DNA from: Bacteroidota bacterium | GTDB taxonomy: Bacteria > Bacteroidota > Bacteroidia > B-17B0 > Aurantibacillaceae | Assembly: GCA_963169355.1 (NCBI GenBank) | Contig: CAUJCR010000002.1 | Span: forward strand, 1 to 64,000 | Direction of reading: 5' to 3' | DNA: 64,000 bases | Shown: positions 1-64,000 of the stretch, in pieces | Position numbering within the stretch: position 1 is the stretch's first letter | How the letters are laid out: each line of letters starts with the position of its first letter | Position numbers and translations under genes: made by a program | The notes under the pieces: generated by a model | The model's database searches: none | What the model was told of the DNA's origin: nothing | Seen by the model: the letters and a program-made list of their open reading frames with translations, nothing else

Positions 1-996
1 TGGCTCTACCGCTACCACTGGCTCGCAGTTGCTACTATAGGTAACTACAATGCTTTGGGTAGTTATAGCGCATTGGGTAGTTTGCAACACATAGGTAGTA
101 GTTTGGGTAGGTTTTACTTTTATAAAACTGGTGGTATCAATAGCAACGCCATTGGCATACCACTGATAACGTGTGTGTATGCGTGCTGTATCACCTAAAA
201 TTAAACTATCAGCATTTGGGCAAATGGTTATAGCTGTGTTTTGTATATGTGGGCTGGGGAGTTCGTAAAGGGCTACGTCGTCGATGTAGACGTAGGAAAC
301 AGAGTTAGGATTACCTAAATTACAAATATTTATATAGTTTCTTGAGAGAAACTGCTTATTCAAGTTCATTCCATCTCTGAAGTTACCAATGGTTAAATAC
401 TCTTCTCCACCTTGTGCAATAAATGTACCACTTACTTTAACCCAATTAGAAGTGTCAGTGAAACACTGTGTAACATTCCATTTGATTTGCGGTTGAATAA
501 GATTGTCAAAAATTTGATAACCTAAAGTGTAAGTATTTTGTGTAAACAACATACCAATAGTATTAATACCTATGTCTGATATTTCAGCAAGCGACATATA
601 AAATTCGCCATAATAACAAGCATTTGTTTTTAATGATTGTTTCAATTTTACACCCATTAACTCTGATGATATATTGATACTATCTAATGGATTTGTAAGA
701 TAATATAAAGCTATGGCTGAATAAGCATTATTTGTATGAGCGAGTTGAGATCCGTGACAATTAAATGGGATTGTATTTGCGCTAGGATACGTTGTAGCAT
801 TTGTACATACATTAAAGTAATCTGGACTTTCTTTGGCTTGATACCATTCTTTCACGTTGCTTACAAATGCAAACGGGATACTTGTGCAATCCCCAATAGT
901 ATCTTCAAACGAAGGATTGGGAACTAGATTAACTTGAGCATTATTTGTTAAATGAAAAAACAAACCAATACATAAGTATATAAGGTTCTTGAGCAT
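1..996 (-). CDS. Secreted surface protein, T9SS-cargo-like (3' end outside window)
   Basis: Open frame of 332 codons reading leftward from an ATG at 996 and still open at base 1, so only the N-terminal part is seen. Residues 1-20 form a signal peptide ending in NNAQ. Residues 21 to about 245 look like a secreted beta-sandwich domain: it opens with LVPNPSFED, contains a W...SPDYF segment and closes with YVYIDDVALYEL. The same landmarks occur in the upstream neighbour (1039-5085), so the two N-terminal domains are probably related. An Ig/PKD-like segment follows (YQWYANG, TTTYVLQTT). The start lies 42 bases after the neighbour's stop, which suggests one operon. A C-terminal T9SS sorting domain is likely but lies outside the window. 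Function is unknown; surface adhesion or glycan binding is inference. Confidence 0.75.
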   Translation of the reverse strand, partial: MLKNLIYLCIGLFFHLTNNAQVNLVPNPSFEDTIGDCTSIPFAFVSNVKEWYQAKESPDYFNVCTNATTYPSANTIPFNCHGSQLAHTNNAYSAIALYYLTNPLDSINISSELMGVKLKQSLKTNACYYGEFYMSLAEISDIGINTIGMLFTQNTYTLGYQIFDNLIQPQIKWNVTQCFTDTSNWVKVSGTFIAQGGEEYLTIGNFRDGMNLNKQFLSRNYINICNLGNPNSVSYVYIDDVALYELPSPHIQNTAITICPNADSLILGDTARIHTRYQWYANGVAIDTTSFIKVKPTQTTTYVLQTTQCAITTQSIVVTYSSNCEPVVAVEP

Positions 997-1038
997 AGAA
1001 AAAGATAAAGGGAAAACACAAAGTTTTCCCTTATAAAA

Positions 1039-4000
1039 TTAGTGAGTAATAATTAATTTTCCAACTTTTAATTCCTGCTCATTGTGGTATAGCTTATAAA
1101 TATATATACCATTTGATAAGTTTTGTATATCAATTTTCTCCTTACTTGCTAGCACTTTATCAATTACTAAATGCCCCATTACATCATATAATTTTAAAAC
1201 AAGTGTTTCATAATTGTTTGCATTTACATATACTGCGGTGTTTGCAGGATTAGGATATACGTTAATATCAGTACTTTGAGCTAAATTATCAGTTGTTTGT
1301 CCAATACGTTTTGATGAAGCATCTGGAGAAACGTTTTCGCAAGCGCTACGGTAGTGTTGATGGGTTAAATTAAATAATAAAGCGCGAGCTTGATATACCG
1401 AAACGCCATAAAACATTGGGCATTGTGTAGCAAGGGTTTCTAAAGCAACCACATCGGTATTAGTTGCTGTTTTGTTTTGAGCCAAATAAGTAAGATATAA
1501 TTCATTAAAGGCTTGTTGGCCTTGTTCTACTTTATTGTTAGGCGTAATTACCGCATTTGCTTGTTTTGCAATTGCTATTTCTGTGCTGTCTTTTTCGGCC
1601 TGGTGTATTAGGCTATCAATAGCGAATAACAATCCGGTGTTTTCTGATACCACATTGCTCATAAATGTATTTAACGTTTTATTATCTTTTACATCTATTT
1701 GTTGTAGCATAATATTGCTAAGTAACTGCCTACGCAGGATGGCATTGCGATTAACCTGATTGTTATTCATATCATCCGTAGCAGCAAGATTACTAGCTGC
1801 TGCCATGCTAAAATTAGTTACTTGATTGTAATCGTCTGCAATATCTTCGGCTGTTTGCATAAGTTTTGCTAATGAGGCAGCGCCACTTAATTTGGTATTA
1901 GATGGTGTAGCGGCATTTGCATTGCACGAGCCTGTTGAAGCCGCTGAATTATTGTTACCAAACATATAAGTACTACTTGGATCTTTTCCTGCTTTCCCAT
2001 TGGGCAAGTCATAGCCTCCGCCACTTCGTGTAAAAAATATATCAGTGTTTGGATTACTACTGTTTTGTGCATAGGTGTAGTAATTACAAGAGCTCGCCCA
2101 GGCATTATCAGAGCTATTGCTACCTGTATTGCCAGCTTGGTTGCCTATTTCGCCATTGTTTACTAACCATATACCAAAATTGGCATTTTGCATATAGTTT
2201 CCTATAATACCATTGTTGGCTGGTGTTATATTGCTACCACTGGCAGTTATGGCCATGTTAAGATTATTAATGCTGTTGCACTGCACCTTAGGTACTTGAT
2301 TAGTAGATAAGTTAATGCCTAATTGCCAATAGGCCCATTGGTTGTAGCTTGCCATATCTACAATATTATTATTAATACTTGCGCTATTGGTATTAGCGGC
2401 ATTAATACCACTTTGCCAATGGTCGGTGGTGTTATCTTGGCGCATGTGTATTTCATTATCATAAATCACAGGAAGCAAGGTTTGTGACGTATAAATACCA
2501 TTATAATAACCGCTAATTTTATTATTATCAATATCAAAAGCCGGATATGCGTTTGGATTAGTAGCTAAAGTAGCTTCTGTACAATGTATGGCGAAATTAT
2601 CGGCATAAGTACCAACTGCAGTAGCTGTATTATCAAAATTATTATCTTTTATACTTGTAGTAACATAAGTGTTGGCATAGCATTTAACTCCCAAGTTATT
2701 TTGATAAAAATTATTATTACGAATGTTTACTGTTTTACCATTATTGTTTGTATTTACATAAATACCAGTACCCTGTACGCTAAAGGTATTGTATGTGGTT
2801 AATAAAGTAGATTCCTCATTATTACAAATACCATTATCATTATTTATAAACGTATTTTTATATGCTGTGGAGCTACCACCCACTTCCATATAACTACCAT
2901 TACCCGCACCAAAGAAAGGACCCCAAAGCATAATACCTGCGTTTACACCACCATAGGGTGCAATACTACTTTTTATGTTTTGAATAACATTGTTTTGAAT
3001 TTTTGTTTTTGAGTCGTAAGTCCAAATACCCATTTGCATTTTATCAAATACGTTCTCTTGCCCTGTATTAGCACCAATTGTAATAGCAGAATTAGGTTGC
3101 CCTGTGTGCGATGCTGTTAAGGCAAATATACCACAATTTGATTGTAGCGTACTATAGGGTGCTTTTAAAACAGTACTACTATAAGCACCAAGACTAGCTG
3201 CATTACTTAGGTTGGTAACAATGGGTTTATACGGTACCGAACCTGTTGTAGGAATGGAACTACAAGAAAAGAAATTGTTTCTTATAAGAACACTAGAGCT
3301 TGATGACTTAGCCGCTTTTATCATAATACCAATATAGTTTTTATTAAGGTAGTTGTTTATAATATTTAAACTAGCCATACCTAGTGAATCAACAACCACG
3401 CGTTTAGCATCTTCTACGCGGCTATTGCTAATAGTTACTGTATTAGTTGTGTTGGCATATATACCATCCCACATATAATTACAACCTTGCACATAACTAT
3501 TTAGTAAATTAATACGGCCTGTACCATTTAAAATAATTTTGGTGTTAGGCTCCATTAATACATTTTTAGAAATAATAGTTAATGTACCGCCCGAGTTTAC
3601 GGTGATGGTACCACCAAGCGCAATACTATTTGTACCCGATGCCGAGTTTAAAACAGTAGAGGTAGAATAGGTTGTGTTAGCGTATTTAATCACATTGGTA
3701 CCAGTAGGGCAACAATTAGGAAGATAATAACAGGTTGGCGCACTTTGACAACCATATTGATTTATAATACTAGCACAAATATTTACGGGTTGTGTTACAT
3801 TATTTAAACTAAAACTAGGAGTAGCGCCAGTAGTACCTGTACCAGCAACAGCAACTACCGTACCAGTGGTGGCATCTTTTACTGTCCAGCTATAGGTATA
3901 ACTACCACTTGGTAATGGGTTTGCAGTAAAACTGGTAACACCATTAAAATTACAGGTATAACTAGGCGTAATGCTGATGGTAGGCGTAACAACATTTACA

Positions 4001-5085
4001 GTAACACTATCGTAAGAACTACACATCGTTTGCACACCAGCCTCATTGGTATAAGTAACATTAGCCGTAAGTACATAACTTGTTGTAATACTAGGACTAG
4101 CTATAGTTGTAGCTGTATTTGTTGAACTTAGTCCAGTAGATGGACTCCAGCTATATGTAATTGTAGCACCTGTAGGTAAACAAGTAAATCCACCATTATT
4201 AGAACCAATAGTAGTACCGCAACCTGGAAATAATGATACTATATCTGCTCCAGCATCAACACTAAGAGGAGTAATACTTACATCATCAATATAATAATAG
4301 GCGGCATCTAAGTGGTCTAATGCTCCATAATTAGGGGGCATTCCTCCATAATTCCATGTATTATTTGGATCCAAATCTACAATTTCATTAGCAAAAAGTA
4401 AGTTAATTTCTGTAACGCTATCGTGTGTTGGAGTAAAACAAGTTGAAATATACGTCCAATTATCTTTATCAGTTACAACTGTTGAGCCGAAATATAAATC
4501 TTCACCATTAATATCTACATAAAATGAACAAGCATATTTACTAATATATGCTAATCTTACCCACATGCCTACTATGTATGTCTTTCCAGCTGTAAGAGGT
4601 GTGCTTAACGTCGGTTGCATAATTTCAATAGGGCAGTTACCACAACTACCATTATACACAAATATACCAGTGTATCCATCTCCGCTATGAGGGGCTGTTG
4701 TACCTAGTCCATTGCTTGTATAATTGTCATAAGCATTTGTACTTTGTCGAACGGTATAGTAAGGTAAATAAGGAGCTGTACTTGCACACGCATGATAATA
4801 ATCGGGTGATCCTGTACCATAAAGTAAACCTCTTGCCCAATTACAAACTGAAAAGTCACATGTCGAATTGCTAGTTACTCCTAAGGTTGTGGATGTGATA
4901 GCATGTATTAATGTAGTACAAGGTGAATCTGGAGCAAGCCATAGACTATTTTCAAACCCCCCATTTAGTACATAGTTACATGGTGTGGTCGTATTTGAAC
5001 AAGAAACTTGTGCATTGCTTATTTGGCAAATAACTGTTAAGAGTAATAGTATTACCCAGTGCTTAGTATTAAAGTATGATTTCAT
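1039..5085 (-). CDS. Giant secreted beta-helix protein with T9SS type A sorting domain
   Basis: 1348 residues. The signal peptide is at 1-25 (hydrophobic VILLLLTVI core, cleavage before Q26). Residues ~27-275 are a beta-sandwich domain with an NGGFE motif near 41-45 and a closing YYYIDDVSI, shared with the next gene downstream. Ig-like segments occupy ~280-460. A long Asn/Thr/Ser-rich region at ~465-1080 has repeated NNxF/I and INNN strands typical of right-handed parallel beta-helix surface proteins. A more helical segment comes next, then a C-terminal T9SS type A domain in the last ~75 residues (VYPNPANTAVYV, LYDVMGHLV, LSNGIYIYKL). It is expected to be exported through the outer membrane and processed or anchored by the type IX system. 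The ligand is unknown. First gene of a leftward pair, with a TACATTTG promoter about 32 bases upstream. Confidence 0.88.
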   Translation of the reverse strand: MKSYFNTKHWVILLLLTVICQISNAQVSCSNTTTPCNYVLNGGFENSLWLAPDSPCTTLIHAITSTTLGVTSNSTCDFSVCNWARGLLYGTGSPDYYHACASTAPYLPYYTVRQSTNAYDNYTSNGLGTTAPHSGDGYTGIFVYNGSCGNCPIEIMQPTLSTPLTAGKTYIVGMWVRLAYISKYACSFYVDINGEDLYFGSTVVTDKDNWTYISTCFTPTHDSVTEINLLFANEIVDLDPNNTWNYGGMPPNYGALDHLDAAYYYIDDVSITPLSVDAGADIVSLFPGCGTTIGSNNGGFTCLPTGATITYSWSPSTGLSSTNTATTIASPSITTSYVLTANVTYTNEAGVQTMCSSYDSVTVNVVTPTISITPSYTCNFNGVTSFTANPLPSGSYTYSWTVKDATTGTVVAVAGTGTTGATPSFSLNNVTQPVNICASIINQYGCQSAPTCYYLPNCCPTGTNVIKYANTTYSTSTVLNSASGTNSIALGGTITVNSGGTLTIISKNVLMEPNTKIILNGTGRINLLNSYVQGCNYMWDGIYANTTNTVTISNSRVEDAKRVVVDSLGMASLNIINNYLNKNYIGIMIKAAKSSSSSVLIRNNFFSCSSIPTTGSVPYKPIVTNLSNAASLGAYSSTVLKAPYSTLQSNCGIFALTASHTGQPNSAITIGANTGQENVFDKMQMGIWTYDSKTKIQNNVIQNIKSSIAPYGGVNAGIMLWGPFFGAGNGSYMEVGGSSTAYKNTFINNDNGICNNEESTLLTTYNTFSVQGTGIYVNTNNNGKTVNIRNNNFYQNNLGVKCYANTYVTTSIKDNNFDNTATAVGTYADNFAIHCTEATLATNPNAYPAFDIDNNKISGYYNGIYTSQTLLPVIYDNEIHMRQDNTTDHWQSGINAANTNSASINNNIVDMASYNQWAYWQLGINLSTNQVPKVQCNSINNLNMAITASGSNITPANNGIIGNYMQNANFGIWLVNNGEIGNQAGNTGSNSSDNAWASSCNYYTYAQNSSNPNTDIFFTRSGGGYDLPNGKAGKDPSSTYMFGNNNSAASTGSCNANAATPSNTKLSGAASLAKLMQTAEDIADDYNQVTNFSMAAASNLAATDDMNNNQVNRNAILRRQLLSNIMLQQIDVKDNKTLNTFMSNVVSENTGLLFAIDSLIHQAEKDSTEIAIAKQANAVITPNNKVEQGQQAFNELYLTYLAQNKTATNTDVVALETLATQCPMFYGVSVYQARALLFNLTHQHYRSACENVSPDASSKRIGQTTDNLAQSTDINVYPNPANTAVYVNANNYETLVLKLYDVMGHLVIDKVLASKEKIDIQNLSNGIYIYKLYHNEQELKVGKLIITH

Positions 5086-5116
5086 AATTAGTAGGTATAT
5101 ATGTGTGTTTTAGATA

Positions 5117-5124
5117 CAAATGTA
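5117..5124 (-). promoter_or_regulatory. -7 promoter element of the beta-helix protein operon
   Basis: TACATTTG on the minus strand, an exact match to the Bacteroidota -7 consensus TAnnTTTG, 32 bases before the ATG at 5085. The palindrome at 5145-5156 covers the place where the -33 element would lie. Confidence 0.6.
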
Positions 5125-5144
5125 TAAAATAATTTTTAAAATAA

Positions 5145-5156
5145 CCCATATATGGG
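5145..5156. promoter_or_regulatory. Perfect palindrome, candidate operator
   Basis: CCCATATATGGG is a perfect 12-bp palindrome in the 100-bp gap between the beta-helix protein gene and the divergent HTH gene. It sits about 20 bp upstream of the TACATTTG element at 5117-5124, where the -33 box should be, and about 30-40 bp upstream of the HTH gene start. Binding by the HTH protein is inference. Confidence 0.4.
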
Positions 5157-5185
5157 CTTTTTATTTTTTGTAAGCAAAGGCAATA

Positions 5186-5452
5186 TTGTATGTGCAAAAT
5201 ATTACTGATAGAAATTTCTTGCTTCTACTTGGAAAAAGGATACGTGAGTTAAGAAAATTCAAAAAATTAACTCAAGAGGAACTAGGTTTTTTAATTGGTA
5301 ATTCTGGTAAACAAATTGGGCGCATTGAAAGAGGCGAACATAATGTTACAACAAGTATGATTTATGCCATCTCTTTAGCATTGGATGTTTGCATGAAAGA
5401 TATTTTTGATTTCGAGACTACTAAAAATCGTGTAAAAAATCAAAATGAATAA
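5186..5452 (+). CDS. Small XRE/Cro-CI family HTH regulator
   Basis: 88 residues with a single XRE-type helix-turn-helix at ~12-70: LGKRIRELRKFKKLTQEELG gives helices 1-2, GNSGKQIGRIERGEHN the recognition region, and TTSMIYAISLALDV helices 4-5. The C-terminus is a short charged tail. It is a cytoplasmic DNA-binding protein, probably dimeric. There is no in-frame ATG at the front, so translation starts at TTG 5186 or GTG 5192. It is divergent from the giant surface protein gene with a palindromic site between them, the layout of a local repressor. Its target is not known, and the 218-bp region after it holds no gene. Confidence 0.75.
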   Translation: MYVQNITDRNFLLLLGKRIRELRKFKKLTQEELGFLIGNSGKQIGRIERGEHNVTTSMIYAISLALDVCMKDIFDFETTKNRVKNQNE

Positions 5453-5658
5453 GTACAAACTATCTTCTGCATACTTGATTACAAATAATGAAGATCAAAC
5501 TGAGCTCCTTTTATAAAAATCTTCACATTGAAATCATTAATAAATAAAATTCCTCACTCATTAAGCACTAGATGCCTGATGACTACAGCATAAGCTAGCA
5601 GCACAATTAGTATGCTCTTAATTGTTATTTAAAGAAATTAATCTCTCTAAAAAATCCT

Positions 5659-5666
5659 TACCTTTG
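5659..5666 (+). promoter_or_regulatory. -7 promoter element of purK, probably leaderless
   Basis: TACCTTTG matches TAnnTTTG and ends only 4 bases before the purK ATG at 5671. If transcription starts 4-6 bases after the element, as usual, the mRNA begins at or next to the start codon. Confidence 0.6.
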
Positions 5667-5670
5667 ACGT

Positions 5671-6813
5671 ATGAATTATTTTCAACCTGATAAAATAAAA
5701 ATTGGCGTTTTGGGTGGTGGACAACTCGGAAGAATGATGATACAAAGCGCCATTAATTATAATTTATACATCTGTTGCCTTGATCCTGATGCTCAAGCAC
5801 CTTGCAAATCCATTGCGCATGAATTTACTAAAGGAAGCCTAACAGATTACGATACCGTTTTAAAATTTGGGAAAGATAAAGACATTATTACCATAGAAAT
5901 TGAGAACGTAAATATAGAAGCACTTAAAGAATTGCAAAACCAAGGCAAAAAAGTGTTTCCACAACCCGAAGTAATAGAGATTATAAAAGATAAGGGGCTT
6001 CAAAAAATGTTTTATCAACGTAATAATATTCCAAGTCCTGATTTCTTTTTAGTAGAAAACAAAGAACAAATTCAAAAATATAAAGACTTCTTTCCTTTTT
6101 TTCAAAAAATGCGCACGGGTGGCTATGATGGAAAAGGCGTTGTAAAATTAGGACATCCTCATAAAATAGATCATGCCTTTGAAGTACCAAGTGTTTTGGA
6201 GCGTTTAGTTGATTTTGAAAAAGAAATTTCGGTAATTGTAGCTCGTAATGAGAGTGGTGAAACTAAATGTTTCCCAGTGGTAGAGTGTGAATTTAATGCT
6301 GAGGCTAATCTAGTTGAGTTTTTGTTTTCGCCTGCTAAGATTAAAAAAACTATTGAAAAACAAGCCTATGATATTGCTACAAAAGTAGCAGAAAAATTAA
6401 ATATTGTTGGTTTGTTAGCAGTTGAATTATTTGTAACTAAAGACGGAAAAGTGTTAGTAAACGAAGTAGCACCTCGTCCACACAATAGTGGTCATCAAAG
6501 TATCGAAGGAAATTACACTTCGCAATTTGAACAACACTTGCGTGCCATTTTAAATTTACCCTTGGGCGAAACAACCATTACAAAACCTTCGGTAATGATT
6601 AATCTTTTAGGAGAGAAAGGCTACGAGGGCTTAGCAAAATACGAAGGTTTAAATGATGTTATAAAATACAAAGGCGTATATGTGCATTTATATGGAAAAA
6701 CAACCACAAAACCTTTTCGTAAAATGGGACATGTAACAGTAGTAGATGATGATTTAGATTTAGCTAAAAAAAAGGCTATTATTGTAAAAGATATTTTAAA
6801 AGTAGTGAGCTAA
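5671..6813 (+). CDS. purK: N5-carboxyaminoimidazole ribonucleotide synthase
   Basis: 380 residues, normal PurK length. ATP-grasp enzyme that makes N5-CAIR from AIR, ATP and bicarbonate in de novo purine synthesis (cytoplasm). The N-terminal dinucleotide-binding-like fold starts with IGVLGGGQLGRMM (~12-24). The ATP-grasp core includes QKMRTGGYDGKGVVKL and the metal/ATP segment VNEVAPRPHNSGHQSIE near 265-280, the PurK signature. The enzyme acts directly before PurE, whose gene follows 27 bp later, so the two are probably co-transcribed. The ATG at 5671 is supported by the adjacent -7 element. No anomaly in the protein. Confidence 0.96.
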   Translation: MNYFQPDKIKIGVLGGGQLGRMMIQSAINYNLYICCLDPDAQAPCKSIAHEFTKGSLTDYDTVLKFGKDKDIITIEIENVNIEALKELQNQGKKVFPQPEVIEIIKDKGLQKMFYQRNNIPSPDFFLVENKEQIQKYKDFFPFFQKMRTGGYDGKGVVKLGHPHKIDHAFEVPSVLERLVDFEKEISVIVARNESGETKCFPVVECEFNAEANLVEFLFSPAKIKKTIEKQAYDIATKVAEKLNIVGLLAVELFVTKDGKVLVNEVAPRPHNSGHQSIEGNYTSQFEQHLRAILNLPLGETTITKPSVMINLLGEKGYEGLAKYEGLNDVIKYKGVYVHLYGKTTTKPFRKMGHVTVVDDDLDLAKKKAIIVKDILKVVS

Positions 6814-6840
6814 TCAGTAATAAAATTAAAAACTAAAATT

Positions 6841-7320
6841 ATGGTAGGAATAATAATGGGTAGTAGCAGCGATTTAAAAGTAATGAATGATGCTGCTGAA
6901 TTTTTAAAGAAATTAAATATACCTTTTGAAATTACCATTGTATCTGCACACCGCACACCCGAACGTATGTTTGATTACGCTAAAAACGCTCATAAAAACG
7001 GCTTAAAAGTAATTATTGCAGGAGCTGGAGGCGCTGCACACTTACCGGGCATGGTTGCATCTCTCACACCACTACCAGTAATTGGAGTTCCAGTAAAATC
7101 AAGTAATTCTATTGATGGTTGGGATTCTTTACTTTCAATTGTGCAAATGCCTAATGGTGTACCCGTGGCTACAGTTGCTGTAAATGCTGCTCAAAATGCT
7201 GGTATTTTAGCTGCTCAAATTTTAGGAAGTAGCGATAAAATAATATTTGAAAAATTAGTGGCTTTTAAAGAGGAGTTGAAAGAAAAGGTGATGAAAAGCA
7301 TAGAGGAAATTAAGAAGTAA
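6841..7320 (+). CDS. purE: N5-carboxyaminoimidazole ribonucleotide mutase
   Basis: 159 residues, class I PurE. It converts N5-CAIR to CAIR, the step after PurK. Near the N-terminus [12 protein letters not shown] (~4-15) is the phosphate-binding SDxxxM motif, followed by [10 protein letters not shown] (~40-49) with the catalytic His, and then [14 protein letters not shown] (~66-79) and GVPVKSS (~88-94). These are all hallmark PurE blocks. The last 11 bases overlap the 3' end of rnpA on the opposite strand, so the two transcripts converge with no room for a terminator. Confidence 0.96.
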
Positions 7321-7696
7321 ATTGTACTTTATCTTCTATTAACTTTTTTATTAAATCTTTCATACTTTTTTCAATTGTAGCATAATCTAATTCCTCATTA
7401 CTTAAACACACAAACATGATGTCTAATTTATTGTTACTGAGGTGTTCGTATAGTTGATGTTTATTAAGGCGATACACCTCACGCATTTTACGTTTAATAG
7501 TATTTCGTTTATTGGCTCGTTTATGTTTCTTTTTAGGCACTACAAACATTGCCCTAACTGGAAATGGACTTTCGAACTGTGATACTTTGTAAATTAATTT
7601 AATAGGAAATTGTGTTTTAGATTTTCCATTTTCAAATAAAGCATCGATAGCAATTTTGCTACATAATTTTTCAACTTTATTAAATGTAAATCTCAA
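7310..7696 (-). CDS. rnpA: Ribonuclease P protein component
   Basis: 128 residues, normal size. Basic protein subunit of RNase P, which matures the 5' ends of tRNAs. [12 protein letters not shown] at the start and the [17 protein letters not shown] block (~61-77) contain the RNR-type RNA-binding signature of the family. The start is TTG at 7696, with no in-frame ATG close by and FTF placed as in other RnpA proteins. It lies downstream of hemD, a neighbourhood I recall from other Bacteroidota, rather than next to rpmH. A strong terminator-like hairpin lies in the 71-bp gap after hemD, and I see no TAnnTTTG element there, so how rnpA is expressed is unclear. Confidence 0.92.
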
Positions 7697-7708
7697 TTTT
7701 TAAGTATT

Positions 7709-7742
7709 AAAAAAAATCCCCAATAGTTATACTATCGGGGAT
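7709..7742 (-). terminator. Rho-independent terminator after hemD
   Basis: On the minus strand, ATCCCCGATAGT, loop ATA, ACTATTGGGGAT form a 12-bp stem with one G-U pair, followed directly by a run of 8 T. It lies 25 bp past the hemD stop and 20 bp before the rnpA start. Confidence 0.8.
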
Positions 7743-7767
7743 AAAGTTACAAAACAAAGCGTAATAC

Positions 7768-9018
7768 TTAACGCTTATTTGCTTGTTTAATATAATCATC
7801 TAATGCGGCAAACATACTTGGGTATTTAGGGTTTGGCGCATAAATATCTAAGCGATAACCTAATTTCTTAATGGTATTTGCAGCGGTGTGCCCAAAACAG
7901 CCTATGCGCGTATTACCTTGTTTAAAATTTGGAAAATTTTGTTTCAAGGCATTTACTCCTGCAGGTGTAAAGAAAATAATAATATCGTACTCACTTAAGT
8001 TTTTAATATCTGATAAATCGGCACTTACTGTTTTATACATAACAGCCTTAGTATATTTGATATTAAGAGCTTCTAGAAATTCACAAATTTGCTCACGATT
8101 AACATCTGAGGCAGGAAATAAAAATTTTTCTTCTTTATTTTTCTTAATAGCATCAATTAAGTCTTGTATTGATTGATGACCGAAGAAAATTTTACGTTTA
8201 CGATACTGAATGTATTTTTGAAGGTAGTAAGCTGTGGCTTCGTTTGTGCAGAAATACTTCATGCTTTCTGGTACGGTTACACGCATTTCATTACACATTC
8301 TAAAGTAATGATCAACGGCCATTTTACTATTTAAAATAACGGCTTTATGCTCTAATATATCTATGCGTTGTGCTCTAAAATCACGAGCCGGAACACCTTC
8401 TACTTTTATAAATTGTCTAAACACAAGGTTTATATTGTGTTTTTTAGCTAAATCAAAAAATGGGTGTTTATCGCCTTCTGGTCTTGGTTGTGATAATAAA
8501 ATTGTTTTTACACGTGTTTTAGGATAATCAGCAACTTCAATTACAGGCAAAGGTACAATGGGTACAATTTGCTTTTTGGTTTTAACACCAATTTTAATGT
8601 TTTTTTCTGTTCCAGCTATAACTTGTTTTACCTCTTTTAATTTCTTTGTCTTTTTCTCAAGTGATTTATTTGATTGTTTAACTGGTTTAGAAGCTACTTT
8701 TGACTTAGCTGTAACTTTAACTACTTTAATAGCTTTCTTTGGTACAGATTTTTTTACAGCTTTTTTCTTTACAACTTTTTTCTTTGCAGCTTTTAACTTA
8801 GTAGAAACAACTTTTTTGGTTTTGATGGATTTAGCTACTGCTTTCTTTACCAATTTTGCTTTAACCTTAGCCGCTTTTTTTGATACATTTTTAGCAGGCT
8901 TAGCTGCCTTCTTAGGCTTAGCTTTAGTTATAGAATTTTTTTTCTTTTTAGTTGAAATTGAAAGCGCTACTTTTTTTTTAGTAGCCTTTGCTTTAGGTTT
9001 ATTCTTTGTTTTCGACAT
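7768..9018 (-). CDS. hemD: Uroporphyrinogen-III synthase with long Lys-rich N-terminal extension
   Basis: 416 residues from the ATG at 9018. The longer reading from 9048 would overlap the upstream gene. The enzyme domain is about 169-416 and resembles Bacteroidota HemD: TILLSQPRPEG, FFTPAGVNALKQNFPNF, and GCFGHTAANTIKKLGY near the end. It cyclises hydroxymethylbilane to uroporphyrinogen III in heme synthesis. Residues ~1-150 are an extra low-complexity segment of Lys, Ala and Val with scattered Pro, Ser and Thr (for example KPKKAAKPAKNVSKKAAK), like a histone H1 tail. Normal HemD is about 240-260 residues. The extension is probably disordered and binds nucleic acid or polyphosphate (inference). 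Last but one gene of the cytochrome/YceI cluster. Confidence 0.88.
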   Translation of the reverse strand: MSKTKNKPKAKATKKKVALSISTKKKKNSITKAKPKKAAKPAKNVSKKAAKVKAKLVKKAVAKSIKTKKVVSTKLKAAKKKVVKKKAVKKSVPKKAIKVVKVTAKSKVASKPVKQSNKSLEKKTKKLKEVKQVIAGTEKNIKIGVKTKKQIVPIVPLPVIEVADYPKTRVKTILLSQPRPEGDKHPFFDLAKKHNINLVFRQFIKVEGVPARDFRAQRIDILEHKAVILNSKMAVDHYFRMCNEMRVTVPESMKYFCTNEATAYYLQKYIQYRKRKIFFGHQSIQDLIDAIKKNKEEKFLFPASDVNREQICEFLEALNIKYTKAVMYKTVSADLSDIKNLSEYDIIIFFTPAGVNALKQNFPNFKQGNTRIGCFGHTAANTIKKLGYRLDIYAPNPKYPSMFAALDDYIKQANKR

Positions 9019-9034
9019 ATATATTATGCGTCGC

Positions 9035-9802
9035 TTAAAAATTAACAAATAAGAACTTAATAAGAACCAAAATAGGTAGAATTTCTAGAGCGCAAAGATA
9101 CAAAAAAATATATAAAACACCCACATTCTGTTCCATAACCGTAATAATTATTCCACGCATCACTCTGAATAGATAAAAAAGCAAAGAGATAATAAGAGCT
9201 GGATACAAAAACCACTCGGTAGGATATTGGGTTAAATACATACAAAGTACAAAAGGAAAAAGCACAAGGCCAATGGTTTGAGAGAAAATGGTAATATTAA
9301 AAAAATACTCATTAGATAATTCAACTTGCTTTATAAAAAATGCCATAATAGAGTTAAAGACATACCTAAAAGCAATAGTTAATGAAATAATTAAAAAGAA
9401 AAAAAGATACTGTTGCCATTCTGGGTAATCTTGAAAAATTAACCCAAAGTATTGATTGGTTCCTTGGATAAGAAAAGTAAGTACTAATACAAATGTAAAC
9501 CAAAGTAGTAATGAAAATCGTTTGATAATTTGATAATCCTCTCGATATAATTGTTTAGCTGCCTGAAGACTAAATGAAGAGTGAAAAACTTTAAATAATT
9601 TCTTTGGATCTGATACCTTGGCAAAAACAAAAATGGAGAAAATTAAAACTAACAAAATAGCCACCCAATACTGAGTATTAGAGGCTCTTAATATGGCTTG
9701 ATGATGAGTGGGAGTTAATAAATGATTTTGAAATAATGACTCCACCTTAGTTATTAAAGTATCTGTAAGTAACGAATCCAATGTTTTTAAAAGATAGAAC
9801 AT
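9035..9802 (-). CDS. DUF4271 family integral membrane protein
   Basis: About 255 residues from the ATG at 9802; a TTG at 9820 would overlap the upstream gene. After a short soluble start there are about six or seven hydrophobic segments: WVAILLVLIFSIFVF, LLLWFTFVLVLTFLIQG, YLFFFLIISLTIAF, IGLVLFPFVLCMYL, FLYPALIISLLFYLF and the C-terminal IFLYLCALEILPILVLIKFLF. The pattern and its place next to hemD match the Bacteroidota family DUF4271, whose function is undetermined as far as I know. It lies 7 bp after the DUF5777 gene and 17 bp before hemD, so it is co-transcribed with both. A role in heme or envelope redox physiology is guilt by association only. Confidence 0.75.
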   Translation of the reverse strand: MFYLLKTLDSLLTDTLITKVESLFQNHLLTPTHHQAILRASNTQYWVAILLVLIFSIFVFAKVSDPKKLFKVFHSSFSLQAAKQLYREDYQIIKRFSLLLWFTFVLVLTFLIQGTNQYFGLIFQDYPEWQQYLFFFLIISLTIAFRYVFNSIMAFFIKQVELSNEYFFNITIFSQTIGLVLFPFVLCMYLTQYPTEWFLYPALIISLLFYLFRVMRGIIITVMEQNVGVLYIFLYLCALEILPILVLIKFLFVNF

Positions 9803-9809
9803 GTAAATT

Positions 9810-10754
9810 TTAAAACGCAAACCATCTTGAAATATTAAATCCTAATTTAATCTGACCTTTGAGCCAAGAATCTTGAGTGGTAGTTAATAAGCTACTTTCT
9901 AAAATGGCAACGCTATTGGTAAAATTAACATGAAAAACATGCCCTCCAGTTTCAATTTCAAAACCAACTGCCAAAGGATTGTAATAGCCCATTGGATTGT
10001 TTGTTTGAAACTCAGAGAAATTATAAAAATAATCGGCTACAATAGCTACCCGTTTGGTTAATTTAATACGACCACCAATTCCTAAAGAAAATAATTCATT
10101 GGTATCTTCTTTTCCGTTATTTGCGTTTACTTGACGTTTAATAAAATTACGATGTACAAATGATGGAATTAACTGTAAGGAGAACCAATTATTAAATTTA
10201 CGAGCAATAAGTAACTGGCTACAATATTGAAAACGATGTGCCTCATTGGTTTTAGGGCGAACCATTCCTGCATATAAATTATCAGTAGTCATCGAGGTGT
10301 AACCTAAATCGCCATAAAAACATAAGGATAAAGGAATTTTGTTATCCTCGGTTTGAGTTAAAAAACGCCACTTTACATTTCCATCATACATCTCGCGGTA
10401 TTTACTTCTACCAATGCCAATGGTTAATTTATCTGTAATACCATAATCAAATGACAGGCGAATATCCGAAGCGTTATCTATACCAAAGTAATTATGAGCC
10501 GCATCATTTAATGGATTACTTAATGTGGAATTGTAGATGTTTCCAAAACGATGTGTGATTCTAAAATCTAAGTTGTTTTTCTTTACAGTTTCAATAGTTT
10601 GTGCACTTACAATCTTAGTAGTTTTAAAGGTTGCATAAACAGGTTTTGAAGGTTCTTTTTGGTTAGGATCTTTTACCATGTCTAGTAAATCATCTTGTGC
10701 AAATGAGAAAATAGAAATGGTAAGTGCGAATCCTAGGGCAATAATTTTTTTCAT
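9810..10754 (-). CDS. DUF5777 family outer-membrane beta-barrel protein
   Basis: 314 residues. Signal peptide 1-19 (MKKIIALGFALTISIFSFA). The mature protein alternates hydrophobic and polar residues and ends in aromatic FNISRWFAF, typical of an outer-membrane barrel. The segment THRFGNIY followed by NYFGIDNASDIRLSFDYGIT fits the DUF5777 family as I remember it. In Bacteroidota these barrels often sit beside YceI and c-type cytochrome genes, exactly the arrangement here (3 bp after yceI). The molecular function is unknown. Confidence 0.75.
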   Translation of the reverse strand: MKKIIALGFALTISIFSFAQDDLLDMVKDPNQKEPSKPVYATFKTTKIVSAQTIETVKKNNLDFRITHRFGNIYNSTLSNPLNDAAHNYFGIDNASDIRLSFDYGITDKLTIGIGRSKYREMYDGNVKWRFLTQTEDNKIPLSLCFYGDLGYTSMTTDNLYAGMVRPKTNEAHRFQYCSQLLIARKFNNWFSLQLIPSFVHRNFIKRQVNANNGKEDTNELFSLGIGGRIKLTKRVAIVADYFYNFSEFQTNNPMGYYNPLAVGFEIETGGHVFHVNFTNSVAILESSLLTTTQDSWLKGQIKLGFNISRWFAF

Positions 10755-10757
10755 AGT

Positions 10758-11315
10758 TTATTTTTTTACAAATGGTTCGAGAATAGCATTTACTTTTACA
10801 TCTACAACCTCAGCTATATTTTGAACATAGAGCGAAGGTACTTGAATTTTATAATCAGCAATTTTAATTTTAAATTCAGAAGTTATAGTAATTTCAGAGC
10901 CTTTTACTTTTATTTTACCATTAGCTTGAATTTCTTTGGTAACACCATGTAAATCTAATGTGCCTTTAACTGTAGCAGGATATTCACCATCCTTAGAAAA
11001 ATCAATGGTTTCGTTTATCTTTCCTTTAAAAATACAAGTAGGATATTTGGTAGATTCAACATAATTTTCATTAAAATGCTCTTCCATTAATGGTTTCGGA
11101 AATTTAAAACTAATCATGGGTACAGCAAATTGAATATCGTTGGTAGTTGTTCTTAAAACGGCTGTTACATTTTTATTAGTAGCCTCAATATCTTCGAGTG
11201 GCGATTTTGAAAAGAAAGAAATAGTAGAGGCATCGGCTTTCCCTTTAAACAACTGCGCATAAGAAACCGAATTGAAAAGTAATAATGAGCAAATGGCAAA
11301 AAGTAGTTTTTTCAT
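10758..11315 (-). CDS. YceI family periplasmic lipid-binding protein
   Basis: 185 residues. Signal peptide at 1-20 (LLFAICSLLLFNSVSYA). The rest is a YceI-like lipocalin fold: FKGKADASTISFFSKSPLEDI early, FPKPLMEEHFNENYVES and YPTCIFKGKI in the middle, and GTLDLHGVTKEI. YceI proteins bind isoprenoid-type lipids in the periplasm, and many are linked to polyprenoid or cytochrome systems. Here it is 30 bp downstream of a cytochrome-like lipoprotein and 3 bp upstream of a barrel protein, so a small envelope electron-transfer or lipid module is plausible, though not shown. Confidence 0.88.
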   Translation of the reverse strand: MKKLLFAICSLLLFNSVSYAQLFKGKADASTISFFSKSPLEDIEATNKNVTAVLRTTTNDIQFAVPMISFKFPKPLMEEHFNENYVESTKYPTCIFKGKINETIDFSKDGEYPATVKGTLDLHGVTKEIQANGKIKVKGSEITITSEFKIKIADYKIQVPSLYVQNIAEVVDVKVNAILEPFVKK

Positions 11316-11345
11316 AATTAATATGTTTTATTATCTCTATATAAA

Positions 11346-11714
11346 TTAGTTTAAAGGTGCTCCAGCATCAAGCCAACATTGTATTATATTAATCTGAGCA
11401 TCAGGTAATCTGCCAGTTGTTGGCATATAGGCAGGGCCATTAATAACACGTGCTTGTATTCTACCGCCATCAGCTTGAGCTTTAATAATATTATCATCGG
11501 TTAAGTTGGGAGGTGGGCCATTATATACATGGCAACCGCTTATGGCACAATTAGCAGATATAATTGGTTTTATGTCTTGAGTGAAGCTAATCGTATCGCA
11601 ACTAGATGGAGTTGGCGTAGCAGATATATCTGGTTCTGGAGACACATCTTTTGTGCAGCTTATTATTAAGCTCACACAAGTAATAGTTATTAAGGTTAAT
11701 ACTAGTTTTTTCAT
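11346..11714 (-). CDS. Small c-type cytochrome-like lipoprotein with CX4CH motif
   Basis: 122 residues. Lipoprotein signal with the lipobox ending IISC at residue ~20. The mature part has a single NCAISGCH motif: two Cys four residues apart followed by His (CX4CH instead of the usual CX2CH), preceded by FTQDIKPIISA as in Bacteroidota cytochrome c domains. A candidate distal Met ligand lies in YMPTTGRLPDAQINIIQCWLDAG, placed as in c-type cytochromes. It probably binds one heme in the periplasm, attached to a membrane. First gene of the leftward cluster, with its own TAAATTTG promoter. The spaced motif leaves real doubt that heme is attached. Confidence 0.72.
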   Translation of the reverse strand: MKKLVLTLITITCVSLIISCTKDVSPEPDISATPTPSSCDTISFTQDIKPIISANCAISGCHVYNGPPPNLTDDNIIKAQADGGRIQARVINGPAYMPTTGRLPDAQINIIQCWLDAGAPLN

Positions 11715-11728
11715 AAGTATTAGATATA

Positions 11729-11736
11729 CAAATTTA
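11729..11736 (-). promoter_or_regulatory. -7 promoter element of the cytochrome-YceI-hemD cluster
   Basis: TAAATTTG on the minus strand, exact TAnnTTTG, 14 bases before the ATG at 11714. No other clear promoter is seen before hemD, so it probably drives the whole cluster. Confidence 0.55.
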
Positions 11737-11792
11737 GTATTTTATCATTAAAGTATTATTTATTCGTTTCTTAACAATTCATGTTATACATA

Positions 11793-12830
11793 TTATTTCA
11801 AATATTTCTTTATCAACTGCGGAATAGCCATATTAATTAATTCACTACGGTTTACTGCCTTTAATGCGGTGTTGTTTTTTATTGGATTATCTAAATTGAG
11901 TTCGTAAAAAGTAGCGTGCAAATGCTGATGAGATAAAACATGCTTAGCAGCTACCTGAATGGATTGTACTTTAAATTGAGAAGTTAACTGTAAAAGCGCA
12001 GTGTGCTCTAATAAGAGATTGCTGGGTGTTGGCGCTTGGGTTTCTATTAAAAAAAACTCATATAAATTTTGCCAAATATCTTTTTGGGTTCGTTTTTGAA
12101 CATACACTTTGTTTTTATAATTCAATACAAAATAATGTAAGTAGCGATGTTTTATTTTTATTTTTTTCTGCTTTACAGGACGCAAGCTAATCGTATCGTT
12201 TTTAAAAGCTAAGCAATGTTCTTGTATAGGGCAAGTTTCACATTTAGGATTTTGTGGTTTACAATGTAATGCCCCAAATTCCATGACGGCGCTATTGTGC
12301 AAGGCTGGTTTTTTAGCATTTAACAACTCATTTGCTAATAATTGAAATTGTTTTTTTCCCTCTGTAGAGTTGATAGGAATAGCAATATCAAACACCCTAG
12401 CATACACACGATATACATTGCCATCTACTACGGCATAAGGTAAGTTGTAAGCAAATGAGGCTATAGCGGCAGCGGTGTAATCGCCAACACCTTTTAAATT
12501 TTTAATATCATCATAGGTTTTAGGAAACTGCCCTTTATATTCTTTACTCACTGTTTTGGCTGCTGCATGAAGATTACGTGCCCTTGAGTAATAACCTAAT
12601 CCTTGCCACAACTGCAACACCTTATCTTCTTTAGCTTTGGCTAAAAGATTAACGTTAGGAAAAATCTCAATAAACTTTTGATAATAACTCAAGCCTTGTG
12701 CAACCTGTGTTTGTTGTAATATAATTTCCGAAAGCCATATCTTATAAGGATCATTAATATCTCGCCATGGTAAGGCACGCTTGTGTTTTTGGTACCAAGC
12801 AATTAATTTATCAGATACAGGGTGAGACAT
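11793..12830 (-). CDS. mutY: A/G-specific adenine glycosylase
   Basis: 345 residues, normal length. Removes adenine mispaired with 8-oxoguanine. The catalytic Glu lies in SEIILQQTQV (~34-43). The helix-hairpin-helix LKGVGDYTAAAIASFA precedes the catalytic Asp in AVVDGNVYRVYAR. Four cysteines spaced CX6CX2CX5C (CKPQNPKCETCPIQEHC) form the [4Fe-4S] site. A C-terminal NUDIX-like domain for 8-oxoG recognition starts near 230 (HYFVLNYKNKVYVQKRT). Transcribed leftward, divergent from the hydratase gene, with a TACATTTG element ending 8 bases before the ATG. Confidence 0.96.
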   Translation of the reverse strand: MSHPVSDKLIAWYQKHKRALPWRDINDPYKIWLSEIILQQTQVAQGLSYYQKFIEIFPNVNLLAKAKEDKVLQLWQGLGYYSRARNLHAAAKTVSKEYKGQFPKTYDDIKNLKGVGDYTAAAIASFAYNLPYAVVDGNVYRVYARVFDIAIPINSTEGKKQFQLLANELLNAKKPALHNSAVMEFGALHCKPQNPKCETCPIQEHCLAFKNDTISLRPVKQKKIKIKHRYLHYFVLNYKNKVYVQKRTQKDIWQNLYEFFLIETQAPTPSNLLLEHTALLQLTSQFKVQSIQVAAKHVLSHQHLHATFYELNLDNPIKNNTALKAVNRSELINMAIPQLIKKYLK

Positions 12831-12838
12831 TACGAAAA

Positions 12839-12846
12839 CAAATGTA
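12839..12846 (-). promoter_or_regulatory. -7 promoter element of mutY
   Basis: TACATTTG on the minus strand, ending 8 bases before the mutY ATG at 12830, so the 5' leader would be only a few bases long or absent. Confidence 0.6.
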
Positions 12847-12912
12847 TTAATTACTTACTGCTTGTAATCATGTAGGAGGTTATAAAATGTAAACAAACTT
12901 TCAAAAAAAAAG

Positions 12913-12920
12913 TATATTTG
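12913..12920 (+). promoter_or_regulatory. -7 promoter element deciding the hydratase start
   Basis: TATATTTG, exact TAnnTTTG. Its last G is also the first base of an in-frame GTG, which therefore cannot be in the mRNA. This favours the ATG at 12947, leaving a leader of about 20 bases. Confidence 0.6.
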
Positions 12921-12946
12921 TGCATACTAACAAAAACAATATTAAG

Positions 12947-13705
12947 ATGGACGCTTTTATAAACTCTACAATTAAAGATGGTATTGGTACCATTACTTTT
13001 TTTCATCCACAATCAAACTCAATGCCTGGCACACAATTACGCAACCTAGCTGCTGAGATTGAAAAATTGGGAAAAGACACCAACGTAAAAGTAATTGTAT
13101 TAAAAAGCGAGGGAGAAAAAGCATTTTGTGCAGGCGCTAGTTTTGATGAGCTTATCTCAATTAAAGATAAAGAAACTGGTTTAGTATTCTTTTCGGGTTT
13201 TGCTTCTGTAATAAATACCATGCGTAAAGCTCCAAAATTTGTGATTGCACGTGTGCAAGGAAAAGCTGTAGGTGGTGGTGTAGGTATTGCTGCAAGTGCT
13301 GATTATACCTTTGCCCTAGATAGCGCTGCTATTAAGCTTAGCGAGTTAGCAGTTGGTATTGGTCCATTTGTAGTAGGCCCAGCAGTAGAAAGAAAAGTAG
13401 GCACATCGGCTTTTTGTCAGCTCACTATTAATGCTACCGAATGGCAAACGGCACAATGGGCGCGTGAGAAAGGATTATATGCCGAAGTATTTAATACCAC
13501 AGATGAGATGGACAAAGCCATTGATGCTTTAGCCAAACGATTAGCTAGTAGTAGCCCAGAGGCTATGGCTATGCTTAAAAAAGTAATGTGGGAAGGAACA
13601 GAAAACTGGGATACGCTTTTAGTAGAACGCGCAGGCATGAGTGGTACACTTGTACTATCTGACTTTACAATTAATGCTATTAATAAATTTAAAGCAAAAG
13701 CCTAA
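12947..13705 (+). CDS. Enoyl-CoA hydratase/isomerase family protein
   Basis: 252 residues from the ATG at 12947. Crotonase fold: GIGTITFFHPQSNSMPG at the start, the CoA/oxyanion loop KAFCAGASFDEL (~64-75), the second oxyanion segment VQGKAVGGGVGIAASADY (~104-121), then KLSELAVGIGPFVVGP with a Glu at the catalytic position. The substrate cannot be told from sequence; hydratase, isomerase or thioesterase activity are all possible. A small alpha/beta hydrolase gene follows 15 bp later, suggesting a two-gene operon that handles an acyl-CoA or ester. The promoter at 12913-12920 excludes the upstream GTG as start. Confidence 0.9.
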   Translation: MDAFINSTIKDGIGTITFFHPQSNSMPGTQLRNLAAEIEKLGKDTNVKVIVLKSEGEKAFCAGASFDELISIKDKETGLVFFSGFASVINTMRKAPKFVIARVQGKAVGGGVGIAASADYTFALDSAAIKLSELAVGIGPFVVGPAVERKVGTSAFCQLTINATEWQTAQWAREKGLYAEVFNTTDEMDKAIDALAKRLASSSPEAMAMLKKVMWEGTENWDTLLVERAGMSGTLVLSDFTINAINKFKAKA

Positions 13706-13720
13706 TCATACTTCATAAAC

Positions 13721-14413
13721 ATGAAGCAAATTATATTGTTACATGGCGCTATTGGTGCACAAGATCAACTAACACCTTTAGCTTCTCAACTCACATCTTT
13801 GGGCTATCAGGTTTTTAGCTTTAATTTTAGTGGTCATGGTAAAACGTCTTTTAACAACGATTTTAGCATCCAGCAATTTTCAAAAGAGTTAGAACAATTT
13901 ATTCTTAACCATCAAATAAATAAAGCTACTATTTTTGGTTATAGCATGGGCGGTTATGTGGCTTTGTATTTAGCATTTCATAAACCAGAACTAATTGAAA
14001 GAATAATCACTTTAGGCACTAAATTTTATTGGGATGAAGCTATTGCTCAAAAAGAAATTAAAATGCTGAATCCACAAACAATAATAGAAAAAGTACCAAA
14101 ATTTGCTGCACAATTACAAGAACGACATGGAGAAAATTGGCAAACCTTACTTAAGGCTACCGAGCAAATGATGTTGGGATTAGGAAAAGAAAATGCTTTA
14201 CAGTTACACGATTATAAAAACATTAAACATCCGGTACTTATTGGCATTGCCGATAAAGACACCATGGTAAGCATAGAAGAAACTACACAGGTAGTTCAGC
14301 AGTTACCGCAATCTGCCATGTATATGTTGCCTTATAGCAAACATCCTATTGAGCAAGTAAATATTCATTTGTTAGCCCAACATATCGATACCTTTATCAA
14401 TAGACCTATCTAA
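13721..14413 (+). CDS. Alpha/beta hydrolase
   Basis: 230 residues, single domain. The HGAIGAQDQLTPLA loop near the N-terminus is the oxyanion region, GYSMGGYVAL (~83-92) is the nucleophile elbow with Ser, and SKHPIEQVN (~207-215) carries the probable catalytic His. An Asp in IADKDTMV (~180-187) completes the triad. No signal peptide, so cytoplasmic. Cotranscribed with the enoyl-CoA hydratase family gene. Resembles MenH/BioH-like small esterases, but the substrate is not identifiable. Confidence 0.88.
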   Translation: MKQIILLHGAIGAQDQLTPLASQLTSLGYQVFSFNFSGHGKTSFNNDFSIQQFSKELEQFILNHQINKATIFGYSMGGYVALYLAFHKPELIERIITLGTKFYWDEAIAQKEIKMLNPQTIIEKVPKFAAQLQERHGENWQTLLKATEQMMLGLGKENALQLHDYKNIKHPVLIGIADKDTMVSIEETTQVVQQLPQSAMYMLPYSKHPIEQVNIHLLAQHIDTFINRPI

Positions 14414-14475
14414 AAGCAATAGGTTATTTATCTATTCTTTCTCATCTAAATATGCAAATGAATCATTTGGGTTAA

Positions 14476-14489
14476 ATGACTTTAGTCAC
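14476..14489. promoter_or_regulatory. Crp/Fnr-type palindrome upstream of usp
   Basis: TGAC-TTTA-GTCA in an AT-rich context, the half-site spacing of Crp/Fnr-family regulators. Its centre (~14482.5) is about 41.5 bases upstream of the start expected from the TACCTTAG element at 14512-14519, the classic class II activator position. Confidence 0.5.
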
Positions 14490-14511
14490 AAAGATTTTTA
14501 TTTTTTACTAT

Positions 14512-14519
14512 TACCTTAG
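14512..14519 (+). promoter_or_regulatory. Candidate -7 element of usp
   Basis: TACCTTAG, one mismatch from TAnnTTTG, about 40 bases before the ATG at 14560. A non-ideal core together with the palindrome upstream fits an activator-dependent promoter. Confidence 0.4.
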
Positions 14520-14559
14520 TAGAAGCAATGTGTAATTAACCTCATTAATAATATTACCT

Positions 14560-15384
14560 ATGAAAAAGATTTTAGTTCCTTATGATTTTTCAGAATCATC
14601 GCAATACGCTTTAGATTATGCGACGCAACTTGCTTCAAAATTTTCTTCATCATTAACCTTACTTCATGTTGCACAAATTCCTGTAATTGGAGCTGAATTT
14701 GGACTTATCTCAGCATCATATCCAATGAATGAAAAAGAAAATAAAGAAGGACTAGCTGAACTGGCTACAAAAATCAAAAACAACTTTTCATCTATTTCCG
14801 AAGTAAATACTCATTACGAAATTGGTAACCCTACTGATACCATTACTGAATATTGTAACCAAAAAGGATTTGATTTAATTGTAATGGGCATTAGCGGGCA
14901 TGGTAGTCAATTTATGAAAATAACATTTGGTAGTACTGCTATCTCAGTATCTAAACAAGTTATTACACCTATGTTAATAGTGCCACCAAAATGTAAATTT
15001 AATGAGGTGTATAATTTTGCCTATGCCTCTAATTACGACAAGGAAATTGAAAGTAGTTTAGCTATTGATAGAGTAAAATATTTTAAAAATTTATTTCAAG
15101 CCAACTTACAAATACTTCATGTATTACCAGAAGGGCATGAACTAAATAAAACAGAATCTACTATTGATAAATTTATAGAACAGCAACTGCAATCTGATAA
15201 ACATATTACCTATTCTATTTCTGACAACAATGTATCAGATGCCTTACTTGAGTTTGTAAAAGAACATCGTTCGGATATAATAGTGGTTGAACCAAAGGAA
15301 CATTCTTTATTTCATCAATTATTACTGCCAAGCGTTACTAATCATGTCGCTTTCTTTAGTCCAATACCTGTTTTAATTATATAA
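14560..15384 (+). CDS. Universal stress protein, tandem UspA domains
   Basis: 274 residues made of two Usp folds. Domain 1 (~1-145) starts MKKILVPYDFSESSQYALDYA with the ATP-site Asp, and has LLHV and a Gly-rich nucleotide loop GISGHGSQFMKITFGSTA with one residue more than the usual spacing. Domain 2 (~150-274) is degenerate: it has LQILHVLPEG and SDIIVVEPKEHSLFHQLLLPS but no clear Gly loop. Cytoplasmic, probably dimeric, and likely made under stress or low oxygen, given the Crp/Fnr-like site upstream (inference). The next gene, a large phosphatase, is a separate unit. Confidence 0.88.
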   Translation: MKKILVPYDFSESSQYALDYATQLASKFSSSLTLLHVAQIPVIGAEFGLISASYPMNEKENKEGLAELATKIKNNFSSISEVNTHYEIGNPTDTITEYCNQKGFDLIVMGISGHGSQFMKITFGSTAISVSKQVITPMLIVPPKCKFNEVYNFAYASNYDKEIESSLAIDRVKYFKNLFQANLQILHVLPEGHELNKTESTIDKFIEQQLQSDKHITYSISDNNVSDALLEFVKEHRSDIIVVEPKEHSLFHQLLLPSVTNHVAFFSPIPVLII

Positions 15385-15413
15385 TGGTCGGTCGAAACTA
15401 AAATATTACCCTA

Positions 15414-15452
15414 TTTTTAACATTTCTCAGAAACATTTTGAAATGTTAAAAA
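15414..15452. repeat. Perfect 13-bp inverted repeat upstream of the SpoIIE gene
   Basis: TTTTTAACATTTC at 15414-15426 and GAAATGTTAAAAA at 15440-15452 are exact reverse complements with a 13-base spacer. There is no T run after it on the + strand, so it is a poor terminator. It lies ~10 bp before the candidate promoter of the SpoIIE gene and may be a binding site. Confidence 0.6.
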
Positions 15453-15464
15453 ACTATTGTACCT

Positions 15465-15472
15465 TACACTTG
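15465..15472 (+). promoter_or_regulatory. Candidate -7 element of the SpoIIE phosphatase gene
   Basis: TACACTTG, one mismatch from TAnnTTTG, ending 9 bases before the ATG at 15482. Confidence 0.35.
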
Positions 15473-15481
15473 TTATAGTGT

Positions 15482-18400
15482 ATGTCCGAATCGAACCCAA
15501 TTCAAAAATCGCAGACTTTACAAATCGAGAAGTTGTTGGATTTGTCGCGCGAAAGATGTAGGAACAATCCTCAAGAAGGTATAAAAATTGCCGAGGAAGT
15601 AGTTTCTATGGCTGATACTATAAGCTCATCAAAACACCGAGCACAAGCTATTGTATGCAAAGGAGCGTGTATGGTTTGGTTAGGTAATTATGACCTTGCA
15701 TTAGAACAACTTTTTGAAGGATTAGCTATATTAAAAGATGATAATGATGCGTATTTAGCACATGCTTACTATCATATTTTTTGCTCCTATTATTTTTTAG
15801 CCGATTATGATAATGCGCTAAAGTATGCACACGAAATGTTACAAAATGCCAATGCTTCACGAAATTTAGAGGGTCAGGCCAATGCGTATAATGCTTTAGG
15901 AACTATTTATTATACAACCCATGAAGATGAAAAGGCAATTGAAACGCTTTCGGCTGGATTAACCATTGCACAATCATTAAACGACAAACATTTACTTGCT
16001 CGAATTTTAGATGGAATTGGAACTGCTTACTTTAATTTGCACCAGCTCGATAAATCAATTGAATATAAAAAGCAAAGCCTTGAAGTGTCGCGTGTAATTG
16101 GATTAAGACAAGTTGAATCTTATGCTCTAGATGGTTTAGCAAAGTTGTATTTAGAGGCAGAAGATTATTCAAATGCCGAAAAATATTTCTTTGAATGTTT
16201 GCAAATGCGGAAAGAACTAGATTTTAAATCTGGCATAGCCGAAACCAACTATCAACTAGGAGATTTATTTCAAAAGCTAAATAAACTTGACTATGCACTG
16301 AACTATTTAAACGAAGCTTTAAAAATTGCTGAAGAAACTCAAACTAAAGAAGTAATTTATAAAACGCATAAATCCTTATATAAAGTTTACGAGAAGCAAC
16401 ATAATAACACTAAATTTATTCAGCATTTTAAGAGTTATTATACGCTAAAAGAAGAATTCTTTAGTGAAAAGAACAGGCAGAAGTTGAAAGGCTTAGAGAT
16501 GCAAGTTAGCATTTCAAAAATTGAAAAAGAAAAAGAATTATTATCTCAAAAAAACAAACAATTAGAAGATTTATCTAATAACCTAGTTACTTTAAGTAAT
16601 CTTGGTAAAAAGATTACCTCTTTGTTATCCATTGAGCAAATCATTCAAACTACCTATCAGATTTTAAAAGACATCATGGATTCTGATGGTTTTGGGATTG
16701 GGATTTATACAAAAGAATCTAACTCATTATTTTTTCCGATGTATATCGAGAAAGGCGAGCAATTATCGTCTTTACAAATGGATTTGAATGATAATAATCG
16801 TTTAGCAAGTGTTTGTTTCAATAAAGATATTGAAGTGGTTATTAATGAGTTTGAGAAAGAAGCTGGAAAATATGTGCAACATACTTATCAACCCATTGCA
16901 GGACAAGCAACTCAATCTATTATTTATTTACCTATAAAATCGGGAGATAAAAAACTAGGTGTAATAACCTTACAAAGTTTTGCAAAAAATGCTTTTGATG
17001 ATTATAAAGTAAATTTAGCAAAAAATTTAGTGGTGTATTGCGCAATTGCTATTGAAAACGCCCAACTTTATAAAAATCTTGAGCTGAGAGTTCAAGAACG
17101 AACTAAAGAAGTAACCCATCAAAAAGAACAAATTGAGAAGGCTCAAGAAACAGCAAGACTCTTAAATGAAATAGGAAAAGAAATTATTTCCACCATTGAT
17201 TTTGATTCCATCTTAAAAACATTACATCAAAAAGTAGAGCAATTAATGAATGCCGATTGTTTTGGTGTACGTATCTATTCAGAAAAAACACAAGAAATAA
17301 ATTATCGTTATGAAATAGAGAAAGGCGAACTACAAGAACCTGTAACTGTTTCGATGAATGATGATAATAATTACTCAGTATGGTGCGTAAAAAACAAAAA
17401 AGAGATTTTCATAAACGACAACCTTACAGAATACCATCAATATACTAAGAAAATTGTTGTACCATCTGGCGATATGCCTAGCTCATTATTATTTTGCCCA
17501 CTAAGTATTGGCAATAGAGTAATTGGTGTTATAACTGTACAAAGTTTTAATAAGCATGTTTATACAAGGCAGCATCTAGATATGCTTAAGACTTTAAGTA
17601 CATATACCGCCATTGCTCTTGAAAACGCAAGCCATGTAGAAACACTAGAAGAAAAAGTAAAAGAGCGTACTACAGAAGTAATTGAACAAAAAGAACAATT
17701 AGAGTTAAGCTTTAAAAACAGTAGATTGTTAGGCGAAATTGGAAAAGAGATATCTTCTTCGTTACTCGTAGATGATATTATTTCTACGGTATATAATCAA
17801 GTAAACGCACTAATGGATGCCACTATTTTTGGAATAGGTATTCATCGTCCCGAACACAACGATTTATTCTTTTCGGGCGCCGTTGAGAAAGGAAAGAAAT
17901 TAGGCACATTCTCTTTTAATCTGTCGGAAGAAAAAACAGCCACACTTTGTTTTCTAAAGAATAAAGAATTTGTAATAAATGATTGGGAAAACGAGTACCA
18001 TCAATACGTTCCTAAAAACTATACACCTGTACAAGGTGAGAAACCAGAGTCATTAATCTACATGCCGTTAGTCTCTAAAGGTAAAACAATTGGCGTTATG
18101 TCGGTACAAAGTTTTACTAAACATATTTATACCGAACATCATGTAGATTTATTACGAAGCCTCTCTATTTATGTAGGTGGTGCTTTAGAGAATGCTAGTT
18201 TATATAAAGGAATGGAAGAAAGAACAATAGAGGTTCTTCGACAAAAAGAGATTATTGAAGAGACTAATAAACATATTACCGATAGCATTAGATATGCCAA
18301 GCGGATTCAAGAAGCGTTCTTACCTACCACACAAGACATTCATCATTTTCTTGGAGAATCCTTTGTATTGTTTAAACCCAAAGATATTGTAAGTGGCGAT

Positions 18401-19027
18401 TTTTATTGGTTAGAGAAAAAAGACAATAAAATATTACTAGCAGTAGCAGATTGTACTGGGCATGGAGTGCCGGGTGCTTTTATGAGTATTATTGGGTTTA
18501 ATGGTCTAAATCAAGTGGTGAATGAGTATAATATTACTAATCCAGCAAAAATACTTACACGTTTAAATAAAGTAATTACCAATACCCTAAAACAAAAAGT
18601 AGAAGACTCAAAAATAAGAGATGGAATGGATATTGCACTATGTTCTATTGATTTTAGTACTCTAAAAATTGAGTTTGCAGGAGCTTATAATCCTTTATTT
18701 ATTGTTAGAAATGGTGAGTTAATAAAAATAAAGGGCGACAAACATCCAATAGGTAATTTCCTAGGTGAAGAAGATTTCGAGTTTACACATCACGAATTTC
18801 AATTACAAAAGGGTGACAAGTTCTATTTATTTTCAGACGGATTTATTGACCAATTTGGTGGTACAAAAGGCAAAAAATTAAAATTTGTAGCCTTTAATGA
18901 ATTATTACTCAGTACTTATTCTAAACCTATGTTAGAACAACAATCAACCATCGATACATTTTTTGAAAAGTGGAAACAAGGGTTTGAACAAATTGATGAT
19001 GTGTGTATAATTGGTGTGGCTGTATAA
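15482..19027 (+). CDS. TPR - triple GAF - SpoIIE-type PP2C phosphatase
   Basis: 1181 residues, no signal peptide or membrane segment. Residues ~30-340 are TPR-like helical repeats (NALGTIYYTTHEDEKAIETL, LGDLFQKLNKLDYALNYLNE). A coiled coil joins them to three GAF domains at ~375-530, ~565-725 and ~755-920. The GAF domains are recognisably alike: each has an ESLIYMPL-like strand and a GVITLQSF or GVMSVQSF strand, and coiled coils of the ERTKEV type separate them. The C-terminal ~230 residues are a PPM/SpoIIE serine phosphatase with DIVSGDFYW, VADCTGHGVPGAFMS and LFSDGFIDQFGG carrying the metal-binding acids. It probably integrates small-ligand signals to control an anti-sigma or anti-anti-sigma pathway, but no partner gene is nearby. 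Confidence 0.9.
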   Translation: MSESNPIQKSQTLQIEKLLDLSRERCRNNPQEGIKIAEEVVSMADTISSSKHRAQAIVCKGACMVWLGNYDLALEQLFEGLAILKDDNDAYLAHAYYHIFCSYYFLADYDNALKYAHEMLQNANASRNLEGQANAYNALGTIYYTTHEDEKAIETLSAGLTIAQSLNDKHLLARILDGIGTAYFNLHQLDKSIEYKKQSLEVSRVIGLRQVESYALDGLAKLYLEAEDYSNAEKYFFECLQMRKELDFKSGIAETNYQLGDLFQKLNKLDYALNYLNEALKIAEETQTKEVIYKTHKSLYKVYEKQHNNTKFIQHFKSYYTLKEEFFSEKNRQKLKGLEMQVSISKIEKEKELLSQKNKQLEDLSNNLVTLSNLGKKITSLLSIEQIIQTTYQILKDIMDSDGFGIGIYTKESNSLFFPMYIEKGEQLSSLQMDLNDNNRLASVCFNKDIEVVINEFEKEAGKYVQHTYQPIAGQATQSIIYLPIKSGDKKLGVITLQSFAKNAFDDYKVNLAKNLVVYCAIAIENAQLYKNLELRVQERTKEVTHQKEQIEKAQETARLLNEIGKEIISTIDFDSILKTLHQKVEQLMNADCFGVRIYSEKTQEINYRYEIEKGELQEPVTVSMNDDNNYSVWCVKNKKEIFINDNLTEYHQYTKKIVVPSGDMPSSLLFCPLSIGNRVIGVITVQSFNKHVYTRQHLDMLKTLSTYTAIALENASHVETLEEKVKERTTEVIEQKEQLELSFKNSRLLGEIGKEISSSLLVDDIISTVYNQVNALMDATIFGIGIHRPEHNDLFFSGAVEKGKKLGTFSFNLSEEKTATLCFLKNKEFVINDWENEYHQYVPKNYTPVQGEKPESLIYMPLVSKGKTIGVMSVQSFTKHIYTEHHVDLLRSLSIYVGGALENASLYKGMEERTIEVLRQKEIIEETNKHITDSIRYAKRIQEAFLPTTQDIHHFLGESFVLFKPKDIVSGDFYWLEKKDNKILLAVADCTGHGVPGAFMSIIGFNGLNQVVNEYNITNPAKILTRLNKVITNTLKQKVEDSKIRDGMDIALCSIDFSTLKIEFAGAYNPLFIVRNGELIKIKGDKHPIGNFLGEEDFEFTHHEFQLQKGDKFYLFSDGFIDQFGGTKGKKLKFVAFNELLLSTYSKPMLEQQSTIDTFFEKWKQGFEQIDDVCIIGVAV

Positions 19028-19037
19028 TTCGTACATC

Positions 19038-22000
19038 TTAAAAAAAAGCACGTACCTGAGCACCTCCAATATTTACTATTTTATTTCCTGGTGATTTTCT
19101 ACCACTGTAATTTAAACTAATTTGTATGTTATTAGTTAAGTTTCGTTGATAGTTTAGTTCCCAAGTATAATTATACCCTACTTTTAGTGCGTTTAGCATC
19201 TCGTATGCTACAGGCGTATTTTGATTATTAATGTCATTATAAGTGATATTAATAAAGTTTAATTTTCCTGTTAAGCTACCTTTGTCTAATTGATTATACT
19301 TTAACTCTAAGCCAAAATCATTCAGTTCTGCTTTTTCAAATCCATCTAAAATAATATTATGTTTTTTATGATGCTTATACAATGCACTTATTCTAAAAGC
19401 TGTATTAGGCTGGTAACTCATTTTTTGTTCTAAACTATAAAACTCAATTTTATAATTTCTATTAATCAATAACTCAGAGCCATTACTTTTTATACCATAA
19501 TTATTGGTGCTGTTTATACTCCACGCCTTTGTTAAATTCCATCGCCATCGCCATTCGTGTGTGGTGTTTTCTCTTATCTCAAAACCATTGGTAAGCAATT
19601 GTTTGGCCAAATTGCTTTGATATGAATAATCGGTGCCAAAAATAGCAGCACTTTGATTAAAAAATACACTTTGTCTTAATGAATAATTTAATGACGTAAG
19701 CAATGAATCTTCTAACTTAATTTCGGCAGGATTAAAAGAAAATAAATTACCATTATCGTAAGATTTTTTATCAATTCGATAAGCAGATTGTGTAGCAAAT
19801 CTACTAACAAAATTCATAAACTTTCCTGATTGCTCTTTTAGTAAAGCAGATGGTCGCAAGTTTAATGAAAAACTAAACTGGTCGTTTAATACCTTTACGT
19901 ACTGGTTAGTAGGTGTATAAACTTTAATATAAAGCGCCTGATCTGAAAACTGAGCAATTTCAAATTCATCAAGTTCTGCTAAGCCATTATTATTATAATC
20001 TTTCCACGCATACACCCCTTGTCCTGCAGGAACTAATAAGTAATAATACTCTTTCTTATTTTCTAAACCGTATCCTGTTTCATAATACATGCTAGAGCTT
20101 ATAAAACCTTTCCATAATCTCGGAGAATATTCTATTCTGCTCAATAAAGTGTTATCGGGTTTAATAGTCATAACATCACGTTTTAAATTTAATTCGCGGT
20201 ATGTAAACACCACAGCAAACGGATGATTTCGGATACTATTAATGTTAGCACTAAACCCCATGTTTTGCGCATACGTAGAATCTTTTAAAACCGATGAATA
20301 TGCTTGCATATCTCTTCGTTCGCGATAAAAGAGTTTAAACAAATTTCCAGAGGTGTCTTTATTTGTAATATTCCCTTCCCACTCCCAAAACTGGTAACTT
20401 CTAGAAAGTAAACTGTCGCTCAATGCACTCTTAAATTTATTTTGTTCAAACTCATCGAGAAAATTTAATCTTATTTTCCAAAATGATTGTGATAGTAATG
20501 TTTTATGGCGATAAAAATTACTGAGTTGAGAATTGTAGTTACTAGTAAGGTATGAGCCAGTATAACTTACAGAATTTGTTTTAGTGTTATACAAAGTTTG
20601 TACATTGTGTTTTAATCCTTTATAATAAATGCCTTCATCAAAAAAATTTATTCCATACAATAGTTTTAGTTTATTGCCTTTTTGAATACCCGTTTGTACA
20701 AAGCCTACATTTTGATCGGTATTAATTGGTGCCGTAAGTGGTCTATTCCAATCCCTTTCAAATTCAATAGCCCTATATCTTTCAATCGGATTAAAATTTT
20801 GTTGCACATATTCATACCCTAAGTTATAAATAAGATTTAACGATTCTTGCTGCTTAGAAGTGTCTTTTTTTAAAACACTTTGATTATTGCTGTTTAACTT
20901 AATACCATAACCATCATCGTTGTATGCGTCAAATTTGCTAAATGTGTTAATGTCGTTCTTTGTATAAACGCCTTCTATATCTAATTGATGGTTCTTATTA
21001 AACTCATAATTAACGCCTGCACTTAACATTTGTTTCTTCTTGGGTGTAACTAAAGGAATAACTGGCTCATAATTCCCTTGCATTATTCCAGCAACTGGTG
21101 CAACCCACTTATACACCTTGCCATTGGCTGTAGAGGTTATTTGTATATAATTACCTGCGTTTTCCCCTACGTAGCTAAATTTCACTCTATATTTTGCGCT
21201 ATCAGGATTGGTAGAATTAACGTAAATGTTTTGATATAAAATTGTCGCCACTGTTGTGTCTTTTTTCCAATAAAACACATCGGTAGAGTTAAATGTTGCT
21301 AGCTCTGCCCCACTTGTTACAGCCTTAGTGAGTGTATCACCTATTTGAAACATAGTTAGTTTCTGAGAATCTGTGAGTGTTTGTTGTAAAGATTTGTTTT
21401 TGTTGTCTTGCTCTCCGTAAAAATGCAACCGGGCTTTAAGTTTTCCTGCTTCAATTTCCTCGCCTATATAGTATAATGAGCGAGCATAATTTCGTTCGGC
21501 ATATTGATACTCCGCAATTATACGTTTATCTTTAGTAATAATTTGTTTGGCAGTAAAAGTTAATTCTGCTGTATTATAATCAATAATGTAATCATTTTCC
21601 TGACCTCGTTGAAGCAATTTACCATCTATATAAATTCGTTCAGTTCCTGATAATACAATAATAAACTGTTCGTTATCGGCACCACGTAAGCGATAAGGGC
21701 CTTGATTGTTTTCAATTCCCTGTATTATATACCTTGAAAACTTTCCTTTACTTACTGCACCACTTACTTGGGTCTTAAAAGTTATGGTTTTCTTATTTGC
21801 TAATGTATCCGTATAATTATTTGCAAAGTATGCTCCTTGCGCCCTTTTATATAGATTCATGAAATAACTATTAGGACGTTGTAATTGAAAATCACCTACT
21901 ATTAGCTTAGTCGTTTTATTAGAGAGTTGTACAAATACTTTATCAAACTCTTGCAATTGTGCTGTTGTTCCATCGGCTTGAAATGGGATATTATCATCTG

Positions 22001-22532
22001 TGGCTGCTAGTAATAAATCCACATCTTGAGTAAGTTTGCCACTTACTTGCAAGTTTAAATTTGAATTAACTACTACATCTTGATTATTCCCAAAACTAAT
22101 ACCACGACTAATACTTCCATTTTTATTTAACCCATCACTAATAAAAAAATCATTTACTGGTGTTGAACCTGAAAAGGCAAGCGTAAGAGGATTGGCGGGT
22201 AAAGATAAATCTTTACCTAACTTAGAGGCATCTTGATGAAAATAGACCTTTTCAAAATTATATGGAAACGTTTTATAATCTACTAAAATAGGATCGCGAG
22301 GCTTTTGTTTAAAAATTATTGCTTTTAATGGATAATAAATCGTAAAAGTAGATGTATCTATTAGTTCATTTCGTTGACTTAGTTTTACAGTACCAGGAAT
22401 AAGACTAAGAGAATCAAGAAAAAGGGTATCGGAAGTAATAAAAAAATACTTATGTTTAAGATTATTTTGAGCCTGAACTTGATTCACAAGTCCGTATAAT
22501 ACAATAGCTATACAAATAAATCTAAAACTCAC
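19038..22532 (-). CDS. Large outer-membrane beta-barrel protein, unknown function
   Basis: 1164 residues from a GTG start. Signal peptide 1-21 (FICIAIVLYGLVNQVQA). An N-terminal ~150-residue domain is followed by NKNGSISRGISFGNNQDVVVNSNLNLQVSG, split here as NGSISRGISFG and DVVVNSNLNLQVSG, and by DGTTAQLQEFDKVFVQL and LIVGDFQLQRPNSYF. These segments recall the short repeats of very large Bacteroidota barrel proteins of the SprA kind, but the protein is much shorter than SprA. The remainder is dense beta-strand with aromatic strand ends, ending GGAQVRAFF with a terminal Phe as expected for barrel assembly. No TonB box or plug is obvious. A role in the translocon or surface is possible but unproven. 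Converges on the SpoIIE gene with only 10 bp between. Confidence 0.7.
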   Translation of the reverse strand: MSFRFICIAIVLYGLVNQVQAQNNLKHKYFFITSDTLFLDSLSLIPGTVKLSQRNELIDTSTFTIYYPLKAIIFKQKPRDPILVDYKTFPYNFEKVYFHQDASKLGKDLSLPANPLTLAFSGSTPVNDFFISDGLNKNGSISRGISFGNNQDVVVNSNLNLQVSGKLTQDVDLLLAATDDNIPFQADGTTAQLQEFDKVFVQLSNKTTKLIVGDFQLQRPNSYFMNLYKRAQGAYFANNYTDTLANKKTITFKTQVSGAVSKGKFSRYIIQGIENNQGPYRLRGADNEQFIIVLSGTERIYIDGKLLQRGQENDYIIDYNTAELTFTAKQIITKDKRIIAEYQYAERNYARSLYYIGEEIEAGKLKARLHFYGEQDNKNKSLQQTLTDSQKLTMFQIGDTLTKAVTSGAELATFNSTDVFYWKKDTTVATILYQNIYVNSTNPDSAKYRVKFSYVGENAGNYIQITSTANGKVYKWVAPVAGIMQGNYEPVIPLVTPKKKQMLSAGVNYEFNKNHQLDIEGVYTKNDINTFSKFDAYNDDGYGIKLNSNNQSVLKKDTSKQQESLNLIYNLGYEYVQQNFNPIERYRAIEFERDWNRPLTAPINTDQNVGFVQTGIQKGNKLKLLYGINFFDEGIYYKGLKHNVQTLYNTKTNSVSYTGSYLTSNYNSQLSNFYRHKTLLSQSFWKIRLNFLDEFEQNKFKSALSDSLLSRSYQFWEWEGNITNKDTSGNLFKLFYRERRDMQAYSSVLKDSTYAQNMGFSANINSIRNHPFAVVFTYRELNLKRDVMTIKPDNTLLSRIEYSPRLWKGFISSSMYYETGYGLENKKEYYYLLVPAGQGVYAWKDYNNNGLAELDEFEIAQFSDQALYIKVYTPTNQYVKVLNDQFSFSLNLRPSALLKEQSGKFMNFVSRFATQSAYRIDKKSYDNGNLFSFNPAEIKLEDSLLTSLNYSLRQSVFFNQSAAIFGTDYSYQSNLAKQLLTNGFEIRENTTHEWRWRWNLTKAWSINSTNNYGIKSNGSELLINRNYKIEFYSLEQKMSYQPNTAFRISALYKHHKKHNIILDGFEKAELNDFGLELKYNQLDKGSLTGKLNFINITYNDINNQNTPVAYEMLNALKVGYNYTWELNYQRNLTNNIQISLNYSGRKSPGNKIVNIGGAQVRAFF

Positions 22533-22593
22533 AAGGCTAATAACGGTTTATAAATATAGAAATTGTATTTTTAAGCCATAAAACAAATAAGCG

Positions 22594-23358
22594 ATGAAGA
22601 TAATAACATATAATGTTAACGGAATTAGAGCAGCTATGTCTAAAAACTTTACCGCATGGCTTCAAGCTGCAAATCCAGATGTACTGTGTCTCCAAGAAAT
22701 AAAGGCAACACCCGATCAGGTAAATGTATCCGAATTTGAAGCGCTTGGGTATCATTTATATTGGTATCCAGCACAAAAAAAGGGATATAGCGGCGTGGCT
22801 ATCTTTTCTAAAATTAAACCAAAACATGTAGAATATGGTTGTGGAATTGAAACCTACGACTTTGAAGGAAGAGTAATTAGAGCAGATTTCGAGAACTGTT
22901 CTGTTATGAGCGTATATCATCCTAGCGGCAGTAGTGGCGACGAAAGACAAGCTTTTAAGATGCAATGGTTAGCCGATTTTCAAACATACATTAACCAATT
23001 AAAACTTTCGTTCCCAAACTTAATACTAAGTGGCGACTATAATATTTGCCATAAACCCATCGATATTCATAACCCAAAAGCCAATGCCAACACTTCGGGA
23101 TTTTTACCAGAAGAAAGAGAATGGATGGAAGGATTCATACAATCAGGGTTTACAGATTCTTTCAGGTATTTTAACCAAAATCCACACCAATATAGCTGGT
23201 GGAGTTACAGAGCGGGGGCAAGAAGCAAGAATTTAGGTTGGCGAATTGACTATAATTTGGTAGCTAATCACTTAAACGATAAGCTAAAAAGAGCCGCTAT
23301 TCTACCCGATGCTATGCATAGTGATCATTGTCCAGTTTTGCTGGAAATTGAATTTTAA
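22594..23358 (+). CDS. xth: Exodeoxyribonuclease III / AP endonuclease
   Basis: 254 residues. MKIITYNVNGIRAA (start of the fold with the Asn ligand), PDVLCLQEIKA (metal-binding Glu), SVYHPSGSS, LSGDYNICHKPIDIHNP (catalytic Asp/Asn), RIDYNLVA and the final SDHCPVLLEIEF (Asp-His pair) are the standard motifs of the ExoIII family. It repairs abasic sites and trims 3' ends. The ATG is at 22594, divergent from the barrel protein gene, with about 60 bp between. No clear TAnnTTTG element. The second member of this fold, at 63410-64000, is a different subfamily. Confidence 0.94.
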   Translation: MKIITYNVNGIRAAMSKNFTAWLQAANPDVLCLQEIKATPDQVNVSEFEALGYHLYWYPAQKKGYSGVAIFSKIKPKHVEYGCGIETYDFEGRVIRADFENCSVMSVYHPSGSSGDERQAFKMQWLADFQTYINQLKLSFPNLILSGDYNICHKPIDIHNPKANANTSGFLPEEREWMEGFIQSGFTDSFRYFNQNPHQYSWWSYRAGARSKNLGWRIDYNLVANHLNDKLKRAAILPDAMHSDHCPVLLEIEF

Positions 23359-23399
23359 CATTTTTCTAACTATTTTTTAGATTTTTAGGTTTTTTAGAT

Positions 23400-23407
23400 T
23401 ATATTTG
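23400..23407 (+). promoter_or_regulatory. -7 promoter element of the oligopeptide-binding protein
   Basis: TATATTTG, exact TAnnTTTG, 30 bases before the ATG at 23437. Upstream lies an 11-bp direct repeat, TTTTTTAGATT, twice. Confidence 0.5.
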
Positions 23408-23436
23408 TCATTACTTACTATAATGTACTTTACTGT

Positions 23437-25197
23437 ATGAGAAAAATCTTTATCCCACTACTTGCAGGTATTGTTGCTATTGGTGCAACATCTTGCGGAA
23501 ATGACAATAATGAAGCTACTGCCGGTTCGGAAGGCAAAGGTGGCGTTTACTTAGGCGGAGTGATGCGCATGAATGAGGTTGAGACTTTTAAAAGTTTAAA
23601 CCCAATTTCGGTGAATGAGGTGGTGAGTTATCATATCGGAACTCAACTTTTTGAAGGTTTGGTGAAATTTGATCAAAATGATTTATCAGTTAAACCAGCT
23701 GTTGCTAGAGCTTGGGAAACCAACGCTAATCAAACAGAGTGGACTTTCCATATTCGTAATGGTGTTAAGTTTATTGATGACCCATGTTTTGAGGGGGGAA
23801 AAGGTAGAACTGTAACTGCAGCAGATTTTAAATATTGCTATGATAAACTATGTTCTGCAGATCCAAATAATGCGCAGTTTGATGTAACATTCAAAGATCG
23901 TGTAGTTGGAGCTAATGAAACATACGCTTCTACTAAAGCAGGTAAAGCATTACCAGTATCAGGCGTTAAAGTTGTAAATGATAGTACTTTAGTTATTAAT
24001 TTAGTTACCCCTTATGCTGGATTTTTAAACATCTTAGCCATGCCAGGCTGTTGGGTATATCCAAAAGAAGCTGTAGATAAATATGGTGCTGATTTAAGAA
24101 TTCACCCTGTTGGAACTGGGCCATTCTTCTTAGAAACCGCAAAAGAAGGTGAAGTTTTAATTTTAAAGAAAAATCAAAATTACTACGGTGTTGATAAAAA
24201 TGGCAATAGACTACCTTACCTAGATGGATTGAAATACACTTTTATCCGCGAGAAAAAAGCTGAAATATTAGAATTTAAATCGGGTAACTTAGATATGGTG
24301 TACCGTTTACCAGTTGAGGTTTTCCACGAAATTATGGGAGACTTAGAAAATGCTAAGAGTCGTAAAACAGATTTTCAAGTATTAAACTCAACTGCTTTTA
24401 GTACTTTTTATTTTGGTTTTATGAATTCTCATAAACTATTTGATAATAAAGATTTAAGACTAGCATTTAATTATGCCATTGATAGAAAGAAAATAGCCGA
24501 TTTTACAATTCAAGGTGAAGGCGATGCTGCTATTTATGGTATTGTACCGTATGTTGAGGCTTTTGAGAAAGATGGATACAATTATAAAAATTTAAAAGGC
24601 TTTACTTTAGATGTTGCAAAAGCCAAGGAACATTTAGCAAAAGCAGGCTACCCTGATGGTAAAGGATTTCCAAAACTTACCTTACAAATTAATAGTGGTG
24701 GCGGTGATAGAAACATCTTGATTGCCGAGGTGGTTCAAAAAATGCTAAAAGAAAACTTGAATATTGATATTGATATTAACACAGTTCCTTTTGCTGAACA
24801 CCTTGATAATATTGTGTCGGGGAAAGTAGATTTCTATCGTACTTCTTGGGTTGCTGATTATCCAGACCCTGAATCATTCTTAACGTTATTTTACGGTAAG
24901 CATATACCTGCTGATCCAAACGAAAAATCTTATGTAAATCAAACTAGATTTAAAAATGCTCGCTTTGACTCGTTATTTGAAGCTTCATTTGTAGAACCAG
25001 ATGTAGCAAAACGATTTGGAATGTTATCACAAGCTGAACAAATATTATTAGATGAAGCGCCATTTATGCCTATTTTTTATGATGAAAACTTCCGTTTAGA
25101 GCAATTAAACGTGAAGAATTTCCCTGAAAATGCTATGAACTATATGGATTTAACAGAAGTATATTTAGTTCCTAAAGAAAAAATGAAGAAAAAATAA
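23437..25197 (+). CDS. Family 5 (oligopeptide-type) ABC transporter substrate-binding lipoprotein
   Basis: 586 residues. Lipoprotein signal MRKIFIPLLAGIVAIGATSC with the lipid-modified Cys at 20. The mature part follows the SBP_bac_5 plan: VSYHIGTQLFEGLVKF, AVARAWETNANQTEWTFHIR, VTAADFKYCYDKL, HPVGTGPFFLE, LRLAFNYAIDRKKIADF and a C-terminal EAPFMPIFYDE. Family members bind peptides, nickel or sugars and deliver them to an ABC permease. No permease or ATPase gene lies nearby, so its partner is elsewhere. The transcript ends at a strong terminator 25 bp after the stop. The ligand cannot be assigned; peptides are most likely by family. Confidence 0.92.
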   Translation: MRKIFIPLLAGIVAIGATSCGNDNNEATAGSEGKGGVYLGGVMRMNEVETFKSLNPISVNEVVSYHIGTQLFEGLVKFDQNDLSVKPAVARAWETNANQTEWTFHIRNGVKFIDDPCFEGGKGRTVTAADFKYCYDKLCSADPNNAQFDVTFKDRVVGANETYASTKAGKALPVSGVKVVNDSTLVINLVTPYAGFLNILAMPGCWVYPKEAVDKYGADLRIHPVGTGPFFLETAKEGEVLILKKNQNYYGVDKNGNRLPYLDGLKYTFIREKKAEILEFKSGNLDMVYRLPVEVFHEIMGDLENAKSRKTDFQVLNSTAFSTFYFGFMNSHKLFDNKDLRLAFNYAIDRKKIADFTIQGEGDAAIYGIVPYVEAFEKDGYNYKNLKGFTLDVAKAKEHLAKAGYPDGKGFPKLTLQINSGGGDRNILIAEVVQKMLKENLNIDIDINTVPFAEHLDNIVSGKVDFYRTSWVADYPDPESFLTLFYGKHIPADPNEKSYVNQTRFKNARFDSLFEASFVEPDVAKRFGMLSQAEQILLDEAPFMPIFYDENFRLEQLNVKNFPENAMNYMDLTEVYLVPKEKMKKK

Positions 25198-25220
25198 TTC
25201 AGATTATTTTATCAAATAAA

Positions 25221-25248
25221 AACCGCTCAGATTTGAGCGGTTTTTTTT
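25221..25248 (+). terminator. Rho-independent terminator after the oligopeptide-binding gene
   Basis: AACCGCTCA, loop GATT, TGAGCGGTT: a perfect 9-bp stem followed by a further run of six T. Confidence 0.93.
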
Positions 25249-25272
25249 ATCGTAATTCTATTTATTTTTTTG

Positions 25273-25280
25273 TACATTCG
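25273..25280 (+). promoter_or_regulatory. Candidate -7 element of the aminopeptidase operon
   Basis: TACATTCG, one mismatch from TAnnTTTG, ending 7 bases before the ATG at 25288. It lies after the in-frame TTG at 25270 and so argues for the ATG as start. Confidence 0.45.
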
Positions 25281-25287
25281 CATATAT

Positions 25288-26718
25288 ATGACAAGAATAC
25301 TAAAGAAACAAAACATTGATTCTAAGCATAATTTTATCATTGTTTGCACTCAGTTTAAAAATAACCCGAAGTATAATTTAACAAAGGAACAATTAAATTA
25401 TATTCAGACTCAAGTAAAAGACTCTAAAAAGTGTATTACAATAAATGCACTGTCTCGAGTAATTTCTATTATAATGATAGATGAAACACAAAATCATTAT
25501 AAAACACTCGAAACTATAAGAAAGCATGGAGCTAGCATTTGTGACAGTTTAAACAATGAAAAGCAAACCCTTGTGCAATGTGTAAATGAAACTTCATTTT
25601 CTGATTATTCATTAGCTTTAGCAGAAGGTTTGGCTTTAGCCAATTATCAATTTATTAAACATAAATCTAATCCAAAAAAAGAAACAAATACCTTAACTAC
25701 GGTTCAGATTATTGATAGTAAAATTACTGATAAGCAACTCAATAATCTTTCAATTGCTGTTGAAGCAACATTTAAGGCACGTGATTTAGTAAATGAGCCT
25801 GTAAATGTTTTAAATGCCGAAGGCTTAGCAAATACTTTTAAAGCGATGGGAAAACAAGCTGGTTTTAAAGTAGAAGTATTTAATAAAGCTAAGATAAAAC
25901 AACTGAAGATGGGCGGATTACTTGCGGTAAATCAAGGCAGTATCGACCCTCCTACATTTTCAGTTATGGAATATAAACCTAAGAATGCTATTAATAAAAA
26001 ACCTTATGTATTAGTTGGTAAAGGAGTTGTGTATGATACAGGTGGATTAAGCTTAAAGCCTACACCTAATAGCATGGATTTAATGAAATGTGATATGGCA
26101 GGTGCAGCGGCAGTGGGAGGAGCAATGTATGCCATTGCTAAAGCAAAATTAAATGTACATGTAATTGCTTTAGTGCCATCTACAGATAATAGGCCAGGAT
26201 TAAATGCCTTTGCGCCAGGCGATATCATTACCATGATGGATGGAAGTACTGTTGAAATGTTAAATTCAGATGCTGAGGGTAGAATGATATTAGCCGATGC
26301 TTTACATTATGCTAAACGTTATAAACCAGAAATGGTGATTGAACTATCTACCTTAACCGGAGCAGCGGCAGCAGCTATTGGGCAATATGGTATTGTGTGT
26401 ATGGGCACTGCAACTGATGAACAAAAGTCTAAGTTAATGTTGAGTGGATTACAGATGCACGAACGATTAGCTGAATTCCCATTTTGGGACGAGTATGATG
26501 AGTTATTAAAATCCGACGTAGCCGACCAAAAGAATCTAGGAGGGCCTTATGGTGGTTCTATAACTGCAGGTAAGTTTTTAGTTAAATATACCAATTATCC
26601 ATTTATGCATTTTGATATTGCTGGTCCTGCATTTATTACCTCAAAAGATAGCTACCGAGGTAAAGGCGCAACAGGCTATGGTGTAAGAATCTTATTTAAT
26701 TTCTTTTCAAATTTATGA
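25288..26718 (+). CDS. M17 family leucyl aminopeptidase
   Basis: 476 residues from the ATG at 25288. Cytosolic metalloexopeptidase. The C-terminal catalytic domain has VLVGKGVVYDTGGLSLKP (~238-255, metal-binding Lys and Asp), MKCDMAGAAAVGGAM, the signature NSDAEGRMILADAL (~325-338) and a catalytic-region segment ELSTLTGAAAAAIG. The N-terminal ~170 residues are the divergent macro-like domain usual in this family. First gene of a tight operon: its last four bases ATGA overlap the start of the next gene. Family members release N-terminal residues from peptides; the true specificity is unknown, so no symbol is given. Confidence 0.92.
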   Translation: MTRILKKQNIDSKHNFIIVCTQFKNNPKYNLTKEQLNYIQTQVKDSKKCITINALSRVISIIMIDETQNHYKTLETIRKHGASICDSLNNEKQTLVQCVNETSFSDYSLALAEGLALANYQFIKHKSNPKKETNTLTTVQIIDSKITDKQLNNLSIAVEATFKARDLVNEPVNVLNAEGLANTFKAMGKQAGFKVEVFNKAKIKQLKMGGLLAVNQGSIDPPTFSVMEYKPKNAINKKPYVLVGKGVVYDTGGLSLKPTPNSMDLMKCDMAGAAAVGGAMYAIAKAKLNVHVIALVPSTDNRPGLNAFAPGDIITMMDGSTVEMLNSDAEGRMILADALHYAKRYKPEMVIELSTLTGAAAAAIGQYGIVCMGTATDEQKSKLMLSGLQMHERLAEFPFWDEYDELLKSDVADQKNLGGPYGGSITAGKFLVKYTNYPFMHFDIAGPAFITSKDSYRGKGATGYGVRILFNFFSNL

Positions 26719-27824
26719 TAAAATATGTAGTATATATTGTTTTTAGTTTTATTGCTTGCTTTGGATATTCACAAAACACAGGTGAATCTTTAATCATTGT
26801 GCATTACGATCCTAATAATCAAGAAAATTTAGGTCAACTCATCTATCGCTATAATTTTGTAAATAATGTGTATGCAGGAAGGGAAGAAATTATGAAAGTG
26901 GTTGGCAGAAAAAATGGCGTTGATTATGTGAGATGTGATAATGATAAAAACATGTTATATAAGGATAGATACCTTATTTCAGGAATTGGAAATGTGATAG
27001 ATTTAAAAGATAAAAAGGTAATATATGATGGAAAAGGAAAAGTAGTAAGGTGTTCTAACGACAGCATTATATATTACATTAACGATATCTTTAAAGGAAA
27101 ATATTATGCTTATTTCAATCTTAAAACCAACACTTACACCGAGATTAAAACACTTACTTTTAAACCCACACTTGGGCAAGATGTAGAATTTGATAGAACT
27201 AAAGCACCCTACAAATTACTTTACTATCCACAAAACAAATCTAAAGTAATATTGATGGATGATGCAGGACATGGTGGTATTAGTTCTAAAGACAAAAAAG
27301 CGGATATTCCGATTTATTGGGTTGACAATAACACGTTTATATTTCCAAATGTTAAGGTTACTGATTTAGAAGGCACAATTGTTAAATATAATCTTAGCAC
27401 GAGATCATCTAAGGTATTAGGCACATTTAATTCTACAGCTAACGTACCGGCTACTTATCAATTAGTTAATAGTTCCGATTGTTATATTGAGTTTTATTTT
27501 AAGAATAAATTATATTGTATTAATCCTGAGAAAGAAACCATGTTGCTTTCAAAATACAAAGAAGTAACCAAGAATTTTTCAATAGAGGTTGAACCAAGCG
27601 CAAAAGGCAGAGCAGTGTATTACAAAGGAAAGGAAACTGGGCGTTTTCAGTTTCAATTAGAAAAATTTAAAGCATCAGATAACTATGCCGCTTTATTACG
27701 AGAAGTTGTAATGGGTGAAGAAACCTATCAACAAGGAATTGCTGTATATAGTACTGCCTTAATGAAATGGGAAAGTATAGATGGTGAAGAAGTAGCTGCT
27801 ATGGTGGGCTGGTTAAAAAAATAA
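26715..27824 (+). CDS. Secreted protein of unknown function
   Basis: 369 residues, not recognised. Signal peptide 1-19 (VVYIVFSFIACFGYS, cleaved before QNTG). The mature protein is rich in beta-strand, with short repeated blocks such as VGRKNGVDYVRCDNDKN, LKDKKVIYDGKGKVVRCSND, KGKYYAYFNLKTNTYTEIK and NKLYCINPEKETMLLSKY that suggest a beta-propeller or repeat sandwich (inference). Three or four Cys could form disulfides. The start overlaps the aminopeptidase stop by four bases and the end is 3 bp before pdxA, so it is translationally coupled inside the operon. Periplasmic or surface location is likely; no lipobox and no T9SS domain are seen. Confidence 0.7.
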   Translation: MIKYVVYIVFSFIACFGYSQNTGESLIIVHYDPNNQENLGQLIYRYNFVNNVYAGREEIMKVVGRKNGVDYVRCDNDKNMLYKDRYLISGIGNVIDLKDKKVIYDGKGKVVRCSNDSIIYYINDIFKGKYYAYFNLKTNTYTEIKTLTFKPTLGQDVEFDRTKAPYKLLYYPQNKSKVILMDDAGHGGISSKDKKADIPIYWVDNNTFIFPNVKVTDLEGTIVKYNLSTRSSKVLGTFNSTANVPATYQLVNSSDCYIEFYFKNKLYCINPEKETMLLSKYKEVTKNFSIEVEPSAKGRAVYYKGKETGRFQFQLEKFKASDNYAALLREVVMGEETYQQGIAVYSTALMKWESIDGEEVAAMVGWLKK

Positions 27825-27827
27825 ATT

Positions 27828-28880
27828 ATGCTAGATAATAAAATTGTTGTAGGTATATCGCAAGGTGATGTTAATGGAATTGGTTTAGAAATTATTATTA
27901 AAACATTATCTGAACCAGGTATAACAGATATTTGTATCCCGGTTTTGTTTAGTTCTCAAAAAACCATTTCTCATTATAGAAAATTATTGCAATTAGATGA
28001 GTTTAACTATCAACCGATAAAAGATCTCTCGCAAATAAATTTTAAAAAAGTAAACGTGTTAAACTGCTATGATGAAGAAGTAACCATAGAATTAGGTAAA
28101 CCTAGTGCCTCAGCAGGTAAATACGCTAAACTTTCGCTGGAACAAGCATCTCATGCTCTTTTATCTCATAAAATAGATGTGATTGTTACTGCCCCTATAC
28201 ATAAACATAATATGAAAGAAGCAGGATTTAATTATCCTGGTCATACCGAATTTTTTGGAGATAAGATGCAAGGTACACCTCTTATGTTATTATGTTCGGA
28301 TAACTTACGTGTGGCAGTATTAACAGGGCATATACCTGTTAAATCTATAAGTCAGTACATTACTAAAGAAAATATCTTAAACAAAATACACCAGTTACAT
28401 CACTCATTAGTTCAAGATTTTGGAATTAGGAAACCAAAAATTGCAGTATTAGGATTAAACCCACATGCAGGAGAAAATGGAGTAATTGGAGATGAAGAAC
28501 ATACCCAAATAGTTCCTGCAATAAACACAGCTAAAGACAGCATGTTAGTATTTGGCCCCTACTCTGCTGATGGTTTTTTTGGCAATAACCTTCAATCACA
28601 ATTTGATGGCGTGTTAGCGATGTACCACGACCAAGGTTTGATTCCATTTAAAACTATAGCTTTTGGAGGTGGTGTGAATTATACAGCAGGACTAAATTAC
28701 GTTCGTACTTCGCCCGATCATGGAACAGCCTATGATATTGCAGGCAAGAACATGGCAGACGCTACATCATTTAAGCAAGCTATTTATACAGCTATTGATG
28801 TTTACAGAAACAGAGCCCTACTACATGAGATTTCGGCCAACCCGCTAGCATTTTCACCAATTAAAAAAGAAAGAGGTTAA
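27828..28880 (+). CDS. pdxA: 4-hydroxythreonine-4-phosphate dehydrogenase
   Basis: 350 residues. NAD-dependent enzyme of the DXP-dependent route to pyridoxal phosphate. Motifs: VGISQGDVNGIGLEII at the start, VTAPIHKHNMKEAGFNYPGHTEFFG with the first metal-binding His, LGLNPHAGENGVIGDEE with the second, and AMYHDQGLIPFKTIAFG with the third, then VRTSPDHGTAYDIAGK. All catalytic blocks are intact. It lies 3 bp after the unknown secreted gene, and its TAA shares its last base with the next ATG, so the four genes form one unit. No other vitamin B6 gene is in the window. Confidence 0.95.
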   Translation: MLDNKIVVGISQGDVNGIGLEIIIKTLSEPGITDICIPVLFSSQKTISHYRKLLQLDEFNYQPIKDLSQINFKKVNVLNCYDEEVTIELGKPSASAGKYAKLSLEQASHALLSHKIDVIVTAPIHKHNMKEAGFNYPGHTEFFGDKMQGTPLMLLCSDNLRVAVLTGHIPVKSISQYITKENILNKIHQLHHSLVQDFGIRKPKIAVLGLNPHAGENGVIGDEEHTQIVPAINTAKDSMLVFGPYSADGFFGNNLQSQFDGVLAMYHDQGLIPFKTIAFGGGVNYTAGLNYVRTSPDHGTAYDIAGKNMADATSFKQAIYTAIDVYRNRALLHEISANPLAFSPIKKERG

Positions 28881-30196
28881 TGATGCTAAGATGTTTTGTT
28901 GTCATAATTAGTATTTTTATTCAAATTACGTTACACGCTCAAAGCCTTTACTTTCCGCCATTAACAGGTAGTGCATGGGATACAATAACGCCTAGTAGTA
29001 TTGGTTATTGCCAACCACAAATCGATTCACTTTATAATTATTTACAAGCTAAAAACTCCAAGTCATTTATCTTACTTAAAGATGGAAAAATTGTACTTGA
29101 AAAATATTTTGGCACCTACACCAAAGACTCCATTTGGTATTGGGCTTCAGCAGGTAAAAGTTTAACTGGTTTTTTAACTGGTATTGCTCAACAAAAAGGT
29201 TTTATTAATATTAATAATAAAGTATCGCAATATTTGGGGAACAACTGGTCCTCGGCACCATTGGTGAAAGAAAATTTAATTACGGTAAAACATTTAATTT
29301 CTATGACTAGCGGTTTGGAAGATGTGCCTCCAACACCTTGCACTAACGAAGATACAGCTAAGGCTTGTTTAATATATAAAGTAGATGCTGGGACTCGATG
29401 GGCTTACCATAGTGGAGCATATAGGAAAACACAAGATGTTATAAGCCAATCAGCAGGACAAAATTACAATACAATAACCAATAACTGGATTGAGACACAA
29501 ACAGGTATGTCCGGGTTTTGGTACAATCAGGTGTATTTTAGTAAAGCCAGAGACATGGCTCGTTTTGGACTTTTAAATCTTAATAAAGGTGTCTGGAATA
29601 CCGACACTCTATTAAAAGACACTACCTATTTTAAACAAATGGTAAACAGTTCTCAAACATTAAACAAGGCCTATGGATATTTATGGTGGTTGAATGGAAA
29701 AGCAGATTTTATGGTACCAACAAGTCAGATAGTAATACCTGGAACTATGATTCCAAACGCCCCATCAGATATGTATTGTGCTTTAGGAAAAAACGATCAA
29801 AAGATATATGTAGTTCCAAGTCAAAAACTAGTAGTTATTCGCCAAGGTAATAGTGCGGGTGGCTTTAATTTGGCTCTTTCATCATTTGATAATACCTTAT
29901 GGAATTATATCAATCAGTTATCATGCGCAACTGCTATTCAAAGCAATTACAAAGAACAACTATTCACTCTCTATCCAAATCCTGTAACATCAGTTTTTAC
30001 AATTGAGAATAATACCCAAGATATTAAACAGATTGAATTACTTGATGTATTTGGAAGAATAATTTACACTAAAAATCAAGATTTAGACTCAACTAATATT
30101 TCTATTGATCTTTCAGAGTTCAAAAAAGGGATATATGTTCTAAAAATTACTACTAGGAATCAAGATATAGTTCGTCAATACGTAATTAAGAACTAA
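28880..30196 (+). CDS. Secreted beta-lactamase-fold serine hydrolase with T9SS type A domain
   Basis: 438 residues. Signal peptide 1-20 (CFVVIISIFIQITLHA). The catalytic domain (~30-350) is of the class C / esterase type: WYWASAGKSLTGFLTG holds the SxxK nucleophile motif and RWAYHSGAYRKTQDVI the Tyr motif. The third motif is weak. Residues ~360-438 are a T9SS type A sorting domain (LYPNPVTSVFTIENN, LLDVFGRIIYTK, LSEFKKGIYVLKI). It is therefore a cell-surface or released hydrolase, probably an esterase or peptidase rather than an antibiotic-resistance enzyme. Last gene of the aminopeptidase-pdxA operon. Confidence 0.88.
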   Translation: MMLRCFVVIISIFIQITLHAQSLYFPPLTGSAWDTITPSSIGYCQPQIDSLYNYLQAKNSKSFILLKDGKIVLEKYFGTYTKDSIWYWASAGKSLTGFLTGIAQQKGFININNKVSQYLGNNWSSAPLVKENLITVKHLISMTSGLEDVPPTPCTNEDTAKACLIYKVDAGTRWAYHSGAYRKTQDVISQSAGQNYNTITNNWIETQTGMSGFWYNQVYFSKARDMARFGLLNLNKGVWNTDTLLKDTTYFKQMVNSSQTLNKAYGYLWWLNGKADFMVPTSQIVIPGTMIPNAPSDMYCALGKNDQKIYVVPSQKLVVIRQGNSAGGFNLALSSFDNTLWNYINQLSCATAIQSNYKEQLFTLYPNPVTSVFTIENNTQDIKQIELLDVFGRIIYTKNQDLDSTNISIDLSEFKKGIYVLKITTRNQDIVRQYVIKN

Positions 30197-30359
30197 ATTC
30201 CACGATTTAAAACATCTTTGCTTTAAATACCCGTATTTACAACTAGAAATAGCCCCTAACCCTGTCCATTCCTAAACTCATTTGTCTGTTACTGAAAAAC
30301 TATCGCTCTATTCAGTTCATACAAGCTATTTTTACTTTTAATAATTATAATCTAATATC

Positions 30360-33300
30360 ATGAAAAAAACATTACTCAGTATTCTATTTATTGTGCTTGT
30401 AGCTTCAATAAATGCTCAAATCACTTATGTAAACGCAAATGCAACTGGTGCTAACAATGGCACTTCATGGGCTGATGCTTATACCGATTTACATTCGGCA
30501 ACTTTTAATACAACTTCAGGAGAAATATGGGTTGCTGCTGGAACATATACCCCTAGCAAAACCTTTACTGGCAACACGCCAGGAAATAATCGTCAAAAAA
30601 CGTTCCGTATCCAATACAATGTACAAGTATATGGAGGATTTAATGGAACTGAAACCATGTTAAGTCAACGTAACTGGGAAACAAATGTTACCACTTTATC
30701 TGCAAATGTAGGAGGCGGTTTATTTGCGTATAATATTGTAAGAATGGATGGCAACACTTCTTCTACAATACTTGATGGCTTTACAATAAGTCAAGGTCAA
30801 GCAGGTGGAACTACCGAATTGTATGGAGGTGGAATTTATTTAACAAACAACTCAAGTCCAATTATAAGAAACTGTAAATTTCTAAATAATACAGCTAACC
30901 AAAATGGCGGTGCAATTTATGGAACAGGTGGAAACCCGCAAATTGAAAGCTGCATTTTTAAAACGAATGGAACAAGCGTATATGATGGTGCAGCAATTTA
31001 TTTATCAGGAGTTAACAACGTAAATATTTACAATTGTTTATTTGATGGTAATTATGCTGGGCGTCATGGTGGTGCAATTCTTATAATTAATTCAACTAAT
31101 GTAAAAATATATAATAACACATTTGTAAATAATTCAAGTGGTACAGGAGGAGCAGGAAGAGCAATACAAGTTTCAAATACAACTACTACAAGTGTGTTAG
31201 TTAAAAACTGTGTGTTTTATAACAACACTAATGCAACTTATGATGTAAGCTATAATGGAACTGTAAGCTTAACAATTGAAAACTGCTTAAGTTCAGTATT
31301 AGCAGGTACATCAATGAACAATAACATTAGTGGAAACCCTCAGTTTACTGATTATAATAATGGTGATTACACTTTATTGTGCTCATCTCCTGCTGTAAAT
31401 TCAGGAAATGCAACAGGATTAACTATACCTTCAACTGACTTAAATGGTAACCCAAGAATGTTAAACACTATTGATATGGGTGCTTATGAAAATCAAGTAA
31501 CAACTATCAGTGTGAGTGCCAATAAAACACAAATTTGTTCTGGAGATTACGTTATCCTTAATGGTTCTTGTGACAACGTTGGTTACACATGGAGTAATGG
31601 TGTAACAAACAATGTGGCATTCTATCCAACCTCAACACAAACATATACATGTACAGGTACTGGAACATCCTCTACAGCAACCATTACAATAGAAGTAATT
31701 ACAATAGCCAACGAAACGGTTAGTGGTCCTTCAAATGTATGTAAAGGAAGTACAGCAACGATAAATATGGCAAATTCCATTAATGGAGTTGAGTATTATT
31801 TAAGAGATAATTCTAATGATTATGTAATTGATGGGCCTATTATGGGTACTGGATCTGCCATCAATTTTAATACTAACCCCATTTATAATACAACTACATA
31901 TAATGTGTTAGGAGCTGTGAATTCAAACCTTAACCCTATTGCTGATTATTCTGTAGATTTTGATGGAAGCAATGATAAAATAACAACTAATTACTTCTTT
32001 CCATCTACTACTAAATTAACTGTTGAGGCTTGGATTTACCCTGAGGCTACTACCTATAAACGTATATTCACTAATTTTAATGGCACAAGCATTAACTCTT
32101 CTGACGTGGTATTTGACACTTATAATGCAACAAACAATGGTAGAGGTTTACGCTTTGGGCTAAATAGTTATTACGCTGCATCAGTTCCTAATGTATTAAC
32201 ACTTAATACCTGGAATCATGTAGCGGCAACTTTTGATGCTGGACAAATTAAACTTTATGTTAATGGTAGTTTAGTAGGCACTTTTACTGCTCCACAAACA
32301 ATGATAATCCCAACAAGTGCAAGAAGTTTAACTATTGGCGAAGATTTCAGTACAGGTGCGAACTCGGAGTTTTTTAATGGGCGCATTGATGAATTTAGAG
32401 TGTGGACTAGAACACTAACACAATCAGAAATTGCAGCAAATATGAATTCATGCTTAATTGGTAATGAAGATAGTTTAAAACTATATTATAGAATGAATGA
32501 AGGAACAGGAACAACGATTACAGATTTAAGTGGTAATGGAAACCATGGAACTCTAACCACTGGCGATGCTGCAAATCATTGGTTAGGTTCTAATATCTCA
32601 TGTGCTTCTACCGTTGGGGTAAATAATCCAAATGGCAAAGCTTTAGATTTTGATGGAACAAATGATTTTGTTTCAACAACTTTTTCTTTACCGTCATTAT
32701 CTACCTTCTCATTCGAAGGTTGGATTTTTCCTCGATCAACAAATTATGATAGGATTTTCTCCAATTATTCAGCTGCAGTTAATGGTGCATATATAATTGA
32801 TACTTATAACACAACCAATAATGGAAAAGGAATAAGATTTTCACTTTATGGTACTGGTAATGTGTTATATAGTGTAACTGCACCAAATGTTTTAACAAGC
32901 AATGATTGGAATCATATAGCTTGTACTTTTGACAATGGATTAATGACCGTTTATGTAAATGGTTTTGAAGTGGTAAGTGGAACTGCACCATATACTTCAA
33001 TAGCACAAATCTCTAATTATTTAACATTTGGGGAAGATGTATTAATAGGCACTGCAGAATACTTAAACGGAAAATTAGATGAAGTAAGAGTATGGAGCAA
33101 AGCACTTAGTCAAGCAGAAGTTACAGCCAACATGAATAATTGTTTAACTGGTACTGAAGCAAATTTACTAGCATATTATAATTTTGAAGAAGGAACTGGC
33201 ACAATTGTAAATGATATAACTATCAATCATTTTAGTGGAACTATGCAAAATATGGATCAAGCTACAGATTGGATTGATGGTGTATTTACCTGTGAAACAA

Positions 33301-33794
33301 GTTGTACTCTAGAAATGACTCAAACCGTTACTATTACTCCTACTAACATTGACAAAACAACAAGTATTAATTTCGCTGAGATTTCATCTAACCAAGCAGG
33401 CGCCTCATATCAGTGGTTAGATTGTAACAACGCTTTTGCTCCTATTAGTGGGGAAACGGCTCAAAGTTTTACACCTACTGTAAACGGAAGCTATGCTGTT
33501 AAAATCACACTCAATTCTTGTGTTGATACATCAGCCTGTGTGAATTTTAATACTGTTTCATTAAAAAACCATTCTGCGATAGCTTTTAATTTATATCCTA
33601 ATCCAGCAACGGATATTCTAACTATCAAGTCTTCTGAACTTATTGAGAATATTAAGATATACAATCTACTTGGATCATTAGTACTTACAGAAAGTAAAAC
33701 AATTTTTTCTGTAGCTGAATTAGAAATTGGAGTTTATATTGTGCACATAAAAACAGCCAAAGGAATAGGAACAGCAAGGTTGATAAAAGAATAA
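30360..33794 (+). CDS. Secreted beta-helix and tandem LamG protein with T9SS type A domain
   Basis: 1144 residues. Signal peptide 1-19 (LLSILFIVLVASINA). Residues ~20-375 form a right-handed parallel beta-helix beginning ITYVNANATGANNGTSWADA, ending at NPRMLNTIDMGAYENQ. An Ig-like stretch (GYTWSNGV, TYTCTGTG) comes next. Two LamG/concanavalin-like domains at ~530-700 and ~755-925 are clear tandem duplicates: YSVDFDGSNDKITT against KALDFDGTNDFVST, and RIDEFRVWTRTLTQSEI against KLDEVRVWSKALSQAEV. The last ~75 residues are a T9SS type A domain (LYPNPATDILTI, IYNLLGSLV). Likely a surface adhesin or glycan binder; its own terminator follows. Confidence 0.88.
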   Translation: MKKTLLSILFIVLVASINAQITYVNANATGANNGTSWADAYTDLHSATFNTTSGEIWVAAGTYTPSKTFTGNTPGNNRQKTFRIQYNVQVYGGFNGTETMLSQRNWETNVTTLSANVGGGLFAYNIVRMDGNTSSTILDGFTISQGQAGGTTELYGGGIYLTNNSSPIIRNCKFLNNTANQNGGAIYGTGGNPQIESCIFKTNGTSVYDGAAIYLSGVNNVNIYNCLFDGNYAGRHGGAILIINSTNVKIYNNTFVNNSSGTGGAGRAIQVSNTTTTSVLVKNCVFYNNTNATYDVSYNGTVSLTIENCLSSVLAGTSMNNNISGNPQFTDYNNGDYTLLCSSPAVNSGNATGLTIPSTDLNGNPRMLNTIDMGAYENQVTTISVSANKTQICSGDYVILNGSCDNVGYTWSNGVTNNVAFYPTSTQTYTCTGTGTSSTATITIEVITIANETVSGPSNVCKGSTATINMANSINGVEYYLRDNSNDYVIDGPIMGTGSAINFNTNPIYNTTTYNVLGAVNSNLNPIADYSVDFDGSNDKITTNYFFPSTTKLTVEAWIYPEATTYKRIFTNFNGTSINSSDVVFDTYNATNNGRGLRFGLNSYYAASVPNVLTLNTWNHVAATFDAGQIKLYVNGSLVGTFTAPQTMIIPTSARSLTIGEDFSTGANSEFFNGRIDEFRVWTRTLTQSEIAANMNSCLIGNEDSLKLYYRMNEGTGTTITDLSGNGNHGTLTTGDAANHWLGSNISCASTVGVNNPNGKALDFDGTNDFVSTTFSLPSLSTFSFEGWIFPRSTNYDRIFSNYSAAVNGAYIIDTYNTTNNGKGIRFSLYGTGNVLYSVTAPNVLTSNDWNHIACTFDNGLMTVYVNGFEVVSGTAPYTSIAQISNYLTFGEDVLIGTAEYLNGKLDEVRVWSKALSQAEVTANMNNCLTGTEANLLAYYNFEEGTGTIVNDITINHFSGTMQNMDQATDWIDGVFTCETSCTLEMTQTVTITPTNIDKTTSINFAEISSNQAGASYQWLDCNNAFAPISGETAQSFTPTVNGSYAVKITLNSCVDTSACVNFNTVSLKNHSAIAFNLYPNPATDILTIKSSELIENIKIYNLLGSLVLTESKTIFSVAELEIGVYIVHIKTAKGIGTARLIKE

Positions 33795-33814
33795 ATTGAT
33801 ACGCACAACATTAA

Positions 33815-33846
33815 AGAGGCAACCTCAAATGAGGCTGCCTCTTTTT
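33815..33846 (+). terminator. Rho-independent terminator after the LamG protein
   Basis: AGAGGCAACCTCA, loop AA, TGAGGCTGCCTCT: a 13-bp stem with one mismatch, followed by four more T. Twenty bases past the stop. Confidence 0.85.
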
Positions 33847-33885
33847 ATTAAACCCAGATTGTGTACTATTAAGGTTTTAGGATAC
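33847..33885. repeat. Partial copy of the 175-bp palindromic repeat (one end only)
   Basis: TTAAACCCAGATTGTG followed by TACTATTA matches the end of the repeats at 52873-53047 and 40938-41112, then the similarity fades. It lies directly after the terminator of the LamG protein. The rest of the gap, to 33948, shows nothing I recognise. Confidence 0.45.
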
Positions 33886-33948
33886 CGTCTTAGTGTGTAC
33901 TAATCAAATACTTGCCTAACTTCTGTCTTAATATAAATAGGAATTTAG

Positions 33949-34914
33949 CTACAAATAACGTTTTCCAATTAAATAATTGGTAACATAATCATGCACCCCA
34001 TCTTCTAAACTCGTAAACTCTTGCTGATACCCTTGCGCTTTAAGTTTACTCATATTAGCTTCGGTAAAATATTGATACTTATCACGTATGTCAATCGGCG
34101 TATCTATAAACTCAATATTTGGTTCTTTACTAAGTGCTTTAAATGTGGCTTTGGCTAAATCTAAAAAAGTACGTGCTTTACCACTACCTAAATTATAAAT
34201 GCCACTTTTTAAAGATTGTGTAAAGGCAAAGTATAGCACATTCACCACATCTTTTACATATACAAAATCACGTAATTGTCCGCCATCTGTATAATTAGGA
34301 TTATGAGAGCGAAATAATTTTACTTGCCCTTTATCATTTATTTGGTTAAACGAATGAAAAATAACCGACGCCATTCTACCCTTATGAAATTCATTTGGGC
34401 CATATACATTAAAAAATTTAAAGCCAACCCATTTAGGAGGCGTTTGTTTTTGCAACAAAGCCCATTTATCAAAATCATTCTTACTATCGCCATAAGGATT
34501 TAATGGTTTTAATAAAGGAATATTTTGTTCGTTATCATCATATCCAAATTCGCCTAAACCATACGTTGCAGCCGATGAAGCATATACTAATGGGATTTGA
34601 TGCTTAGAACAAGTTTGCCAAATGGATTGTGTGTAGTTTAAATTAAGTTGATTAAATAACTCCACATTAAACTCTGCGGTATCGGTTCTAGCGCCAATAT
34701 GAAATATAAAATCAACTTGAGTAGCATTTTTTTCGAACCAACTTAAAAACCCGCTACGCTCAATAAGTTGATGAAAAGATTTAGATTGATAATTTTCTTT
34801 TTTCTGAATCTGAGAAAAGTCATCCACTAAAATTAAATCTTTATGACCTTGACTGTTTAATTTAGAAACTAAACAACTCCCTATAAAGCCTGCTGCGCCT
34901 GTTACTACAATCAT
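33949..34914 (-). CDS. ADP-L-glycero-D-manno-heptose 6-epimerase family
   Basis: 321 residues, extended SDR. IVVTGAAGFIGSCLVSKL binds NADP; FHIGARTDT, the active-site NPYGDSKNDFDKWA (Tyr...Lys), FFNVYGPNEFHKGRMASVI and RDFVYVKDVV are characteristic of HldD/RfaD, which epimerises ADP-heptose for the lipopolysaccharide inner core. Length and motifs fit HldD well, although other nucleotide-sugar epimerases are close relatives and no hldE or heptosyltransferase lies nearby, so no gene symbol is given. It starts 3 bp after the stop of the T9SS protein upstream, an odd operon partner. Confidence 0.85.
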   Translation of the reverse strand: MIVVTGAAGFIGSCLVSKLNSQGHKDLILVDDFSQIQKKENYQSKSFHQLIERSGFLSWFEKNATQVDFIFHIGARTDTAEFNVELFNQLNLNYTQSIWQTCSKHQIPLVYASSAATYGLGEFGYDDNEQNIPLLKPLNPYGDSKNDFDKWALLQKQTPPKWVGFKFFNVYGPNEFHKGRMASVIFHSFNQINDKGQVKLFRSHNPNYTDGGQLRDFVYVKDVVNVLYFAFTQSLKSGIYNLGSGKARTFLDLAKATFKALSKEPNIEFIDTPIDIRDKYQYFTEANMSKLKAQGYQQEFTSLEDGVHDYVTNYLIGKRYL

Positions 34915-34917
34915 ACG

Positions 34918-37014
34918 TTATTTTATAACAATTAATTTTTTAGTAAGTTTTTGATTTTTTAAAATCACCGATACATAATAATTGCCCGTTGGTAAATGTT
35001 CAATATGTAAAGGATGTTTTACCACACCTGCTGCATAAACCTGCGATTCAATAGATATTAATTCTCCTAATGTGTTATATACTTCAAAAGTAATTAACTC
35101 ATCAGCTTGATGGGAGAAGTGTACATAACAAGTTTGAGTAGCGGGGTTTGGATATAATTTAGCTTCGGTACTATTAAGCACGTGTTCATTTATTCCAACC
35201 ATGGTTTCTGGTTTTGATGTGAGTTTAACTTCGGCACAATTTAAAATTGTTTTATCGGTAAGATTAGTTCCGTACTCACTTAACGTTCCTATTAAATAAA
35301 TGTTATCGGCATTGTATCTAAATTCACCCATATTAGCGGTAGGCAATGTGTATGTATAACTTAAAGTGTATGTTTGTCCGATGGTAGAACCCGAAACAGG
35401 AATGCCCGCTGTTGCGCCATAAGTAGCGGATAACATCGTGTCAGTTACATATTGATGCTTATACGAAGCAGCACTCATAATATACTCATCGCTACCGCTA
35501 TCATAATTTCCGTATTGATAATAAACAGATGCAGGAATATTATAAAAAGCGTTGTACTGATTCCAACCATTATCGCTACTATCAGCTATGGGACCGTAAA
35601 TATTATTTTCTTTTACGTATAAGTTCAAAAGATAATTTCCTTTTACATCTGCATAAAATGTGGTAGATACCGTAGCATTTATTTGGCGGGTAATAGTATC
35701 GTAAGTAACATTGGTAAGTGTAACTGTGGCAGGCACTTTCATAGCTGAGCGCTGAGCAATTAAGGTACTTGCAACGGTTGAAGAAATAAGTGATTTATAT
35801 TGGCTTGGAAAATAATATCTATCAATGAGTGTTTGGTTGTAATCAGCGCCAAAATCGGTGATGAGTGTGGAGCTTGAATAAGAAGCCATATTATCTTGTT
35901 GATGATGCGCTGCAATGATAACGTTTGTGTCGGTTGAGGCAATATTTTTTAGTTTTATATACGTGTCGGGCGACCAAGCATCTCTTGCCCCTAAAACTGG
36001 CTCAACTAAGATATTTTTTACAGGCGTTGTGGTTGCAAGTGTTATGTTTCCAGTAATGGTATCGTTTAAATGGTTTTGATCGGCTTGAGCATTGATGTTT
36101 CCAGTCCAAATTTTAAAATCATTATACGCTGCTGTTGATGAATTAAATGGCATGGAGAAAGAGAGTGTTCTGCTCTCTAAATAATTTAATGCCGGTGATA
36201 AAATTTTAGTTTCGGTAATAATCGTCCCATTATTCATTTGATAATTAATATCTAAATTAGTAATAGGTGTGTAAGCATTATTTTTAAAAGTAGCTGTAAT
36301 AACGTTATTGGTATTAATAGTAGAATATTTATAGATTTGGTGGGCAACCGCCGAAGCGTCATAAGCATTCGTTATATTCTCTACCTTAATGTCATCTAAC
36401 CATAATTGATATTTATTTGAAGACATGTTTTTAAAAGCAATGCGAATAGATTGCCCTGCAAAAGCACCAAGTGATAAACCATGTTTTTGCCAAGTAGAAG
36501 ATTCAGTTAAAGTGCTATACACTAAAACCTGAAAATCATTTACCGTAGGAGTAGAACTGCTAACAGTACTTACATACACTTCGTAACCATCAGCATTTGC
36601 TGTATCTGGCGAAACAGATTCCCAACTCAAAACGGTGTTTGCAGCAATATTTGATATAGTTGGGGTAATTAACCAAGCGGCGGCATTGCCAATAGGGTTT
36701 AGCCACGATGTAGAAACAGCAAAGGTATCCGTTTGGTTAGCCTCTTGATAAGCCAGCCAAGCTTTTTGTTTTTGTCCGTTGGCATGAAAAGGATAGTTTC
36801 CTGTAATTGTATCGGCAATTAAATTTCCATCATTAATGGTAAACATTGTAGATGGCACATCATTATAACCATAGGTTTTTGTAGTGCCGTTTACTGAATA
36901 AGTAGCTGTATTTAAGCTCAAGCCATCAAAAGATTCGGAATATAAAATCTGAGCTTTGGAAAATTGGATTAAACTAAAAAATAGAATTGAGAAATATAAA
37001 AAGGTGGATTTCAT
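34918..37014 (-). CDS. Secreted choice-of-anchor J / Omp28-like protein with T9SS type A domain
   Basis: 698 residues from the ATG at 37014, chosen because it gives a standard signal peptide (MKSTFLYFSILFFSLIQFSKA). Residues ~22-215 match the choice-of-anchor J (MAM-like) domain: LYSESFDGLSLNT, AAWLITPTISN and WLDDIKVEN. A middle part (~230-330) is Ig-like, and ~335-560 resembles Omp28-type domains (KNILVEPVLGARDAW, IIAAHHQQD). The C-terminal ~80 residues are a T9SS type A domain (LYPNPATQTCYVHF, VYNTLGELI, LPTGNYYVSVILK). Surface exposed; function unknown. Confidence 0.85.
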   Translation of the reverse strand: MKSTFLYFSILFFSLIQFSKAQILYSESFDGLSLNTATYSVNGTTKTYGYNDVPSTMFTINDGNLIADTITGNYPFHANGQKQKAWLAYQEANQTDTFAVSTSWLNPIGNAAAWLITPTISNIAANTVLSWESVSPDTANADGYEVYVSTVSSSTPTVNDFQVLVYSTLTESSTWQKHGLSLGAFAGQSIRIAFKNMSSNKYQLWLDDIKVENITNAYDASAVAHQIYKYSTINTNNVITATFKNNAYTPITNLDINYQMNNGTIITETKILSPALNYLESRTLSFSMPFNSSTAAYNDFKIWTGNINAQADQNHLNDTITGNITLATTTPVKNILVEPVLGARDAWSPDTYIKLKNIASTDTNVIIAAHHQQDNMASYSSSTLITDFGADYNQTLIDRYYFPSQYKSLISSTVASTLIAQRSAMKVPATVTLTNVTYDTITRQINATVSTTFYADVKGNYLLNLYVKENNIYGPIADSSDNGWNQYNAFYNIPASVYYQYGNYDSGSDEYIMSAASYKHQYVTDTMLSATYGATAGIPVSGSTIGQTYTLSYTYTLPTANMGEFRYNADNIYLIGTLSEYGTNLTDKTILNCAEVKLTSKPETMVGINEHVLNSTEAKLYPNPATQTCYVHFSHQADELITFEVYNTLGELISIESQVYAAGVVKHPLHIEHLPTGNYYVSVILKNQKLTKKLIVIK

Positions 37015-37042
37015 TATATATGCTGGCATTTTTGTCGAGTTA

Positions 37043-37050
37043 CAAAAATA
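37043..37050 (-). promoter_or_regulatory. -7 promoter element of the anchor J protein and epimerase
   Basis: TATTTTTG on the minus strand, fits TAnnTTTG, 29 bases before the ATG at 37014. It probably drives both genes, since only 3 bp separate them. Confidence 0.45.
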
Positions 37051-37097
37051 ACCATTTTCGTTAAACCGCCGCTGTTTTAGTATAATTTAGCACAAAT

Positions 37098-37129
37098 AAA
37101 AAAGCCCGTGCATCCTAAGACGCACGGAC
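37098..37129 (-). terminator. Rho-independent terminator after the small lipoprotein
   Basis: On the minus strand, GTCCGTGCGTC, loop TTAG, GATGCACGGGC form an 11-bp stem with two G-U pairs, followed by six T. Confidence 0.88.
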
Positions 37130-37151
37130 TTTCCTAACTAAACACAAATTC

Positions 37152-37388
37152 TTAGTGAGCTTCAGTTGCAGCAGGTGCAGCAGCAGCAGCTGAATCAGGA
37201 GTAGCAGTTGAATCAGGAGCAGCTTCAGTCATAGCGCTTTCTAAACTAGCGTTTAAAGCAGCAGTGATAGAGTCAGCAGTTTTCTTAGCTTGTTCTTCGA
37301 TTTTAGCTTTTTCTTCAGCAGAAGGACCACAAGAAACTACAGTTGAAGCAACTAATGCAACAGCGATAATAGCGAATACTTTTTTCAT
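37152..37388 (-). CDS. Small Ala-rich lipoprotein
   Basis: 78 residues. Signal MKKVFAIIAVALVASTVVSC with the lipobox Cys at 20. The mature part starts with a short charged helix (EEKAKIEEQAKKTADSITAAL) and ends in an Ala/Pro/Ser/Thr-rich disordered tail (PDSTATPDSAAAAAPAATEAH). It has its own terminator, sits alone, and the intergenic regions either side are ~120-130 bp, all consistent with a strongly expressed one-gene unit. Similar small lipoproteins are common in Bacteroidota, but I cannot assign a role; envelope spacing or stabilisation is a guess. Confidence 0.75.
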   Translation of the reverse strand: MKKVFAIIAVALVASTVVSCGPSAEEKAKIEEQAKKTADSITAALNASLESAMTEAAPDSTATPDSAAAAAPAATEAH

Positions 37389-37516
37389 TTTTTTAGATTT
37401 TAATGTTGTTTGTTTAAGTTATTTGAACATTTATACCTAAACTTTAAAATAGTAACCCAAAAAAACAGAAAAAAAGCAATAAATTTTACAACTAATTGAT
37501 AATCAATAATATAATT

Positions 37517-38089
37517 TTATTTAGAAATAAAATCACTTACAATTTTTTCGGCTTTTAGCAAAGCATCTTCTAATATTTCGTTTAAAATAAACACATCAAA
37601 CAAGTCGGCGGTTTTAAGTTCTTTTTCGGCTTTTTCCACTCGGCGAGCTATGCTTTCGGGGCTATCGGTGCTCCTTGAGTTTAAACGCTCTTCTAAAATC
37701 TTAATACTAGGTGGCATTACAAAAACAGCTAAGGCTTTATCTCCAAATTGTTTTTTTAAATTCAAACCGCCTTCCACATCTATATCAAAAATAACATGTT
37801 TACCTTTTGCCCAAATTCTATCTACTTCACTTCTTAAAGTGCCATAATGTACGCCCGCATACACTTCTTCCCACTCTAAAAATTCATTAGCCAAAATTTT
37901 TGACTTGAATTCTTCGGTAGTTAAATAATAATAATCTTTTCCGTTTTCTTCTTGCCCTCGTTTTTCGCGACTTGTGGCAGATATAGAAAATTCTAAATCA
38001 TTAGAAAAAATCTTAAGCAGGTGTTTTACAATGGTTGTTTTACCCGAACCCGATGGGGCAGAAAATATAATGAGTTTGCCATTTGCCAT
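37517..38089 (-). CDS. gmk: Guanylate kinase
   Basis: 190 residues from the ATG at 38089; the TTG upstream lies within the promoter. ATP-dependent phosphorylation of GMP. P-loop IIFSAPSGSGKTTIVKHLL near the start; SATSREKRGQEENGKDYYYL (GMP-binding Ser/Arg/Tyr); VIFDIDVEGGLNLKKQF and NSRSTDSPESIARRVEKA (lid). Length typical. Follows uvrC by 18 bp with its own -7 element between them. Confidence 0.96.
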   Translation of the reverse strand: MANGKLIIFSAPSGSGKTTIVKHLLKIFSNDLEFSISATSREKRGQEENGKDYYYLTTEEFKSKILANEFLEWEEVYAGVHYGTLRSEVDRIWAKGKHVIFDIDVEGGLNLKKQFGDKALAVFVMPPSIKILEERLNSRSTDSPESIARRVEKAEKELKTADLFDVFILNEILEDALLKAEKIVSDFISK

Positions 38090-38092
38090 AGG

Positions 38093-38100
38093 CAAAGATA
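38093..38100 (-). promoter_or_regulatory. -7 promoter element of gmk, probably leaderless
   Basis: TATCTTTG on the minus strand, squeezed between the uvrC stop (38108) and the gmk ATG (38089), ending 3 bases before the ATG. Any -33 box would be inside uvrC. Confidence 0.55.
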
Positions 38101-38107
38101 CTAGTTT

Positions 38108-39916
38108 TTAAGTATTTTCTTGGTTTTTAAAAAAATCATATACCAATTTTGCTTTCGCATTTCCTATTATTTGGCTTAACTCGGCTAAAGTGGCTTCTTT
38201 TATTTGTTTCACAGATTTAAGTTCGGTAAGTAATTTTTGTGCGGTTTTATCACTCACCCCTTTTATCTCCGAAAGTTCGGTTTTAAATGTTTCTCTGCTT
38301 CGTTTATTACGATGGTGGGTAATTCCAAAACGGTGCGCCTCATCACGAATGTGCTGTATCACTTTCAGTGTTTCTGAGCGTTTATCTAAATACAAGGGAA
38401 TAGAATCATTAGGAAAATAAATTTCTTCTAGTCTTTTAGCAATACCTATTACAGTTACTTTACCCATTAGGTTCAGTTTTCGTAAACTATTAACGGCAGC
38501 GCCTAGTTGTCCTTTTCCGCCATCTATAACAATCAGTTGAGGCATTGGTAAATTGTCTTCCAATACTCTGGAGTATCTTCTATAAATAACCTCTTCCATA
38601 GTAGCAAAATCATCTGGCCCTGTAACCGTTTTTACATTAAAATGTCGGTATTCTTTTTTGGCTGGTTTACCATCTATAAAAACAGGCATTGCACTTACGG
38701 CAAATTCTCCCTGAAAATTAGAATTATCAAACCCTTCTATTCGCCTAGGCTCTTCTTTCATGCGCAAATCTTTCATCATTTGTTGCATGATTCTATCTAC
38801 ATGCCTTTCGGGATCAATAATAGCTAATTGTTTTTCTTTTTCTTTTTTAAAAGCTTCGGCATTTTTATAACTTAAATCGAGCAGGTGTTTTTTGTCGCCT
38901 ATTTTAGGAATGAGGTATTTGGCTTGTTCAAATTCAAACTCGGGTTTAAATGGCACTAATATCTCTTTGCTTTTAGAGTGGTAACGAGTTCTAATTTCAT
39001 TAATGGCAAATACAAGAATTTCTTCATCGGTTTCATCTAATTTCTTTTTAAACTCCAAGGTTTGTGCTTGAATGATGGTTCCATTCATCACCTTTAAAAA
39101 ATTAATGTATGCAGCTTTATCATCACTTATTATCGTAAACACATCAATATCAGTAATTGATGGATGCACAATAGTTGATTTACTTTGGTATTTTTCAAGC
39201 AACTCTATTTTTCTCTTTAGGCTATTGGCTTGTTCAAACTCAAATTTTTCGGCACATTGCAACATCAATTTTTTTAAATCACGAATGGCAAAATTAATAT
39301 CGCCTTTAATAATTTCTCTAATGTGGGCAATGCTCGTATCATAATCGGCTTGTGTTTGTTTGCCCACACAGGGCGCTTTGCATTTTCCTATTTGATACTC
39401 TAAGCAAGTTTTAAATTTACCAGCATCAATATTTTCTTGCTTTAAATCAAGCGTACAATTTCGCAATGGATATAACTGTTTTATTAAATCTAATAAAACA
39501 TGCATGGTTGTAACCGATGGAAAAGGTCCGTAATATTCTTTGTCTTCTTTTTTAAGTTGTCGGGTATAAAATACTCTTGGAAAACGTTCGTTTTTTATCA
39601 CAATCCAAGGATAGGTTTTATCATCACGCAACATAATATTGTAGCGTGGCGTAAGGCTTTTTATTAAGTTGTTTTCTAAAAGCAAGGCGTCCATTTCGGT
39701 ATCAACCTTTATGGTTTTTATATCCGCTATTTTTTTTACCATTAGCCTTAGTCGGGCATTATCATGTTCTTTGGTAAAGTATGAACTAACTCGTTTTTTT
39801 AAATTCTTGGCTTTCCCAACATATAGTAAATTTTGCTCGGCATCATAATAACGATATACTCCTGGCGATTCGGGTAATGTTTTTAAAATGACTTGTATAT
39901 GATTGGGGATAGACAT
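38108..39916 (-). CDS. uvrC: Excinuclease ABC subunit C
   Basis: 602 residues, full length. Nucleotide excision repair nuclease that cuts both sides of a lesion with UvrB. GIY-YIG domain at ~13-95 (SPGVYRYYDAEQNLLYVGKA), the Cys-containing CLEYQIGKCKAPC segment (~165-177), UVR motif (~200-235), RNase H-like endonuclease (~375-530, RIEGFDNSNFQGEFAVSAM and LPMPQLIVIDGGKGQLGAA) and a helix-hairpin-helix pair at the C-terminus (SEIKGVSDKTAQKLLTEL). Divergent from the glycosyltransferase gene, with TATCTTTG 5 bases before the ATG. Confidence 0.97.
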   Translation of the reverse strand: MSIPNHIQVILKTLPESPGVYRYYDAEQNLLYVGKAKNLKKRVSSYFTKEHDNARLRLMVKKIADIKTIKVDTEMDALLLENNLIKSLTPRYNIMLRDDKTYPWIVIKNERFPRVFYTRQLKKEDKEYYGPFPSVTTMHVLLDLIKQLYPLRNCTLDLKQENIDAGKFKTCLEYQIGKCKAPCVGKQTQADYDTSIAHIREIIKGDINFAIRDLKKLMLQCAEKFEFEQANSLKRKIELLEKYQSKSTIVHPSITDIDVFTIISDDKAAYINFLKVMNGTIIQAQTLEFKKKLDETDEEILVFAINEIRTRYHSKSKEILVPFKPEFEFEQAKYLIPKIGDKKHLLDLSYKNAEAFKKEKEKQLAIIDPERHVDRIMQQMMKDLRMKEEPRRIEGFDNSNFQGEFAVSAMPVFIDGKPAKKEYRHFNVKTVTGPDDFATMEEVIYRRYSRVLEDNLPMPQLIVIDGGKGQLGAAVNSLRKLNLMGKVTVIGIAKRLEEIYFPNDSIPLYLDKRSETLKVIQHIRDEAHRFGITHHRNKRSRETFKTELSEIKGVSDKTAQKLLTELKSVKQIKEATLAELSQIIGNAKAKLVYDFFKNQENT

Positions 39917-39921
39917 AATAG

Positions 39922-39929
39922 CAAAGATA
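39922..39929 (-). promoter_or_regulatory. -7 promoter element of uvrC, probably leaderless
   Basis: TATCTTTG on the minus strand; five bases separate it from the uvrC ATG at 39916. Confidence 0.6.
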
Positions 39930-39992
39930 AAGTTTTGTTATGTAAATATGGCTTTGTGAGATAAAAAGCATCAGAGCTAACAAAACTTTAAT

Positions 39993-40000
39993 TAGATTTG
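39993..40000 (+). promoter_or_regulatory. -7 promoter element of the glycosyltransferase
   Basis: TAGATTTG, exact TAnnTTTG. Its last three bases are the TTG that opens the reading frame, so either this is not the active promoter or translation starts downstream at an unusual codon. Confidence 0.45.
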
Positions 40001-40978
40001 TGTATCCTAAAGAATAAAAACATATTTATTGCAGCGTTAGACTGGGGACTTGGTCATGCCACTAGGTGTGTGCCTTTAATTCAAAAACTGGCTACGCACA
40101 ATAACATTATTATTGGGGTTACACCAACAACACTCCCTATTTTTGAGGAGCATTTTCCTCAACTTAAAAAAGTAACGATTGAGGCTTATCATATTCGTTA
40201 TTCTACCATTATTCCACTCACCTTAAAATTGGCATTAGATAGCGCACGTATTTTAAGAGTTATTAAGCGCGAACATCAACAGTTAGCAGCTTATGTAAAA
40301 CAATACAAGATTGATGTTGTGATAAGCGATAATCGATTTGGTTTATGGAACAAGCATACGCATAACATATACATCACTCATCAACTTCAAATTAAGGCAG
40401 GTATTTTTTCGAAAATTGCAACTAAGATACACCATCGTTATATGAAACAGTTTCATGAAATATGGGTGCCCGATTATGAAGATGATGCTCAATCATTAGC
40501 AGGCGATTTATCTCGTCATAAAAATAAATTACACGTAAAATATATTGGCCCGTTAAGTCGGTTGGTGTTATTAAACGAAACCATCGAAAAACCAATTAAT
40601 TTCCTTTACTTATTATCAGGACCAGAACCATTAAGAACTCAATTAGAAGAACAGATTATACAACTAGCAAACCATTCCACTAAGAGTATTGTAATAGCAA
40701 GAGGCACCAAAAAACCGTTACCTACCTCCATGAAGCCTCATATTAAGTGTTACGATATGCCCGATGCAGCCACACTTTCTACATTAATTTGTGCAGCACA
40801 ACATATAATTTGCCGTAGCGGCTATAGCACTTTAATGGATTTACATCTGCTGCATAAAAAACAAATTACTTTAATCCCTACACCACATCAATCTGAACAG
40901 ATTTACCTTGCAAAATATTGGGCAACGAAATTTGGTATTAAACCCAAATTATGCATTAGCAATTTTATTACGAGCTAA
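39998..40978 (+). CDS. Glycosyltransferase, MurG/UDP-GT-like, 3' end built from a repeat
   Basis: About 326 residues. IFIAALDWGLGHATRCVPLIQ at the N-terminus, here seen as ALDWGLGHATRC, is typical of a GT-B family found in Bacteroidota. The C-terminal donor-binding part has LYLLSGPEPLRTQLEEQI, KPHIKCYDMPD and ICRSGYSTLMDL. The acceptor is unknown. The true start is unclear: the first in-frame TTG (39998) overlaps a perfect -7 element, and there is no ATG or GTG before ALDWG. The 3' end is odd: from base 40938 the coding sequence is part of the 175-bp repeat, so the last ~13 residues (KPKLCISNFITS) and the stop come from the element. Confidence 0.78.
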   Translation: MCILKNKNIFIAALDWGLGHATRCVPLIQKLATHNNIIIGVTPTTLPIFEEHFPQLKKVTIEAYHIRYSTIIPLTLKLALDSARILRVIKREHQQLAAYVKQYKIDVVISDNRFGLWNKHTHNIYITHQLQIKAGIFSKIATKIHHRYMKQFHEIWVPDYEDDAQSLAGDLSRHKNKLHVKYIGPLSRLVLLNETIEKPINFLYLLSGPEPLRTQLEEQIIQLANHSTKSIVIARGTKKPLPTSMKPHIKCYDMPDAATLSTLICAAQHIICRSGYSTLMDLHLLHKKQITLIPTPHQSEQIYLAKYWATKFGIKPKLCISNFITS

Positions 40979-41112
40979 AATCCCTGCAAAATATGAAGCT
41001 TCGCAACTTTTTCTCTTTCACCGTAGCAGTGGCTACGCTTCATTCATAAAAGTTCATATTTTATAGGGCTTTTAACTCTCACTACTAATTTCTAATACAC
41101 AATCTGGGTTAA
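40938..41112. repeat. 175-bp imperfect-palindrome repeat, copy B
   Basis: Starts TTAAACCCAAATT and ends AATCTGGGTTAA. The outer ~65 bases on each side are imperfect reverse complements (left GAGCTAAAATCCCTGCAAAA, right counterpart TTTTATAGGGCTTTTAACTC). The centre holds a smaller stem CGTAGC/GCTACG. By hand it is about 87% identical to the reverse complement of 52873-53047. It begins inside the glycosyltransferase gene and ends 84 bp before the 7TM-HD stop. No open frame and no transposase are present. Confidence 0.85.
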
Positions 41113-41195
41113 AACCATAAGTAACATCAGTGAGTTGAAATAATAAATAAAGCGTGGTGTATCTTCAGCTTATTATTAAAGCTATTAATTACAGG

Positions 41196-43193
41196 CTAAA
41201 CTCTCGGATATTCAATCCTTACATGATAAATATTCATTAATCGTTTCTTGAATATTTTCTTCACTTCCTTAATATCTCTAAACGTTATATCTGAATTGAT
41301 AAATTGATTTTCATCAATTTGATGATTGATAATTCGATCCACTAATTCGTCGATACTCACCGCATCGTATTTTTTTAAACTACGTGAAGAAGCTTCTACG
41401 CCATCAGCCATCATTAGTATGGCAGTTTCTTTGCTATACGGAATTGGGCCAGGGTATCTAAATAAATCTTCGTTTATTTTTTCACCCTCATGTTCTTTTT
41501 TATAGTTATGTAAAAAATAACGAGTTAATGTAGTACCATGATGGGTTCTGATAAAATCAATAATCACTTCTGGCAACTTATTTACTTTAGCAATTTCAAT
41601 ACCTTCTATCACATGGCTTATAATAATTTGAGCACTCTCTTCGGGTTGTAAATCCTCGTGTGGACTAATTTCTCCTACTTGATTTTCGGTAAAAAAACGT
41701 GGGTGGTTCATTTTTCCTATATCATGATACATAGCGCCAGTTCTTACTAACAAAGGATTACCACCTATTTTATAACAAGCTTCTTCGGCAAGGTTAGCTA
41801 CTTGAAGTGAGTGTTGAAATGTACCTGGCACTTTTTGTGATAACTGTCGAAGTAATGGAGAGTTAAGGTCGCACAATTCCAAAAGTGTAAAATCAGAAAC
41901 AAAACCAAATAACTTTTCGGAGATTAAGATTAACGGAAACGCAAATAACACACACGAACTACTAATTAAGAAATTAATATAGTTTTGTTTTACATAAATG
42001 GCCGAGGCGGTGTTATTTACTAGATTATAAGCTATAAAGGCTAGTATATAAAATATAAAGGTAAGTAATGCCGAGGTAAATAGTTTAGAGCGTTTCCCCA
42101 TATCGGCAACACTAAATATAGTGCTAATTCCAGCAATGAGTTGTATAAAAATGAATTCAAATTTGTCTTCAGTATAAAAGGCTGTTATCAGCACTATATT
42201 TAAAAAAGTAAATAAAGAAGTTCTACTATCAAAAAACACCCTAATTAATATGGGCAACAAACAAAATGGCACTGCATAAATATAATTCTCGCGATAAGTA
42301 GCTACAAGGCTAGCCACTACAATTACCATCATTATATTCATGAAGATAAATGTTACTTGTGTGTTTTGACTAAAGATGGGTTTTCTAAAAAAAGCTAAAA
42401 ACAGCATCATAATTCCCATCACAATAGTGCAAACTAAGAATTGACCCGCAATAATTAAAGTTTGTGAACGCTGACTACTTACTTCTTGTAAAGCATCTTG
42501 ATAACTTGTAATTGCTTGTAATTGTTCTTCACTTACTATGTCGTTTTTATGAACTATAACATCACCTTTATTTAACTTGGTTTTAAAAATATATTTTGCT
42601 TCGGTTTTCTCTTCGTCTAGTTCCGCCGATAAAAGTTCATCGTAAACCACATTAGCCTGAATTAATGAATAGACTGAATCTACTAATTCTTTTCTAGGAA
42701 TAATATTCGTTAATAAAGACTTAATGTGTTGTTGATTTATAAACTGAGAACTAGTAGTTGTAGTAACTTCATTATCTATTACAACGTACATTGTAGAATT
42801 TTGAGTTGAAAGATTTGAACTTGGGACATATACACCTATTTGGTAAATACTATCTAAGAGTTGTTTGAGTTTTTGTACTTGTTGTGTGTTAAATTGTTTC
42901 TTAAACGTATTGATAATGGTTTCCGAATTACCATCTGTTTTTCTGTAATAAGCTTCATTAAGTTTATTAGATTGTGCTTCTTGATTAAGTTCTTGTTCAG
43001 ATTTTTTTACAACAAAATCAATAGTTGATACCAAATCCTCGTAAAGCCACACATCACCAGTTTGAATTTTATAATGAACTATAACTTCATCTTTAGGTAA
43101 TAAGTAAGTGCATAAAATTACGCTAAGAGCGAATACCATACCTTTATACCATAAAGCATGTTTATCGCGTATTTTTGATAATAAAGAGTTCAT
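41196..43193 (-). CDS. 7TM-HD family phosphodiesterase (PgpH-like)
   Basis: 665 residues. One N-terminal membrane segment (MVFALSVILCTYLL, ~17-30), a large extracytoplasmic 7TMR-HDED-like region (~35-245), seven membrane helices (~250-430), then a cytoplasmic HD domain with HSLQVANLAEEACYKIG, the HD pair in TGAMYHDIGKMNHPRFF, ISHVIEGIEIAKV and IRTHHGTTLTRYF. In Firmicutes, PgpH of this architecture degrades cyclic di-AMP; the same function here is likely but inferred. Downstream of the type B surface protein by 80 bp, which contains a stem-loop. Confidence 0.9.
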   Translation of the reverse strand: MNSLLSKIRDKHALWYKGMVFALSVILCTYLLPKDEVIVHYKIQTGDVWLYEDLVSTIDFVVKKSEQELNQEAQSNKLNEAYYRKTDGNSETIINTFKKQFNTQQVQKLKQLLDSIYQIGVYVPSSNLSTQNSTMYVVIDNEVTTTTSSQFINQQHIKSLLTNIIPRKELVDSVYSLIQANVVYDELLSAELDEEKTEAKYIFKTKLNKGDVIVHKNDIVSEEQLQAITSYQDALQEVSSQRSQTLIIAGQFLVCTIVMGIMMLFLAFFRKPIFSQNTQVTFIFMNIMMVIVVASLVATYRENYIYAVPFCLLPILIRVFFDSRTSLFTFLNIVLITAFYTEDKFEFIFIQLIAGISTIFSVADMGKRSKLFTSALLTFIFYILAFIAYNLVNNTASAIYVKQNYINFLISSSCVLFAFPLILISEKLFGFVSDFTLLELCDLNSPLLRQLSQKVPGTFQHSLQVANLAEEACYKIGGNPLLVRTGAMYHDIGKMNHPRFFTENQVGEISPHEDLQPEESAQIIISHVIEGIEIAKVNKLPEVIIDFIRTHHGTTLTRYFLHNYKKEHEGEKINEDLFRYPGPIPYSKETAILMMADGVEASSRSLKKYDAVSIDELVDRIINHQIDENQFINSDITFRDIKEVKKIFKKRLMNIYHVRIEYPRV

Positions 43194-43224
43194 GCTATAA
43201 CAAAAAAAAGAAAAAATATGCCTA

Positions 43225-43253
43225 AAAAACTATTTCATAATTTGTATTATGAA
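43225..43253 (-). terminator. Stem-loop downstream of the type B surface protein
   Basis: TTCATAAT, loop of four, ATTATGAA: a perfect 8-bp AT-rich stem, followed on the minus strand by ATAG and a T run. A weak terminator or processing site between the surface protein gene and the 7TM-HD gene. Confidence 0.4.
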
Positions 43254-43273
43254 CAAATGACTATTAATAGGTA

Positions 43274-45985
43274 TTATTTTAATAAAGTAACATGCCCAAC
43301 ATGAGACTCATGTTCTCCTGAAACCATATTTCTAAAATTACATTTCCAAATATAAACATCTTGTTGGCAAGGATTATTTTTATATATCCCATCCCATCCT
43401 TCATTTAGGTCATGAGTTTCGTATATTTTCTCTCCCCATCTATCAAATATGGTAAAGGTGTATTCATCAACTCCAATCACAATAGGTTTAAAAATATCGT
43501 TCAAACCATCTGGCTTTTTAGGAGTAAACGCATTAGGTATCCAAAACACAAAGACAGGATTTGATTCAACTGGAGCCTTTGTTATGTCTGTACAACCAAA
43601 TTGATTAGTAACCATTAAAACAACTTCAAATGTTCCTGCCTGCGTGTACGTATGACTTGGATTTTGGGCTGTAGAATATTGTCCATCTCCAAAATTATAA
43701 TGCCACGCTTCCACATCGTTAGATGATAAGTCTAAACACTGTATATCAGCATCAATATAAGAAACACTAAAACTTGCGTCTGGCTTAGGATAAACTACAA
43801 TAGGATGAATGGTGCTAACTATGCTTGTATCCACACAATTACCTGTTGAAATAACCGTTAGGCTAACACCATAATTTCCTGGTGGTGTAAATATATGTGT
43901 AGGATTGGCAGAGGTAGAAGTACCACCATCACTAAATGTCCATAAATAATTCATTGAGGAAGAAGCGGTACTTTGATTGGTAAATGTTACCACTAATGGA
44001 TCACACCCTTCAACAGGATATGAACCAATATCCGCAATAGTATTTTGCCATACATCAATAGTTTGTGTTTTAATTGCCAAACAACCATCTTGATTAACAG
44101 AAAAACTCACTGTATATGTACCTGGAGCATTATAAATAACATTAGATACGGCACTAACTGAAGCTGTTTGAGGAGTAGCATTAAGCCCAAAATCCCAATT
44201 TAAGGAATAAGTTCCTTGAGCCTGAGTTGTTCCCAAAAAATTATAGCTATGGTTATCAAAACATTGTCCAAGTGGCGATAATACATTAAGTTGTAAATCT
44301 GGGACTGAAACAACGGTAATGCTACTTACTGAACTTACTTTACTAGTATCTATACATTGCTGATTAGTAATGGCAGTTAATGTAATTGTATAAACACCTG
44401 TTTGAGTATAAGTATAAGTTGGATTTTGTTGTGTAGAAGTAGAACCATCTCCAAATTCCCACAAAAAGCTCATACCCAATGCGGCTGTACTTTGATTCGT
44501 AAACGTAACCGTTAAAGGCACGCAACCTCCCGTTGTAAAATTACCAATATCCGCTATGGGGTTTTGCCACACTTCAATTGTTTTAGTTACAGTAGCAGTA
44601 CAACCATTTTCAGCAACCGTAAATGATACCGAATAAGTGCCTGGCGCATTAAATACTACATTTGAAACTGAAGCCGTATTAGCTGTTTGAGGAGTAGCGT
44701 TTGAGCCAAAATTCCATGTAAATGTACCATTCCCTTGATACTGCCCTCCTCCATTAAAGCTAAAACTATTGCCTAAAAAACATTGACTACTAGGTGCTAA
44801 ATAATCTGGAGACAGTAATGGATATACCTGAAAAACTTTATAAGCGGTATCACCACAATTACTTCCAGGATTCACAATTAAGGTAACTGTATAAACTCCT
44901 GGTGCAGGAAAAGTATAGGTTGGATTATATAGATTAGAAGTATCTGCCAATGTGCTAGGGTCGCCAAAATCCCAATGATAAGTAGTTCCATTATAACTAT
45001 TGTTTGCAAATGAAATGGTAAAACCATTACAATAGCCAGTACCCTGACCGTTATTAGTAGTCGTTTGTCCAACTATATCAGCAGCAACCACAAAAGGACA
45101 AGGAATCACATTAAACTGAAAATCGCGGTGATGTGTTCCTATTAAAATTCCATTTCTATATTCTTCTACACACACACCCACAACCCATTGTCCTTGTATG
45201 GTTGGGTTACCATTTAAAAAACCAGTTTGAGGATTAATATTGATGGCTGGGTTAGATGCCATTGGATAAGAAGCTGAATAAGGCGCTGCGAATGGTACTC
45301 CAATATATGGCGGTGGTGTGTTCACCGTAGGACATGAAGGAGGCGGACTTGGGCACTGAGAAGTAGGGCCTTGTGGTGCTGTTCCAATTAAAGGACAACA
45401 AGCATCCAATCCGTTATAAGGTGTACATAAGGAATAAACCAACGAATCACCATCAGGATCGGTGGCCACGTGATTAAAGAAGATAGGCAGATTAGCACAA
45501 ATATAAATAGGAGGGCGATAAGTAAATCGTGGGCTACTATTTACAGAAACAACTTCTGGACCCGGTATATGTTCCCAATAGGTTGTACCTACATCACCTG
45601 GATTTACCAAATTTAATATCGTACCATTTCTACAACAACGTTGATAAGCAATGTAGTAACCACCAATAAGTGGTGGTAAATTTACAATAGCTTCATAGTA
45701 GGCTTCTTCTACACAAGCATTACCTGATGCAGTAGGCGCACATGGACTATTATTAGATGGTGGTACTGTGATACTGTAATTGATGGCAACTTGTAGGGTT
45801 GTAACCACATTACCACTTGCATCAAAAATGGTTATAAAAGCAGGATTATCAAATGGCGGAACGCCATTTAAACAATCCCGATAAACCTTCATTTGAATTT
45901 TGTAGTTGTTGTTACCTAAATTATCGTAGTATATTTCACCCCCAACAATATGAGTTGCTTCTGCTACGAATGATAGCAGAAGCAT
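43274..45985 (-). CDS. PKD-repeat surface protein with T9SS type B (gliding-associated) C-terminus
   Basis: 903 residues from the only standard start, ATG 45985, but that gives a truncated signal peptide (MLLLSFVAEA). The frame is open 16 codons further up, and adding codons from an ATA at 46018 gives a normal one (ISKIRTYLFCVMLLLSFVAEA). N-terminal domain ~10-300 (HIVGGEIYYDN, YRDCLNGVPPFDNPA). About five PKD or PKD-like repeats follow, for example YHWDFGDPSTL, FTWNFGSNATPQ, FLWEFGDGSTSTQQNPTYTY and WHYNFGDGQYST. The last ~90 residues are a type B domain (WIPNAFTPKKPDGLNDIFKP, IFDRWGEKIYET). Surface anchored by T9SS. 38 bp after the preceding gene, so co-transcribed. Confidence 0.87.
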   Translation of the reverse strand: MLLLSFVAEATHIVGGEIYYDNLGNNNYKIQMKVYRDCLNGVPPFDNPAFITIFDASGNVVTTLQVAINYSITVPPSNNSPCAPTASGNACVEEAYYEAIVNLPPLIGGYYIAYQRCCRNGTILNLVNPGDVGTTYWEHIPGPEVVSVNSSPRFTYRPPIYICANLPIFFNHVATDPDGDSLVYSLCTPYNGLDACCPLIGTAPQGPTSQCPSPPPSCPTVNTPPPYIGVPFAAPYSASYPMASNPAININPQTGFLNGNPTIQGQWVVGVCVEEYRNGILIGTHHRDFQFNVIPCPFVVAADIVGQTTTNNGQGTGYCNGFTISFANNSYNGTTYHWDFGDPSTLADTSNLYNPTYTFPAPGVYTVTLIVNPGSNCGDTAYKVFQVYPLLSPDYLAPSSQCFLGNSFSFNGGGQYQGNGTFTWNFGSNATPQTANTASVSNVVFNAPGTYSVSFTVAENGCTATVTKTIEVWQNPIADIGNFTTGGCVPLTVTFTNQSTAALGMSFLWEFGDGSTSTQQNPTYTYTQTGVYTITLTAITNQQCIDTSKVSSVSSITVVSVPDLQLNVLSPLGQCFDNHSYNFLGTTQAQGTYSLNWDFGLNATPQTASVSAVSNVIYNAPGTYTVSFSVNQDGCLAIKTQTIDVWQNTIADIGSYPVEGCDPLVVTFTNQSTASSSMNYLWTFSDGGTSTSANPTHIFTPPGNYGVSLTVISTGNCVDTSIVSTIHPIVVYPKPDASFSVSYIDADIQCLDLSSNDVEAWHYNFGDGQYSTAQNPSHTYTQAGTFEVVLMVTNQFGCTDITKAPVESNPVFVFWIPNAFTPKKPDGLNDIFKPIVIGVDEYTFTIFDRWGEKIYETHDLNEGWDGIYKNNPCQQDVYIWKCNFRNMVSGEHESHVGHVTLLK

Positions 45986-46023
45986 GACACAAAACAGATA
46001 TGTTCTTATTTTTGATATGTTTA

Positions 46024-48555
46024 TTAATCTTTAAACACCTGAAAGAATCCTTGAAACTTTCTTCCATCAGATACATTTAATAAATAAAAATAAGTACCAC
46101 TAGTTACATTAGGTTTCCAATCGTTCTTATAATCATCACTTGAATAAAGTTTATTACCCCAACGGTTATAAATGATGACTTGAGAACCTGGGAAGCGTTC
46201 TAAGCCATTAATTTTAAAATATTCATTTACCCCATCACCATTTGGTGTAACAACGTTTGGAACAATCACATTACAATCAACGCTATTAATATCCATTACT
46301 AAAGTATCTTTATATAAACATTGGTCGGTAACAACAATTGTATAAGTACCATTGCTTGGCATTACAGATTGAGTAAAACTATAAGTATAGTTAGTTGTAT
46401 CAAAAGGAACGATGCCACCAGAAGGCAATAACCATTCAACTCCATAAGGTGAATTTCCGCCTTCGATTCTTACGGTAATGTTTAAAATAGAATCTAAACA
46501 GAATACAACAGGCGAAGTGTTTGTAATTTGAGGTGCTGCTGTATTAAGTGTTGGAGAATATACAGCCGTAGAAGTACAGCCAGCTACACTAGTTCCAATT
46601 ACTGTATAAGTGGCATTTACTGTAGGAGTAACACTTATTGAACTAGTTGTTTGACCCGTGTTCCAAGAATAAGTATCGGCACCTAATGCTGTAATAGTAG
46701 TCGATTGTCCTGCACAATATGGACTACCGCTTAAAGTAAGTGTTGGGATTGAATTAACTGTAACAGTGTAAACTGTAAAGTTTATACAAGCGCCTACGGC
46801 TGAAGTTACAGAGTAAGTTGTGTTTGCACTAGGAGTTACCGTTATAGATGGTGCTGTACTTCCAGTATTCCAAGTATATGTTGTGCTTCCTGATGCAGTT
46901 AATACAGTACTTTCACCGTTACATATTGAATTATTTCCTGTAATGGAAAGTGGTACGCCAATTACAGTAACACTTGTTACAGCTGTATTAGTACATAAAC
47001 CATTAGCACCTATTACTGTATAATTTGTATTAGCACTTGGTGTAACTAATAAGGTGTCGTTTGATGCGCCAGTACTCCACGAATAAGTGGTAGCACCTGT
47101 TGCTGTAAGTGTGGCCGTATAACCAGCACACACCGTAGCACTATTTACAACCACCGTTGGAACAGCCACAGGCGTAAGTGTAACTTGTTTTGTAACCGGT
47201 TTATTACAGATATCATTTACCGTAATAGTATATACCGTTGGTGAATTGATAGGAGGTGTTGTAATTGTTGGTGTGTTGGCGGTTGGTGCTGTCCAAGTGT
47301 AGGTATAAGCAGGATATCCATTAGATGCGTTAGCATTAAGCGTAACCGTAGCACCACTACACACGCCTACATCGCCTTGTCCTATGGTAATGGGGATATA
47401 ATCTTTAATATATAAATTAAACTTTAATGCGTTACTAGATAAGCAACTTACACTACTAGTTACAAAACTCGACATCTCAAATTTAATAGTATCTGTGCCT
47501 TCTACTAAGTTATCTTGAAAAGCTTTTATATTACAAAACTTAATCGTATCTTGATTAGCAGCAAAGTGCAATACTGTTGGCCACGAAAAACTAGGATTAC
47601 CAACTTGTTCGTAATCTGTGCCCAAAATAGCATTTCCTCCAACTGTTAATTGAAACGAATCGGCATTAGCAATATTACCATGTCTGATAAAATAAGCGCA
47701 ATATGTATTACAATCTTCTACTAAAATTGAATCAGGAATAAAAGTACTTGAATTAACCGTAAATACATTTAACGGAGGTAAACTACTAAAAGAACCACCT
47801 TCTAAAAATACACCCGAATCATAAATACCATCTCCACCATCAGCAATCGCAATTTTAATATGATACGTTTGACCACAAACCACTTTTTCAAGTGCATAAA
47901 GAATAGTTGTAAATCCATCAAACTGACTATTAATGGTGTTACCAGCATTACTTCTATAATAAGCGGCGTTTGATCCAGCATTTACATTATCAATGGATAC
48001 AGGAGTTGATGAACCTGGGATTAATGCAATATTTTTATTTGTATAATTTCCTCCTGAAGGATTAGGTCCAGTTAAGAAAAAGGCAAAGGCATCATTCACT
48101 CCCGCGTTCACGTATTCTGGATATTCTTCGGAGGCAAAGCAATATCTAAATTTCACCGAGTCGCCAGTAGGCACAAAATCAAATTCTAGAACAGCTGCAT
48201 CAAAGGTTGTATTCCCAGAAACCGCATTAAGTTGAGTATCCCCAGGTTTATTTAAGTTTGTTCCGTTACTTGGCGATGAGTTTGGCCCTTGTGGACCAAA
48301 GGGAGAAGCAGTTGAAGCGTTTCCTGTACTTAAATATACACCTGCTAATATCCCAATATTAGTACTTGCTGTTGCGTTAAATTTAGCTATAGCATTCAAA
48401 TCGCCTGTAAACGTAATATTAGTAGCTGTAACCCCTGTTCCTAATAATACATTTTGTACTAACTGTTGTGGCGTGAGTGTTAATGTAGTTACTAATTGTG
48501 CTTTACTAAGCAAGGTAAAGGAAGCTAAAATGATAGTAGTAATAATTTTTTTCAT
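46024..48555 (-). CDS. Choice-of-anchor L surface protein with Ig-like repeats and T9SS type B domain
   Basis: 843 residues. Signal peptide 1-19 (IITTIILASFTLLSKA). Residues ~25-265 are a choice-of-anchor L domain (LVQNVLLGTGVTATNITFTG, FRYCFASEEYPEYVNAGVND, GGDGIYDSGVFLEGGSF). A Calx-beta-like region follows (~270-390). Then come four Ig-like repeats of ~67 residues at ~395-680, each with a TATYSWSTGAS or STTYTWNTGST core and a SVTPSANTTYSVT end, so near-identical that DNA-level repetition is expected. The C-terminal ~90 residues are type B (VVTPNGDGVNEYFKING, IYNRWGNKLYSSDDY). First gene of the two-gene surface operon. Likely adhesin or matrix protein. Confidence 0.88.
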   Translation of the reverse strand: MKKIITTIILASFTLLSKAQLVTTLTLTPQQLVQNVLLGTGVTATNITFTGDLNAIAKFNATASTNIGILAGVYLSTGNASTASPFGPQGPNSSPSNGTNLNKPGDTQLNAVSGNTTFDAAVLEFDFVPTGDSVKFRYCFASEEYPEYVNAGVNDAFAFFLTGPNPSGGNYTNKNIALIPGSSTPVSIDNVNAGSNAAYYRSNAGNTINSQFDGFTTILYALEKVVCGQTYHIKIAIADGGDGIYDSGVFLEGGSFSSLPPLNVFTVNSSTFIPDSILVEDCNTYCAYFIRHGNIANADSFQLTVGGNAILGTDYEQVGNPSFSWPTVLHFAANQDTIKFCNIKAFQDNLVEGTDTIKFEMSSFVTSSVSCLSSNALKFNLYIKDYIPITIGQGDVGVCSGATVTLNANASNGYPAYTYTWTAPTANTPTITTPPINSPTVYTITVNDICNKPVTKQVTLTPVAVPTVVVNSATVCAGYTATLTATGATTYSWSTGASNDTLLVTPSANTNYTVIGANGLCTNTAVTSVTVIGVPLSITGNNSICNGESTVLTASGSTTYTWNTGSTAPSITVTPSANTTYSVTSAVGACINFTVYTVTVNSIPTLTLSGSPYCAGQSTTITALGADTYSWNTGQTTSSISVTPTVNATYTVIGTSVAGCTSTAVYSPTLNTAAPQITNTSPVVFCLDSILNITVRIEGGNSPYGVEWLLPSGGIVPFDTTNYTYSFTQSVMPSNGTYTIVVTDQCLYKDTLVMDINSVDCNVIVPNVVTPNGDGVNEYFKINGLERFPGSQVIIYNRWGNKLYSSDDYKNDWKPNVTSGTYFYLLNVSDGRKFQGFFQVFKD

Positions 48556-48735
48556 CGTACTTAATTAAGTTATAGTTTGCTATTAATTTTTTATATACTT
48601 CATTGAATAATCTAAACTTTTTTAGAAGTTAGGGAATGATAAAAATAAATGATGAATCACTAATTAACAATTTTTTTACTCATTAAAATCGTAATCCCAA
48701 TAAAAAAAGTACATTAGTACCAAAATTCTACAACA

Positions 48736-50121
48736 ATGGAACACGAATTAATTAAAAATTACCTTTCTACACATAAAGAGCGCTTTTTAAATGAGCTAAC
48801 CGAATTGTTAAAAATACCATCCATTAGCGCTAAGCCCGAACATAAAAACGATATGCAAAAAACGGCTGAAGCAGTTAAACAACGTTTAATAGAAGCCGGT
48901 GTAGATAAAGCAGAAATTTGCCAAACAAAAGGTTATCCTGTAGTGTATGCCGAAAAAATAATTGACCCTAACAAACCTACAGTTGTAGTATATGGACACT
49001 ACGATGTACAACCTGCCGAACCTCTTGATTTATGGGACTCTCCACCCTTTGAACCTGTTATTAAAAAAACCGACATTCATCCAGAGGGCGCCATTTTTGC
49101 ACGTGGAAGTTGTGATGATAAAGGGCAAATGTACATGCATGTAAAGGCTTTTGAGATAATGATAAAAACCAACACACTACCATGTAATGTGAAGTTTATG
49201 ATAGAAGGGGAAGAAGAAGTAGGTTCACCTAGTTTAGGACCTTGGATTATTGAAAATAAAGAAAAATTAAAAGGAGATATTATTTTAATTTCAGATACAT
49301 CGGTCATTGCAAATGATACACCAAGCATTGATTGTGGATTGAGAGGATTAGCATACATGGAAGTAGAAGTTACTGGCCCAAATCGTGATTTACATAGTGG
49401 TGTGTATGGTGGGGCAGTAGCTAATCCTATAAATGTATTATGTAAAATGATTGCATCTTGCCATGATGAAAATAATCATATTACCATACCTGGTTTTTAC
49501 GACAAGGTACAAACATTAAGTACAGCAGAAAGAAATGAAATGGCAAAAGCACCATTTGACATCAATGAGTTTAAAAAAGATTTGGGGATTAACGATGTGC
49601 AAGGCGAAAAAGATTTTACAACCAACGAACGTACTGGAATAAGACCAACCCTTGATGTAAATGGTATTTGGGGAGGTTATATTGGCGAAGGCGCCAAAAC
49701 CGTGTTGCCATCAAAAGCATTTGCAAAAATATCAATGCGGTTAGTTCCAAATCAAAATTCAGATGAGATTAGTAAATTATTCCAATCCTACTTTGAAAGC
49801 ATCGCTCCAGCATCGGTAGTGGTTAATGTAAAACCGCATCATGGCGGTGAACCAGTGGTTGTACCAACCGACTCTAAAGGATTTATGGCGGCTAGTCATG
49901 CTATGCAAGATGCTTATGGTAAAAAACCAATACCAACAAGAGGCGGAGGCAGTATTCCTATTGTAGCTTTATTTAAAAAAGAATTAGGATTAGATAGTAT
50001 TTTAATGGGCTTTGGCTTAGATAGCGATGCTTTACACTCGCCCAACGAGCACTATGGTTTATTTAATTATTATAAAGGCATTGAAACCATTCCTTTATTT
50101 TATAAATACTTTGCGCAATAA
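48736..50121 (+). CDS. M20 family dipeptidase
   Basis: 461 residues. Zinc metallopeptidase. VVVYGHYDVQPAEPLDLWDSPPFEP (His and Asp ligands), GSCDDKGQMYMHVKA (bridging Asp), MIEGEEEVGSP (general base Glu and ligand), SRDLHSGVYGG-like RDLHSGVYGGAVANP and the final SPNEHYGLFNYYKGIE are the standard M20 dipeptidase blocks. The lid/dimer domain lies at ~200-360. Cytosolic, as no signal is seen. A near-consensus TACATTAG lies about 20 bp before the ATG. Operon with the flavoprotein 3 bp downstream. Confidence 0.93.
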   Translation: MEHELIKNYLSTHKERFLNELTELLKIPSISAKPEHKNDMQKTAEAVKQRLIEAGVDKAEICQTKGYPVVYAEKIIDPNKPTVVVYGHYDVQPAEPLDLWDSPPFEPVIKKTDIHPEGAIFARGSCDDKGQMYMHVKAFEIMIKTNTLPCNVKFMIEGEEEVGSPSLGPWIIENKEKLKGDIILISDTSVIANDTPSIDCGLRGLAYMEVEVTGPNRDLHSGVYGGAVANPINVLCKMIASCHDENNHITIPGFYDKVQTLSTAERNEMAKAPFDINEFKKDLGINDVQGEKDFTTNERTGIRPTLDVNGIWGGYIGEGAKTVLPSKAFAKISMRLVPNQNSDEISKLFQSYFESIAPASVVVNVKPHHGGEPVVVPTDSKGFMAASHAMQDAYGKKPIPTRGGGSIPIVALFKKELGLDSILMGFGLDSDALHSPNEHYGLFNYYKGIETIPLFYKYFAQ

Positions 50122-50124
50122 AGT

Positions 50125-51327
50125 TTGATTAAAAAATCAATAGCCATTATTGGTGGTGGTTCGGCATCATTGATGTTGGCTAGTGGTATTGACACACAAA
50201 AATTTGATGTAACCATTTACGAAAAAAACAAAGCCCTTGGCAGAAAATTTTTAGTAGCGGGCGATGGTGGTTTAAACTTAACACATTCCGAAGAATTACC
50301 GGATTTTATAACACGCTATGTGCCTCATTCGTTCATGGCACCATATATTAACCACTTTTCTAATCAAAATTTAAGAGATTATTTAAACGCATTAGGCATC
50401 CATACATTTGTAGGCACAAGCAAAAGAGTATTTCCAAAAAAAGGAATAAAACCCATTCAGGTTCTTAAATCATTTGAGCAACTTTGTATCAGCCATAATG
50501 TAAAATTTCAATTTGATTATACATGGAAAGGCTGGAAGGATAAGGGATTATATTTTGAAAACAATCATCAACAAAGTTTTGTAGTAGATGCTGATATAGT
50601 AGTGTTTGCTTTAGGTGGCGCTAGTTGGAAAGTTACAGGAAGCGATGGCGCATGGTTAAATTATTTTACCGAAAAACAAATTACAACAGTGCCATTTATG
50701 CCATCTAACTGCGCCTATCAAATTAATTGGGAAGCATCATTAATGCATCAACACGCAGGTTCTGCACTAAAAAACTGTAGCTTTAAGTGCGCAGAACAAA
50801 GCAAAAAAGGCGAAGTGGTTGTTACTAAATTTGGTATAGAAGGCAATGCGGTGTATGCATTAAGCCCAAGTATTAGAAAAGAATTATTACAACACGGAAA
50901 AGCTTTATTGTATATTGATTTTAAACCCGAATTCTCGAAAGATGATATACTGTTACGTTATCAACGCTTCAAAAAAAACAGTATGAAATCTTTTTTAAAA
51001 GACCATTTACACTTAACCGACTTACAAATTGACCTTTTAAAAAATACTACCAATAAAGAAACATATAACTCTATTAATTTAATTACCGATAAAATAAAAT
51101 CATTTGAGGTTGTCATTGTTGGCTTTGCTCCTATCGACCAAGCTATCTCAACAGTTGGCGGCATTCATATAGAAGAACTTAACTCTCACCTAGAATTAAA
51201 AAAACTACCTCATCATTATTGCATAGGCGAGATGATAGATTGGGACGCACCAACAGGAGGTTACTTACTACAAGCTTGCTTTAGTATGGGAAAATATTTA
51301 GCCGATTACCTTAATCAAAATAACTAA
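50125..51327 (+). CDS. BaiN/HI0933-like FAD-dependent oxidoreductase
   Basis: 400 residues, TTG start 3 bp after the dipeptidase stop. FAD-binding GxGxxS-type loop IAIIGGGSASLMLASG at ~6-21; KALGRKFLVAGDGGLNLTH is the family signature; VFALGGASWKVTGSDG and a C-terminal VGGIHIEEL and GEMIDWDAPTGGYLLQACFSMG close the FAD site. Related flavoproteins include bile-acid 7-alpha-dehydroxylation protein BaiN and HI0933, with few known substrates. Function is unassigned beyond FAD-dependent oxidoreduction. Cytosolic. Confidence 0.88.
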   Translation: MIKKSIAIIGGGSASLMLASGIDTQKFDVTIYEKNKALGRKFLVAGDGGLNLTHSEELPDFITRYVPHSFMAPYINHFSNQNLRDYLNALGIHTFVGTSKRVFPKKGIKPIQVLKSFEQLCISHNVKFQFDYTWKGWKDKGLYFENNHQQSFVVDADIVVFALGGASWKVTGSDGAWLNYFTEKQITTVPFMPSNCAYQINWEASLMHQHAGSALKNCSFKCAEQSKKGEVVVTKFGIEGNAVYALSPSIRKELLQHGKALLYIDFKPEFSKDDILLRYQRFKKNSMKSFLKDHLHLTDLQIDLLKNTTNKETYNSINLITDKIKSFEVVIVGFAPIDQAISTVGGIHIEELNSHLELKKLPHHYCIGEMIDWDAPTGGYLLQACFSMGKYLADYLNQNN

Positions 51328-51382
51328 GCCTATTTCAAAATAATCTTGTAAATTAGTAGGCTCTCAAATTTTACAATTATTT

Positions 51383-52801
51383 GTGCAACATATAAAAGCA
51401 TATTTCGATAAACTAGCAACTTCTAAAAAAGGAAGAGGCTTATCCAATTATTATTGGAAAGAAATTACTAATTATTGTAATTATTTTTCGCACGAAGATA
51501 GCTCGGTGCTTGAGATTGGCTGTGGAAGTGGAGATTTATTGGCTGGTATTGCTGGCAACAGAAAAGTGGGAATTGATTTTAGTGAAAAACAAATAGCTTG
51601 GGCAAAAGAAAAATATGCCAATACCTCTATTGAATTTTTGGTAATGGATGCTAATCACATCACATTAAACGAACAGTTCGATTACATCATTATTAGTAAT
51701 TTAATTGGCTTTGTAGATGATGTACAAGCGGTGTTTGAGCAAGTACAAAAGGTTTGTCATCCAAATACAAAAATAATTGTACAATATTACAACTCTCTGT
51801 GGGAGCCTGTTTTAAAACTTGCAGAAATAATTGGACTAAAAACAAAATCGCCATTGCAAAATTGGTTAAACTCCAAAGACGTTAATAATTTATTATTTGT
51901 ATCGGGCTTTGATGTTTATAGAAATAGTAAACGGTTTATTTTTCCATTATACATTCCTTTAATTGCCGAGCTGTTTAATTTAGTACTGGCCAAATTTCCA
52001 TTTTTCAGATTTTTTAGTTTAAACAATTATAGTTTCGCAAAACCGCTTCCGCAAAGTAATCAAGATGAATATAAAACAAAATATTCAACTACCGTAGTTA
52101 TACCTGCGCGTAACGAAAGTGGCAACATTGAAAACGCTATTACACGTTTACCAAAATTTGGCAAACACGTTGAGATTATTTTTATTGAAGGAAATAGCAC
52201 AGATGATACCTGGCAAAAAATACAAGAGATACAACAAAAGTATAAAGACACACACGACATAAAGATAGGACAACAAAAAGGAAAAGGAAAAGCAGATGCT
52301 GTAAGAGAAGGTTATAAAATAGCTACTGGAGATATTTTAATGATTTTAGATGCCGACCTTACTGTGCCACCCGAAGATATTCCAAAATTTTACGATGCCA
52401 TTGCAAGTAGCAAGGGAGATTTTATAAATGGTACTAGGCTGGTTTATCCAATGGAGAAAGAAGCGATGCGCTTTTTAAATTATTTGGGTAATCATTTTTT
52501 TAGTTGGGCTTTTACGTGGTTGTTAGATCAACGATTTAAAGATACCTTATGCGGCACCAAAGTAATGTTTAGGAAAGATTATATTAAGCTTACTAAAAAC
52601 AGAAAATACTTTGGAGAGTTTGATCCCTTTGGTGATTTTGATTTACTATTTGGTGCTCATAAATTGAATCTTAAAATAGTAGAAATTCCTATTCGTTACC
52701 GAGAAAGAACTTATGGTAGCACTAACATCTCTCGCTTTAAGCATGGTGTTATTTTATTACGCATGTGCGCCTTTGCCAGCAGAAAATGTAAGTTTATTTA
52801 A
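51383..52801 (+). CDS. SAM-dependent methyltransferase - family 2 glycosyltransferase fusion
   Basis: 472 residues, GTG start. N-terminal class I methyltransferase ~1-215: VLEIGCGSGDLLAGI binds SAM, with FDYIIISNLIGFVDD near the catalytic strand. C-terminal GT2, dolichol-phosphate-mannosyltransferase-like, ~230-472: TTVVIPARNESGNIENA, GKGKADAVREGYKIA, LMILDADLTVPPEDIPKFYD (metal-binding DXD) and FKDTLCGTKVMFRKDYI. No membrane anchor in this half. It probably modifies a polyprenyl-linked sugar or glycan, methylating and extending it in one protein (inference). Followed by a perfect terminator. Confidence 0.9.
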   Translation: MQHIKAYFDKLATSKKGRGLSNYYWKEITNYCNYFSHEDSSVLEIGCGSGDLLAGIAGNRKVGIDFSEKQIAWAKEKYANTSIEFLVMDANHITLNEQFDYIIISNLIGFVDDVQAVFEQVQKVCHPNTKIIVQYYNSLWEPVLKLAEIIGLKTKSPLQNWLNSKDVNNLLFVSGFDVYRNSKRFIFPLYIPLIAELFNLVLAKFPFFRFFSLNNYSFAKPLPQSNQDEYKTKYSTTVVIPARNESGNIENAITRLPKFGKHVEIIFIEGNSTDDTWQKIQEIQQKYKDTHDIKIGQQKGKGKADAVREGYKIATGDILMILDADLTVPPEDIPKFYDAIASSKGDFINGTRLVYPMEKEAMRFLNYLGNHFFSWAFTWLLDQRFKDTLCGTKVMFRKDYIKLTKNRKYFGEFDPFGDFDLLFGAHKLNLKIVEIPIRYRERTYGSTNISRFKHGVILLRMCAFASRKCKFI

Positions 52802-52823
52802 CCTACTAAAGACATAAAACAAA

Positions 52824-52855
52824 AAGGCTATCCTGATTTTTGGATAGCCTTTTTT
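52824..52855 (+). terminator. Rho-independent terminator after the fusion gene
   Basis: AAGGCTATCC, loop of 8, GGATAGCCTT: a perfect 10-bp stem followed by a T run. The A run on the left makes it bidirectional. Confidence 0.93.
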
Positions 52856-52872
52856 CTGAGTTTTACAATAAT

Positions 52873-53047
52873 TTAAACCCAGATTGTGCATTAGAAATTG
52901 GTAGTGAGAGTTAAAATCCCTATAAAGTATGAAATTTTACGAATGAAGCATGGCCACTTCTAAGGTGAAAGAGAAAAAATCGAAAAGCTTCATATTTTGT
53001 AGGGATTTTAGCTCGTAATAGAATTGCTAATACGCAATTGAGGTAAA
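52873..53047. repeat. 175-bp imperfect-palindrome repeat, copy A
   Basis: Starts TTAAACCCAGATTGTG and ends CAATTGAGGTAAA. The two ~65-base flanks are imperfect reverse complements (AGTTAAAATCCCTATAAAG against TGTAGGGATTTTAGCTC). The copy is inverted relative to 40938-41112 and about 87% identical by hand. It fills the gap between the terminator and the stop of the Asn-rich gene: the element ends one base before that stop codon. No coding potential. Confidence 0.85.
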
Positions 53048-53800
53048 CTACTCAATATCTAAATCTCTTGCTTTAGTTTTAAGTAATTCCTTATCACTAA
53101 CTTTACTATTAGGCAAACTATTATCAATCTCTGTAGGAGCTAAGGTTGTTGCACCCGCACTTTTAGCACTATTGTTAGTTCTTTGATTACTTTGTTTAAA
53201 TCCAGTGTTATCTTCACCAGTATTGTTGTCAGTTGTTGTGTTACCTTGACGGTAATATGGGTTATTAGGGTCGCTGTATGGGTCAGCATAAGCTCCGCCT
53301 CCGTTAGAAAACCCATAAGGATTATTAAAATAATTTAAAGTATTCCATGCTAAAAATCCAGCACGTTCGGCATGATTTAAGGCACCTGCATAATCACCCC
53401 AAAAATATAATTGTTTAGCATATTGTTGATGACGAATAGCTTTTGCTAACCATGGAGAATATATATCATTCCAATCGCTAAAAGCTAAAGCCTGACCAAT
53501 AACATGAGCCGATTGACGAATAGAATGACGAGCGGCCTTTTTTATTTTATAATAGCTATTATAACAACCATAATTATAATTCGGAGGATAATATCCGCCA
53601 CCTGTTCCAAAATGAATACTTACCCCACCACCAATATGTGGCCCGTTATTATATGCCCACAAGTGCTTATCTGATGAAGAATTAGAGTTTGGATTTGGAT
53701 TTTGGGATTGATTGTTCCCATTATGGTTGCGTTGCGCAAAAGCAGTTAAACTTAAAAAAACTGTACAAATAGTTACTAAGTTTGAAATTGATGTTTTCAT
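53048..53800 (-). CDS. Secreted Asn/Gly-rich protein of unknown function
   Basis: 250 residues, not recognised. Signal peptide 1-22 (ISNLVTICTVFLSLTAFA). The mature start is Asn/Gln/Ser-rich (NHNGNNQSQNPNPNSNSSS). A Gly/Tyr segment (GGGVSIHFGTGGGYYPPNYNYG) leads into a helical core at ~85-155 (KKAARHSIRQSAHVIGQAL, WLAKAIRHQQYAKQLYFWGD, ALNHAERAGFLAWNTL) that looks like a pair of TPR-like helices. The tail is again disordered (TTDNNTGEDNTG). No lipobox and no T9SS domain. It stands alone between the repeat and tgt. Confidence 0.7.
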   Translation of the reverse strand: MKTSISNLVTICTVFLSLTAFAQRNHNGNNQSQNPNPNSNSSSDKHLWAYNNGPHIGGGVSIHFGTGGGYYPPNYNYGCYNSYYKIKKAARHSIRQSAHVIGQALAFSDWNDIYSPWLAKAIRHQQYAKQLYFWGDYAGALNHAERAGFLAWNTLNYFNNPYGFSNGGGAYADPYSDPNNPYYRQGNTTTDNNTGEDNTGFKQSNQRTNNSAKSAGATTLAPTEIDNSLPNSKVSDKELLKTKARDLDIE

Positions 53801-54013
53801 GATTTCTAATTTTTAATATTAGAGAGTCAATGCCTGTGCCAAAACATGCTATTTAACAGAACTTTACATTTGAAATTGGTATCTGGTAGGTTTTGAACCA
53901 TAACTGGTAAATTTAACTATGTATAGCATTAAAAGATACAGGGATTAAGTATTAATTTTTGTAAAATCAACATCTAGTTATTATTAAATAATGCTGTATT
54001 TAGGCTTTAAATG

Positions 54014-54021
54014 TATCTTTG
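54014..54021 (+). promoter_or_regulatory. -7 promoter element of tgt
   Basis: TATCTTTG, exact TAnnTTTG, 21 bases before the TTG start at 54043. Confidence 0.5.
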
Positions 54022-54042
54022 TTTTTTTACTTTTGAAATACA

Positions 54043-55173
54043 TTGAAATTTACACTACAACATAAAGATATTCACTCTAAGGCTAGAGCAGGAATTATAG
54101 AAACGGCACATGGTACTATTCAAACGCCCATATTTATGCCCGTTGGAACAGCAGCCACTGTTAAAGCTGTTCATCAGCATGAGTTAAGAGATGATATAAA
54201 AGCGCAAATCATATTAGGAAACACCTATCATTTATACTTACGCCCAGGATTAGAAGTACTAGAAGCTGCTGGTGGCTTACACCAATTTAACGGCTGGGAA
54301 AAACCAATTCTTACGGATAGTGGCGGTTATCAAGTGTTTTCGTTAGCCTCCTCTAGGAAATTAACCGAAGAAGGTGCTACATTTAAGTCGCATATTGACG
54401 GTAGTAAACATTTATTTACACCTGAAAATGTGATGGATATTGAGCGCACAATAGGCGCCGATATTATGATGGCTTTTGATGAATGTACGCCTTATCCTTG
54501 CGAATATAAATACGCTAAAAACTCATTAGGATTAACACATAGATGGCTAGATAGGTGTATTAACCGATTTAATGAAACAGAGCCAAAGTATGGCTATGAG
54601 CAAACCTTGTTTCCTATAGTTCAAGGTTCGGTTTATAAAGATTTAAGAATTCAATCTGCAGAATATATTGCCTCAAAAAATGCAGAGGGAAATGCCATTG
54701 GTGGATTATCAGTTGGAGAGCCCGCAGAAGACATGTATGCTATGACCGAAGTGGTTTGCCAAATTTTACCGTTGGATAAACCTAGGTATTTAATGGGTGT
54801 GGGAACACCTGTGAATATTTTAGAGAGTATTGCCTTAGGCATTGACATGTTTGATTGTGTAATGCCAACTAGAAATGCCCGACATGGTTTATTATTTACT
54901 CAAAACGGTATTATTAATATAAAAAACGAAAAGTGGAAAAATGATTTTTCGCCACTAGATGAAAGTGGAACAAGTTATGTAGATAAAGTTTATACAAAAG
55001 CCTACCTAAGACATTTGTTAGTTTGTGGGGAGTTTTTAGCTGCACAAATTGCGAGTATTCATAACTTAGCATTTTATTTATGGCTTGTAAACGAAGCACG
55101 ACAAAAAATAATTGAGGGCACTTTTTACGACTGGAAAAATAAAATGGTAAAACAATTATCGCAACGATTATAA
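54043..55173 (+). CDS. tgt: tRNA-guanine transglycosylase, zinc cysteines absent
   Basis: 376 residues, TTG start. Exchanges G34 for queuine precursor preQ1 in tRNAs with GUN anticodons. IFMPVGTAATVKAV, ILTDSGGYQVFSL (nucleophile-region Asp), GGLSVGEPAEDMYAM, YLMGVGTPVNILESIALG and the catalytic DMFDCVMPTRNARHG are all intact. In the usual enzyme the next block carries CDCYTC, three of the zinc ligands. Here the matching place, ~305-315 after FSPLDES, reads GTSYVD, with no Cys, though AYLRHLL and the IHNLAFYL His are present. I recall Bacteroidota relatives with the same change, but cannot check. Confidence 0.94.
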   Translation: MKFTLQHKDIHSKARAGIIETAHGTIQTPIFMPVGTAATVKAVHQHELRDDIKAQIILGNTYHLYLRPGLEVLEAAGGLHQFNGWEKPILTDSGGYQVFSLASSRKLTEEGATFKSHIDGSKHLFTPENVMDIERTIGADIMMAFDECTPYPCEYKYAKNSLGLTHRWLDRCINRFNETEPKYGYEQTLFPIVQGSVYKDLRIQSAEYIASKNAEGNAIGGLSVGEPAEDMYAMTEVVCQILPLDKPRYLMGVGTPVNILESIALGIDMFDCVMPTRNARHGLLFTQNGIINIKNEKWKNDFSPLDESGTSYVDKVYTKAYLRHLLVCGEFLAAQIASIHNLAFYLWLVNEARQKIIEGTFYDWKNKMVKQLSQRL

Positions 55174-55208
55174 AAACAAAATTTTATCTCTAAAAACATA
55201 CTTATTAG

Positions 55209-56333
55209 GTGCTAAAAATACTAGATAAATACATCCTTCGTAAGTTTATAGGAACTTTCTTTTTTTCCATTGCTTTAATGTTATGTATTTTTATTGTGTT
55301 TGATATTTCTGAAAAACTACAAAGTTTTGTGCAAGAAAAAGTACCAGTAAGAGAAATCATTTTTGATCATTACCTCAATTTTATTCCATTTTACGGAAAT
55401 TTATTTAGCCCACTATTTACATTTATTGCCGTTATTCTTTTTACATCCAAAATGGCTTATAAAACGGAGTTTGTTGCCATTCTTTCAAGTGGAACTAGTT
55501 TTAGGCGTATTCTTCGCCCTTATATGATTGGTGCTGGTTTAATTACAACCATGTCGTTAATTTTAAATCATTTTGTAATTCCAAAATCAAATAAAGTACG
55601 TATTGCTTTTGAAGATAAATACATTAATAATGGTTACACAACCGAGGAGCGTAACATACATCGACAAATAGCACCAGGTAAAGTTTTATACATGTCCGAT
55701 TATGACAACCAAACTAATACGGCACGGAATGTATCTATTGAAACTATTAGTAATAATAAGCAAACACACATGCTTAAAGCAGAGAACATGAAGTGGGATA
55801 GCACTGCTAATGCTTGGATTTTCACAAATGTGTTTGAAAGAAAAATTATTTATTTATCACTTCCCGATTCAACCAATCCTTCAACACCAAAACATGTTTT
55901 TAAAGAAACGCATTGGAGCTATCCTTCCAAAAAAATTAAGATGGCTTTCTCTCCAAAAGACATGTTGAGATTTCAGAGCCGATTTGAAGTGCTTAATTAC
56001 TTTGAGTTGAAAAAATTTATTATTGAAGAAAAACAAAAAGGCTCGGATAGGATTGATTTTTATGAAGTAGAAATGTATAAGCGCACAGCCTTTCCATTTG
56101 CAACTTTTATTCTTACCATTATTGGCGTGTCCATATCCTCTCGTAAAATACGTGGTGGCGTAGGTTTGCACATTGCTATTGGCTTGCTCTTAAGTTGCTT
56201 GTATATTTTATTTATGCATGTGTCCACCACCTTTTCTACCTCAGGATTAGCACAGCCTTTAATAGCTGTTTGGATTCCAAACCTTATCTTTTCCGTAGTT
56301 GCATTTTATTTATATAAAAATGCTCAACAATAA
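55209..56333 (+). CDS. LptF/LptG family permease
   Basis: 374 residues, GTG start. YjgP/YjgQ membrane subunit of the lipopolysaccharide exporter LptB2FG. Three N-terminal membrane helices (FIGTFFFSIALMLCIFIVF ~13-31; FSPLFTFIAVILFTSKMA ~64-81; MIGAGLITTMSLILNHFVI ~106-124), a periplasmic beta-jellyroll (~130-280, with KVRIAFEDKYINNGYTTEER) and three C-terminal helices (FPFATFILTIIGVSI, GLHIAIGLLLSCLYILFMH, PLIAVWIPNLIFSVVAFYLY). Starts 35 bp after tgt. Whether F or G cannot be told; the partner gene is elsewhere. Confidence 0.9.
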   Translation: MLKILDKYILRKFIGTFFFSIALMLCIFIVFDISEKLQSFVQEKVPVREIIFDHYLNFIPFYGNLFSPLFTFIAVILFTSKMAYKTEFVAILSSGTSFRRILRPYMIGAGLITTMSLILNHFVIPKSNKVRIAFEDKYINNGYTTEERNIHRQIAPGKVLYMSDYDNQTNTARNVSIETISNNKQTHMLKAENMKWDSTANAWIFTNVFERKIIYLSLPDSTNPSTPKHVFKETHWSYPSKKIKMAFSPKDMLRFQSRFEVLNYFELKKFIIEEKQKGSDRIDFYEVEMYKRTAFPFATFILTIIGVSISSRKIRGGVGLHIAIGLLLSCLYILFMHVSTTFSTSGLAQPLIAVWIPNLIFSVVAFYLYKNAQQ

Positions 56334-56338
56334 CTTCG

Positions 56339-57091
56339 TTAACTCCTAATAACCGTAGTAGCGTTGGCTTGTACACTTGGCATAATAACAACATCATTAA
56401 TATTAACATGGCTTGGACGAGAAGCCATCCAATAAATAGTTTCGGCAATATCTTCGGCACTTAACGGAGTCATATCTTCATACACTTTTTTAGCACGATT
56501 AACATCACCATCAAATCTTACAATGCTAAATTCTGTTTCAACCATGCCAGGATGAATAGCCGATACTTTAATACCATGAGGTAGTAAGTCTATTCGCATA
56601 CCTTTGTTCAAGGCATCTACCGCATGTTTGGTAGCGCAATATACATTTCCATTTGCATACACTTCTTTTCCAGCAATAGAGCCAACATTAATAATATGCC
56701 CTTTTTTTTGACCCACCATCAAGTTCGATACATGTTTAGTAACATATAATAAACCTTTAATATTTGTATCAATCATTCGTTCCCAATGTTGCAACTCGCC
56801 ATCTTGTATTGGCCCCAGTCCTGCCGCTAATCCTGCATTATTAATCAAAACATCTATTGTTTTAAATTGTGGCGGTAAGGATAGTATAGCGTTTTTTACT
56901 TGTTCTTCTTCTCTTACATCAAAACATAATGGAAGCACTTGTACGGCATATTGAAACTCTAATTCGGTTTTTAAATTTTCTAATAATTCTTTTCGGCGAC
57001 CAGTAATAATAAGGTTATACCCATGTTTAGCAAACTCTTTAGCGCTTGCTTTTCCAATGCCAGAAGTGGCGCCAGTAATGAATGCAATCAT
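56339..57091 (-). CDS. Short-chain dehydrogenase/reductase (YdfG-like)
   Basis: 250 residues. Classical SDR: FITGATSGIGKASAKEF (NADP-binding TGxxxGIG, with TGRRKELL), DVLINNAGLAAGLGP, INVGSIAGKEVYANGNVYCATKHAVDAL with the Ser-Tyr-Lys active site, and a C-terminal VKVSAIHPGMVETEFS-type segment (VSAIHPGMVETEFSIVRF). The pattern resembles YdfG, a 3-hydroxy acid/serine dehydrogenase, but the substrate of this one is not shown. Converges with the permease gene with 5 bp between them. A partial copy of the dispersed repeat lies 40 bp upstream. Confidence 0.9.
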   Translation of the reverse strand: MIAFITGATSGIGKASAKEFAKHGYNLIITGRRKELLENLKTELEFQYAVQVLPLCFDVREEEQVKNAILSLPPQFKTIDVLINNAGLAAGLGPIQDGELQHWERMIDTNIKGLLYVTKHVSNLMVGQKKGHIINVGSIAGKEVYANGNVYCATKHAVDALNKGMRIDLLPHGIKVSAIHPGMVETEFSIVRFDGDVNRAKKVYEDMTPLSAEDIAETIYWMASRPSHVNINDVVIMPSVQANATTVIRS

Positions 57092-57124
57092 ACTTTTAAG
57101 TTAATAAGTTTAGCATTAGTCGTT

Positions 57125-57165
57125 CTTTTCTAGTTACAATTTTCTAATGCGCAATTTGGGTTAAA
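57125..57165. repeat. Partial copy of the 175-bp repeat (one end only)
   Basis: CAATTTTCTAATGCGCAATT followed by TGGGTTAAA matches the right end of copy B and the reversed left end of copy A. The rest of the palindrome is missing. It lies upstream of the SDR gene. Confidence 0.45.
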
Positions 57166-57217
57166 GTTATAAATATTATTGGGTTGATGTACTTGTAAAA
57201 CATCCAGCAAAAAATAG

Positions 57218-57292
57218 TATATTTATACGATTTTTAATTAATTTTTAATGTTCTCGATTTTTTAGCTAAGGCTAAAAAATCGTATAAATATA
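57218..57292 (+). promoter_or_regulatory. Competing hairpins upstream of ricT-gldH
   Basis: Segment 57218-57235 and segment 57275-57292 are perfect 18-bp reverse complements (TATATTTATACGATTTTT and its partner). Nested inside, CGATTTTTTAGC at 57255-57266 and GCTAAAAAATCG at 57271-57282 form a perfect 12-bp hairpin with a TAAG loop. Bases 57275-57282 belong to both stems, so only one can form at a time. It ends 12 bases before the ATG of ricT. Could be a riboswitch-like or attenuator leader, or two operator sites. Confidence 0.55.
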
Positions 57293-57303
57293 GAGTATAG
57301 AAT

Positions 57304-58668
57304 ATGGCTTGTGCAAATTGCTCAACAGGGCAAGATAATAAAGGTGGTGTGCCAGCAGGATGTGGAAGCAACGGGGCTTGTGGAACAGGAAGTAGTTGCA
57401 ATAAGTTACACGTGTTTGATTGGCTAGGCAATATGAGTCTTCCAAACGGACAAGAACCCTGCGACATTGTGGAAATTAGATTTAAGAATTCGAGAAAAGA
57501 ATTTTATAAAAACGTTAATCGTTTACCATTATACGTAGGTGATGTGGTAGCTACTGAAGCATCTCCAGGACATGACATTGGTGTAGTATCCATTACTGGT
57601 GAATTGGTGAGGCTTCAATTAAAAAAGAAAGGTGTTAATCCCAATACTACTGAGTTTAAAAAAATTTACCGAAAAGCAAAACAACAAGATATTGATAAGT
57701 GGCGCGAGGCACAAGCTTTAGAAGTTGAAACCATGTTTAAATCAAGAACATTGGCGCTTAGATTGGGTTTGCAGATGAAGATTAGTGATGTGGAATACCA
57801 AGGCGATAAAAGTAAAGCAATATTTTATTATACGGCCGATGGCCGCGTAGATTTTAGAGAGTTGATAAAAGTAATGGCCGACGAGTTTAAGATAAGAATT
57901 GAAATGCGCCAAATTGGAGCAAGACAGGAAGCTGCGCGACTTGGAGCCATTGGCTCGTGTGGTAGAGAGTTGTGTTGTTCTACATGGTTAAGCGATTTTA
58001 GAACAGTTTCTACTTCGGCTGCACGTTACCAACAGTTATCGCTCAATCCATTAAAGCTTGCGGGACAATGTGGTAAATTAAAATGTTGCTTAAACTTTGA
58101 GTTGGATAGCTATCAAGATGCTTTAAAAGAGTTTCCAGAAATTGATAATAAAAAATTACAAACGGAAAAAGGAATTGCATTTCATCAAAAGACTGATATT
58201 TTTAAACGCATCATTTGGTGGAGTTATACTAGCGAACCCGATGTTTTTATTCCTTTATCTATTGAGCGTACCAAGGAAATTTTGAGCATGAATGCTCAAA
58301 ATCAAAAACCTGAAGATTTAATAGAAGCAAAACAAATTAAAGAGGCAGCATCTATAAAAAAACCTGACTATGAAAATGTTGTTGGGCAGGATTCATTAAC
58401 TCGTTTTGACCATAAAAAGAAATCATCAAAGTCTAAACATCATAACCAAAAGAAACAACAACACAATCAATCAGACAACAAACAAGCGAATGCTAATTCA
58501 GCAACGCCATCACCACAACATAAGAAGCCGCAACAGCATGCGCCACAAAAATCACAACAACATACACCACACCATAATCCAATAAAACAGCCACCGAAAC
58601 ATTCTAATCAACATAAACAGCGTCATAAAAACCATAAACCAAAAGGTAATGAAGGCAATCCATCATAA
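57304..58668 (+). CDS. ricT: PSP1-domain protein, RicT/YaaT family, with His/Gln-rich tail
   Basis: 454 residues. Cys-rich N-terminus (MACANCSTGQDNK, GCGSNGACGTGSSC: six Cys). The PSP1 core at ~45-290 carries IVEIRFKNSRKEFYKN, SRTLALRLGLQMKISDVEYQGDK, IGARQEAARLGAIGSCGRELCCSTW and LAGQCGKLKCCLNFELD, typical of YaaT/RicT. In Bacillus, RicT joins RicA and RicF in a complex with iron-sulfur clusters that affects RNase Y, so a cluster here is possible. The last ~85 residues are a disordered His/Gln/Asn/Lys tail. It overlaps gldH by 20 bases, so the two are translationally coupled. Confidence 0.86.
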   Translation: MACANCSTGQDNKGGVPAGCGSNGACGTGSSCNKLHVFDWLGNMSLPNGQEPCDIVEIRFKNSRKEFYKNVNRLPLYVGDVVATEASPGHDIGVVSITGELVRLQLKKKGVNPNTTEFKKIYRKAKQQDIDKWREAQALEVETMFKSRTLALRLGLQMKISDVEYQGDKSKAIFYYTADGRVDFRELIKVMADEFKIRIEMRQIGARQEAARLGAIGSCGRELCCSTWLSDFRTVSTSAARYQQLSLNPLKLAGQCGKLKCCLNFELDSYQDALKEFPEIDNKKLQTEKGIAFHQKTDIFKRIIWWSYTSEPDVFIPLSIERTKEILSMNAQNQKPEDLIEAKQIKEAASIKKPDYENVVGQDSLTRFDHKKKSSKSKHHNQKKQQHNQSDNKQANANSATPSPQHKKPQQHAPQKSQQHTPHHNPIKQPPKHSNQHKQRHKNHKPKGNEGNPS

Positions 58669-59122
58669 ATTGATTATACTTATAAGCGTATTATTGCTTG
58701 CTTCTTGCAATAAAAACGTGGTGTTTAGTGAGTACCAAACTATCCCAGAAGAAGGCTGGGATATGAAAAATAAATTAACCTATACCGTTAATATTACCGA
58801 CAATACCGTTTATCATGACGTGTATTTAACAGTAAGACATGCCGATAGTTATCCATTTAGTAATTTATATGTGTTTTTAACCACAAAGTATCCAAGTGGT
58901 AAAACTGTGGTAGATACTCTAGAATGTATCTTAGCTGATAAAAAAGGAAGATGGACTGGTGACGGCGCAGGAGATATTTGGGATAATCAAATTCCTTTGA
59001 AAAAGAATATGATGTTTCCTGAAAGTGGACAATATACCTTTACGTTTGAGCAAGGCATGAGAATGAATCCTTTACCATTAATTATGGATTTTGGGATGAT
59101 TATTGAGAAGTCTAAACAATAA
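58649..59122 (+). CDS. gldH: Gliding motility lipoprotein GldH
   Basis: 157 residues. Signal MKAIHHKLIILISVLLLASC with lipobox LLLASC. Mature protein has VVFSEYQTIPEEGWDM, NVYHDVYLTVRHAD-type segment (TVYHDVYLTVRHADSYPFSN), KKGRWTGDGAGDIWDNQIPLK and GQYTFTFEQGMRMNPLPLIM, all landmarks I recall from GldH. GldH is needed for gliding and for the T9SS-linked machinery in Flavobacterium johnsoniae, and also occurs in species not known to glide. Its presence supports the T9SS cargo genes elsewhere in the window. Located directly after ricT, an arrangement I remember from other Bacteroidota. Confidence 0.9.
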   Translation: MKAIHHKLIILISVLLLASCNKNVVFSEYQTIPEEGWDMKNKLTYTVNITDNTVYHDVYLTVRHADSYPFSNLYVFLTTKYPSGKTVVDTLECILADKKGRWTGDGAGDIWDNQIPLKKNMMFPESGQYTFTFEQGMRMNPLPLIMDFGMIIEKSKQ

Positions 59123-59135
59123 TTAATTACCGTTT

Positions 59136-60140
59136 CTAATTTAACTGTTGCCACAACATGTCTTTTAATTTAGCAATGTTGTAGCCATTTTGGGCAGATA
59201 TAAAAATGTAAGGGATTTTAAATTTACCTTTCATTCGTTTTTTCAAGTCTTTTTCTAGTTCCTCGATAAGTTCATCATCTATGGTGTCACATTTGGTGAT
59301 AGCCAAAATTCGTTGCTTATCTAATAACTCTGGATTATATTGTTTGAGTTCGTTTAACAGAATTTTATACTCTTCATAAATATTATCGCTTTGACAACTT
59401 ACCATAAACAATAAAGATGAGTTTCGTTCAATATGACGTAAAAAACGAATTCCTAAACCCTTACCTTCACTCGCCCCTTCTATGATTCCTGGAATATCAG
59501 CCATTACAAAACTCTTATAATCATGATAAGGCACAATGCCTAGGTTAGGCGTTAATGTAGTAAACGGGTAATTAGCAATTTGTGGTTTAGCAGCCGATAC
59601 TACTGAAAGTAAAGTTGATTTTCCAGCATTTGGAAATCCTACTAAACCCACATCGGCCAATACTTTTAATTCCAAAACTTTCCATTCTTCTTTTCCTTCT
59701 TCGCCTGGCTGAGAGTAGCGAGGTGTTTGATTTGTAGAAGATTTAAAATGAGCATTCCCCTTTCCGCCTTGCCCTCCTGCCAATAAAATAAACTCTTGCC
59801 CATCTTCTGTAATTTCGCACAACACCTCATCGGTTTCCATATCACGGGCTATAGTTCCAAGTGGTACATCTAAAATCTCATCCTTCCCTTCTTTTCCACT
59901 GCGATTAGACGAACCACCATCACCACCTGCCTCGGCAATCACATGTTTTCGGTATTTTAAATGAATGAGTGTCCAAAATTGTTTATTACCACGTAAAATA
60001 ATATGTCCTCCACGTCCGCCATCGCCGCCATCAGGACCACCAAAGGCTGTTAGTTTATCTCGATGAAGGTGCGTTGAGCCCTTTCCGCCCTTACCACTTC
60101 TACAACAAATTCTTACGTAATCAACAAAATTATTATCCAC
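59136..60140 (-). CDS. obgE: GTPase Obg
   Basis: 334 residues, GTG start. Essential ribosome-associated GTPase. N-terminal glycine-rich Obg fold ([38 protein letters not shown]) at ~1-158; G domain with P-loop [12 protein letters not shown] (~168-179), switch [23 protein letters not shown] (NKxD motif as TKCD) and SAQNG. Lacks the C-terminal OCT domain found in some Obg proteins. The upstream gene adk is on the same strand with 69 bp between, so an operon hpt-adk-obgE is possible. Confidence 0.95.
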
Positions 60141-60209
60141 TACCTTGTATGTTTTAAGAGCTTAACGATTTATTAAAAAATGATTCGTTCAAACTCTTTA
60201 CTCAATAAA

Positions 60210-61349
60210 TTACTTTTTCTTTTTCTTAATCTGTTTTTTAGCTACCACTTTCTTTGCTACTTTTTTAGGCGCTACTTTCTTCGCCGCTTTCTTAGTAATT
60301 TTTTTCGCAACTTTCTTCACCACTTTCTTAGCAACTGTTTTTTTCTTAGCAGCTACTTTTTTTACCAATTTCTTAGGCGCTACTTTTTTCTTAGCGGTTA
60401 CTTTTTTAGCCACTTTCTTTACCGCTTTCTTCACTACTTTTTTAGCAGCCACTTTCTTTTTAGGAGTCGCCTTCTTTTTCGCCACTACTTTCTTTGTTTT
60501 TTTGGCTACCGTTTTCTTAGCAGGCTTAGCTACTTTTTTACTTGCCTTTTTAGCTGCAACTTTTTTTACACTCGCTTTTTTTGTGGCTTTTTTTACAGCC
60601 TTTGCTTTATTGTTTTTCTTTGCAGGAGCTGGTTTTGTTGTTGTTTTTCTTACTTCCTCAATATCTTGTTGCAGCTCTTTCGAAACCTCAGTAGCAACAT
60701 CAAAATCATTAATTGTCATATCTAAATGTTCAATATCATTTTCTAACATAGTTAGTTCAATTTCGGCTGTTACAAAAACAATACGATTAACCAACTCGTT
60801 AAATATTTCTTCTATTGTACCAATGCCGTTAATAGAATGGAATTTAGCTTGCTCCGAATAATATTTTTTAAGTGGTAATGTTTTATTATTATACTCATTC
60901 ACACGATTACGAATAATATCTTCGTTTTGGTCATCAGCACGTCCCGAGTCTTTTCCTCGTAATAGTAGGCGCTTTACTAACTCTTCGTTATTTACTTCGA
61001 GTGCTAACATAGCGCTAATGGCAGTACCCTTTTTTTGTAATAAATCATCTAAAGCTACTGCCTGAGCTTGCGTACGCGGAAAGCCATCAAAAATAAATCC
61101 AGCAGCATGTGGATTAGCATCTAATTTTGATTCAATCATGCCAATTACAATATCATCACTTACTAAGTCGCCTCTATCCATAATGGCTTTGGCTTCCATT
61201 CCTAACTTAGTACCACGTGCAATTTCGCTTCGTAAAATATCGCCCGTAGATAAATGCACTAAGCCATATTTTTGGATTAACTTTTCAGATTGAGTTCCTT
61301 TTCCGGCACCTGGAGGGCCAAATAAAACGATGTTTAACATATTACTCAT
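60210..61349 (-). CDS. adk: Adenylate kinase with histone H1-like C-terminal tail
   Basis: 379 residues, twice the usual ~190. Residues 1-192 are a complete short-form adenylate kinase: FGPPGAGKGTQSEKL (P-loop), HLSTGDILRSEIARGT (AMP site), FDGFPRTQAQA and RLLLRGKDSGRADDQNEDII (lid without zinc fingers). An acidic linker follows at ~196-235 (LENDIEHLDMTINDFD, LQQDIEEV). Residues ~238-379 are Lys/Ala/Val/Pro only, with AKKVAKK, VAPKK and KKATPKKK repeats, ending QIKKKKK. Enzyme activity should be normal; the tail is likely disordered and binds DNA, RNA or polyphosphate (inference). A second ATG three codons down is equally good. Confidence 0.95.
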   Translation of the reverse strand: MSNMLNIVLFGPPGAGKGTQSEKLIQKYGLVHLSTGDILRSEIARGTKLGMEAKAIMDRGDLVSDDIVIGMIESKLDANPHAAGFIFDGFPRTQAQAVALDDLLQKKGTAISAMLALEVNNEELVKRLLLRGKDSGRADDQNEDIIRNRVNEYNNKTLPLKKYYSEQAKFHSINGIGTIEEIFNELVNRIVFVTAEIELTMLENDIEHLDMTINDFDVATEVSKELQQDIEEVRKTTTKPAPAKKNNKAKAVKKATKKASVKKVAAKKASKKVAKPAKKTVAKKTKKVVAKKKATPKKKVAAKKVVKKAVKKVAKKVTAKKKVAPKKLVKKVAAKKKTVAKKVVKKVAKKITKKAAKKVAPKKVAKKVVAKKQIKKKKK

Positions 61350-61377
61350 GATGTTTAATTTTATGGGTTGATATTTT

Positions 61378-61917
61378 TTATTTAGTGTTTAGTACAAATA
61401 TTTCTTTCATGTTTCTACCTAATCCGTCATAATCTAATCCATAACCCACTACAAAATCGTTAGGTATTTTAATGCCTACATAATCAACTGTTATATCTTT
61501 CTTGTAAGCATCGGGCTTAAGTAAAAAGGACGCTACTTTAATTTGTTTCACTTCTTTTTTTGTAAGCAAGTTTACTAATTTTTCTAAGGTTACTCCTGTA
61601 TCTACAATATCTTCTACAATTACCACCGTTCTACCTTTCACGTCTTCTGTTAAGCCAATCATTTCGGTAACAACTCCCGAGCTTGTAGTGCCATGATACG
61701 AAGCTAATTTAATAAAAGAAATTTCACAAGGTATAGTTACCTCTTTAAGTAAATCTGCGGCAAACATAAATGAACCGTTAAGCACCACTAGAAATAAGGG
61801 TGTTTCGTTAGCCAAATCAGAATTTATTTTTTGAGCAACAGCTTTTACTTGCTCCGAAATTGTTTCGGCAGTAATGTAAGGAACAAAACTTTTGTCTTTT
61901 AAGACAATGGACTGCAT
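61378..61917 (-). CDS. hpt: Hypoxanthine phosphoribosyltransferase
   Basis: 179 residues, standard size. Purine salvage: hypoxanthine/guanine to IMP/GMP using PRPP. Motifs: LFLVVLNGSFMFAADLLKE, FIKLASYHGTTSSGVV (flexible loop), and the PRPP-binding VVIVEDIVDTGVTLEKL at ~97-113, then VDYVGIKIPNDFVVGYGLDY near the C-terminus. Upstream of adk by 28 bp. In some other Bacteroidota, as I recall, these two are fused into one bifunctional protein; here they stay separate. Confidence 0.94.
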   Translation of the reverse strand: MQSIVLKDKSFVPYITAETISEQVKAVAQKINSDLANETPLFLVVLNGSFMFAADLLKEVTIPCEISFIKLASYHGTTSSGVVTEMIGLTEDVKGRTVVIVEDIVDTGVTLEKLVNLLTKKEVKQIKVASFLLKPDAYKKDITVDYVGIKIPNDFVVGYGLDYDGLGRNMKEIFVLNTK

Positions 61918-61935
61918 AAGGTAATTTTTGGACTA

Positions 61936-61943
61936 CAAATATA
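61936..61943 (-). promoter_or_regulatory. -7 promoter element of hpt-adk
   Basis: TATATTTG on the minus strand, exact TAnnTTTG, 18 bases between it and the ATG at 61917. Confidence 0.5.
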
Positions 61944-61986
61944 ATAACAATTTAGTGTAATACAGCCTATTCATAGCAGTAATAAG

Positions 61987-62017
61987 TTGTGGTATTTGGC
62001 ATAAAATCATACATTTG
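61987..62017 (+). promoter_or_regulatory. Promoter of the MATE exporter gene
   Basis: TTG at 61987-61989, 20 bases, then TACATTTG at 62010-62017: the best match to the two-part Bacteroidota promoter in this window. It ends 8 bases before the TTG start at 62026. Confidence 0.65.
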
Positions 62018-62025
62018 CGCCCATT

Positions 62026-63393
62026 TTGTCAAAATCACACACATATTCGCATTATAAAGATACTATTCAGCTATCCATACCCCTAATTCTTACCCAAGTT
62101 GGGCATATCGTTACTGGAATGGTAGATAATATTTTTTTGGGTAGAATAGGAAATACCGAACAAGCTGCTGGAATATTATCCAACAACTTATTTGTGATGT
62201 TATTAGTATTTAGCATAGGAATGAGTTTTGTGATAACGCCCTCTATAAGCGATGCTCACATGAATAAAAACGAACGCGAAAAAGCCTTTGTCTTTAAGAA
62301 CGCTTTATATATTAATTTCGGAACAGCTATTCTTCTTTTTTTAATTCTTTATGCGGCTACGCCCATCTTATATTACATGCAGCAACCCCAAGACGTTGTA
62401 GAGTTAGCCATTCCGTTTTTTAGTGTATTGTCGTTTTCTATTATTCCTGTATCTCTATTTTTCGTATGTAAACAATACACCGAGGGCTTAAGTAATACCA
62501 AAGCCGCTATGTATATTAGTGTTATAGGTAATATTGTAAACATTATATTAAACTATTTACTAATTTATGGTTACGCAGGCTTACCAGAAATGGGTTATAT
62601 GGGTTCTTGTTGGGCTACGTTTTTTGCTCGGCTATTAATGGGTGTGGGGTTTTTGATTTTTGTGTTTCGCCACCAAAGTGTTAATAGTTTTACTAAATAT
62701 TATAAAGAAGCAAAAATTACCGCCACCCACTTTTGGACTTTACTGAAAGATGGACTTGCCTCTGCAATGCAGGTTACATTTGAGGTTACAGCATTTGCTA
62801 TTTCTGGACTTATTGCTGGTGTGTTTGGAAAAGAACAGATTGATGCGCATGGCATTGCTCTAAGTTTAGCTGCTTTTACTTATATGTTTGCAAGTGGTAT
62901 AGGAAGCGCCACTACTATACGTGTTGGAAATTTCTATGCAATAAATAATTTAATAGATATGAAACAAGCTATAAAAACATCATATAAATTAGTAATTATG
63001 GTGATGGGCTGTATGGCACTTGTTTTTATTTGTTTCAACCAGTTGTTGCCCCAAATTTTTAGTATAGATGCTGAGATTATCGCCATTTCAGCCAAGTTAT
63101 TATTAATAGCCGCATTTTTTCAATTGTTTGATGGAACACAAGTAGTTGCTATCTGTATTTTAAGAGGTGTAGAAGATTACAAATTTTCGACCTATCTAGC
63201 ATTTATTGGATATTGGTTAATTGCTCTACCATTAAGTTACGTATTTGCTTTTATACTTCAATGGCAAGTATATGGCGTGTGGTTAGCTTTAAGTATAGGT
63301 TTAGCTTTTGTAAGCATTACATTGTTTTTTCGTATTAAACTTTTAATAAAAGTTAAAGAAGCATCGCCTACACATTCATCGCCTGCCGAATAA
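62026..63393 (+). CDS. MATE family efflux transporter
   Basis: 455 residues, TTG start, about 12 membrane helices in two matching halves. First half: IQLSIPLILTQVGHIVTGMVDNIFLGRIG (here as LILTQVGHIVTGMVDNIFLG), then SFSIIPVSLFFVCKQYTEGLS and VIGNIVNIILNYLLIYGY. Second half starts near 240 with LASAMQVTFEVTAFAISGLIAG, GIALSLAAFTYMFASGIGSATTIRVG and FFQLFDGTQVVAICILRG. Na+- or H+-coupled exporter of drugs or metabolites (NorM type). No regulator nearby. Converges with the nuclease gene. Confidence 0.92.
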   Translation: MSKSHTYSHYKDTIQLSIPLILTQVGHIVTGMVDNIFLGRIGNTEQAAGILSNNLFVMLLVFSIGMSFVITPSISDAHMNKNEREKAFVFKNALYINFGTAILLFLILYAATPILYYMQQPQDVVELAIPFFSVLSFSIIPVSLFFVCKQYTEGLSNTKAAMYISVIGNIVNIILNYLLIYGYAGLPEMGYMGSCWATFFARLLMGVGFLIFVFRHQSVNSFTKYYKEAKITATHFWTLLKDGLASAMQVTFEVTAFAISGLIAGVFGKEQIDAHGIALSLAAFTYMFASGIGSATTIRVGNFYAINNLIDMKQAIKTSYKLVIMVMGCMALVFICFNQLLPQIFSIDAEIIAISAKLLLIAAFFQLFDGTQVVAICILRGVEDYKFSTYLAFIGYWLIALPLSYVFAFILQWQVYGVWLALSIGLAFVSITLFFRIKLLIKVKEASPTHSSPAE

Positions 63394-63409
63394 CAAAGAC
63401 GGATAGAAA

Positions 63410-64000
63410 TTAATACAAAACAATGTATATAGCTAAATGATCGCTATAGCCATTAAAATATTTCTCGCCACCATAGGTTCTATTAGGTCTTTCTTCGCCT
63501 GTTTTCTCGTTTTTATACAACACAAAATCTTTCTTTAATATATGCGCATTCTTAGGTAAAAAACCATATCCTTTTTTTGATCTTAAAAATCCCTGCGATA
63601 CAATAATTTGATCGAGTACGCGCCACTCCTTATTATAATAGTGGGTGCCTTGTTTATTTTTATCTAAAGTTTGAAATGGATTATAAAGCTCAAAATTGTT
63701 TTTAGGTTGATCAGAAGCTTTTAGCACATTGGTTATACTTCTATTATCAGGATGGTCATTAAAATCACCCATAATAATAATTTTGGCTCCTTTGTCTTTT
63801 TTTAAAATCTCATCTACTTGTTTTCTCACTTGCTCTACAGCATAAACACGTCTTGGTTCCGAAGCCTCAACACCCTCTCTTCGGCTTGGCCAATGGTTCA
63901 CAAACACATAAAATACATCGCCATTTGTTGCTTTAAGGGTTGCAAATAAAATGTTTCGTGTTTTGTAATCGCCCAATGTAGGATTTGTAGCGTTTAGTTC
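63410..64000 (-). CDS. Endonuclease/exonuclease/phosphatase family protein (5' end outside window)
   Basis: Reading leftward, the frame is open from base 64000, so the N-terminal part is missing; 196 residues of the C-terminal part are seen. Landmarks: YVFVNHWPSRREG, KIIIMGDFNDHPDNRSI with the catalytic Asp-Asn, WRVLDQIIVSQG and the final YSDHLAIYIVLY (Asp-His). These place it in the DNase I-like EEP superfamily. In Bacteroidota such proteins are often secreted or surface phosphatases or nucleases; whether it has a signal peptide lies beyond the edge. No specific function can be given. Confidence 0.85.
   Translation of the reverse strand, partial: ELNATNPTLGDYKTRNILFATLKATNGDVFYVFVNHWPSRREGVEASEPRRVYAVEQVRKQVDEILKKDKGAKIIIMGDFNDHPDNRSITNVLKASDQPKNNFELYNPFQTLDKNKQGTHYYNKEWRVLDQIIVSQGFLRSKKGYGFLPKNAHILKKDFVLYKNEKTGEERPNRTYGGEKYFNGYSDHLAIYIVLY

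Follow-up and report, generated by a model that had tools for sequence, protein, structure and literature searches.

A 166-bp palindromic MITE with IS1380-type ends in Bacteroidota and the conservation of its hairpin between element lineages

Two near-palindromic sequences, at positions 52873-53047 and 40938-41112 of a 64,000-nucleotide stretch (C2:1-64000, hereafter the window) of a Bacteroidota genome (G000, 3.2 Mb in 61 contigs), raise the question of whether such repeats are mobile elements or structures that serve the genes beside them. A sequence-only reading had described them as copies of the same length in inverted orientation with a palindromic fold. A blastn comparison confirmed the pair (88% identity across 167 bp, opposite orientation), and both copies were predicted to fold end to end, 52873-53047 as RNA (z = -8.6) and 40938-41113 as DNA (z = -8.2), with 0 of 200 shuffles as good in each case. 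The core of the element is a near-palindrome of 166 bp with a 5-bp target-site duplication (TSD) on either side, and the 175-bp coordinates first given correspond to this core together with its duplications. The element ends are 17-bp terminal inverted repeats (CCCARATTATGCATTAG), and its plus orientation is defined as that in which the GTGAGAG arm comes first. The following copies and possible remnants were located in the window:

52878..53043, plus strand: core of MITE copy 1 (R1 covariance model, 168 bits)
52873..52877, no strand: left target-site duplication of copy 1, TTAAA (from the sequence, by the 5-bp TSD rule)
53044..53047, no strand: right target-site duplication of copy 1, eroded to TAAA (from the sequence and from genome G018, which is without the element here)
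40943..41108, minus strand: core of MITE copy 2, 166 bp (R1 covariance model, 197 bits)
40938..40942, no strand: left target-site duplication of copy 2, TTAAA (from the sequence; TSD table row L007)
41109..41113, no strand: right target-site duplication of copy 2, TTAAA (from the sequence; TSD table row L007)
57103..57160, minus strand: short remnant with one element end, CCCAAATTGCGCATTAG at 57144-57160 (22.8 bits with R1)
33853..33869, plus strand: possible lone element-end remnant with 3 mismatches (TTAAA before it; behind a terminator)

Copy 1 is decayed (11% from the consensus, with 5 of 45 pairs broken) and copy 2 is near the consensus (2.4% divergent, with no broken pairs). The score of the remnant at 57103-57160 lies within the range of end-only matches, and the end match at 33853-33869 is weak (0.75 such matches are expected per window by chance). 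Rfam gave no match above the gathering score in the window, and for the element itself only low-score matches at chance level.

The covariance model, with places counted by hand, located the element at about 61 distinct places in the source genome, which is a lower bound since several places are cut at contig ends. The copy counts given here rest on searches that were capped in the number of candidates. When copies were aligned with their flanks, similarity ended abruptly at CCC...GGG. The sister genome G018, from the same genus, is without the element at both window sites. The repeat is thus far from being limited to two copies, and a segmental duplication is ruled out by the unrelated flanks of different copies and by the two empty sites. 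Exact 5-bp duplications flanked 41 of 84 candidate elements, as compared to 13 with shuffled flanks, and 6-bp duplications flanked none; since some of these candidates are decayed or spurious end pairs, the rate among intact copies is higher. Terminal target duplications of exactly 5 bp were therefore found where the sequence-only reading had proposed to look for them. They are A/T-rich (TTTAA, TTAAA, TTCAA, TTGAA, ATTAT and similar) and were also seen in two further genomes, G049 and G020.

Insertions into genes were also found, among them that of copy 2, which lies in the following gene:

39998..40978, plus strand: glycosyltransferase-like gene (PF13528 / PF04101; translations read by eye)

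The insertion displaced the last 9 codons of this gene, which now has a different C-terminus and stop codon supplied by the element. With the flanks joined, the gene end reads ...FGIKTISNISELK, and the corresponding gene of G018 reads ...FGVKTLKNIIEL. The earlier description of both copies as free of coding content consequently fails for 40943-41108, which sits in the last codons of the gene. Other copies also interrupt genes, and at one locus (L022) cutting out the element with one duplication (TTGAA) restores a continuous HNH-nuclease frame (...CPICTEHYEIE joined to QMEGDHITPWHEGGK...; HNH identified by eye). The element is a MITE, non-autonomous and without genes of its own. Of the two identities considered beforehand, the MITE agrees with some 60 copies, 17-bp terminal inverted repeats, 5-bp duplications, empty sites and the IS1380 element with matching ends found in relatives, and the REP/BIME-like one is contradicted by the 166-bp length, the 5-bp target duplication and the DDE-type ends. 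A 71-bp derivative with an internal deletion and both ends retained was also observed in the source genome (L153 1629-1699; C18:9628-9698).

A candidate mobiliser was identified in a related genome (G062), where an intact element of 1,401 bp (L097, from 832 to 2232) has the ends CCCAGATTATGCATTAG / CCCAAATTATGCATTAG with TTCAA at both sides and encodes a transposase of 437 amino acids that scores as a member of the IS1380 family (NF033539, 268 bits against a cut-off of 180). The ends and the 5-bp duplication of the MITE match those of this element. In G018 a broken fragment with 93% identity to this IS is left, including its right-hand end, and G049 has an IS copy carrying the element's ends. 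The end variant GCAATAG is common to the MITE and the IS of G049, and GCATTAG is found in the MITEs of G000 and G018 and in the IS of G018 and G062, which indicates that the end variant follows the resident IS. No similarity between the MITE interior and the IS was seen beyond the 17-bp ends. The expected transposase with matching ends was thus found in G062, along with the IS of G049, and was not found intact in G000. G020 has many MITE copies, and no such transposase was found there at all. The mobiliser of G000 could have been lost or could sit in an assembly gap, and common ancestry, not ongoing mobilisation, may account in part for the shared end sequence. Two candidates within G000 were rejected. 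The sole IS1380 remnant of that genome (L094 1480-2157, C47) is a truncated transposase fused to a perfect MITE right end and for this reason looked at first like the parent element; it belongs to a different IS1380 lineage, since its left end (CCGTAAACAGACAGTAG) is that of an intact IS of G008 (L096) with which it shares 89% identity. The PF01609 matches of G000 (L092, L093) lack the ends of the MITE. On Aliarcobacter plasmids, IS1380 transposases with about 51% identity to the L097 enzyme were also noticed.

Searches with the covariance model detected the element in 16 of 87 genomes, all of the same family, with large copy numbers in G000, G049 (at least 33 copies) and G020. Outside the family, matches of 61-91 bits came from Flavobacterium sp. 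BFFFF2, Cytophagales, Saprospiraceae and Bacteroidetes MAGs, names that are taken from the titles of MAG records and may be wrong. Five loci in this score range were accepted as homologous (L118, L137, L140, L122, L135). Elements that share only the ends or have an unrelated interior score 23-32 bits (L117, L121), so a weak score is insufficient for homology, and L142, L145 and L147, with weak scores, were left unassigned. In other Bacteroidota, the same 17-bp ends and 5-bp duplication enclose interiors of about 180-340 bp that are unrelated (L113, L114, L119, L124, L127, L133, L138, L139, L144, L146), so that a single IS1380 end sequence appears to be shared by several distinct MITE families. 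On a contig labelled Campylobacteraceae there is a 66-bp element (L121 3015-3080) that has almost identical ends and is flanked by an ATAAA duplication. Composite arrangements were observed as well. Subfamily B of G000 (L159, L160 with two copies, L162, L163, L165) is nested in a larger dispersed repeat that contains GGGCTGTTCGCGAAGCGCTT and, downstream, GCCTTGATTTTTTTGTAACTTTTTGTATCAAGACAAAAAG; L162 also carries a copy of this larger repeat without the element. Many G049 copies (L207-L235) have one end replaced by a common sequence, TGAGTTAGATGGAATTATGC, and in L098 (1000-1250) an extended unit with this sequence appears to have a TTAAA duplication of its own on both sides, as would be expected if the longer composite also transposes.

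The hairpin is conserved between element lineages through compensatory changes. The alignment used for covariation comprised 23 copies from five genomes and 45 predicted pairs, of which 20 had changed at both sides while 95.3% of the cells remained paired, a result reached by 0 of 500 shuffles. Shifting the partner by 1-3 columns lowered pairing to about 40%. In pairwise comparisons between lineage representatives, which share lineages and are not phylogenetically independent, 152 of 188 double-changed pairs were still canonical, and between subfamily A and the G049 consensus all seven double changes keep pairing. Internal loops, such as GCGAAG, GAATGA and CGTAATAG, remain unpaired and are conserved like the stems (0.835 vs 0.841).

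Within individual copies the picture is different. Private mutations in 40 subfamily-A copies of G000 amount to 0.444 per site at paired positions and 0.487 at unpaired ones, and pairing was kept after a private mutation in 10 of 40 cases (11.8 expected). The smaller set of G049 copies shows the same trend, and individual copies carry 0-6 broken pairs. Since pairing is kept in spreading lineages but not in inserted copies, selection appears to act on the propagating element and not on host use of each copy. Near-palindromes are hot spots for templated repair, and such repair would also yield double changes, so that the main alternative to selection on the element is a mutational origin of the covariation, by quasipalindrome template switching or gene conversion between the arms. 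We disfavour this explanation and consider it improbable, because the loops, which arm copying would erase, are conserved like the stems and because broken pairs persist in the copies without repair; nor would it be expected to produce the excess of G-U pairs over A-C mismatches between lineages (23 to 5). An exception is a copy common to G000 (L025 1505-1670) and G018 (L031 1505-1670), which differs by 2.4% between the two genomes, against 15% and 11% for the 300 bp on either side. Neutral decay alone does not account for this low divergence, which may reflect gene conversion between copies or recombination.

The placement of copies relative to genes bears on a function for the host. Among 43 copies of G000 with both neighbours called (gene calls being simple longest ORFs), 16 lie between convergent, 24 between tandem and 3 between divergent genes, and many lie 20 bp or less from a stop codon. 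Together with the strong fold (z = -8.6), these placements would suit a 3'-end element, that is, terminators or mRNA-stabilising hairpins kept by host selection. The sequence-only reading had gone in this direction, suggesting a conserved arm orientation and perhaps a 3' UTR function. Neither proposal was borne out. In both window copies each arm faces the 3' end of a gene, and among copies that face the 3' end of one neighbour and the 5' end of the other, the two arm orientations occur 14 and 10 times, the 16 convergent copies having the 3' ends of both neighbours facing the element. A strong terminator is already present in 9 of 34 measurable 3' spacers, including that of copy 1:

52821..52854, plus strand: intrinsic terminator between gene 51383-52801 and copy 1 (13-bp perfect inverted repeat, T-run)

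Several copies thus lie behind a gene's own terminator, the consensus is without a terminal U-run, and private mutations show no tendency to spare the hairpin, either in G000 or in G049. Moreover, both window copies are missing from the sister species, and most genomes of the genus have no copies. The location at gene ends fits avoidance of genes and promoters, which in combination with a TTTAA/TTAAA target would give the same distribution, and we consider maintenance by host selection very unlikely. Neighbouring genes include those with type IX secretion signals (Por_Secre_tail, CHU_C), as expected of Bacteroidota.

In all 13 representatives the plus strand folds better than the minus strand, by 2.5-18 kcal/mol, although these share ancestry and are not 13 independent events; distant representatives were oriented by sequence alignment and not by energy. 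The consensus energy is -28.8 for the plus and -11.3 for the minus strand. The preference of G-U pairs over A-C mismatches narrows to 11 against 4 when distinct columns are counted, and the strand preference of the fold is suggestive only. One reading of this asymmetry is that the plus strand is transcribed into a structured RNA needed in trans or in cis for mobilisation, with which the purine-rich conserved internal loops would also agree. However, shared ancestry and the few distinct columns weaken the asymmetry, single-stranded DNA would leave a similar signature, and Rfam matched neither the window nor the element, so that we regard this RNA as rather doubtful.

Taking these results together, the 166-bp MITE is probably moved in trans by DDE transposases of the IS1380 family, with a hairpin that serves the element's own propagation. 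The transposase would recognise the 17-bp ends, and insertion would take place at A/T-rich, TTNAA-like sites with duplication of 5 bp. The helices and internal loops of the fold-back interior would be kept in spreading lineages, with constraint released for each inserted copy. We infer both the action of the transposase in trans and the way in which the hairpin helps, which may be, for example, to bring the two ends close together or to provide a folded strand while the element is being mobilised. Mobility might even depend on a strand-specific, whole-length folded molecule (RNA or single-stranded DNA), which we consider possible but unlikely. If true, this would place a REPIN-like, structure-dependent mobilisation inside a classical target-duplicating IS1380 system.

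Comparison with known systems places the element among bacterial MITEs with some unusual traits. It resembles IS-related MITEs such as those derived from IS982 in Cardinium (PMC9769881), BrickBuilt of Porphyromonas (PMC4596501) and QMITE of Coxiella (PMC5896051) in being short, A/T-rich, non-coding and mostly intergenic, with IS-shared terminal inverted repeats, a target duplication and a foldable transcript, following the list of MITE features in a recent review (PMC10969869). This 2024 review of prokaryotic MITEs makes no mention of IS1380, and for this phylum names Porphyromonas and a spider endosymbiont (PMC10969869). Unlike these MITEs, the element is linked to the IS1380 family, shows no IS similarity beyond the 17-bp ends, has a whole-length hairpin with compensatory conservation and occurs in several Bacteroidota orders. 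In an incomplete search of the literature we found no IS1380-linked MITE of Bacteroidota, no report of this family and no printed end sequence.

REPs are repeats of 20-40 bp tagged GTAG/CGTC, associated with a RAYT (a Y1 tyrosine transposase) and without target duplication. For REPINs, which are REP doublets that form hairpins, selection on the hairpin of a miniature mobile element, with compensatory changes, has already been proposed, and mobility is linked to REP-associated tyrosine transposases (PMC3116915). The element shares with REPINs the conserved compensatory hairpin, the extragenic spread and a transposase encoded elsewhere, but differs from them in its DDE-type ends, its 5-bp target duplication and its greater length (166 bp). 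It is also like the Correia/NEMIS elements of Neisseria, foldable MITEs of 100-150 bp in many copies; these, however, have a TA duplication, another transposase family and an unrelated sequence.

The hairpins of MITEs are usually regarded as a by-product of their inverted repeats. Compensation between lineages without constraint within a genome points instead to selection on the mobile element itself, and the comparison of copy-level with lineage-level covariation is a simple way to separate selfish from host-serving structure in other repeat families.
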